Shown here piece after piece: positions 1 through 31,272 of a stretch of DNA of 31,272 nucleotides. Every line of letters starts with the position of its first letter. Position 1 is the stretch's first letter. Position numbers and translations under genes: made by a program. A model generated the notes under the pieces. That model was not told the DNA's origin and did no database searches. It saw only the letters and a list, made by a program, of their open reading frames with translations. The DNA is from a virus. The stretch covers positions 1 to 31,272 of the IMG/VR virus record IMGVR_UViG_3300042465_002156; one strand, 5' to 3'.

Positions 1-10
1 GCGGGGAATA

Positions 11-154
11 TCATTTCTTTTTGCCCTTGGCTTTAGCTTCTTTTGCCACGCTTAATGCAATAGCAACGGCTTGCTTTTGTGGCTTGCCTGATTTAACTTC
101 TTTTGAAATATTCTTGCTAATAGTTTTCTGACTATAGCCTTTAGATAGTGGCAT
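11..154 (-). CDS. Small basic phage protein (DUF6496-like)
   Basis: A 47-residue lysine-rich protein follows the coat gene on the same strand. It starts with [15 protein letters not shown] and carries the segment [13 protein letters not shown], which I recognise from small DUF6496-type proteins common in phages and bacteria. A GGAG Shine-Dalgarno lies 8 bases before the ATG (revcomp of 155-170). The C-terminus is an Ala/Lys run ending KGKKK, so binding to nucleic acid or to the acidic capsid interior is possible, but the role is unknown. It is separated from the coat gene by a hairpin, so it may be expressed at a lower level than coat. The family assignment rests on motif memory only. Confidence 0.7.
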
Positions 155-175
155 GGTGTACTCCAATGTGAATAA

Positions 176-199
176 GGAAAGGAGCCTAAGCCCCTTTCC
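176..199 (-). terminator. Hairpin downstream of the coat gene, possible leaky terminator
   Basis: A perfect 7-bp stem GGAAAGG/CCTTTCC with a 10-base loop lies between the coat stop codon and the next leftward gene. On the minus strand it is followed by TTATT rather than a long T run, so termination would be partial. It could instead protect the 3' end of the abundant coat mRNA. Confidence 0.4.
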
Positions 200-210
200 T
201 ATTTTACCGA

Positions 211-1485
211 TTACTGATTAAAAATCAGGATGCCGGACATTTCGGGCTGTTTGTTAACAACACCAAACAGAGTATCCAAACGATATTTAATGGTCATGCT
301 GTCAATATCGTAGAACTTTTGCATTACTAGCTCGATACCTTGCTCAGTGCTTGCGCGCATCACTGCGGTGCCAGCGTCGGAAGGTACAGCATAACGGCCG
401 GGCAGAATCTCCAGCGAGTCTTTTTGCCAGAAGCAGTTAATGTTGCTTGCGCCGGTGTTAAGCCAGTTCAAAGGTGCGGAAGATGCGCCGGTAACAATTT
501 TGCAGTTTTGATACTGCAAAGCTGCATCGCTTGGTGCTGTGGTTGCCGAAATAATCGGAGGGGTAATAACCATAGTGGTGCCTGATGCAATAGCAACTAC
601 GCGGAATGTCTTCAACTGGCCGGTAGCTTGCTTAGTGATGTGATGCACTGCCTCTACGCCGTCAATGGTAAACGCATCGCCTACAGCCACGCCTACGGTG
701 TTAGACACTGTAACGGTTTGGAAGCGGTTGTCCACGTTGATCTGGCCGCCAACGCTGGTGCTAGTGGCCTCAGGGGTGTACTCTTGCGAACCGTTAGAGG
801 TGTTGATGGTGGTTGCACCGCCGCCCGCAATAGCGATACGGTTTGCATAATCCATCTTGTAAGTGTCAAAGCCTGCCACCATGCCGACGTATGAACGCTC
901 GTATGCTTTGTCAGATTTAGCATTGCCAAAACTGCGAGTAGCTACAGCCAGGTTGCCAGCAAGACCGTTATAGTCACGGCTTGACAATGCCAGGTAGCGG
1001 TCAAAGTTAGGCACGCCCTGCTCGTTCATGATGCTATCGCACAATGCAATATCGTCATAATCTCCGGATGCGGTAGCAACTGGCACGACTAAAGAGCCTT
1101 GGCTAGATGCAACATTCATAATGGCGATATTGATATCAGAGGCTAGCTTTTGCTTAGCCGAATCACCCAATCGACCCTCTTGCAAGCTATCACGCAACTC
1201 TAGGGTTGTCATAGTCCATGGCACGGTCTTAGAAAAACCAAGTGTTGCAGGTACTGCCAACTGGGTCATGGTTTGGTAAGACGATGAAATAGACACGCCG
1301 GGGGTGCTATTGATAGACTGTGCAATATAAGGCTGTGGACGCCAGATAGTGTTATTGGTGCGCTCCATAGTCACGCTGTCGGTGCTATAGATAGACACGT
1401 TGCGCGACAATACCAGAGCATCGTTAAAACCTTCAAGGATGTTCTCAAAGGCGACGCGCTCTTCTTTGTTAAATGAATTTGCCAT
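211..1485 (-). CDS. Major coat protein, P22 gp5-like
   Basis: This 424-residue protein builds the icosahedral head. Length and layout match the P22 coat family (430 residues in P22). The N-terminus carries [13 protein letters not shown], equivalent to the P22 MQRSSNTIWMP region, followed by a helical segment rich in [14 protein letters not shown] and [11 protein letters not shown] as in the P22 coat N-arm/spine. Residues about 215-330 ([16 protein letters not shown] onward, then [13 protein letters not shown] and a valine/threonine-rich stretch) may correspond to the inserted Ig-like domain region. It directly follows the scaffold gene with a 21-bp gap, in the P22 order portal-scaffold-coat. 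The Shine-Dalgarno is weak (GAAAG), which is odd for a protein needed in hundreds of copies. Confidence 0.88.
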
Positions 1486-1506
1486 GATTTACTTTCAAAT
1501 TAAAAA

Positions 1507-2349
1507 TTAAATTTTAGCCGATTGCTTTTGCTTCTTGTACTGTACCACTTTTGTATAGTTTCCAGTCTTTTCTGCGTCAGCTCTCAACCGTTCGAGTGTG
1601 GAATCTAAACCGCCAGAGGTTTTACCACCATTGCTAGTGATTACTTTTTCCGGTGCGGGTATTGCTTTACGGTTTGTAACTTTCAAATCTTTCTCCAGTT
1701 TGGCTACCGCAAATGCAAACTTTACGGGGTCAGTGATTAAGCTCAGTTCTTTGGCCTTGATTGGATTTTTTCCTAGCGCATAAATAACCAATGCGGGATT
1801 GTCTGCACCTTGCAGCATAACGCCTTGCTGAGTAACATTAAAGAGTTCCTGCGCCACCATTTCGGCGTCGTCGTAATCTTTTACCTTTAGCTCTGCTTTG
1901 GCCTTGCTGTAGTTATCTAGTTTGCCCTGCCATGCTTTTTGCTGGGTCATAACTTCAGCTTCTTGCACTTTCGCTTGGTCTTCGACCTTGCGCTTTTGGT
2001 CAAACCATTTATCTAATGCAGACTCAAATACTTCAGCGTCATAATCAAAGTCTTCTAGCTTTGGCTTTTTACTTAATACGACCGGCTTAGTCTCAGTCGC
2101 TGTAGTGTTCAGCTTAGCTTCAAGCTCTCTGATGCGCTTTTCTTTTTCCCGATTTTGCTTGCGCAATTCTCTAACCCAATCCGGTGCCGCTGCCGGCTCA
2201 TCTTGAGGTGGTGCTTCCTCGCCAATAGTTACGACTACATCATCATCTACTGCGTTAGTTTCCCCTGGTTGTTCATTTTCCCAATCTGCAAGATCATCTT
2301 CCGCTGCTTCGATAACCTCATCGGCTACTGATTCTACCGTTTCTGACAT
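1507..2349 (-). CDS. Capsid scaffolding protein
   Basis: This 280-residue protein is the likely internal assembly scaffold. It has a strongly acidic N-terminal third (many D/E between residues 1 and 55), a predicted coiled coil around residues 58-85 (WVRELRKQNREKEKRIREL), a helical Lys/Glu/Ala-rich middle, and a basic C-terminus ending KKQKQSAKI. A basic helical C-terminus is the coat-binding element in P22 scaffold (303 residues). The position between portal and coat is the canonical scaffold position. It starts at ATG with a GGGG ribosome-binding stretch seven bases upstream, preceded by an AT-rich 79-bp gap that may hold a promoter. The call rests on composition and position, since scaffolds diverge quickly. 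Confidence 0.82.
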   Translation of the reverse strand: MSETVESVADEVIEAAEDDLADWENEQPGETNAVDDDVVVTIGEEAPPQDEPAAAPDWVRELRKQNREKEKRIRELEAKLNTTATETKPVVLSKKPKLEDFDYDAEVFESALDKWFDQKRKVEDQAKVQEAEVMTQQKAWQGKLDNYSKAKAELKVKDYDDAEMVAQELFNVTQQGVMLQGADNPALVIYALGKNPIKAKELSLITDPVKFAFAVAKLEKDLKVTNRKAIPAPEKVITSNGGKTSGGLDSTLERLRADAEKTGNYTKVVQYKKQKQSAKI

Positions 2350-2407
2350 AAAAAACCCCGTTTAAACTCACCCACTTTATACGGTTGGATGGATACCGTT
2401 TGATTAG

Positions 2408-2423
2408 ATTATATACAATTATA
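2408..2423 (-). promoter_or_regulatory. Candidate leftward promoter (two tandem TATAAT boxes) before the scaffold gene
   Basis: The gap between portal and scaffold contains two exact TATAAT hexamers on the minus strand (2423-2418 and 2413-2408) in an AT-rich stretch. No convincing -35 box is visible; TTATGT lies 17 bases upstream of the downstream hexamer. A separate promoter here would boost scaffold and coat over portal, but AT-rich gaps produce such matches by chance. Confidence 0.3.
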
Positions 2424-2428
2424 TTTCG

Positions 2429-4459
2429 TCACATAACTTTAGGCGGTTGAATTAGTTTTTCAATCATATCTAATGACTGAGATTGTGCTTTTAAATCAAT
2501 CCCCGATATGGTTTCCATTGTCTTAGCCTTGGCTAATTCTGAATCTGCCAATGTTTTGATTACTGTAGCTCGTGCCTGTGCTGCTTTGGCCTGTGCTTCC
2601 TCTGCGGCTGCTGCTAAGTATTGCGCGTTAGGGTCAGGCTGTTGGCCTTGCATCTCTGCTTGCAACTTAGCTGTCTCTTCCTCGGTTGGTTTAACTACGC
2701 CCATTTTAATTAGACGGTTTCGGAAATACGCTTGCACATCTTCTACGCCTTCGGCTTCCATGTTAAGCATAGCCATGCTACCTAATACTTGCAACGTCTC
2801 AGGGTCTTGGGTAATCTGCATCATGCCAGTGATGGCCTGTACAGTTGCCGCCTTCTTGCTTGCGCTCGATGGCCCGACATCGCTTACCACGTCAAAATTA
2901 GCCATGCTTAAATCGTTCTCCACCTCTACCATGCCATTCTCTTGGTTTAGCTTAGGCTTCATAAGCGTAACATTGTTAATGTCATTGTTACCGCCGACCT
3001 TCTTCATACGCCGGCCTTCCTCTACATAAATATCCTTTGCAATAGATAGCCATATCTCGCCACATCGTTTCATGGCCTTAGCAAAGTTTGACATGTAGAT
3101 AAAAGTCTGCATATCTAGGCGTTGCTGAATCATTTCCACGGCCTTGCCTGAGATATTGCTAACCATCTTTTCGCCCTGTTGCGGGTTTCCTAGTATCTCC
3201 GACATATCCAATTCAGTGATCTGGAACAGCGCGCCCATGGCCGGAGGGATTACCGCTGACTGCGAGTAAGCAACCGGGCCACTGGGTAATGTTTGTCCGT
3301 TAGCATCGGTTATCGGGTTGATAAGCAAGTATGGATAGTTCTTGATGTTGTCCTCTGCCCACATCACCTGGTGGCCTGCGATCTGCTCCGGCGTTAGGAT
3401 AGGCTTTTGCACGCTAGACAATGCGCTAAGCTCACCCAGTTTAGACAACTGCATATTCTTTAAACGCTGTGCATCTTTAGCTAGGCGTACATGCCCCATG
3501 CATCGCTCTACATTGTCCACAAACCATCGTTTGCCGTACACCGGCACAATAGGTATGCACTTGCCCGCAATGTAGCCACAATCCTCTAAGATGCGCCCAC
3601 CGGACATAATGTACTTATGCACCTTCTTGCGCTTTACCTTTTTCTGACGTATCTCACGGCTACCTGTAGCCTGTAGAGTTTCCTCTAGCTTTTCGTCATT
3701 GGCAAAGTCTGCTTCGGTGTAGCGTTCCTCTTCGCCCACCAAGTTTTCAAAGATGCGGATAGTCTCGCTCTTTTCCTCTATCTTGTAATACTCTGCAACA
3801 AACACAACGTCGGGCGTGCACCAATCGTATTCATACTGGTGCACCTCTTTAGGCCAATCGGTAGGGTTGTCCTCGTATTGCTCTTCGTAGGCATCGCGGG
3901 TCATGCTATAGATAACATAGCAATGCTGTGCATCGCTTTTGTCTTGCCGTTTGCTTTGCAGATCAAAATATACGCTGCTATCAGCATCAAAGATAGGCTC
4001 TATGCGTATGCGCTGGTGATCGTTGTCGTCGTCCTCTTCGTCCTCGTAACATGTACGTAAACGCCATGCTCCAAAGCCACCGCCTACCGCTTCCTCGAAT
4101 GCGTTGTCGTAGGCTTCATTTGCCACGCTGTCCTGTTCATCGGCACGGTAAAGCCCTTGACATGTATCGGCTAAAGTCTCATTAGCTGTGCCATCTTTGG
4201 AAATAAAATCCACAGTAACGCGGTTATTACGATACTCGTTAATGATACGAATAACTGCAAGATGCACTTTATTAACTTCAAAGCGCGGCTTATTCTCGAA
4301 TTGGTCACCTAATGGCCCTTCCCATTGCGCACCGGCTATTGAATAAAATCTACGGTCTTGCAAACATTGCAAGCGTTCATCACGAATAGCAGTTTGTATT
4401 TTGTCAAATTCTGACAAAGCATTCTGATGCAACTGCGATAGTTTATATTCGTTTTTCAT
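2429..4459 (-). CDS. Portal protein, P22 gp1-like
   Basis: This 676-residue protein is the probable dodecameric portal at the DNA-packaging vertex. P22 portal is 725 residues. Recognisable P22-family segments are the N-terminal DRRFYSIAGAQWEG (about residues 35-48), NRVTVDFISKDGT, the acidic turn EDEEDDDNDH, and the later NISGKAVEMIQQRLDMQT. The C-terminal region from about residue 580 is Ala/Gln/Glu-rich and helical (AAAAEEAQAKAAQARA), consistent with the barrel/crown helices of this portal class. The gene starts one base after the terL stop, so translation is probably coupled, with GGTAAT as a modest Shine-Dalgarno. Confidence 0.88.
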   Translation of the reverse strand: MKNEYKLSQLHQNALSEFDKIQTAIRDERLQCLQDRRFYSIAGAQWEGPLGDQFENKPRFEVNKVHLAVIRIINEYRNNRVTVDFISKDGTANETLADTCQGLYRADEQDSVANEAYDNAFEEAVGGGFGAWRLRTCYEDEEDDDNDHQRIRIEPIFDADSSVYFDLQSKRQDKSDAQHCYVIYSMTRDAYEEQYEDNPTDWPKEVHQYEYDWCTPDVVFVAEYYKIEEKSETIRIFENLVGEEERYTEADFANDEKLEETLQATGSREIRQKKVKRKKVHKYIMSGGRILEDCGYIAGKCIPIVPVYGKRWFVDNVERCMGHVRLAKDAQRLKNMQLSKLGELSALSSVQKPILTPEQIAGHQVMWAEDNIKNYPYLLINPITDANGQTLPSGPVAYSQSAVIPPAMGALFQITELDMSEILGNPQQGEKMVSNISGKAVEMIQQRLDMQTFIYMSNFAKAMKRCGEIWLSIAKDIYVEEGRRMKKVGGNNDINNVTLMKPKLNQENGMVEVENDLSMANFDVVSDVGPSSASKKAATVQAITGMMQITQDPETLQVLGSMAMLNMEAEGVEDVQAYFRNRLIKMGVVKPTEEETAKLQAEMQGQQPDPNAQYLAAAAEEAQAKAAQARATVIKTLADSELAKAKTMETISGIDLKAQSQSLDMIEKLIQPPKVM

Positions 4460-4460
4460 A

Positions 4461-5684
4461 TTACCATTTGTTCATAGTAGGAATTAGATTGACTTTATCA
4501 GGTTTCTTAGTTGCCGCCCTGCGCACGCCTTCGCATGCATACCTAAGCGCATCTATAACGTGATTCTGTTTATCTTCTAACACTGGCATTATCTGATTAG
4601 TCAATGGGTCTTGCTTATAACTGTAGAGTGTAAGCTCGTCGATGGTATGTATGCAACGTGAGTGGACAATGATATCGTATGATTTTAACCATTCTATGCC
4701 CTCTTCCAAAGACTTTGGCCCTTTAACTGCCGCCATTATCTTAGGATACCCGTTGCGACGCATGTGCGAGATAGTCTCAGGCCGTGCGCTGTCTGCTATT
4801 AGCGGCCACTTCTCGGAATCTGGCACGGTCATAAACAGATCAGGCGTGCTGGTAATCTCGCAGCCTACCATGTAAGCCTCATAATCAACGTACAGCGTGC
4901 GCCCAATGATGTGACAGCGTACTAGTACCGTCGGGTCAACGCTAAAGCCCCAGTCAGCGCCTAGCCTGTGCATTGCATCGCGAGGTGCTTCAAAGTCCTC
5001 AATCTTCCAGTTCTTAAATACGCGGGTTTCTGAGTTGCGCACGTACTCGCCACGCCATACGTGCATGTACTTATCGGGGTCACGCCGCTTGTCATATTCC
5101 ATCTCATCTTTAAGCACATCGGGAAACCACGGGTTATTATCGTAGTTCACCGGCAGGATGATTGAATCCTTGGGTGGAGTTGCACCACGTAGCAGGACAT
5201 CGACTGGATCAGTAGCTTGGCTAGGGTTCCACGTAAACCATAACTCGCTGCTGGGCTTGCGGATAGTTGGCCGTAACAGGTCAAGGCTTCGCTGGGATAA
5301 GCTCTGCGCTTCCTCTACCCAAGCCCTATCGTAACCCTCCAGCGACTTAATCGAATCAGCCGTGTGATTTTGCATACCTTGAAAAATAATCAAGCCCTGC
5401 CCGTTTTTGGCCTTGATCTGGGCTTCCTGAACCTCGAAGTAAGCGCCAGCGTTTAGCTCTTGAATCTTTAACTCCAGCAGGCGCTTTACTGACTGACCTA
5501 AAGACTTTTGCACCTCACGCACGCACACCGATCGGCTGTTGTGGTCAATGATGTGCGCCTCAATCATAAGCTCTGCGAACATATGCGACTTCCCGCTGCC
5601 GCGGCCACCATAGGCGCCTTTATAGCGTGCAGGCTCAAGCAAAGGAACTGCCCATGCTGGTGTTTTAATCTGTAGTGTTGTCAC
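4461..5684 (-). CDS. terL: Terminase large subunit (packaging ATPase and nuclease)
   Basis: This protein pumps phage DNA into the procapsid and cuts it. The 407-residue protein has a Walker A motif GGRGSGKS at 26-33, a Walker B with catalytic glutamate (RAWVEEA, 120-126) and the coupling motif WFTWNP at 149-154. The C-terminal RNase H-like nuclease shows the three expected aspartates: D244 (GADWG), D298 (IADSARPE) and D378 (HVIDALRYA). The pattern fits the PBSX/Terminase_3 family and is shorter than P22 gp2 (499). The start codon is GTG, overlapping the preceding small gene by four bases (GTGA), which suggests coupled translation. The small subunit lies about 0.6 kb upstream, separated by three small genes. 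Confidence 0.92.
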   Translation of the reverse strand: MTTLQIKTPAWAVPLLEPARYKGAYGGRGSGKSHMFAELMIEAHIIDHNSRSVCVREVQKSLGQSVKRLLELKIQELNAGAYFEVQEAQIKAKNGQGLIIFQGMQNHTADSIKSLEGYDRAWVEEAQSLSQRSLDLLRPTIRKPSSELWFTWNPSQATDPVDVLLRGATPPKDSIILPVNYDNNPWFPDVLKDEMEYDKRRDPDKYMHVWRGEYVRNSETRVFKNWKIEDFEAPRDAMHRLGADWGFSVDPTVLVRCHIIGRTLYVDYEAYMVGCEITSTPDLFMTVPDSEKWPLIADSARPETISHMRRNGYPKIMAAVKGPKSLEEGIEWLKSYDIIVHSRCIHTIDELTLYSYKQDPLTNQIMPVLEDKQNHVIDALRYACEGVRRAATKKPDKVNLIPTMNKW

Positions 5685-5839
5685 AAAGTTACCACTAAAA
5701 AACCAATAAAACCAAAACAGATCAGTGACATTATGATTAGCATAATTTCATAAAACCATCCGCTAGTGTCTTTTTGCTTAATTAGGCTTGATGCCCAAGC
5801 ATCAATATATTCGTTTTGCGCCGCTTGTTCAGTTGTCAT
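5681..5839 (-). CDS. Small single-pass membrane protein
   Basis: A 52-residue protein of unknown function. The N-terminal half is polar (MTTEQAAQNEYIDAW) and residues about 27-51 form a clear transmembrane segment (IMLIIMSLICFGFIGFLVV). I chose the ATG at 5839 over a TTG at 5893 because the ATG overlaps the stop of the upstream micro-gene by four bases (ATGA), giving an unbroken chain of overlaps down to terL. The 3' end overlaps the terL GTG start by four bases. Small membrane proteins between terminase genes are sometimes linked to host interference, but nothing here proves that. Confidence 0.6.
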   Translation of the reverse strand: MTTEQAAQNEYIDAWASSLIKQKDTSGWFYEIMLIIMSLICFGFIGFLVVTL

Positions 5840-5937
5840 GCCATCAATACCATAACAAAAACCAAAGCTGTAACAGCACCAATTGACACGCAAAAGCTAA
5901 AAAACAACTCTTGTAAAGTTTTTATTCCAATTGTCAT
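5836..5937 (-). CDS. 33-residue hydrophobic micro-protein
   Basis: A very short reading frame coding MTIGIKTLQELFFSF and then a hydrophobic C-terminal half (VSIGAVTALVFVMVLMA) that could span the membrane once. An AAGGA Shine-Dalgarno lies six bases before the ATG. Its TGA overlaps the ATG of the next small membrane protein. With two consecutive hydrophobic micro-genes in overlap, a two-component membrane complex is possible but speculative. Confidence 0.55.
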   Translation of the reverse strand: MTIGIKTLQELFFSFCVSIGAVTALVFVMVLMA

Positions 5938-5965
5938 TTTGTTTCCTTTTTATTTCGTTTAGTTA

Positions 5966-5983
5966 CCGGCCATTTCTGGCCGG
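5966..5983. other. Perfect GC hairpin between small genes
   Basis: CCGGCCA-TTTC-TGGCCGG forms a 7-bp perfect stem with a tetraloop, just downstream of the 79-residue gene on the minus strand. It lacks a T run on either strand, so it is not a classic intrinsic terminator. It may stabilise or block processing of the polycistronic mRNA. Confidence 0.5.
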
Positions 5984-5991
5984 GTTGTTGT

Positions 5992-6231
5992 TTAATGCGC
6001 GAGTAATATTGCCTGAGTTAAATTGTCGCACCATGTGCCGGCACTGTAATCAGCCATGCCGTTGTCATAATCATTCTCTTGTCGCACTCTAATGCACAAA
6101 ACACTTGTTTCTTGACTGATAAACTCTACAACATATTTCAATCCGTCTTTTTTTGCCTTGTAACGATTGCCATTGTTAAATACTTCAAAGCCTGATTTGT
6201 TTAGTTTCTTGATTGCGCTGGTAAGTTGCAT
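5992..6231 (-). CDS. Hypothetical protein, 79 residues
   Basis: A small mixed alpha/beta-looking protein beginning MQLTSAIKKLNKSGFEV and ending DNLTQAILLAH. The ATG at 6231 was chosen because GAAGGAT precedes it at proper spacing; an upstream extension to 6309 lacks a ribosome-binding site. I do not recognise a domain. The sequence has the look of a short beta-sheet protein (KYVVEFISQETSVLCIRVRQ). It sits between terS and the membrane micro-genes in the packaging operon. Confidence 0.65.
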   Translation of the reverse strand: MQLTSAIKKLNKSGFEVFNNGNRYKAKKDGLKYVVEFISQETSVLCIRVRQENDYDNGMADYSAGTWCDNLTQAILLAH

Positions 6232-6310
6232 TTTTCTATCCTTCGTTGTTGATGGCTCAATTGTATCACTAAAAAACACAATTGCAAGCAACAACGAAAA
6301 AAAGTTCAAA

Positions 6311-6763
6311 TTATTTTACGATCACTCGCTCAATGCGCTGTATGGCAATGGGGTTTGCAGCATCGCCGGACACCTCCAGCTTGTCGCCGTACTTCTTAGG
6401 TGCCAGCTTAGACAGTAGCCAGCGCCGTGTATCAATCTGTAGCTTTTGCTTTTGTACGGCTCCAGTGTCCACGCTGCCACTCGCAGTAAGCGCCGGCGCC
6501 TGGTCTGCAATCTCCATGATCTGCGAAGCTATCAATTCCTGTAGGTCTTCCCTCGCGCGCGCATATTCTACCGCCATGGTTGCGTCATCATTCAACCAAT
6601 GATTAAACGTGCTCTGAGGCACGCCAGAGGCTACGCAAGCCTTGTATGCACTCATACCACTGCGCATGCCATTAAAAACGTTTGCAGCTATTGCCTGCTT
6701 ATCTTCAATTGGCCGCGCTTTTGATGTGTGTGTTTTCGTGTTCATTGGTTCATTGTATTTCAT
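6311..6763 (-). CDS. terS: Terminase small subunit
   Basis: This 150-residue protein should recognise the packaging start site and recruit the large subunit. Residues about 24-58 look like a DNA-binding helix-turn-helix (AANVFNGMRSGMSAYKACVASGVPQSTFNHWLNDD) of the type found in Sf6-like small terminases. Next comes a helical oligomerisation part (YARAREDLQELIASQIMEIADQA) and the segment DTRRWLLSKLAPKKYGDK, a hallmark of the family. The C-terminus (IQRIERVIVK) would form the TerL-contacting tail. Two ATGs are possible (6763 or 6745), and neither has a strong Shine-Dalgarno. The origin-like repeat region lies directly upstream and could also contain its binding site. Confidence 0.85.
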   Translation of the reverse strand: MKYNEPMNTKTHTSKARPIEDKQAIAANVFNGMRSGMSAYKACVASGVPQSTFNHWLNDDATMAVEYARAREDLQELIASQIMEIADQAPALTASGSVDTGAVQKQKLQIDTRRWLLSKLAPKKYGDKLEVSGDAANPIAIQRIERVIVK

Positions 6764-6771
6764 ATTTAGCC

Positions 6772-6780
6772 TGTGGATAA
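6772..6780 (-). promoter_or_regulatory. DnaA box (perfect)
   Basis: TTATCCACA on the minus strand is an exact match to the consensus DnaA box. It is part of the 15-bp sequence TGTGGATAACTTTTT (6772-6786) that recurs with one mismatch at 6962-6976. Confidence 0.5.
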
Positions 6781-6829
6781 CTTTTTTCTCTAGTTTTTAA
6801 TTTTAGCGTTACGATTTCGACTGCATCGG

Positions 6830-6941
6830 TTGGTAACTAGTAACCCCCCTTAAGGGGGTGGTTACGAAAAGTTACCGAAATCCGCTACTTTTGCCCTTGG
6901 TAACTATATCGTTTTATTACGTTCAGTTACCAAGTTACCAA
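6830..6941. repeat. Iteron-like 9-bp repeats TTGGTAACT
   Basis: Exact copies occur at 6830-6838 and 6897-6905 on the plus strand and at 6925-6933 and 6933-6941 on the minus strand, the last two nearly tandem. A variant AGTTACCGA is at 6870-6878. The core GGTAAC/GTTACC thus appears five times in about 110 bp. Such short repeats usually bind a replication initiator or a regulator. Confidence 0.65.
6840..6865. repeat. GC hairpin inside the repeat region
   Basis: GTAACC pairs with GGTTAC and the inner CCCC with GGGG around a TTAA loop, with a two-base bulge. It could be extruded as a cruciform or act in RNA. There is no T run. Confidence 0.5.
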
Positions 6942-6961
6942 ATTATTTCCTGTGAACAACT

Positions 6962-6970
6962 TGTGAATAA
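6962..6970 (-). promoter_or_regulatory. DnaA box-like site
   Basis: TTATTCACA on the minus strand fits the relaxed DnaA box TTATNCACA. It lies in the second copy of the 15-bp direct repeat, 190 bp from the first and in the same orientation. A weaker TTGTTCACA lies just before it at 6951-6959. Confidence 0.45.
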
Positions 6971-6974
6971 CTTT

Positions 6975-7205
6975 TTATAAAACCCTCCAAATTCTAATTC
7001 CGCTACCTTCTTTTCTGGCAATCATGTTTTTACGGTTTCTTGAAAAATAGCGTTTTGCAGCTTGGATTGAATTGCTGCCATGAGTAGTGTTTTCAAAAAA
7101 AATACTGTTTCCAATTTCCATTTTTTCAAATGGATATTTCCGCATTCCAGAATTTTTCCCTATTTCAAAATATGGTGTTGGTACTGATGAATCAATGGTA
7201 ATCAT
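6975..7205 (-). CDS. Small conserved phage protein of unknown function
   Basis: A 76-residue protein with the pattern KYPFEKMEIGNSIFF near residues 23-37, then IQAAKRYFSRNRKNMIARK and a terminal RIWRVL. Small phage proteins with a YPF..MEVGDSFF segment followed by a helix and a terminal VWR are common, often beside replication genes; I recall this as a conserved uncharacterised group. AAGGAAT sits seven bases before the ATG. Its position between the primase-helicase and the origin-like repeats makes a replication or regulatory role plausible but unproven. Confidence 0.65.
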   Translation of the reverse strand: MITIDSSVPTPYFEIGKNSGMRKYPFEKMEIGNSIFFENTTHGSNSIQAAKRYFSRNRKNMIARKEGSGIRIWRVL

Positions 7206-7242
7206 GGATAATTCCTTTTGTTGATGAAGTTCCCATGTTACC

Positions 7243-9264
7243 CTATTTTTGATTCATACGCAGTATCATGGCGCTCGCTTGCACATCGTCTGTAACAATC
7301 CATCCATGCTCCAAGGCTTCAATAGTTCCGGCCAATAGTAGCTCTGATATTGGTTTATTCTGCGCGCTTGGTTTGATGTATTGCTTAGCTGATGCTGCGC
7401 TTAATGCCAAATGTTGCATCAAATAATCCATGAAAGCAGAACGGCTCAGATATGGCAAACCATCGCGCAATTCGGCTTTGGCGCTCCACCAAGCCGCCTC
7501 AAATAGCTTTCGGTGTTTGTCTAATTTGCTACTGGCTTTGTTAGTCTCTGTAGCTGGTGCATCGGCCTGTACTAATATTGCACTGGTTACAATCTGGCCA
7601 TCTTCATCTATCCAACCTGTAATCTCCACGGTTTCAAGGTTTGCATAAACCGGCTCTGCCATCTCTGCATCTTTAGACTTACGCTGTACGATCTCCATTG
7701 GCTTATCGTCCTTGCTTGGTACTATGCTAATCTCAATGTCTAATGCACCACGCCATGCACTAGAGCCGCGCGCGCGATGCTGCGCCTCGTCTGATACGCC
7801 GGTATGGTGTACAAGTATCACGGTGCAATTAAACTCACGCATAAGGCCTGCGCATGCGTCTAGCATGGTTTTGGCATCCTGCGAGCTGTTCTCATCTCCT
7901 AATAAAAACCGGTGCAGTGTGTCAACCGTTATGATCTCCGGCACGTTTGGCAATGCCCTGATATTTGTTACAACACGTAAATAACCCTCTGGCGTGTTTA
8001 AATCGCAACCGTCCTTGCTTAGCCACATGTTTAACTTTTTAACGCCGTGCGCTTGTTTCCAAGCCGCTACACGACCGCGTAAACCATGATGGCCTTCGCC
8101 TGCTAGGTAAACAATACCGCCGGCCTTTACTTTGTGCTTATCCATCCAAAGACCGCCGCCACTTGCAATGCGTAAACACCAATCAAGCACTGCGAACGTT
8201 TTACCACCTCCCGATGGGCCATGCACCATAACAAGAGCCTGCGCCTGTATCCAATTCTTTACAAGCCAGCTAATGGGGCTAGGCTGCGCGCAAAAATCGT
8301 CAGCTTGAATTAGCCAATCGCTAGCTGGTGGATTAAGCAAAGCCGCTAAATCATGGCCTGCTACTAAATAATCATTAGCATCCATGCCTACAATTGGTGG
8401 CAATACAACCCGCGCTCCATACTTTGCACTGGCCTGATCTGCATACTTTTGACCTACGCCGTGACTATCGTTATCAGCTACGATTACGATCTCTTGCGTG
8501 ACCCCTAGCTTCTCGCGCCATGCTTGCACGACTGACGGCAAACTACTCGCACTGTAAGCCACTACACATGGCCGCTTAGTAATCTCATGTATGGTTGCCG
8601 CTGTTGCAAAGCCTTCGCCCACGTACAACGTGCCAGGCTCGTCTAACGTGCCAATCATCCAAAATTTGCCCCCAGCCTGCCCGCCTGAGTGATACAACTT
8701 ACCGCCTGATTCATCTATGTATTGGAGGCTGCTGAGTTTGTTGTCTATTCCATAAAGCGGTACGATTAAACGCCCGTCTCCGGTTACTCTTGCGCCATGT
8801 GGCTGTATGCCTTTACGTGTCAGGTATGGATGCTGTGCGCTCGCTATACCGCCCTCAACCCATATCTTTTCCACGGTGTTTTCAGCCGCTTGCCGGGTTA
8901 GCTTTATCTCTGCTTCGCGCATGGCTTTGGCTTCGGCCTGCCGGCGTGTGTTGGTCAATTGCTCTGCCATGCTTAGGTCTCTGCCAATGTCAGCCCTAAA
9001 GTTGATAGCTTCGCCAGTGCGCCAATCTCCAAACTGCCCCGATGGTATTCCATCGCCATAAATTACATACCAGCCGGACTTATCGTGCCCGCCCTCGCCC
9101 TTGGTGCCACTGCGGAAACGATGCAACTTGCCATCTATAGATAAGTCTGGTGGTGGTGTTATGCCACGGTCTAGCATTGCATCACGTAGCTGATCTTCAC
9201 AGCTTTTAACGTATTTTTGTGCAGGTTCCCACGACCCGCCCAAGATGTGTGATATGTCAGCCAT
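7243..9264 (-). CDS. Toprim primase-helicase (RepA-like ATPase)
   Basis: This 673-residue protein probably primes and/or unwinds DNA at the phage fork. A Toprim domain spans about residues 165-300, with the catalytic glutamate in LYVGEGFA (E217) and the acidic pair D264/D266 in VIVADND. A RecA-fold helicase domain (AAA_25/RepA type) follows, with Walker A GPSGGGKT at 349-356, Walker B EIITVDT around 443-449 and VILVHHTG at 482-489. The N-terminal 100 residues include GQFGDWRTGE, seen in primase-type proteins of this class, but there is no CXXC zinc finger. The C-terminus (570-673) is helical and may contact partners. It overlaps the upstream HTH gene by eight bases. Unusually, it sits on the leftward arm with the packaging genes, not with the other DNA-metabolism genes. 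Confidence 0.9.
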   Translation of the reverse strand: MADISHILGGSWEPAQKYVKSCEDQLRDAMLDRGITPPPDLSIDGKLHRFRSGTKGEGGHDKSGWYVIYGDGIPSGQFGDWRTGEAINFRADIGRDLSMAEQLTNTRRQAEAKAMREAEIKLTRQAAENTVEKIWVEGGIASAQHPYLTRKGIQPHGARVTGDGRLIVPLYGIDNKLSSLQYIDESGGKLYHSGGQAGGKFWMIGTLDEPGTLYVGEGFATAATIHEITKRPCVVAYSASSLPSVVQAWREKLGVTQEIVIVADNDSHGVGQKYADQASAKYGARVVLPPIVGMDANDYLVAGHDLAALLNPPASDWLIQADDFCAQPSPISWLVKNWIQAQALVMVHGPSGGGKTFAVLDWCLRIASGGGLWMDKHKVKAGGIVYLAGEGHHGLRGRVAAWKQAHGVKKLNMWLSKDGCDLNTPEGYLRVVTNIRALPNVPEIITVDTLHRFLLGDENSSQDAKTMLDACAGLMREFNCTVILVHHTGVSDEAQHRARGSSAWRGALDIEISIVPSKDDKPMEIVQRKSKDAEMAEPVYANLETVEITGWIDEDGQIVTSAILVQADAPATETNKASSKLDKHRKLFEAAWWSAKAELRDGLPYLSRSAFMDYLMQHLALSAASAKQYIKPSAQNKPISELLLAGTIEALEHGWIVTDDVQASAMILRMNQK

Positions 9265-9427
9265 GTGATGCCTTTAGATAGCTGCTAATGACTTGCAGAG
9301 TTGACGGGTGAGGTGTAACCATGCCACGCACTAATCTATACAGTGTGTGTGGGCTAACGCCAGTCTTTAAAGCTACCGCTTTAAGGTTTCGGTCTTGCAA
9401 GGTTTGCTTGATCTCATCCAGTGTCAT
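9257..9427 (-). CDS. Cro-like helix-turn-helix regulator
   Basis: A 56-residue protein that is almost entirely a helix-turn-helix: MTLDEIKQTLQDRNLKAVA, then KTGVSPHTLYRLVRG as the recognition unit, then PSTLQVISSYLKA. Size and position resemble Cro. I chose the ATG at 9427 because AGAGGAC precedes it at good spacing, and because the longer start at 9472 would lie at the predicted transcription start. It is the first leftward gene and borders the divergent promoter region, so the natural target is the ATTGTA-TGC-TACAAT palindrome. No CI-like partner with a peptidase or dimerisation domain is present in the window. Confidence 0.75.
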   Translation of the reverse strand: MTLDEIKQTLQDRNLKAVALKTGVSPHTLYRLVRGMVTPHPSTLQVISSYLKASHG

Positions 9428-9457
9428 GATGTCCTCTTTAAAAAAGTGTGAAAAAGT

Positions 9458-9487
9458 TTGCTTATGCGCCATATTGTATGCTACAAT
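9458..9487 (+). promoter_or_regulatory. Rightward early promoter
   Basis: -35 TTGCTT (9458-9463), an 18-bp spacer and -10 TACAAT (9482-9487) give a credible sigma70 promoter starting near 9494, about 50 bases before the Sak4-like gene. No other start is needed for the long rightward operon. Confidence 0.55.
9473..9487. promoter_or_regulatory. Palindromic operator candidate ATTGTA-TGC-TACAAT
   Basis: A perfect inverted repeat with 6-bp arms and a 3-bp centre. Each arm is the -10 box of one of the two divergent promoters, so a dimeric repressor bound here would shut both arms at once, as expected for the adjacent Cro-like protein. Confidence 0.5.
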
Positions 9488-9499
9488 TCAGCCATGCAA
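9473..9499 (-). promoter_or_regulatory. Leftward early promoter
   Basis: On the minus strand, -10 TACAAT (9478-9473) is preceded by TTGCAT (9499-9494) with a short 15-bp spacer, or GTTGCA with 16 bp. The start would be near 9467, giving a 40-base leader before the HTH gene ATG at 9427. It is weaker in consensus than the rightward promoter. Confidence 0.4.
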
Positions 9500-9543
9500 C
9501 GAACTGATCTCCAGAAGGTTGCAAAAAAAAAGGATGCCGCAAC

Positions 9544-10215
9544 ATGGCAATCAAACTTAAAACAACCAGCGGCCTTAGCGCCAATGGCGTGAAACTCTTA
9601 GTGTACGGCCAAGCCGGTGCAGGTAAAACTTCGCTAATCCCTACATTACCATCGCCTATTGTTATCAGTGCTGAAGGTGGCCTGCTTAGCATTCAAGACG
9701 CTGATCTGACTTACATCGAGGTAAGTAGCATGGAATCTTTGCGCGAGGCTTATCAGTATGTAGCCAGTGCAGAGGCTAATCACTTTGCATCGGTTGCTTT
9801 GGATAGCGTTAGCGAAATAGCTGAGGTTGTGCTTAACCATGAGAAAAAGGTAAACAAAGACCCACGCGCTGCATACGGTGCTATGCAAGAACAGATGGCC
9901 GATATTATCCGCGCCTTTCGTGATTTGCCAAAACATGTTTATATGTCTGCAAAGTTGGAGAAAAGCACGGATGAAGTAGGAAAGATGTTTTATGCACCAT
10001 CTATGCCAGGTAACAAAACCGGCCAAAGCCTGCCTTACTTTTTTGACGAGGTGCTAGCGTTGCGAGTTGAAAAAGATGCCGAGGGTAATACCCAGCGCGC
10101 CTTGATGTGTGATTCTGACGGCCTATGGCTTGCCAAAGATCGTAGCGGCAAATTGTCGCAATGGGAAGCGCCTGATCTAGGTGTGATTATTTCTAAAATT
10201 GGAGGTGCTAAATAA
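9544..10215 (+). CDS. Sak4-like RecA-fold ATPase (AAA_24)
   Basis: A 223-residue single-domain NTPase. Walker A is GQAGAGKT at 22-29 and a Walker B-like strand ends in ASVALDSVS (D87). The segment DEVGKMFYAPSMPGNKTGQSLPYFFDEVLAL is typical of phage AAA_24 proteins grouped with Sak4. Sak4 proteins promote single-strand annealing or recombination together with a phage SSB, and an SSB-like gene lies three genes downstream, which supports the role. An AGGAT Shine-Dalgarno precedes the ATG after an A9 run. It is the first gene of the rightward operon. A general phage ATPase without recombinase activity cannot be excluded. Confidence 0.8.
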   Translation: MAIKLKTTSGLSANGVKLLVYGQAGAGKTSLIPTLPSPIVISAEGGLLSIQDADLTYIEVSSMESLREAYQYVASAEANHFASVALDSVSEIAEVVLNHEKKVNKDPRAAYGAMQEQMADIIRAFRDLPKHVYMSAKLEKSTDEVGKMFYAPSMPGNKTGQSLPYFFDEVLALRVEKDAEGNTQRALMCDSDGLWLAKDRSGKLSQWEAPDLGVIISKIGGAK

Positions 10216-10661
10216 TGAGTAACTTTGAACGAACAGCCGACTGGCTTGCAGCATGCGGCAAACAACAAACTGAGGAAAACGTAAGCGTTCAGATTGGTTG
10301 CCAATTGGAAGAGATTTGCGAGTTTATGGCCTGCTTGCGTACAGACAAAGACGGTTATGCACGCCTGTTAGAGCGCAGCATTACTGATCTGGTGTGGTTT
10401 GCTAATAAACTAAAAAACCGTGAAAACTTTGTGTATATACCTAGCCATTTGCGCGCTGATGCTTTAGACGCATTGTGCGACATCGAGGTAACTGGCAACG
10501 GCATTGCATCACTAGCAGGGTTTGAAAAGGATGAAGCCGACATTGCAGTACTCAATAGCAACGATGCAAAGCTAATAGATGGTAAGCCTGTGATTTTGCG
10601 CGGTGGCAAGATTGGCAAGCCGGACGGATGGACTGCCCCTGATTTAACTGATTTTGTTTAA
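10215..10661 (+). CDS. MazG/PRA-PH-like NTP pyrophosphatase
   Basis: A 148-residue protein with the metal-binding EExxE signature (QLEEICEFM, E32/E33/E36) and a second acidic helix (ADALDALCDIEV, D85/D89), as in the all-alpha NTP pyrophosphatase superfamily. The tail LNSNDAKLIDGKPVILRGGKIGKP resembles the phosphoribosyl-ATP pyrophosphohydrolase-like phage branch (SNMSKL.DGKP...GKV.KG). It would hydrolyse NTPs or dNTPs to monophosphates, either to clean the nucleotide pool or to alter alarmone levels. Its ATG overlaps the previous TAA by one base and has GGAGGT eight bases upstream, one of the strongest ribosome-binding sites in the window. Confidence 0.72.
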   Translation: MSNFERTADWLAACGKQQTEENVSVQIGCQLEEICEFMACLRTDKDGYARLLERSITDLVWFANKLKNRENFVYIPSHLRADALDALCDIEVTGNGIASLAGFEKDEADIAVLNSNDAKLIDGKPVILRGGKIGKPDGWTAPDLTDFV

Positions 10662-10670
10662 GGAATTTAT

Positions 10671-11063
10671 ATGCCTGATTTTGACGATTTAAAACTAATG
10701 GCCGATGCTTGGATGGCTTACAAACAAGCTGAAGCTAACGCCGTACAAGCCCGCCGCGAGGTGGAAGATCAAATGTTACAAGCTCTACAAATTGGAGTAC
10801 TGGAGGGCACTGAAACCATAAAGCACGATGGCTTTATTATAAAAATGGTGGGGCGGATTGACAAAAAAGTAGACGCTGCCAAGCTGCAAGAGTTGGCCGC
10901 TGAAGCCGGTTTATCCGACCATCTTGGTTCACTTTTCCGATGGAAACCGGAAATAAACGCAACAGCATGGAAACAGGCTGATAACTCAATCACTAACCCG
11001 CTACTTGGTGCAATCACTTCAACACCCGGTCGCACATCTTTCTCAATTACTTTCAAGGAATAA
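10671..11063 (+). CDS. Conserved phage protein next to the SSB-like gene
   Basis: A 130-residue protein of unknown function. The N-terminal half is a long helix (AYKQAEANAVQARREVEDQML), followed by GFIIKMVGRIDKKVDAAKLQELAAEAGL and the characteristic LFRWKPEINATAWKQAD and ITSTPGRTSFSI. I have seen this pattern (RWKPEI..AWK..D.....L..A...TPGRPSF) in phage proteins beside Sak4/SSB or exonuclease genes. It probably assists recombination or replication. Neighbours are 9 bp upstream and 2 bp downstream, so it is co-transcribed with both. Confidence 0.65.
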   Translation: MPDFDDLKLMADAWMAYKQAEANAVQARREVEDQMLQALQIGVLEGTETIKHDGFIIKMVGRIDKKVDAAKLQELAAEAGLSDHLGSLFRWKPEINATAWKQADNSITNPLLGAITSTPGRTSFSITFKE

Positions 11064-11065
11064 TC

Positions 11066-11563
11066 ATGGCTTTTTTAGATCAAGAATATAACGTAAACGA
11101 ATTACCTGTATCAACTAGCAGTTTTGACCCGCTGCCCGAAGGCTGGTACAACGTAACTATTGCCGGGGCTGAGTTGAAATCAACCAAAGCAGGCAACGGT
11201 CAATACATTGCAGTAAAGTATCAAGTAACCGGACCGACAATGCAAGGTCGAGTTGTATTCGGAAACTTGAACATTAAAAACCCGAATCAAAAGGCAGAGG
11301 AAATTGGCCGCGAACAATTAGGCCAGATCATGCGAGCTACTGGGTTAGCTAAGGTAACAGACACGGATATGCTTATCGGTGGACAACTGGCTATTAAGTT
11401 AAGCATTCAGCGCAGCGAGCAATATGGCGATAGCAATGACGTTAAAGGCTTTAAAGCATTGGCTGGCGCTGTACCTGCTGCCATGCCTAGTACGCCTTTT
11501 GGTGCTACGCCAGCGCCAGCCGCTGCCCCTGCTAAAGCCGCCCCACCGTGGGCTAAAAAGTAA
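11066..11563 (+). CDS. DUF669-type ssDNA-binding-like protein
   Basis: A 165-residue protein matching the DUF669 pattern: FDPLPEGWYNVTIAGAELKSTKAGNGQYIAVKYQV early, then GRVVFGNLNIKNPN, then EIGREQLGQIMRATG and a final beta part. DUF669 proteins are taken as phage SSB-type or recombination partners. Residues 133-165 form a Pro/Ala-rich flexible tail ending PPWAKK. This differs from the acidic DDDIPF-like tip of bacterial SSBs, so partner recruitment may differ. It pairs logically with the Sak4-like ATPase. A strong hairpin follows the stop codon. Confidence 0.78.
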   Translation: MAFLDQEYNVNELPVSTSSFDPLPEGWYNVTIAGAELKSTKAGNGQYIAVKYQVTGPTMQGRVVFGNLNIKNPNQKAEEIGREQLGQIMRATGLAKVTDTDMLIGGQLAIKLSIQRSEQYGDSNDVKGFKALAGAVPAAMPSTPFGATPAPAAAPAKAAPPWAKK

Positions 11564-11565
11564 GC

Positions 11566-11596
11566 AAAAAAAAGCCCCAGCTTTAACACTGGGGCT
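11566..11596 (-). terminator. Intrinsic terminator in leftward orientation
   Basis: Perfect 8-bp stem AGCCCCAG/CTGGGGCT with an 8-base loop. On the minus strand it is followed directly by a run of eight T. On the plus strand no T run follows, so rightward transcription should pass while leftward (antisense) transcription should stop. Confidence 0.7.
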
Positions 11597-11620
11597 AATG
11601 ACAACAACAAAGGAAACAGT

Positions 11621-14116
11621 ATGGATTATACAGACTTTATTAAGCAGAAAATCAAAATGGCGCATTTTGGTGGTTTTGATGTCGAACAAGATGAATTGAA
11701 TCCGATTCTTAAACCGCATCAAAAAGACATTGTGCAATGGGCAATACAGGGCGGTAACCGCGCCATATTTGCAAGCTTTGGCCTTGGCAAATCGGTTATG
11801 CAGATTGAATGGATGGGGCAAACTATCCGTTTAGCCGGCGGTAAAGGCTTGATTATTGCACCGTTAGGAGTTCGACAAGAGTTGATGCGTGATGCTCGTA
11901 TGTTGGGTTATGAACTGCGCTTTATCCGATTGGAGTCTGAGATTACGGAAGACCATCATTTGTATATTACAAACTACGAAACCGTGCGAGATGGTAAGTT
12001 GCCTACTAGCTGTTTTACTGCAATTAGTCTCGATGAAGCGAGCGTGTTGCGTAGCTATGGCAGTAAGACATATCAAGAATTTCTCCCCATGTTTGCCGGT
12101 ATTAAATACAAACTGGTAAACACTGCTACGCCATCGCCGAATCGTTTTAAAGAGCTTATTCATTACGCTGGGTTTTTAGGTGCAATGGATACCGGCCAAG
12201 CCTTAACGCGCTTTTTCCAGCGCGATAGTACCCAAGCTAACAACTTGACGCTGTACCCGCATAAAGAACAAGAGTTCTGGTTATGGGTGTCGAGCTGGGC
12301 TATCTTTGCGCAAAAACCGTCGGACTTAGGTCATAGTGATGAAGGCTACGACTTGCCAGAGATCGAGGTTAACTATCATGAGATTGATAGTGATTACACC
12401 AAAGCAGGATTCGAGCCTAACGGGCAAAATCTACTATTTCACAATCCGGCGCTTGGTTTATCAGCAGCCTGCCGCGAAAAGCGCGATAGCTTAGTTGATC
12501 GAGTGCAAAAAGTTAAAGAGATTATTGATGCTGCGCCTGATGATCATTTTGTAATATGGCACGACTTAGAAGCCGAGCGACAAGCCATTCAAAAAGCCAT
12601 ACCTGATGCTGTTAGCGTATGGGGTACGCAAGATTTAGACCAGCGGGAAGAGCGCATTGTAGGCTTTGGTGATGGTACTTTTCGCATACTTTCAACCAAG
12701 CCGATTATTGCCGGCTCAGGTTGTAACTTTCAGAAACATTGCCACCGTGAAATATTTGCCGGGATTGGATTTAAGTTTAACGACTTTATACAAGCAATTC
12801 ACCGCGTGCAACGTTTCGGACAAACCAAAAAGGTAATTATTGACGTGATTCACAGCGAAGCAGAGCGCGAAGTTCTGCGAGTTCTTTTGGAAAAATGGCA
12901 ACAACATAAAAAACTGGTAAATAACATGCAAGAAATAATCAAACAATTCGGCCTTAACCAACTGGCTATGAAAGACAAGCTCACTCGCACAATTGGCATT
13001 AAACGCATTGCAGTGACAAGTGATCGTTTTTGTGTGGCAAATAATGATTGTGTTGCAGAAGCTAAAGTACGCGATACCGACAGCGTTGGCCTGATTGTGA
13101 CAAGCATCCCATTTGCTAACCACTACGAATACAGCCCCAGCTACAACGACTTTGGCCACACTGAAAGCAATGATCAATTTTGGGGTCAGATGGATTACTT
13201 AACCCCCGAATTGTTGCGCATGTTGCAGCCTGGGCGCATTTACGCCTGCCACGTTAAAGATCGAATCTTATTCGGCAATGTTACAGGTGCAGGTGCACCA
13301 ACTGTAAGCCCGTTCCACTGCGAAGCCATCATGCACGGCATTAAACATGGTTTCGACTACATGGGATTGATTACAGTTATCACTGATGTGGTGCGAGAAA
13401 ACAATCAAACCTATCGTTTAGGATGGTCTGAGAATGCCAAAGATGGAACCAAGATGGGCGTAGGTTCGCCTGAATACGTGATACTTTTTCGCAAGCCACA
13501 AACCGACCGCTCTAAAGGTTATGCTGATGTACCTGTTGCAAAGTCTAAAGATAAATACACCCGCGCCCATTGGCAAGTTGACGCGCATTCATTCTGGCGT
13601 AGCAGTGGCAATCGTCAATTGACCGCTGAAGACTTGGCAGGCCTTGGCCCAGATAAATTAGCAAGCATGTTTACAAAGTATTCTTTGCAGAATATTTACG
13701 ACTACGAATTCCACGTAAAGTTAGGGGTTGAATTGGAAAAACGAGGTGCATTGCCCTCTACGTTTATGAGCCTTGCCCCCGGTAGCCACCATCCTGACGT
13801 TTGGCATGATGTTGTGCGCATGATTACGCTAAACAGTGACCAAAGCAAACGCGCTGTCGAAAAGCACGTATGCCCGCTACAGTTTGACATTGTTGACCGC
13901 TTGATTGATAGATATAGCAACGTTAACGAGCTGGTGTATGACCCATTCTGTGGCCTTGGAACTGTACCTTATCGCGCCATTCTTAAAGGTCGCACTGGTG
14001 GAGGCTCTGAGTTAAACCCAGCTTACTTTACAGATCAAGTGCATTATTTACGATCTGCCGAACGTGAATTTAGCATGCCGTCATTGTTTGACATCTTGGA
14101 AGACGAAACATCCTAA
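11621..14116 (+). CDS. SNF2-type helicase fused to a DNA methyltransferase
   Basis: An 831-residue two-domain enzyme. Residues 1 to about 440 form an SF2/SNF2-like ATPase: Walker A SFGLGKS (52-58), motif II DEAS (138-141), motif III NTATPSP (167-173) and motif VI QAIHRVQRFGQTKK (391-404), the last typical of SNF2 proteins. Residues about 465-831 are a DNA methyltransferase of permuted order: a motif IV-like TSIPF (494-498, first proline of the usual SPPY replaced by I), then RENNQTYRLGW, and the AdoMet-binding motif DPFCGLGT (774-781) with SELNPAYF. It probably methylates adenine N6 or cytosine N4 while tracking on DNA. No endonuclease domain is visible, so a host-mimicking or anti-restriction role fits better than restriction. 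AAGGAAA precedes the ATG. This is the largest gene of the early operon. Confidence 0.85.
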   Translation: MDYTDFIKQKIKMAHFGGFDVEQDELNPILKPHQKDIVQWAIQGGNRAIFASFGLGKSVMQIEWMGQTIRLAGGKGLIIAPLGVRQELMRDARMLGYELRFIRLESEITEDHHLYITNYETVRDGKLPTSCFTAISLDEASVLRSYGSKTYQEFLPMFAGIKYKLVNTATPSPNRFKELIHYAGFLGAMDTGQALTRFFQRDSTQANNLTLYPHKEQEFWLWVSSWAIFAQKPSDLGHSDEGYDLPEIEVNYHEIDSDYTKAGFEPNGQNLLFHNPALGLSAACREKRDSLVDRVQKVKEIIDAAPDDHFVIWHDLEAERQAIQKAIPDAVSVWGTQDLDQREERIVGFGDGTFRILSTKPIIAGSGCNFQKHCHREIFAGIGFKFNDFIQAIHRVQRFGQTKKVIIDVIHSEAEREVLRVLLEKWQQHKKLVNNMQEIIKQFGLNQLAMKDKLTRTIGIKRIAVTSDRFCVANNDCVAEAKVRDTDSVGLIVTSIPFANHYEYSPSYNDFGHTESNDQFWGQMDYLTPELLRMLQPGRIYACHVKDRILFGNVTGAGAPTVSPFHCEAIMHGIKHGFDYMGLITVITDVVRENNQTYRLGWSENAKDGTKMGVGSPEYVILFRKPQTDRSKGYADVPVAKSKDKYTRAHWQVDAHSFWRSSGNRQLTAEDLAGLGPDKLASMFTKYSLQNIYDYEFHVKLGVELEKRGALPSTFMSLAPGSHHPDVWHDVVRMITLNSDQSKRAVEKHVCPLQFDIVDRLIDRYSNVNELVYDPFCGLGTVPYRAILKGRTGGGSELNPAYFTDQVHYLRSAEREFSMPSLFDILEDETS

Positions 14117-14124
14117 CTAACAAT

Positions 14125-14150
14125 AGCGCGGTGAATACATAAGCCGCGCT
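14125..14150. other. Hairpin in front of the nuclease gene
   Basis: AGCGCGG pairs with CCGCGCT around a 12-base loop. The stem ends nine bases before the ATG at 14160, which has no Shine-Dalgarno. It could regulate translation of the nuclease or stabilise the upstream mRNA; no T run follows. Confidence 0.5.
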
Positions 14151-14159
14151 TACAACATT

Positions 14160-15104
14160 ATGAACATACCTGAATCTGCAAACTCAATTACAAACCTGAT
14201 TGACAGCTACCACGCTGCAAAGATTGAAGCCCCACGCGCCCACCTTGGCGCCTCTACATTAGGCCATCATTGCGAACGTTGGCTCTGGTTATCGTTTCGC
14301 TGGGCAGTGCTAGAACAGCATCCCGGTCGCATTAAGCGCCTGTTTCGTCGCGGCCAAAATGAAGAGGTCACAATTGTGCAAGACCTAAAAGCAATCGGTG
14401 TAAACGTACACAGCGAACAGTTTAGACTGAATTTTGGTTCGCATGTTAGCGGGTCAATAGATGGCATTGCATCTAATGTGCCAGGTGCGCCAAAGACTGA
14501 TCATGTTGTAGAGTTTAAGACACATAGCAAAAAGTCTTTTGATGATATGGACAAAAACGCCGTACAAAAATCTAAGCCGATGCACTACACCCAGATGCAG
14601 GTTTACATGCACGGCTTAAAGCTAGACCGCGCATTGTATGTGGCAGTGTGCAAGGATGATGATCGTCTTTATACCGAACGGGTGCATTACGATGCAGAGC
14701 ATGCGGAAAAGGCCATAGCTAAAGGGCACCGTGTAACGATGTCGGATTACATACCGGCACCCATAAGCACTGACCCGACATGGTACGAATGTAAGATGTG
14801 TGCGGCGCATGATTTTTGTATGAATAGTAAAACCACTAAGCAGGTTAATTGCCGAACCTGCGCGCACATTACGCCATTGTCAGATAGCACTATGCATTGC
14901 GCAAAATGGGATTCTGTAGTCCCAACTGATGCGCAAGTTGCAGGCTGTGATAGCCACGTTATGCATCCTGATATGGTGCCTTGGAAGCGCCTTGAAAGCC
15001 CCAGCGACATGGTAGCGGTGTACCTTATCAATGGCGCAGAGTATGCCAACGGCGAAGGCGAAGGCGTTTACAGTTCCGCGCAACTTTTGGAGTTAGCAAA
15101 ATGA
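14160..15104 (+). CDS. PD-(D/E)XK nuclease, Cas4/RecB-like
   Basis: A 314-residue exonuclease candidate. Active-site residues are visible: D101 in SGSIDG, E118 and K120 in VVEFKTH, and Q145/Q147 in YTQMQVYMHG. One N-terminal cysteine (C38, HHCERWLW) and three C-terminal ones (C211, C214, C220) match the spacing of the Cas4/AddB iron-sulfur cluster. A second cysteine set (C231, C234, C247, C263) follows and may bind zinc. In phages such enzymes resect DNA ends for Sak4/SSB annealing, and both partners are upstream. There is no clear Shine-Dalgarno and a hairpin lies just before the start. It overlaps the next micro-gene by four bases. Confidence 0.82.
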   Translation: MNIPESANSITNLIDSYHAAKIEAPRAHLGASTLGHHCERWLWLSFRWAVLEQHPGRIKRLFRRGQNEEVTIVQDLKAIGVNVHSEQFRLNFGSHVSGSIDGIASNVPGAPKTDHVVEFKTHSKKSFDDMDKNAVQKSKPMHYTQMQVYMHGLKLDRALYVAVCKDDDRLYTERVHYDAEHAEKAIAKGHRVTMSDYIPAPISTDPTWYECKMCAAHDFCMNSKTTKQVNCRTCAHITPLSDSTMHCAKWDSVVPTDAQVAGCDSHVMHPDMVPWKRLESPSDMVAVYLINGAEYANGEGEGVYSSAQLLELAK

Positions 15105-15202
15105 TTATGTTGTATCGTTTTTATAAGATGTACCGCAACTTCGGTTGCACCCGAATCGAAGCTTTGCGCCGCGCTAATCGGCAGGTTAAATATCATGCTT
15201 AG
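15101..15202 (+). CDS. 33-residue basic micro-protein
   Basis: An ATG overlapping the nuclease stop (ATGA) with GGAG eight bases upstream opens a frame coding MIMLYRFYKMYRNFGC, then TRIEALRRANRQVKYHA. It is rich in Arg, Lys and Tyr with an amphipathic helix. The stop overlaps the next helicase start by eight bases, so both junctions show translational coupling. Short MLYRFYK..R..GCTR.EA.RRA proteins occur in other phages as I recall. Function unknown; RNA or DNA contact is possible. Confidence 0.62.
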   Translation: MIMLYRFYKMYRNFGCTRIEALRRANRQVKYHA

Positions 15203-16781
15203 AGAATACCAACAACGTGCTATTGACCAGCTATACGCATGGTTTGCAGCAGGTAATGATGGCAACCCATGTTTAGTACTGCCCACTGGTGCAGGTAAAA
15301 GCCACATTGTGGCCGCGCTATGCAAGGGTATTTTGCAAGAGTACCCAGATCAGCGCATTTTGATGTTGACGCATGTGAAAGAGCTGATACAGCAAAATGC
15401 TGAAAAGATGCGTCAACATTGGCCTAACGCGCCGATGGGTATCTATAGCTCTGGTTTGCGTTGTAAAGAACTAGGAGAACCGATAACCTTTGCAGGCATT
15501 CAATCGGTGGCTAAACGCGCCGCTGAAATAGGTCATGTGGACATAGTAATCATTGATGAGTGCCATTTGGTTAGCCACAAAGATGAGGGAGGGTATAGAA
15601 CGCTATTAGCGGCCTTACAAGCCATTAACCCAGCATTACGGGTGGTAGGCTTAACCGCCACTCCGTACCGCTTAGGCCACGGTTTAATCACTGATGCGCC
15701 TGCTTTGTTTAGTGCATTGATCGAGCCGGTAAGCATTGAGGAGCTAATTTTTAAAGGATATTTATCAAAGCTGCGAAGCAAGATAACCAAGGCCAAACTA
15801 TCCACTGAGGGTGTGCATAAGCGAGGCGGTGAATACATAGAATCAGAGTTGCAAGCTGCCGTAGACACTAATGACAAGAATCAATCTATTGTTAGCGAAG
15901 TAATCCGGTTGGCCGGTGATCGCAAATCATGGTTGTTTTTCTGCTCTGGTGTTGACCATGCGCGCCATGTGCAAGAGGTTTTAAATGCGCATGGCATTAC
16001 ATCGGCCTGCGTTGTTGGAGATACGCCAGCCGCTGAACGTGCGCGCATACTTGCTGATTTTAAGGCCGGTAAGATTAAGGCCTTAACTAATGCCAATGTG
16101 CTTACTACCGGATTTGACCATCCTAGCATTGACCTGATTGCCATGATGCGCCCCACTATGTCGCCAGGTCTATACGTGCAAATGGCTGGGCGAGGTTTGC
16201 GCATTGCAGACGGTAAAACAGATTGCATGGTGTTGGACTTTGCCGGCGTAGTTGACCAACATGGCCCAATTACAGCCGTCAAGCCTCCACCAAAGAAGGG
16301 CGATAAAGTAGGCGAGGCGCCGGTTAAAGTTTGCGAAAAATGTCAAGAAATTGTGCATATTAGCTGTAAGATATGCCCCGCCTGTGGTGCTGCTTTTCCA
16401 GAGATTGAAAAGCCAGCGTTAAAGCTGCATAACCTAGACATCATGGGCATAGAGGGTGTTGATCTAGACGTTACAGCCTGGCAATGGCGCAAGCATATCA
16501 GCCGTGCAAGCGGTAAAGAGATGTTGGCAGTTACTTACTATGGCGCGCTGTCAGATACGCCTGTAACAGAGTATTTAACGGTTATGCATGATGGCTATGC
16601 GGGCGAAAAAGCAAGGCGTTTATTAGCTGTGTTAGCAGATCAATCCAGCGCCACGCTTGACTATTCAATTGCTGACATACAGCACCATGCCGACGTTTTA
16701 AACCTAGCCAATGCCCCAGCCGCTATCGAATATAAAAGCGAAGGTAAATTTTTTACAGTAATGAAAAGGACTTTTCAATGA
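15195..16781 (+). CDS. SF2 DEAD/DEAH-box helicase with zinc ribbon
   Basis: A 528-residue superfamily 2 helicase of the ResIII/UvsW-like type. Motif I is PTGAGKS (30-36), motif II DECH (121-124), motif III TATP (154-157) and motif VI QMAGRGLR (329-336). A Cys cluster, C380-x2-C383 and C391-x2-C394-x2-C397, forms a zinc ribbon after the helicase core. The C-terminal 100 residues form an uncharacterised part (AWQWRKHISRASGKEMLAVTYY). It probably serves branch migration, recombination-dependent replication or origin unwinding with the Sak4/SSB/nuclease set. It starts inside the end of the 33-residue gene, with CAGG as ribosome-binding site. Confidence 0.88.
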   Translation: MLREYQQRAIDQLYAWFAAGNDGNPCLVLPTGAGKSHIVAALCKGILQEYPDQRILMLTHVKELIQQNAEKMRQHWPNAPMGIYSSGLRCKELGEPITFAGIQSVAKRAAEIGHVDIVIIDECHLVSHKDEGGYRTLLAALQAINPALRVVGLTATPYRLGHGLITDAPALFSALIEPVSIEELIFKGYLSKLRSKITKAKLSTEGVHKRGGEYIESELQAAVDTNDKNQSIVSEVIRLAGDRKSWLFFCSGVDHARHVQEVLNAHGITSACVVGDTPAAERARILADFKAGKIKALTNANVLTTGFDHPSIDLIAMMRPTMSPGLYVQMAGRGLRIADGKTDCMVLDFAGVVDQHGPITAVKPPPKKGDKVGEAPVKVCEKCQEIVHISCKICPACGAAFPEIEKPALKLHNLDIMGIEGVDLDVTAWQWRKHISRASGKEMLAVTYYGALSDTPVTEYLTVMHDGYAGEKARRLLAVLADQSSATLDYSIADIQHHADVLNLANAPAAIEYKSEGKFFTVMKRTFQ

Positions 16782-16969
16782 GATTGCAAGAACCCGAATT
16801 TGTAACGTTGTACCGCCAACAAATACAACAAATACCCCCTAAAGTGTGCCATACGTGCGAAAGCTACCAGCAGAATGGCATGTGTTTGGAATTTAACCAA
16901 GAGCCGCCGGAGTTGTTTACTCGCACTGTAGGCGTATGTGACCTGTGGACTGAGGAGATACCATTTTGA
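16778..16969 (+). CDS. Small cysteine-rich protein
   Basis: A 63-residue protein with four cysteines: CHTC (C24, C27), C36 in NGMCLEF and C54 in VGVCDLW, a pattern suited to one zinc site. Small phage proteins with this CxxC...C...VGxCDLW layout recur next to helicases. It overlaps the helicase stop by four bases (ATGA), so a role with the helicase or nuclease is likely but unproven. Confidence 0.65.
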   Translation: MRLQEPEFVTLYRQQIQQIPPKVCHTCESYQQNGMCLEFNQEPPELFTRTVGVCDLWTEEIPF

Positions 16970-17265
16970 CTATCAAACGCAACAACAAGATGCTTGCTAT
17001 TTGCAAAGCATTAGAAACTGTACAGCCGGCCAAATATCAGGTCATAAGTGCCGCATATGGCATGGCCTGTGATAAGCATGTACATACATACTTAAAACGC
17101 GCTATCAGCTATGGCCTGATGCACAAAGATGCAAACCTACTTTATACGCTAACAGACAACTGGCAAGAGATCATTGCAAAGCCGATGGAAGTGCAAACTG
17201 TGTATGTACCTCAAACTGCACGTTTTAAGCGTGTATCTAGCGTGTGGGACTTAGCCCATGCTTGA
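16966..17265 (+). CDS. Hypothetical protein, winged-helix-like, 99 residues
   Basis: It begins at TTG overlapping the preceding TGA, with GAGGAG eight bases upstream. Residues 7-62 (MLAICKALETVQPAKYQVISAAYG, then VHTYLKRAISYGLM, then LLYTLTDNWQEII) have the helix-helix-wing look of winged-helix proteins that end in a 'YxLTDxG' strand. No certain family can be named. It may be a DNA-binding accessory. The eight-base overlap with the VRR-NUC gene links them translationally. Confidence 0.6.
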   Translation: MTIKRNNKMLAICKALETVQPAKYQVISAAYGMACDKHVHTYLKRAISYGLMHKDANLLYTLTDNWQEIIAKPMEVQTVYVPQTARFKRVSSVWDLAHA

Positions 17266-17617
17266 TAAAGTACCCAGCGAACATTACGAACAGTCTATGT
17301 TTGTGCAATGGTTTAGACGCACTTATCCCGATGTGCTTATCTTTGCCATACCTAACGGTGGTGCTCGCAGCATCACTACAGCAGCCGCGCTCAAGGTCGA
17401 GGGTGTCACTAAAGGCATACCCGATCTATTCATACCAGCCTGGCGTTTGTGGGTTGAGATGAAGCGCATTAAAGGTGGAGTGCTTAGTCCAGATCAAAAA
17501 AACATTAAAAAGTATCTTGAAAGTGTTGCAATGTGTGTTATAGTTTGCAAAGGTGCTGAGGATGCTAAATTGCAAATTCAGCAGTTCTTACAAACGATAA
17601 AGGAACCAAGTGATTAA
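17258..17617 (+). CDS. VRR-NUC nuclease
   Basis: A 119-residue minimal VRR-NUC domain, a branch of the PD-(D/E)XK nucleases. Landmarks are IPNGGARS (31-38), GVTKGIPDLFIP with D56, and LWVEMKR with E67 and K69, followed by GGVLSPDQKNI containing Q80. This is the full active-site set. Stand-alone VRR-NUC proteins of phages are thought to act on branched DNA (Holliday-junction-like structures), consistent with the recombination genes around it. The start lies inside the previous gene; a weak GGGA is the only ribosome-binding hint. Confidence 0.87.
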   Translation: MLDKVPSEHYEQSMFVQWFRRTYPDVLIFAIPNGGARSITTAAALKVEGVTKGIPDLFIPAWRLWVEMKRIKGGVLSPDQKNIKKYLESVAMCVIVCKGAEDAKLQIQQFLQTIKEPSD

Positions 17618-17747
17618 AGATAAGTTTTTTAGCATGCGTATGACAAAGGATATGTTAGATGCTTTAAAGGTGGAGGCTGCTAAAAACAGCCGCACCGTTG
17701 CAGGTCAAATTATTGCTTACATCAAACAAGGTTTGCAAAATGTATGA
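17610..17747 (+). CDS. Arc-like ribbon-helix-helix protein
   Basis: A 45-residue frame with GTG start and AAGGA five bases before it. The translation MIKDKFFSMRMTKDMLDALK, then VEAAKNSRTVAGQIIAYIKQ, matches the Arc/MetJ fold: a short beta-strand (FFSMRMT), helix A (KDMLDALKVEAAKN), a turn with the conserved small/polar positions, and helix B (VAGQIIAYIKQGL). It overlaps the VRR-NUC stop by eight bases and the next start by eight. It would act as a dimer on DNA, perhaps repressing early genes. Confidence 0.72.
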   Translation: MIKDKFFSMRMTKDMLDALKVEAAKNSRTVAGQIIAYIKQGLQNV

Positions 17748-18087
17748 AATAGACATTAACCAAGAGGGGCCATGCGCAAAAGCTGTTTATTGCATGATAA
17801 CCAGCCAGCGTTATCTTAAAAATTCTCAATGGCCAAACAAAAAAGAGTTGTACGTTGCTGATGGCAGAGCATTTGCCAAAGTAAAAATTGCAACTCCACG
17901 TTTGATTGAGACTCAAAAAGAATTAAAAAAATGGATAGACCCTAAAAAGGTTTATTTCATGGATGCAATTACTGGCACTCTTTATTATGAAGATGGCATT
18001 TGTGTTAGTAATTATAAAAAGCAACGTAAGTTTGTACGTAACCAAAAATTGGCAACTAAGATTTTAAAGGAAACCAGAGCAATATGA
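17740..18087 (+). CDS. Hypothetical protein, 115 residues
   Basis: I start this at the ATG at 17740, which has AAGG eight bases upstream and overlaps the ribbon-helix-helix gene by eight bases; a longer TTG start would overlap it almost wholly. The product begins MYEIDINQEGPCAKAVYCM and ends in a basic stretch (NYKKQRKFVRNQKLATKIL). No known domain is recognised. The middle has beta-like runs (ELYVADGRAFAKVKIA, VYFMDAITGTLYYEDG). It overlaps the DUF3310 gene by four bases. Confidence 0.6.
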   Translation: MYEIDINQEGPCAKAVYCMITSQRYLKNSQWPNKKELYVADGRAFAKVKIATPRLIETQKELKKWIDPKKVYFMDAITGTLYYEDGICVSNYKKQRKFVRNQKLATKILKETRAI

Positions 18088-18308
18088 TTAAACAAACTCA
18101 AGTTGGTGGAGATCATTACCGCAAGTTAAAAATTCAACCTATTGAATTTATACATGGTAACAAAATCAGCTACATGGAAGGTAACGTAATTAAATACGTT
18201 GTCCGGTGGCGTGATAAAGGTGGAATTGAAGATTTACGCAAAGCGCGCCATTATTTAGATTTGCTTATAGAAATGGAAACTAAATGCTCGGTAGCAATAG
18301 ACCTTTAA
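18084..18308 (+). CDS. DUF3310 (SaV-like) protein
   Basis: A 74-residue protein with the full DUF3310 signature: VGGDHYRKLKIQPIEFI, then ISYMEGNVIKYVVRW, then GGIEDLRKARHYLDLLIE. The family is widespread in tailed phages and is sometimes labelled nucleotide kinase-like, without firm biochemistry. It is linked to its neighbours by ATGA and TAATG overlaps in the early operon. Confidence 0.9.
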   Translation: MIKQTQVGGDHYRKLKIQPIEFIHGNKISYMEGNVIKYVVRWRDKGGIEDLRKARHYLDLLIEMETKCSVAIDL

Positions 18309-18430
18309 TGCTTTGCGAAAAATGCGAGACAAAACGTGTTCCCGAAGGTGGGATTTTTATTGGACAAGCGCGATGGTTATGCGCTAGATGTTGGAAAAAA
18401 CGCAATGACAAAACGAAGAAAACGGCCTAG
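18308..18430 (+). CDS. 40-residue zinc-ribbon micro-protein
   Basis: The ATG overlaps the DUF3310 stop by one base (TAATG). The translation has two CxxC knuckles, LCEKCETKR (C3, C6) and WLCARCWKK (C25, C28), and a lysine-rich tail (KKRNDKTKKTA). Nineteen residues lie between the knuckles (IFIGQARW), so a single zinc ribbon is likely. It could bind nucleic acid or a host polymerase. It overlaps the next gene by 26 bases. Confidence 0.62.
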   Translation: MLCEKCETKRVPEGGIFIGQARWLCARCWKKRNDKTKKTA

Positions 18431-18887
18431 CAGTGTTTATAGTTTTTTGGATGAGATTATGGCTAGTCCAACTCAACCAATGCCGCAAGCAATGCGCAAT
18501 TCGCAGCTAACCCAGATGCTGACTGGGTTAAACGCCATGGAAAAAGATGCAGAGCCAAAGATAAGAGACTGGCAGGTTGTAAGCGATGCTATCAATCTAA
18601 TGGAGACGTTAGTTGCAATGCGCGTATGTGATGATGCTAGCGGGTTACTTAATGATGCCATTGCAGCTATGGCTAAAGCCGGACAGAGGCATATGGCCGG
18701 TGGAAACATACGTTTAGATGCTAACGGAATACAAGCGGTTAGAGCCGTGATAGAGGACTATGCAAGCATGCTTAATATGGTGTCACATAGAGACATGGTG
18801 CATTGCCATCGGCAAACTGAAAAACGTATTTTAGAAATTTTTAAAGGCAAAAATTTTCCACATGATGTAAAGGTAATTGCGCTGTGA
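18405..18887 (+). CDS. Conserved phage protein, helical, 160 residues
   Basis: The start at 18405 (MTKRRKRPSSVYSF) was chosen over an upstream one because the basic N-terminus is typical of this group and the extra residues lie in the zinc-ribbon gene. The protein is mostly helical: MLTGLNAMEK, WQVVSDAINLMETLVAM, LLNDAIAAMAKAGQRH, LDANGIQAVRAVIEDYASML. Similar proteins with KR-rich starts and 'AG.R....G.....D....L......D' patterns are common in phages of Burkholderiales and others. Function unknown. Confidence 0.65.
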   Translation: MTKRRKRPSSVYSFLDEIMASPTQPMPQAMRNSQLTQMLTGLNAMEKDAEPKIRDWQVVSDAINLMETLVAMRVCDDASGLLNDAIAAMAKAGQRHMAGGNIRLDANGIQAVRAVIEDYASMLNMVSHRDMVHCHRQTEKRILEIFKGKNFPHDVKVIAL

Positions 18888-19057
18888 AAAGTGATTTGAT
18901 GGAACCTATCTTAATGACAGATAGAGATAAATTGGCAGTTGAAGCCGTGATTGAATTGTTACCGCGTTATGCAAAGCGGTTTAATTTTGACATTGTAGCC
19001 ATAGCCTACGCAATGGCCGACGAAACATTAATTGAGATTGAAAGGACTAAAAAATGA
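18884..19057 (+). CDS. Hypothetical protein, 57 residues
   Basis: A GTG start overlaps the previous stop by four bases (GTGA). An ATG at 18899 is an alternative. The protein is acidic and helical (DKLAVEAVIELLPRYAKRF, then IVAIAYAMADETLIEIER). No family recognised. The ribosome-binding site (AAAGG) is ten bases off, so translation may depend on coupling. Confidence 0.5.
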   Translation: MKSDLMEPILMTDRDKLAVEAVIELLPRYAKRFNFDIVAIAYAMADETLIEIERTKK

Positions 19058-19164
19058 ACGACGATTTTTATTATGTACAAACAACTATGGATTGGTTCTA
19101 TAGTTTTTTAGTAGCTTTAGGTGCCGTAGGTGCTGTAGCTATAGCCGTGGTGGTGACATTATGA
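19054..19164 (+). CDS. 36-residue membrane micro-protein
   Basis: It codes MNDDFYYVQTTMDWFYSF followed by a hydrophobic helix (LVALGAVGAVAIAVVVTL) reaching the C-terminus, an N-out or tail-anchored topology. ATGA overlaps connect it to both neighbours and AAAGGA precedes the ATG. It is the only clearly membrane-bound product of the rightward operon. Possible roles are membrane-level exclusion or recruitment of replication, without direct evidence. Confidence 0.55.
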   Translation: MNDDFYYVQTTMDWFYSFLVALGAVGAVAIAVVVTL

Positions 19165-19331
19165 ACTACAAACCAGCTCTTGAATATGCAGGTTTTATTG
19201 CCTTATCAGACTTAGTAACACGGTTGCAAGAACATGCAAAAATTACATCAAACCTGAACCTTGCATGTGACATAGCAATGGCAGCAAGTTTGATTGAAAA
19301 TCTTTTAAGGAATAGCGATGACTTCAAATAA
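19161..19331 (+). CDS. Hypothetical protein, 56 residues
   Basis: A helical protein (EYAGFIALSDLVTRLQEHAK, then LACDIAMAASLIENLL) with an ATG overlapping the previous stop by four bases. It overlaps the next gene by 14 bases. No recognised family. The chain of overlaps supports reality more than the sequence itself does. Confidence 0.5.
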   Translation: MNYKPALEYAGFIALSDLVTRLQEHAKITSNLNLACDIAMAASLIENLLRNSDDFK

Positions 19332-19686
19332 ATGGCAAAAAGCAATATTAGATCAATTGGCAATAGCGGAGATTGAGGACGACTGCGACCTTCGGAGTCC
19401 CGCAAAGGTGTTACAGGAGTTGATTGACTGGCATGTTATGTGTGCACTTGACCCTGCTATCAGTGACCGAGCACAGGCGCTGGTTGATCGTGGTATGCGC
19501 TACCAACGTCAGGGACGGACAGCAACCAAGCGTGAGTGGGTCGGATTGAACGATGTGGAAATTGTTGCGGCACTGACTGATCTGCCCCATTTCAGGCTGT
19601 ACTTCCTACAAATTGCAAGGGCGGTAGAAGGCGCTCTGAAGGAAAAGAACACAGATGCTGTGATCGGGTTTTTAGGTACGAACTAG
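19318..19686 (+). CDS. Hypothetical protein with WVGL-type C-terminal module
   Basis: A 122-residue protein. The first 70 residues (MTSNKWQKAILDQLAIAEIE onward) are helical and unmatched. Residues about 74-112 contain EWVGLNDVEIVAALTDLP, then YFLQIARAVEGALKEKN, which also occurs in the following gene. The module is common near the end of early operons in Burkholderiales-type phages. AAGGA precedes the start inside the previous frame. Confidence 0.65.
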   Translation: MTSNKWQKAILDQLAIAEIEDDCDLRSPAKVLQELIDWHVMCALDPAISDRAQALVDRGMRYQRQGRTATKREWVGLNDVEIVAALTDLPHFRLYFLQIARAVEGALKEKNTDAVIGFLGTN

Positions 19687-19697
19687 GAGAAAAACAC

Positions 19698-20060
19698 ATG
19701 ACAACACTTGAACAAGCAGCGCGTCAGGCGCTGGAGGCTTTGGATGAAAGTTGGCACTTGATTCCAAAACCAGATTACGCAAGGTTGGCAATCGCCGCCT
19801 TGCGAGAAGCACTTGAGCCACCAAAGCAGGAGCCGGTGGCATGGTGGAACCCAAGAAAAGACACGGTAAGCTGTGACCCAGTGCATCGACATCACCCCGA
19901 CTGCACTCCACTCTACACCATACCGCCTATGCGCGCATGGGTTGGCTTGACAGACGTAGAAATTGGCGATGCACTGATTGATTTGCCTGTTTTGGGCAAC
20001 GGGTACTTCCTGAGAATTGCCAGAGCCATTGAAACAGCCTTAAAGGACAAAAATATATGA
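19698..20060 (+). CDS. Hypothetical protein with WVGL-type C-terminal module
   Basis: A 120-residue protein preceded by AGGAG. The N-terminus is helical (EQAARQALEALDESW, then YARLAIAALREALE), a linker carries PVAWWNPRK and TPLYTIPP, and the C-terminus is AWVGLTDVEIGDALIDLP, then YFLRIARAIETALKDKN. The linker plus module is recognisable in many phage proteins of unknown function (PVAW...PLYT.PP.R.WVGLTD.EI). It shares the final module with the gene just upstream. Confidence 0.72.
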   Translation: MTTLEQAARQALEALDESWHLIPKPDYARLAIAALREALEPPKQEPVAWWNPRKDTVSCDPVHRHHPDCTPLYTIPPMRAWVGLTDVEIGDALIDLPVLGNGYFLRIARAIETALKDKNI

Positions 20061-20686
20061 ACGTCAAATTAGTATGGGCTACGCCCGAAGCCGACAAAAT
20101 GATTGCAGAGATTGCGCGGGTATCCAATCCCGACAATCAAAAGAACCCCAACATCGAGGGGTTGTTGAAGTACATGATGCGCGAGGGACACGTAAGCCCT
20201 TTCGAGATGGCTAACGCTTGCGTCGAGATTACGACTACACGCGATATTGGCAGGCAGATTTTGCGCCATCGCAGTTTTAATTTTCAAGAGTTCAGCGGAA
20301 GATACCAAAGCTATGACAAGTTGCCTGATGCGCCGTTACGCGAGTGTCGATTGCAAGATACTAAGAACCGTCAGAACAGTATTGCCACTGATGACTACGA
20401 GCTAACCCAGACATGGGAACTAGCCCAACAAACCATATTAAAAGAAGCGCATACCGCTTACCAATGGGCACTTGAACAAGGAATTGCCAAAGAGCAGGCA
20501 AGGGCGTTACTGCCCGAAGGCCTAACTGCTTCTAGGCTTTACATGAATGGGAATTTGCGGAGTTGGATTCACTACCTACAAAGCAGACTGCATAAGTCAA
20601 CTCAAAAAGAACATCGAGATATTGCTGTGCAAATATTGAGTATTTTGAGTGATGTTGCGCCTATAACTATGGAAGCGTTTTTTTAA
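20057..20686 (+). CDS. thyX: FAD-dependent thymidylate synthase
   Basis: A 209-residue ThyX that makes dTMP from dUMP with methylenetetrahydrofolate and NADPH. The diagnostic RHRx7S motif is complete: R70-H71-R72 followed by S80 in RHRSFNFQEFSGRY. The C-terminal NLRSWIHYLQSRL and EHRDIAVQI carry the expected substrate-binding arginines. It supplies dTMP for phage DNA synthesis. It is the last gene of the rightward operon, overlaps the previous gene by four bases and has AAAGGA upstream. Its stop overlaps the convergent endolysin by four bases, and a terminator follows. Confidence 0.95.
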   Translation: MNVKLVWATPEADKMIAEIARVSNPDNQKNPNIEGLLKYMMREGHVSPFEMANACVEITTTRDIGRQILRHRSFNFQEFSGRYQSYDKLPDAPLRECRLQDTKNRQNSIATDDYELTQTWELAQQTILKEAHTAYQWALEQGIAKEQARALLPEGLTASRLYMNGNLRSWIHYLQSRLHKSTQKEHRDIAVQILSILSDVAPITMEAFF

Positions 20687-21147
20687 GCAACTAAGCCGGT
20701 AAGATAGATAGTCTTACCATCTTTTTTGATAGCGGTTAAAGCCTGATTTTTTAGGCTTTTAGGGTCATACGATACATGCACCCAGCCGCTATGCGGATTT
20801 CCCATTACGTAGAATTCTAAAATTACTTGCGTAAACTTTAGATTGTGCAATATCCAATTTGCTAAATCATAATTAGAGATACCTGGCACTTCAATGTCCG
20901 CTGCAAAACCTTGCATATGGTCTGATGTTTTAGAGCCTCCAACGGCTTTATTAACTGCAGGACTACGATAACCACTGCTAATTTTTACCGGCTTTTCGTA
21001 ATGCTCGCGTATAGGCTGCAATACGTTAATAACCAATTCTCGCAGATTCTGCAATATTCCTTGCGTTGGTGTATTGTCTAAATTGTTGCGTAAAGCAATA
21101 TCGCTTTTTATCAATTCAAGCAATGTAAAATTTTCGCTAAGTTTCAT
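20683..21147 (-). CDS. Endolysin, peptidase M15 family
   Basis: A 154-residue single-domain D,D-/L,D-carboxypeptidase-like lysin. Zinc ligands are H77 and D84 in SDHMQGFAADIE and H124 in GWVHVSYD; the KISSGYRSPAVN segment (55-66) is also typical of M15_3. It cuts peptide links in host peptidoglycan. No signal peptide, so it needs the holin encoded four bases upstream in overlap. Its 3' coding part contains, on the opposite strand, the terminator of the thyX operon. Confidence 0.9.
   Translation of the reverse strand: MKLSENFTLLELIKSDIALRNNLDNTPTQGILQNLRELVINVLQPIREHYEKPVKISSGYRSPAVNKAVGGSKTSDHMQGFAADIEVPGISNYDLANWILHNLKFTQVILEFYVMGNPHSGWVHVSYDPKSLKNQALTAIKKDGKTIYLTGLVA
20698..20727 (+). terminator. 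Intrinsic terminator of the rightward operon
   Basis: GGTAAGA-TAGATAG-TCTTACC (20698-20718) followed by ATC and six T. It lies 12 bases past the thyX stop and entirely within the antisense end of the endolysin gene. Confidence 0.7.
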
Positions 21148-21554
21148 TTTTTAGTTCTCATATCTGCTAATTTTTCTACAGTTCTACCGCCAAAGTATGC
21201 CAAAAATATGATCTGCCCCCATTGGCCTAGCAACTGCACATATGATTCTTGAGCGTTGTAACCGTAGGCAGACATAAATGTAAATAGAAAATACGCCACA
21301 AAGATAGCTATAAGCGCCATAGGGCGTATATTTTTAGATAGCCAACTATCACTAGCCATGTCGGCTTTCCATCGGTCTGATACGGCTGTATGTTCAATCT
21401 CAAATAGCTTTGTATCGTTAGCCATCTTTGCTAATTCGCCATCCTGCGCCATTACAGCTAATTCCATTTGCGCCTTAGCTTTGGCCTCAGGGTCTGGTAT
21501 TAACTTGTCAATGAGTTTTCCGCCTACGGTTAACAGTGCATCTAAACCAAACAT
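21144..21554 (-). CDS. Holin, 3TM/GTA-holin-like
   Basis: A 136-residue membrane protein. The N-terminal amphipathic part (ALLTVGGKLIDKLIPDPEAKAKAQ) is typical of the GTA_holin_3TM family, and two hydrophobic spans follow at about 77-96 and 105-123. It would form the inner-membrane lesion that releases the endolysin. AAAGG precedes the ATG, and the stop overlaps the endolysin start by four bases. The family is inferred from its signature DK.IPDP..KA.A and helix layout. Confidence 0.82.
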   Translation of the reverse strand: MFGLDALLTVGGKLIDKLIPDPEAKAKAQMELAVMAQDGELAKMANDTKLFEIEHTAVSDRWKADMASDSWLSKNIRPMALIAIFVAYFLFTFMSAYGYNAQESYVQLLGQWGQIIFLAYFGGRTVEKLADMRTKK

Positions 21555-21564
21555 ATAAAACCTT

Positions 21565-22326
21565 TCAAGGCGAAGCCTTTAAATTGTAAAGCCGCAATGT
21601 GTCTAATACCTCGCCGCGCAATTGCAACCGGCGCAAAGCATCCACCATGCGAGCGTATAAATCCTTGTACTTGCTTTTTTTGCTTACACCAAAGCCGTAG
21701 GTAATCTGCTTAATGTCTCCGGCAACTCTTGGCCCAATGATTGAATGCTTTTTAAGCAAAGCCAAACCAACATCTTTATTAACCACTACCGCGCCATTGG
21801 CACCATATTTTCCCGTGATTAAATGCTGGTAACTGGCAACAATGCTTGGTTCGATTACCAGATTAAAACCATCAAAGCCCATAGCTATGCGTTTGTCTGC
21901 TACTTCTTTAGCCACAATGCTGGTGCCACTTGGCCCATACGCGCCAACGGTCATACCATCAAGCGTAGACACGCCGCCATATTGCCACGGGTTACGCGAT
22001 GTAACAAAAAAGCTGTAACTGGTGTTTACGATAGATGGAGATAAGTAAAACAACTCTGCACGCTCTGGCACTTCTAGCAAGATAGAAAACACTACATCGG
22101 CTTCACCATCTACCGACTGTTTATAAGCATCTTTCCAAGGCAATAAACTAAACTCACAATTTAGTTTTGCTTCTTTGCATATAGATCGCATGATGGTGTA
22201 CATCGGGCCTTGTATCACGCCATTATGCAAAGTTTGAAAAGGTGGAAAATCCTCTGTAACAATCTTCACGGTCTGCCCATATGCAAACCCTACTGATAGA
22301 AAATAAGCAAGAACGTATTTAATCAT
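21565..22326 (-). CDS. Periplasmic solute-binding protein, family 3-like
   Basis: A 253-residue protein with an N-terminal signal peptide (MIKYVLAYFLSVGFAYG, cleavage likely before QTVKIV) and the fold marks of extracellular solute-binding family 3 (SBP_bac_3): TEDFPPFQ (24-31), GPMYTIMRSICKEAKL, LLPWKDAYKQSVDGEADVVFS, PERAELFYLSPS and GMTVGAYGPSGT. There is no lipobox, so it should be free in the periplasm. Cysteines C50 and C57 could pair. I chose the start at 22326 because the signal peptide begins there and it overlaps the upstream gene by eight bases. No permease or ATPase gene is nearby. Such a gene is unusual in a phage and sits directly before the holin, so it is likely expressed late. 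Confidence 0.8.
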   Translation of the reverse strand: MIKYVLAYFLSVGFAYGQTVKIVTEDFPPFQTLHNGVIQGPMYTIMRSICKEAKLNCEFSLLPWKDAYKQSVDGEADVVFSILLEVPERAELFYLSPSIVNTSYSFFVTSRNPWQYGGVSTLDGMTVGAYGPSGTSIVAKEVADKRIAMGFDGFNLVIEPSIVASYQHLITGKYGANGAVVVNKDVGLALLKKHSIIGPRVAGDIKQITYGFGVSKKSKYKDLYARMVDALRRLQLRGEVLDTLRLYNLKASP

Positions 22327-22762
22327 TCTCAGGCACCTCAAAACATAAATCAGGTAGCTTTGCACTATGCTTTGCCAAAGACAGCGCAGGTCGCCAATAA
22401 ACCACCGTATTGCTGCACCATGCGCCCGTCATGTGTGGTGGTAGTATGATAGACCGCAATACGACATAATCCCCTACTTGGTTAACTATTACGCCGCCTT
22501 CAACTGCAACGCTTTGGCCGCCGTTGTATTGCCGGTGCAAAGTACGATAGATGGTTAGCTCGGATATATCTGTTCCAACAAAGCCTCGGCTTTCAACCAA
22601 TATATTGTTACCATCTTTTTTAGTTACCATAGTAACGCTGTCAGAGGTTGTAAATGGCGTTGATGATGTAGTAGTAATGTAAACAATAACGCCTAAAAAC
22701 AACGTGCATACAAAACTAAACCATCCACCAAGCCTAATAATCCAATGGGCTTGTAAACTCAT
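22319..22762 (-). CDS. Membrane-anchored protein of the lysis region
   Basis: A 147-residue protein with one N-terminal transmembrane helix (about 11-30, LGGWFSFVCTLFLGVIVYIT) and a C-terminal domain predicted in the periplasm (SDSVTMVTKKDGNNILVESRGFVG, then VVLRSIILPPHMTGAWCSNTVVYWRP). Two cysteines (C116, C140) could form a disulfide. No family recognised. It overlaps neighbours by 4 and 8 bases and sits upstream of the solute-binding protein, so the two may cooperate in the envelope; spanin function is not supported by sequence. Confidence 0.65.
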   Translation of the reverse strand: MSLQAHWIIRLGGWFSFVCTLFLGVIVYITTTSSTPFTTSDSVTMVTKKDGNNILVESRGFVGTDISELTIYRTLHRQYNGGQSVAVEGGVIVNQVGDYVVLRSIILPPHMTGAWCSNTVVYWRPALSLAKHSAKLPDLCFEVPEND

Positions 22763-23163
22763 TTTTTAACCTCTGTTATAGCTGGCGCTGGTGTTGGTGT
22801 AGTAATACTAGCAGCTTGCACCCATTCTTTAAACTTAGCCTGACTACCCAATGCAAACAGTGCCGCAATAAAAACAACGGCTGCTGTTAAGCCTTTTTTC
22901 ATAATGTCATCGCGGAAAGAGCGCCAAAACTTTTTACGCTCGTTGGATGCTTCTTCGCGTTTATTTAACATTACATGTACGTCATGGTGTTTTTTAATAT
23001 TACCATCTGGTGTTGCTTTAGTCATGGTGTCATGCAACGCATCTACTTTTTCGGTTAATTTATCCATTTTGTTAGCCTGTTCAGTTAATGCAGTTCTAAC
23101 CCAATTACTAGCTTCACGATTTTCTCCGCGTCGCTCAAATTCATGTGGTAATTCTTCGCTCAT
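22759..23163 (-). CDS. Coiled-coil single-pass membrane protein
   Basis: A 134-residue protein: a polar N-terminus, a heptad-like helix (NWVRTALTEQANKMDKLTEKVDALHDTM, 20-47), a basic linker (NKREEASNERKKFWRSFRDDIMKK), a transmembrane span (about 91-107, GLTAAVVFIAALFALGS) and a short Pro/Thr-rich tail. The design resembles phage XhlA-like or antiholin-type accessory lysis proteins. A holin-partner role is a guess from context. Confidence 0.65.
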   Translation of the reverse strand: MSEELPHEFERRGENREASNWVRTALTEQANKMDKLTEKVDALHDTMTKATPDGNIKKHHDVHVMLNKREEASNERKKFWRSFRDDIMKKGLTAAVVFIAALFALGSQAKFKEWVQAASITTPTPAPAITEVKK

Positions 23164-23573
23164 TTTTGAAACAATCCAACAATAAGTTTAGACAATATGA
23201 CAATGCGATTAATGCGCTTGCCATAAACGTGGCCTGTCTTTGTAAAAAAATCAAATTTAGACATTGCCGACAATGTGTGATTGTCAAACCATAAATCTGC
23301 AATAGATGCAACACAATGATTAATTGATTCTGCACCATTTGATTTTACAAAATGCAATTCATAACGTCCAGTAAAAACCAAATGCCAGATAAAAGTAGCA
23401 ATGCTTTTATTAGCCATTAACCAAAAAACGGTTAAGGAAAAGTCTTCGCAATCGCCATAATAAAAGCCATTTGTTTTAGGTTTCATTACAAACCAAGCAT
23501 CACGCAATAACGTAATGTCTGGTTCATAAATAAACTTTTCAGCTACGGTATCAATTGCATCTTCTAAAATCAT
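23160..23573 (-). CDS. Transglutaminase-like cysteine peptidase
   Basis: A 137-residue papain-fold enzyme candidate. The signature YYGDCEDFSLTVFWLM puts the nucleophile at C42, with H86 in SINHCVAS and D97 in LWFDNHT as the rest of the triad; the pattern matches bacterial transglutaminase-like cysteine proteinases (BTLCP). No signal peptide. In phages, such small proteins are found near tail or lysis genes and may cleave peptide cross-links or process virion proteins. Overlaps of four bases on both sides place it in the lysis operon. Confidence 0.72.
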   Translation of the reverse strand: MILEDAIDTVAEKFIYEPDITLLRDAWFVMKPKTNGFYYGDCEDFSLTVFWLMANKSIATFIWHLVFTGRYELHFVKSNGAESINHCVASIADLWFDNHTLSAMSKFDFFTKTGHVYGKRINRIVILSKLIVGLFQK

Positions 23574-23923
23574 AGCCCTTGCCCTTGCACAATGTACACG
23601 GTAGCCGCTGAGGCCGCTAATCCGCTAAAGTAACTAGCAGGGTTAAAGCGTAACACCTCTACCGCACCTGGAACTAACACAATGGCGTTAGATGGTGTAC
23701 CTGCAACAGGTGCCACGGCATTAGCCTGAGCTTCGCTTGCACTTGCACCAATGCCTAAAAACACCGTTACAGCGCCGCTATTAATGATGCGGTATTGTCC
23801 AGTAGCCTGTGCTTCAAATTTAGCCAAAGTAAGCGCCTGCACACCTGTAGGTGCCGTTGCAGCCGCCGCTATAACAACGGTCTTGCCTTGCGGGGTAAAT
23901 GCAATTTGTGAATTGGTAGACAT
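23570..23923 (-). CDS. Hypothetical virion-associated protein
   Basis: A 117-residue protein with the start chosen at 23923, where AAGGAAT is well placed. It is rich in Ala/Val/Thr and beta-like (TPQGKTVVIAAAATAPTGVQ, then GQYRIINSGAVTVFLGIG, then AIVLVPGAVEVLRF). This looks like a small structural beta-protein and is known to me only as a hypothetical family from tail or capsid regions. Position after the tailspike suggests a tail or decoration role. Confidence 0.6.
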   Translation of the reverse strand: MSTNSQIAFTPQGKTVVIAAAATAPTGVQALTLAKFEAQATGQYRIINSGAVTVFLGIGASASEAQANAVAPVAGTPSNAIVLVPGAVEVLRFNPASYFSGLAASAATVYIVQGQGL

Positions 23924-23925
23924 GA

Positions 23926-24171
23926 TTAAATTCCTTGTGCAATAGCCGCTTGATATGCGCTTACTACAGCCGCTGTGTGAGTAACAGAGCAAATAGCCTT
24001 TACACGGGCATCTTCTGCGCTGTAATCATCACCAGGGGCAACAACGTGGCGGTGAAATGTGCCGCTGATCTGTTTGCCGTCTTCAAAGATGGCGGTTTTG
24101 GTGCGAACTTGCACACAGCCGTTTTCCAAGACCTCAATGCAATCAACAATTTCAACTTTTTCTAAAACCAT
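23926..24171 (-). CDS. Small conserved phage protein near the tailspike
   Basis: An 81-residue protein beginning MVLEKVEIVDCIEVLENG, containing VQVRTKTAIFEDGKQIS, HRHVVAPGDDYS and a helical end (AAVVSAYQAAIAQGI). The HRHVL.PG.D motif recurs in many phage genomes just after tail fiber genes; function unknown. GGAG six bases before the ATG fixes the start. Confidence 0.7.
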   Translation of the reverse strand: MVLEKVEIVDCIEVLENGCVQVRTKTAIFEDGKQISGTFHRHVVAPGDDYSAEDARVKAICSVTHTAAVVSAYQAAIAQGI

Positions 24172-24214
24172 TTTTATCTCCAATAAAAATTAATATCTAG
24201 TTAAATAAACCAAT

Positions 24215-24230
24215 ACAATTGTTAAATTGT
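24215..24230. repeat. Small inverted repeat in the tailspike-downstream gap
   Basis: ACAATT-GTTA-AATTGT in a 69-bp AT-rich gap after the tailspike gene. It is a weak AT hairpin with no T run, at best a minor processing or termination site. Confidence 0.3.
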
Positions 24231-24252
24231 GCGCCAAAAATTCGCTTGTTAA

Positions 24253-25911
24253 TCATTTACCAACCCATCCGGTGTTACCAGAACCAGATTCTTTGACGTA
24301 CAGCGAAGTTCCCGCACCTCCGTCTGTACGCATATACAAGCTACCAACACCTGCTGTAATTGCGCTTTCAGGCGTTCCACGCCCTTTCATCACAAACACC
24401 GTGTCGTAGGTATTGCCTGCGTCATATCGAGCGGCCAATTTAATCGCGCCGCGAGTTTGAACCATGTCACCATCCGCATCAATTTGCCTGAAATTAAAAG
24501 AGCAAGCGTGATCGAACGCAAACCCAGTATTTCCAACATTGATCTTGGCTGCCGTAGTTGAACTGTCGTACAAATCAAATTCACCGCCAACCCCAAGCAC
24601 ACGCATTGCAATCGTTTCAGTCAACGAGTTGCTGTACTCCTTAACATAGTTGGTGCCTTCAATGACGTTCATATCAACGATTAGTTGTCTATCTGCGTAG
24701 TCAGCGCCTGGAGTAACAACTAACGAAGTGGAAAATGTCAGTCCATCAAAATACTCTTGTCTATTGTGAATGAATCTATTACTTCCGTTATTTGTATTAA
24801 TAAGAATAATGTGTTGACCTTCATAAATACCGCCAACACGGGCGTTTCTAACTGCAAATAAATTTTTTGTGACAATATTACGCACGTTTTCTAAAATACC
24901 GCTGTACGAATAAAACACAATGTTTCCAGCTTGATCTGGCGCAGGTGCAATTTGAGAACCCGGTGATAGGTTACTAAATTTATTATCTTGAATAACACTC
25001 AACTTGCAACCACCATTTAACTTTACGCTAGCGAATTGTGACTCAATCCAATTATCCGAAATGACCCACTCACGAGCATTTTCAAGAAGTAAACCTATGC
25101 CGGGGCGGTTAGGGCCACCAATCCCATTCGGGTAGTCAAAAATGTCGCCTGTGCTTGGTGAAGTCAAGTTTGCTTCGATTAAGCATTGCGTAACACTGTT
25201 TCCCCAAACTTCGCTAACTTCACCGCCACTAGGCGCTCCAGTTATTCCTTGCACAGCAAAACCTTGGCAATACACACCAATGGCGTTGTGCTTAATGCGA
25301 CATTTGTCAATACGAATACCATTGTTAAAGCAGGGCACAGGGCCAGTGGTTATGACTCCAGAATTTGACAAACGAATACCAGAAGCGCAGTTGTACTGGA
25401 TGTCGCAGTTGGTGATGGTTGAGCCAGTTGAGCCGTTGAGAACAATGCCTTCTGCGGCCATGTAAGTGACAGCAACACGGTCAATCAAAAACTTGACAAT
25501 GTTTAGACCACCGGATGCGTTGGCGCAAGTCACAAGAACGCCGACTTGATTAACCAACGATGGGTTTAATGGTATTTGGCCGCGAACTTGGAAGTTGTCA
25601 ATTTGGGTAGTAAACGGAACGTTTGCGCCTGCTGGATCAGTGTTAACCAGCACAACGCCGGGGGCATTGCTGCCGGTTGCGATTTGCAACACCGACTCGT
25701 ACATACCTGAGCCAAACAGCCGCTGTGCTGCATCCACACGAATTGTGGTAATTTTAAAAGTGCCCGGTGGAATGTAAACGCTATCGGCAGCATCAAGTGC
25801 CGCTTGAATTGCGGTTGTGCTATTTTCAGATCCCGTGGGGTCTGCGCCGTAATCAATAATGTTGGCTACAGCACCAGCAATCATTGAATAGGAAACTTTG
25901 GTCAAAGACAT
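24253..25911 (-). CDS. Tailspike/fiber with pectate-lyase-like beta-helix
   Basis: A 552-residue receptor-binding protein. Residues 17-60 (NIIDYGADPTGSENSTTAIQAALDA then SVYIPPGTFKI) are the classic opening of the Pectate_lyase_3 beta-helix. Repeated turns with GI.L...S..TITNCDIQYN, IRIDKCRIKHN and WVISDNWIES fill the middle. The C-terminus from about 510 carries AGVGSLYMRTDGGAGTSLYV and GWVGK, a short module common at the end of fibers in aquatic phages. It lacks its own head-binding domain, which seems to be on the separate protein upstream. It probably binds and may cleave surface polysaccharide. Confidence 0.85.
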   Translation of the reverse strand: MSLTKVSYSMIAGAVANIIDYGADPTGSENSTTAIQAALDAADSVYIPPGTFKITTIRVDAAQRLFGSGMYESVLQIATGSNAPGVVLVNTDPAGANVPFTTQIDNFQVRGQIPLNPSLVNQVGVLVTCANASGGLNIVKFLIDRVAVTYMAAEGIVLNGSTGSTITNCDIQYNCASGIRLSNSGVITTGPVPCFNNGIRIDKCRIKHNAIGVYCQGFAVQGITGAPSGGEVSEVWGNSVTQCLIEANLTSPSTGDIFDYPNGIGGPNRPGIGLLLENAREWVISDNWIESQFASVKLNGGCKLSVIQDNKFSNLSPGSQIAPAPDQAGNIVFYSYSGILENVRNIVTKNLFAVRNARVGGIYEGQHIILINTNNGSNRFIHNRQEYFDGLTFSTSLVVTPGADYADRQLIVDMNVIEGTNYVKEYSNSLTETIAMRVLGVGGEFDLYDSSTTAAKINVGNTGFAFDHACSFNFRQIDADGDMVQTRGAIKLAARYDAGNTYDTVFVMKGRGTPESAITAGVGSLYMRTDGGAGTSLYVKESGSGNTGWVGK

Positions 25912-25913
25912 AA

Positions 25914-26507
25914 TTAAACCTCGTAAAAGCCGCTGAACATCAATCGGGCATCGTCGCCAAAAATGTTTAAGCTAGATGCGGTTTGCGCGGCAGCGGTCAA
26001 ACCGTAAATATTGATAGATGTGCCACCAATAAACGGAGACAATGACACTGGGCTTACGGCCAAATCTGTAAAGTAGCCGACAAACACTGCGTTGTTGCCC
26101 GCAGCCGAAAATGGCAATCCTTCAATAGCGTTAAGGTTTCCAGTGCCTAATACGTTAACGGTCAAATCACCGCTAAAGTACACCATTCTGCCAATCTTGG
26201 TGTACTTACCTAACTGTGCCGTATAAGTTGTGTTGCCGCCAAGTGAAGGTGTCCAAGTACCTTCTTCATAGTCAGCCAGCAACTCGCTTGTGCCTGTGCC
26301 CGGTGTGGCAGAAAAGTCGATGCCGTTTCCATTAGCAATAACTAGGTTGCCTGTGGATAGTGTGACGTTGCCCGACAGCGTAGGCGCAGCAGACAGTACC
26401 GTACTGCCTGTGCCGGTACTTGTTGTAACGCCTGTACCGCCATTTACCACCGGCAATACGCCTGCAATCTGGCTAGCGTTTATAACCGATGTGGTTGTTT
26501 TTAACAT
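25914..26507 (-). CDS. Tail fiber-like protein
   Basis: A 197-residue protein with a repetitive Gly/Thr-rich N-terminal half (VLPVVNGGTGVTTSTGTGS, TLSGNVTLSTGNLVIANGNG) and a C-terminal globular part (YEEGTWTPSLGG, then YTKIGRMVYFSGDLTVN). The 'NGGTGVTTSTGTG' and 'YEEGTWTP...YTKIG..V' segments are common in fibers and spike accessory proteins of aquatic phages. It lies between the head-binding adaptor and the beta-helix protein, with gaps of 7 and 2 bases. Confidence 0.78.
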   Translation of the reverse strand: MLKTTTSVINASQIAGVLPVVNGGTGVTTSTGTGSTVLSAAPTLSGNVTLSTGNLVIANGNGIDFSATPGTGTSELLADYEEGTWTPSLGGNTTYTAQLGKYTKIGRMVYFSGDLTVNVLGTGNLNAIEGLPFSAAGNNAVFVGYFTDLAVSPVSLSPFIGGTSINIYGLTAAAQTASSLNIFGDDARLMFSGFYEV

Positions 26508-26514
26508 AATAACC

Positions 26515-27006
26515 TTAGATCAAAAATTCTATGGTTGAGGTAAGTGGAGGTGCTTCGCTGAATGTAACGTTTCCACCTGCGATAGTGTAGCTGCTTTGAT
26601 TCTGATAAACACCATTGATATAAATCAGGCTAGGCGCAAATGAAACGGGAAAAACAGTTTGCACGCCATTGCCAGTAGCATTTACAAAAAGGTTGCCTGC
26701 TGAGTTAGGAAATGCGTTACCACTTAACGATGTATAAATGGTACTGCCATTCTTGTTCATTACCCGAATGCTGTAGTCTGCATTAGCATAAAACCGCGCT
26801 GGCGTGCCGCTATTTACAGGATAGCCGCCTGATGTGCGAATGGGCTGCACTGCTGGCTGAATTAACGCACCATCCCAATAGACTGCAATAGGGTTGCTTT
26901 GAGGGTCTAGGTTTACCGCGCCAATCCAGATATAGCCATTCTCTAACGGTTGCCCGTCAATGTCGGGAAATATTGGGAATGTTGGCTGTATGCTGAGTGC
27001 GCTCAT
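26515..27006 (-). CDS. P22 tailspike head-binding domain protein (adaptor)
   Basis: A 163-residue protein whose first 100 residues match the N-terminal head-binding domain of P22 tailspike: PTFPIFPDIDGQPLENGYIW, then IAVYWDGALIQ, IRTSGGYPVNSGTPARFY and YSIRVMNKNGS. In P22 this domain is fused to the beta-helix receptor domain. Here it ends after a small beta unit (NGVQTVFPVSFAPSLIYING, then VTFSEAPPLTSTIEFLI) that resembles a connector. It likely anchors the two following proteins to the virion tail. Confidence 0.85.
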   Translation of the reverse strand: MSALSIQPTFPIFPDIDGQPLENGYIWIGAVNLDPQSNPIAVYWDGALIQPAVQPIRTSGGYPVNSGTPARFYANADYSIRVMNKNGSTIYTSLSGNAFPNSAGNLFVNATGNGVQTVFPVSFAPSLIYINGVYQNQSSYTIAGGNVTFSEAPPLTSTIEFLI

Positions 27007-27029
27007 GTGTATGGTTCCGAGTTGGTAGA

Positions 27030-29057
27030 TTATAAGCGTGATTGTTTTGACTTCAACAATTCTTCCATTGCTTTAATGGCGTTTTCTTTGTTTACTCCGC
27101 GTAAACGCTCTGCACCTTCGGCCAATAACTCAAATGCCCGTTGTTTAGCTCCACCACTTGCAATATCTGCGCCTGTGCGTAAACTTTGCGCCACTTGGCC
27201 TTTTAACGATGTATCAGCCGCTGCGCCAAACATACGATCTAATTCATTTACAAAAATAACTTGATTGATTACATCATCATCTATTTTCATTCCATATTTA
27301 GCTGATATTTTGTTGACTTCATCCAAAGCATCAATCATGTTAGCCCGTGAGCCATAATTGCTTAACAATTTACGCATTGCAGTACCAAAGGCTTTATCAG
27401 CGTTTGGAGAATCAAAATCTAATTTTGTACCTGCCGCTTTTTGCATATCATCAAGTGCAGTAATTGAATCTGCATATTTTGTATTTGCTACGCGATAATT
27501 TTCAAATTGATTGCCTAAAGTCTGGTTTAGGTTTTTGCGTAAATTCTTTAAAGTACGTTCTGCTTGCGTAGTTAATGGTGATGCTAGACTTTTTTTACCA
27601 TAGCTGACCTGTGTGTCAATAAACCGTTTGGCAGTATGTAAACCATAAGCATCTGGTGCCTTAGTAGTGCTTAAACGCTCCAAGGTTGCGTTTAAAATAC
27701 GTTGCGCTGCTTTGTCTCCTTGAATGTCAGAGCCGGTTAATACAGCTTTTGCAACGCCTTTATCATCCATTACCACTTGTACGCCCAACTGGTTTAAATC
27801 ATCAATAAATGAATTTATTGCCGGTTCATAATTAACTGGTTGTCCTTTTAATTGTGTTTGTGCAATTTGATCTATTTCTTTGCCTGCTTGGTTTTTAGTG
27901 TTTACCAAAAATTGCACACGATTATCTACTGATTTACCTAAAATATCAGCAGGTCTATTCATAGCTCTAAATTTTTCGCTTTTTTCACCCATTTTAAAAA
28001 TGTTTAACATTTGCTGCATTTTTGTTTTATCAGCATCTGAAGCCGTTTTAATGCTAGCTATGGTTCCATCTTTCCAACCTTGTTTAATGGTTTCATTAGC
28101 TAAGTTATCCGGCACCACTTGCGAACCTGACAATTTAAAACCTACGGTTTCCACTGAATCAGGCTGTGTCAATAATTGCTGCTTTATGGCTTGCTGTTTT
28201 TCAGGACTAATTTTACCTTTGATAGTAGCGCCGATGCTTTGCAAAGACTCTTTAACCGGCACCAATGCCCTGCTAGTGCTAATGCCAGCCTGAGGTGGTG
28301 CCAAAGCCTTAGCTGCTGATTGCGCTGTGGCCTGTGTTGCTGTTTGTGCTGCTTTACCTATTTGCTTTACAAATGGCAATGCTCCACCGGCTACACCGCC
28401 TAACAAACTAGCTGCAATTTGACCGCCTGTGCCTGCGCCTGATTCTGCCGCCGCTTGGCCTGCTAATCCTGCACCTGCTCCACCTGTAACTTGCGCCAAT
28501 GGTTGCGCTGCAATAGCACCGCCAACAGCCTTGCCTAATGGCGATGCTGCTGCGGCCTGTAATGTTTTACCTGCCGCCGCAAAGCCTCCGCCTAAACCTG
28601 CACCTGCTGCCGTTGTTTGTGCAATGCGCCCTGCTTCAGTTTGTACCCTTGGCATACCTGCTGCTGTTAGCAAGCCTTCAATGGCCTCTGTAGGCGTTGC
28701 AAACGTGCTGCCTGTAAGTTTGTTCACCGCATTAATAACTGGGTCACCTACCATTTGCGCTAATGCGCCTGCACCTGCGCCAGCTATTGCGCCAGGTATT
28801 GCACCAACACCGGCCAAAGGCGCGCCCATAGCTGCGCCTAATGCTGCACCACCGGCTATAGGTGCTAAACCACGCGCTGCACCTGCCGCAATGTCTTGCA
28901 TCATGCTAGGTTCTTGCACTTCTTGCGCTGGTGCTTGCTCTGGTGTGCTTGACCGTATTTGTGCCACTCTCGCTTTTAAATCTTCCGAATCTGGCTGTAC
29001 ATCGTCAGGTATGTTGTTGATGGTAATGCCATCTTTGGTAGTGATTGAATATGGCAT
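27030..29057 (-). CDS. Ejection (DNA transfer) protein, P22 gp16-like
   Basis: A 675-residue internal virion protein, injected with the DNA in P22-like phages. After a short N-terminal domain (MPYSITTKDGITINNIPDDV) there is a long Ala/Gly-rich hydrophobic stretch (about residues 55-235) that could insert into membranes. The C-terminal 400 residues are helical (QQAIKQQLLTQ, KTKMQQMLNIFKMG, FELLAEGAERLRGVN). Size (P22 gp16: 609) and order after two other ejection genes support the call. Sequence identity to gp16 itself cannot be judged here. Confidence 0.75.
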   Translation of the reverse strand: MPYSITTKDGITINNIPDDVQPDSEDLKARVAQIRSSTPEQAPAQEVQEPSMMQDIAAGAARGLAPIAGGAALGAAMGAPLAGVGAIPGAIAGAGAGALAQMVGDPVINAVNKLTGSTFATPTEAIEGLLTAAGMPRVQTEAGRIAQTTAAGAGLGGGFAAAGKTLQAAAASPLGKAVGGAIAAQPLAQVTGGAGAGLAGQAAAESGAGTGGQIAASLLGGVAGGALPFVKQIGKAAQTATQATAQSAAKALAPPQAGISTSRALVPVKESLQSIGATIKGKISPEKQQAIKQQLLTQPDSVETVGFKLSGSQVVPDNLANETIKQGWKDGTIASIKTASDADKTKMQQMLNIFKMGEKSEKFRAMNRPADILGKSVDNRVQFLVNTKNQAGKEIDQIAQTQLKGQPVNYEPAINSFIDDLNQLGVQVVMDDKGVAKAVLTGSDIQGDKAAQRILNATLERLSTTKAPDAYGLHTAKRFIDTQVSYGKKSLASPLTTQAERTLKNLRKNLNQTLGNQFENYRVANTKYADSITALDDMQKAAGTKLDFDSPNADKAFGTAMRKLLSNYGSRANMIDALDEVNKISAKYGMKIDDDVINQVIFVNELDRMFGAAADTSLKGQVAQSLRTGADIASGGAKQRAFELLAEGAERLRGVNKENAIKAMEELLKSKQSRL

Positions 29058-29058
29058 A

Positions 29059-30375
29059 TCAATAATCTACGGTTACGTTACGTTGACCTGCTGCTGGTGC
29101 TGTAGGTACTTTATAATTTGGTGTTGCTGCTCTACCAGCTCGTGATTGTAATGATTGTAAATACATTGGTATAGCTTCTAATTTTTGTTTGCGTGTAGCC
29201 TCATCATCGGTATAAAGTGGCGTTAACTCTTGCAGTTTTTGTTCTGCTTCATCTTTGTTTACACCTGCACCAGTTGCCGCACGTAATAATGCTTCAGATA
29301 AAGAGCTTGATGCTTGTCTAAATTTTTCTCTATCTGTGCTACGTGTAAACCCACCAACCATACCACCAACTAAAGGCAATGACTCTATAAACTCTGCTTT
29401 TTCTGCGCCTGTTGGTTTTCCTGTTTTAGTATACATGGCGTTAAGCATATTCTGATATGCGTTAGTAGCTTGGTTTAACCAACCTTGTGCTTTGCGTTCA
29501 TCCTCAGTAGCTGCGGCTACAGTTGTAGTTCCCGCTTTACTTGGCAATGGTAAACCTTGCAATGCAGCTTGAAAATCTAATTTTAAAATTTTACCTTCAT
29601 CATTTAATTTGTTAGATTGCGCTACAGCTTGTGATGCTTGTGCTTTACTTAATCCAATTTCTGCATATTTTTTAGCTAAATCTGCATTGATTACTTTTTC
29701 AGCAAATTTTGATTTTGTTTCTTGTTCTTTAGCTTCAGCCGTTAATTTGCGAGTTTCTACGCCTGTCTTTTCAGCGCCTAAAATGCTAGTTAATGCATCT
29801 TGCCCTACTTTTCCAGCAACTGAAAGCATAGGAATTATTGATTGAAATACAGCATTAGGATTAGCATCAATTTGCTTTAACATGGCCTCATATTGCGCAG
29901 CTTCTTGCGGGTCTGATTCTTTGTTAGCGTCTATTTGGCTTTGAATAATTGATTTAGCAACGTCAGTATTACCACCACGAATAGATGAAACTATACCGCC
30001 CAATGTTTGTACTTGCTGTTTTTGTGCTTGCTCTGGCAATTGTTCAAACACACTTTTCATGCTTGTTTGCGTATCTTTGTCATATAAAGATGCAAGGGCA
30101 ATAGTATCTAATAGGTTGTAATCTTGAGGTCGTTTAGTTGATAATCTTTGTTGCACATCAACTCTGCGCTGTTGTTCTGCCTGCTGTGCTTGTTGCTGCT
30201 GTTGCTGCTGTTGCAGTTTCAATTCTCGCTCTTGCTGCGCTTGTTGCCTTTGCAATTGCGCTGATTTAAAGTCTTGCATAGTTGCACCAAAGCGCATGCC
30301 TTCGGTTAGTGCAGATTGAAAAGGGTTTGCAGCAAGTGTACCGCCGCCGATTAAATAGTTAGGTAATGTAGCCAT
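29059..30375 (-). CDS. Ejection (DNA transfer) protein, P22 gp20-like
   Basis: A 438-residue helical protein. An N-terminal virion-type segment (MATLPNYLIGGGTLAANPF) leads into a Gln-rich coiled coil (about 39-75). The middle is helical, and the end contains GVNKDEAEQKLQELTPLYTDD then KLEAIPMYLQSLQSRAG, a pattern known from phage DNA-transfer proteins. P22 gp20 has 471 residues. It starts two bases after the gp7-like stop and ends one base before the gp16-like start. Confidence 0.76.
   Translation of the reverse strand: MATLPNYLIGGGTLAANPFQSALTEGMRFGATMQDFKSAQLQRQQAQQERELKLQQQQQQQQAQQAEQQRRVDVQQRLSTKRPQDYNLLDTIALASLYDKDTQTSMKSVFEQLPEQAQKQQVQTLGGIVSSIRGGNTDVAKSIIQSQIDANKESDPQEAAQYEAMLKQIDANPNAVFQSIIPMLSVAGKVGQDALTSILGAEKTGVETRKLTAEAKEQETKSKFAEKVINADLAKKYAEIGLSKAQASQAVAQSNKLNDEGKILKLDFQAALQGLPLPSKAGTTTVAAATEDERKAQGWLNQATNAYQNMLNAMYTKTGKPTGAEKAEFIESLPLVGGMVGGFTRSTDREKFRQASSSLSEALLRAATGAGVNKDEAEQKLQELTPLYTDDEATRKQKLEAIPMYLQSLQSRAGRAATPNYKVPTAPAAGQRNVTVDY
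30190..30215. repeat. Trinucleotide tract coding poly-Gln
   Basis: A run of TTG/CTG triplets (minus strand CAA/CAG) codes eight consecutive glutamines in the gp20-like protein. Mixed codons make it less prone to slippage, but length variation between related phages is likely. Confidence 0.6.
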
Positions 30376-30377
30376 AA

Positions 30378-31160
30378 TTAAAATTTAAACCCCATAAAGT
30401 CCATTTGACCACCACCACCAAGGCCGCTAAATGGATTAAAACCTCCACCACCTCCACCGCCCATAGCGTTGTATAAGCCTAGACCTGTGCCTATGGCTTG
30501 TGGGAATGCTTGTGCCTGTTGTTGCTGCCCTGCTGCTTGCCCCATAATGCCGCCAGCCTGCGCTTCGCCTTGCTGCCCCAATAATGTAGCCACATTACCG
30601 CCCATAGCTTGACCTGCTGTACCTACGCCTGCCGCTGATTGTTGGCCTAAACTTGTTAAACCGCCTAAACGTTCATACTGTTGATTGATAAGCTGGTTTA
30701 GCAACTGTGGCCTAAACTGTGCTAATGCTCCCTGAATATTTCCACCACGTAACCCGCCAGTGGCTGAGGCATTTTGCAGCATGGCATTTTCGCCTTGTTG
30801 CAACATGGCTTGCATAGCTGGTGATTGTTCAATACCTTGAATGGCTTGTTGCTGCGCTGGTGCACCGCCTAAACCTAAAAACGCTTGCTGCTGCTGTAAT
30901 GCTGGTGCACCTGCTTGCGTGTACGGTTGCAATAGTTTTTGCGTTAGATCAAACTGCCTGCGCTGTTCATCTATTCCAGACTGTGCCGCTTGGGATTGTG
31001 CTGCACTTGCTTGCTGTGCTGCCTGTGCCTGCGCTTGTCCTGATTCTCTCGCACTTCCTGCTGACAATCCTGCAACACCTCCGGCCAATGCGCCCAATGG
31101 ATTGCCACCACTGCCAATAAAGCCAGTTGCTGCGCCTACAATTGCATCTAGGAATCCCAT
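30378..31160 (-). CDS. Ejection (DNA transfer) protein, P22 gp7-like
   Basis: A 260-residue Ala/Gln/Gly-rich protein. The start MGFLDAIVGAATGFIGSGGN with a hydrophobic N-terminus, the helix SGIDEQRRQFDLTQKLLQPYTQAGAPAL, and GGLRGGNIQGALAQFRPQLL then LINQQYERLGGLTSLGQQSA are widely seen in phage DNA-transfer p7/p32 proteins. P22 gp7 has 229 residues. The glycine-rich end (GGGGGGGFNPFSGLGGGG) is flexible. It opens the three-gene ejection set; AAGGGG precedes the ATG. Confidence 0.82.
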   Translation of the reverse strand: MGFLDAIVGAATGFIGSGGNPLGALAGGVAGLSAGSARESGQAQAQAAQQASAAQSQAAQSGIDEQRRQFDLTQKLLQPYTQAGAPALQQQQAFLGLGGAPAQQQAIQGIEQSPAMQAMLQQGENAMLQNASATGGLRGGNIQGALAQFRPQLLNQLINQQYERLGGLTSLGQQSAAGVGTAGQAMGGNVATLLGQQGEAQAGGIMGQAAGQQQQAQAFPQAIGTGLGLYNAMGGGGGGGFNPFSGLGGGGQMDFMGFKF

Positions 31161-31170
31161 AATCTGCCCC

Positions 31171-31272
31171 TTATGTTATTTCACGACCGCTAACCCGCAT
31201 GGTTAGTGAAGTGGCCGAGCTTGCTATGGTGCTGATAAATGATGATGCTTCTAACACCTGCCCCACTAGCTC
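31171..31272 (-). CDS. C-terminal end of an unidentified leftward gene (cut by the window)
   Basis: An open frame enters from the right edge and ends at TAA, 10 bases before the gp7-like gene. The visible 33 residues are ELVGQVLEASSFISTIASSA, then TSLTMRVSGREIT. In P22 the gene in this place is gp14, another virion assembly protein, but the tail shown is too short to assign. Confidence 0.55.
   Translation of the reverse strand, partial: ELVGQVLEASSFISTIASSATSLTMRVSGREIT

Follow-up and report, generated by a model that had tools for sequence, protein, structure and literature searches.

The closest described relatives of the protein reported here are the amino-acid binding proteins of solute-binding family 3 (SBP_bac_3), such as ArgBP, NocT, the GlnP SBDs and HisJ/LAO. 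Solute-binding proteins that dock on membrane receptors represent a general mode of signalling (PMC9602780), with chemoreceptors, sensor kinases and cyclases among the receptors. In phages, PstS binding proteins have been documented as auxiliary genes (PMC10976474, PMC10987575). Two further systems resemble parts of the present locus: phage T4 controls its holin with RI, an antiholin that has a cleavable signal peptide and is soluble in the periplasm (PMC8385771), and the membrane co-sensors VtrA/VtrC are encoded by overlapping genes (PMC9214523).

The window examined here is a stretch of 31,272 nucleotides (positions 1 to 31,272 of IMG/VR virus record IMGVR_UViG_3300042465_002156) that carries a P22-type coat gene, portal and terminase. 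It encodes a family 3 solute-binding protein (SBP), whose gene comes last in a cassette of three overlapping genes, A-B-SBP, and is more than a stray capture. SBP resembles the amino-acid binding proteins named above in profile, signal peptide, match across both lobes and, by alignment, the arginine for the ligand carboxylate, but differs in being phage-borne, in having no permease, in being tied to A and B, and in having N183 aligned with the canonical Asp, an Asn that the standalone cellular relatives share. The PstS proteins of cyanophages and soil phages are likewise phage-encoded periplasmic binding proteins without a whole transporter; however, they belong to another family of binding proteins and are regarded as uptake auxiliaries, rather than as members of a set in the lysis region that includes two membrane proteins of its own. 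Receptor signalling shares with our proposal the logic of a soluble SBP that docks on a membrane protein at its periplasmic domain, whereas the output proposed for the cassette is lysis or the envelope. The T4 antiholins RI/RIII, like the proposed cassette, combine a soluble periplasmic signal-peptide protein with a cytoplasmic partner acting on the holin, but RI, a small protein, is thought to have phage DNA as its signal, while the cassette has a predicted two-lobe binding protein and an extra membrane-anchored protein, B, and no sequence relation between RI and SBP was found. VtrA/VtrC and ToxR/ToxS are membrane-tethered periplasmic sensor partners with overlapping genes, one partner being beta-rich, as predicted for B in the cassette; the likeness is one of arrangement, with no homology shown, and these systems drive a DNA-binding domain whereas A matched no DNA-binding family. 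Phage-encoded SBPs are already known as a kind, through PstS, but neither the annotated phage genomes nor the open-access papers searched yielded a lysis-linked SBP with two membrane partners.

The three genes and their products

The features of the locus are listed in Table 1. Neighbouring genes are tightly packed: A and B overlap by 4 bp, B and SBP by 8 bp, and the 137 aa gene overlaps A by 4 bp. The gene for the 3TM holin begins 10 bp past the SBP stop and is followed by the M15 endolysin gene, with a 4 bp overlap. The preliminary description had set SBP between a membrane protein and the holin, and read it as a phage SBP in a lysis cluster; the adjacency and that reading stand, but the neighbour proves to be the second of two membrane proteins with overlapping genes, and the conserved cassette to which SBP belongs had been missed.

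Table 1. Features of the A-B-SBP locus and adjoining genes in the window
Feature	Position	Strand	Evidence and remarks
137 aa protein of unknown function	23160..23573	minus	shared-gene comparison; just upstream of A
A, 134 aa	22759..23163	minus	alignment, hydropathy; charged N-terminal part, membrane helix near residues 87-110, short C-terminal tail
B, 147 aa	22319..22762	minus	alignment, AF2, hydropathy; N-terminal membrane helix, predicted periplasmic beta-sandwich
SBP, 253 aa family 3 solute-binding protein	21565..22326	minus	Pfam SBP_bac_3, PDB profile matches, Foldseek
Predicted cleavable signal peptide of SBP, MIKYVLAYFLSVGFAYG, without lipobox	22276..22326	minus	sequence read directly
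Holin, GTA_holin_3TM / phrog_3427	21144..21554	minus	PF11351 3.3e-9; phrog_3427 2.5e-25
Endolysin, peptidase M15	20683..21147	minus	PF08291 7e-22; phrog_894 2.8e-47

The SBP gene starts with ATG at 22326 and its stop codon occupies 21565-21567; the plus-strand frame across the same interval is full of stops. A longer reading frame with a GTG start at 22365 (266 aa) was set aside, as the signal peptide fits the ATG at 22326, and most homologues start at the equivalent position. The assignment as a signal-peptide protein of family 3, made earlier from the sequence, was borne out: SBP matched Pfam SBP_bac_3 (PF00497) at 5e-13 and 49.4 bits, above the curated cut-off of 26.4, and a profile built from phage and cellular SBP homologues matched solved family 3 proteins across both lobes, the best being AncQR (5.7e-15) and arginine-binding protein (7.5e-14). 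Profile searches of Pfam, PHROG and NCBIfam matched only SBP families, and the PHROG hit (1.7e-12) is of unknown function. An AF2 model from 11 similar phage sequences has a weak second lobe (mean pLDDT 54), and with this weak model Foldseek ranks family 3 binding proteins first. The signal peptide is readable as MIKYVLAYFLSVGFAYG, with Q as the residue after the cleavage point, and the lipobox Cys is absent; in the alignment, every SBP homologue lacks a Cys at the cleavage region. Hydropathy gives no strong membrane segment. SBP is predicted to be soluble in the periplasm after cleavage of its signal peptide, like T4 RI.

For A, alignment and hydropathy place basic residues ahead of the C-terminal membrane helix and, by the positive-inside rule, its charged N-terminal part should face the cytoplasm. 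The AF2 model of B (pLDDT 79) consists of a helix at residues 3-31 followed by six long strands, and C116 and C140 are invariant in the alignment. Neither protein matched a family above threshold in Pfam, NCBIfam or PADLOC, kinase, cyclase and chemoreceptor families included. A Foldseek search of the B model against the PDB gave nothing significant (best 1.4e-3), while a homologue with 59% identity, A0A6J5LAM4, came from BFVD, along with proteins of weak resemblance, phiRSL1 B2ZY60 among them.

Within SBP, R89, T135, F27 and W64 are invariant among the aligned phage proteins. From knowledge of LAO/HisJ and the alignment, we take R89 to be the arginine that binds the ligand carboxylate in family 3, and the T135-S136 motif, F27 and W64, all invariant or nearly so, to be other pocket positions; these placements come from sequence alignment, not from a good model. 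The likewise invariant N183 presumably sits where the canonical Asp binds the alpha-amino group, and this Asn is common to the phage SBPs and the standalone cellular homologues of Stutzerimonas and Pseudomonas, which also share the motif GPSGTS with them. The ligand pocket is probably retained. Because Asp is replaced by N183 although R89 is kept, a plain amino-acid ligand is not to be assumed, and the ligand may be other than an ordinary alpha-amino acid. Nothing observed favours a muropeptide.

The 137 aa protein upstream of A had no family match above threshold in Pfam or PHROG. Its gene is present only in the window-type phages described below and in L011, and so lies outside the mobile cassette. 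A GDCEDFSLT stretch in this protein is reminiscent of transglutaminase-like cysteine peptidases, with no Pfam match.

Distribution, selection and descent

A search of viral contigs with SBP found homologues in 12 contigs, at 66–99% identity, and the order A-B-SBP is kept in all complete loci (the window, 11 viral contigs and one MAG contig). Profiles of A and B detected both genes in every locus whose contig extends far enough, overlapping or nearly so. When B and A each served as the seed of an independent scan, the same contigs came back, plus one contig ending just past A, and A or B was seen without its partners only in contigs that end within the cassette. Since the three genes are always together and in order in separately seeded scans, A-B-SBP is a unit, and the question shifts from the ligand of SBP to the role of the protein set. 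A tblastn search of 50,697 phage records with A, B and SBP gave no match, so that known isolates offer no experimental handle, and the profile of phage and cellular SBPs revealed no additional, more distant phage SBPs of the cassette family. In host genomes, B was found in only one of 394 genomes of the MAG's family and one of 399 of its order, the same MAG both times. The contig concerned (L037, 63 kb) is binned with an Oxalobacteraceae MAG but reads as phage throughout, and the binning is at most a hint of an Oxalobacteraceae host.

Every cassette locus lies in a lysis region, although the endolysins, the holins and the rest of the genomes vary. In the window-type phages (terminase 90–98% identical), the cassette precedes a GTA-type holin and M15 endolysin. 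Downstream of the cassette, other carriers encode GH108 endolysins, esterases or patatins, and holin-like proteins of phrog_3427 or phrog_1544. In L013, where an endolysin was not recognised, a phrog_1544 protein is encoded two genes downstream. The cassette thus accompanies lysis genes of different families, and the check put forward in the preliminary description, whether phage homologues also sit beside holins, showed them beside endolysin/holin genes. The carriers are otherwise dissimilar. L009/G008 shares no gene with the window besides the cassette, and L013/G012, which reads as having T4-like replication proteins, has nothing in common with it beyond the cassette and a single weak match to an early gene. 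L008/G007 and the window share a 1110-aa gene as long as a tape-measure gene, some small early genes and, by reading of the ORF, an integrase-like gene.

The cassette is accessory, since close relatives manage without it. MW202867, whose terminase is 77% identical to that of the window, lacks the cassette; there the slot is filled by tail-related genes and one for a small membrane protein. In many holin relatives, genes for other small membrane proteins occupy this slot upstream of the holin. In the cassette-free L078 (2723-4004), and also in L091, L129 and L130, the place directly upstream of the same holin is taken by another conserved set: a protein of 163-174 aa and a membrane-anchored one of 202-203 aa (phrog_31287), accompanied in some cases by a small membrane protein. 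It seems that different membrane modules can occupy the slot.

All three genes are under purifying selection, SBP strongly: dN/dS was 0.04-0.14 for SBP and 0.07-0.35 for A and B over the computable pairs, many pairs being saturated and the ratios at high dS rough. These low SBP values, together with the 12 viral-contig homologues and the constant gene order, show SBP to be more than a chance acquisition. In the tree, a branch with 100/99 support separates the 12 phage SBPs tested, as one group, from the distant cellular proteins. The nearest full-length cellular SBPs are about 27-33% identical to the phage SBPs, and among the 399 genomes of the MAG's order a single cellular SBP matched, at 29% identity. 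By reading of the Stutzerimonas loci, a directly attached permease is absent, and some have, about 2-3 kb off, an ABC system for amino acids that includes a binding protein of its own. Within the phage SBPs, a fork with 99/94 support unites the window with L008, L012 and the T4-like L013, while L007 and L011 fall outside, yet have a holin and endolysin of the window's kind. Two histories would give this split, transfer of the cassette from one phage type to another or movement of lysis genes around the cassette, and it points to exchange between phage types.

Possible role of the cassette

We propose, with a probability of roughly 0.42, that A-B-SBP is a periplasmic sensor set that modulates late infection, most likely the timing of lysis. 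The strict trio, its linkage to lysis genes, the absence of a permease and the selection on the genes argue for an envelope set in which SBP docks on B. Taken with these facts, the precedents of SBP-receptor signalling, VtrA/VtrC and T4 RI lead us to put control of lysis timing first. The three would be phage-specific envelope proteins made late in infection, with A and B in the inner membrane, A towards the cytoplasm and the beta-sandwich of B towards the periplasm. SBP would be exported, cleaved and released as a soluble periplasmic protein that docks on B; its ligand state may report a periplasmic signal, such as a metabolite or a wall fragment, which would pass via B and A to modulate the holin and hence the time of lysis. 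The position of the cassette beside lysis genes suggests that something in the envelope is sensed to control the end of infection. In several phages a hydrolase or other gene lies between SBP and the holin and, as holin types also differ (3TM versus phrog_1544), a single direct SBP-holin contact cannot fit all carriers.

A more specific version, a ligand-gated lysis switch that reads a small molecule through SBP and two membrane proteins and is traded as a module between phage types, is put forward only tentatively and is rather doubtful; if true, lysis control of this kind would be new. The timing of T4 lysis responds to superinfection, but we know of no phage shown to read a periplasmic small molecule with a dedicated binding protein. 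Recurring beside different endolysins and holins, the cassette offers a compact, testable system for such reading.

Among the alternatives, superinfection exclusion comes next, though we consider it unlikely. The envelope proteins would block DNA entry by a second phage, in the late-infected cell or in lysogens of temperate carriers, with SBP binding an incoming tail or injection protein or masking a host envelope protein used for entry. Exclusion proteins commonly have membrane-anchored and periplasmic parts, and the cassette is accessory and found in different phage types, including integrase-bearing ones, all of which would suit such a role. Known exclusion genes, however, are usually early, lysogenic or separately promoted, whereas the cassette sits in the late lysis region at every locus; exclusion would not need invariant ligand-pocket residues, and A, B and SBP had no match in PADLOC, a library mainly of bacterial defence. 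Somewhat less probable again is an accessory part in envelope lysis, mechanical and spanin-like or wall-binding, in which the SBP fold would act as a scaffold or a catcher of murein fragments. A lipobox scan found no lipoprotein-type spanin candidate in the carriers' lysis regions, where SBP too lacks a lipobox, and esterases or phospholipases are added to the cluster in several carriers; but 25 of 30 cassette-free relatives likewise lack a lipoprotein candidate, so the absence is not specific. Moreover, B lacks a lipobox, its predicted fold is a beta-sandwich and not a coiled coil, and an intact two-lobe binding protein would be an odd mechanical part.

The cassette could also be cargo, a moron of benefit to lysogens or to nothing that has settled in a late region where it is tolerated. 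Cargo is often found next to lysis genes in late regions, and the slot upstream of the holin varies among relatives, but strong purifying selection and a three-gene overlap conserved across otherwise different genomes make this improbable, as does the presence of the cassette in G012, which has T4-like replication genes and is of a type that is normally not temperate. We rank lowest, as quite improbable, a metabolic role in which SBP raises amino-acid uptake through a host ABC permease, as proposed for phage PstS and phosphate. PstS itself is a documented precedent (PMC10976474, PMC10987575), and the family to which SBP belongs is predicted to bind amino acids (PMC9602780). Against this, nearby permease genes, reported as lacking in the preliminary description, were indeed absent, the window record having no ABC permease and none of 13 phage records a PF00528 match. 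Homologues are carried by viral contigs without a permease, and are not confined to host loci beside permease genes, as a recent chance capture had been expected to show. The cassette lies in the lysis region at all loci, SBP is strictly linked to A and B, which are phage membrane proteins not found in the host genomes searched, the canonical Asp is, by alignment, replaced by Asn, and the nearest cellular relatives, about 30% identical, are far for sharing a cognate permease. The early doubt about nutrient uptake is upheld by the late position, the missing permease and the strict linkage, and the cassette warns against calling every phage SBP an uptake auxiliary gene.

Further genes of the carrier phages

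Several recurring genes were noted in the lysis clusters of carriers. Lipid-active or esterase-type enzymes include a patatin (L009:6390-7253), an alpha/beta hydrolase (L010:5756-6694) and DUF676-like serine esterases (L012:3176-3979, L013:6763-7566 and L037:6224-7033), of which the Pfam match above threshold was tested in L037 only. A small secreted protein of staphylococcal-nuclease type follows the holin-like region in four carriers (L009:7950-8471, L010:8974-9471, L012:7608-8081 and L037:10889-11362), an assignment tested against Pfam in L009 only. A 152-165 aa protein without a family match, with an end reading ...NRSGxDVWGxYxFSGxYL..., is found repeatedly among the lysis genes of carriers that differ otherwise (L012:6394-6888, L013:5854-6312 and L037:9280-9774). 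The 47-kb contig G007 has an identical SBP 3' end at both of its ends (L173:1-300 and the end of L175), which run on into different endolysin N-termini; either the genome is circular and its endolysin varies, or two variants have been joined.

Elsewhere in the window, an 831 aa ORF on the plus strand (11621-14116) reads as a single protein with a helicase first and then a DNA methyltransferase, the latter with a DPFCGLGT motif. On the minus strand, 24253-25911 encodes a tail-spike-like protein with a pectate-lyase-like beta helix, which is almost wholly different from that of the closely related L003, L005 and L006, while nearby genes are about 90% identical.
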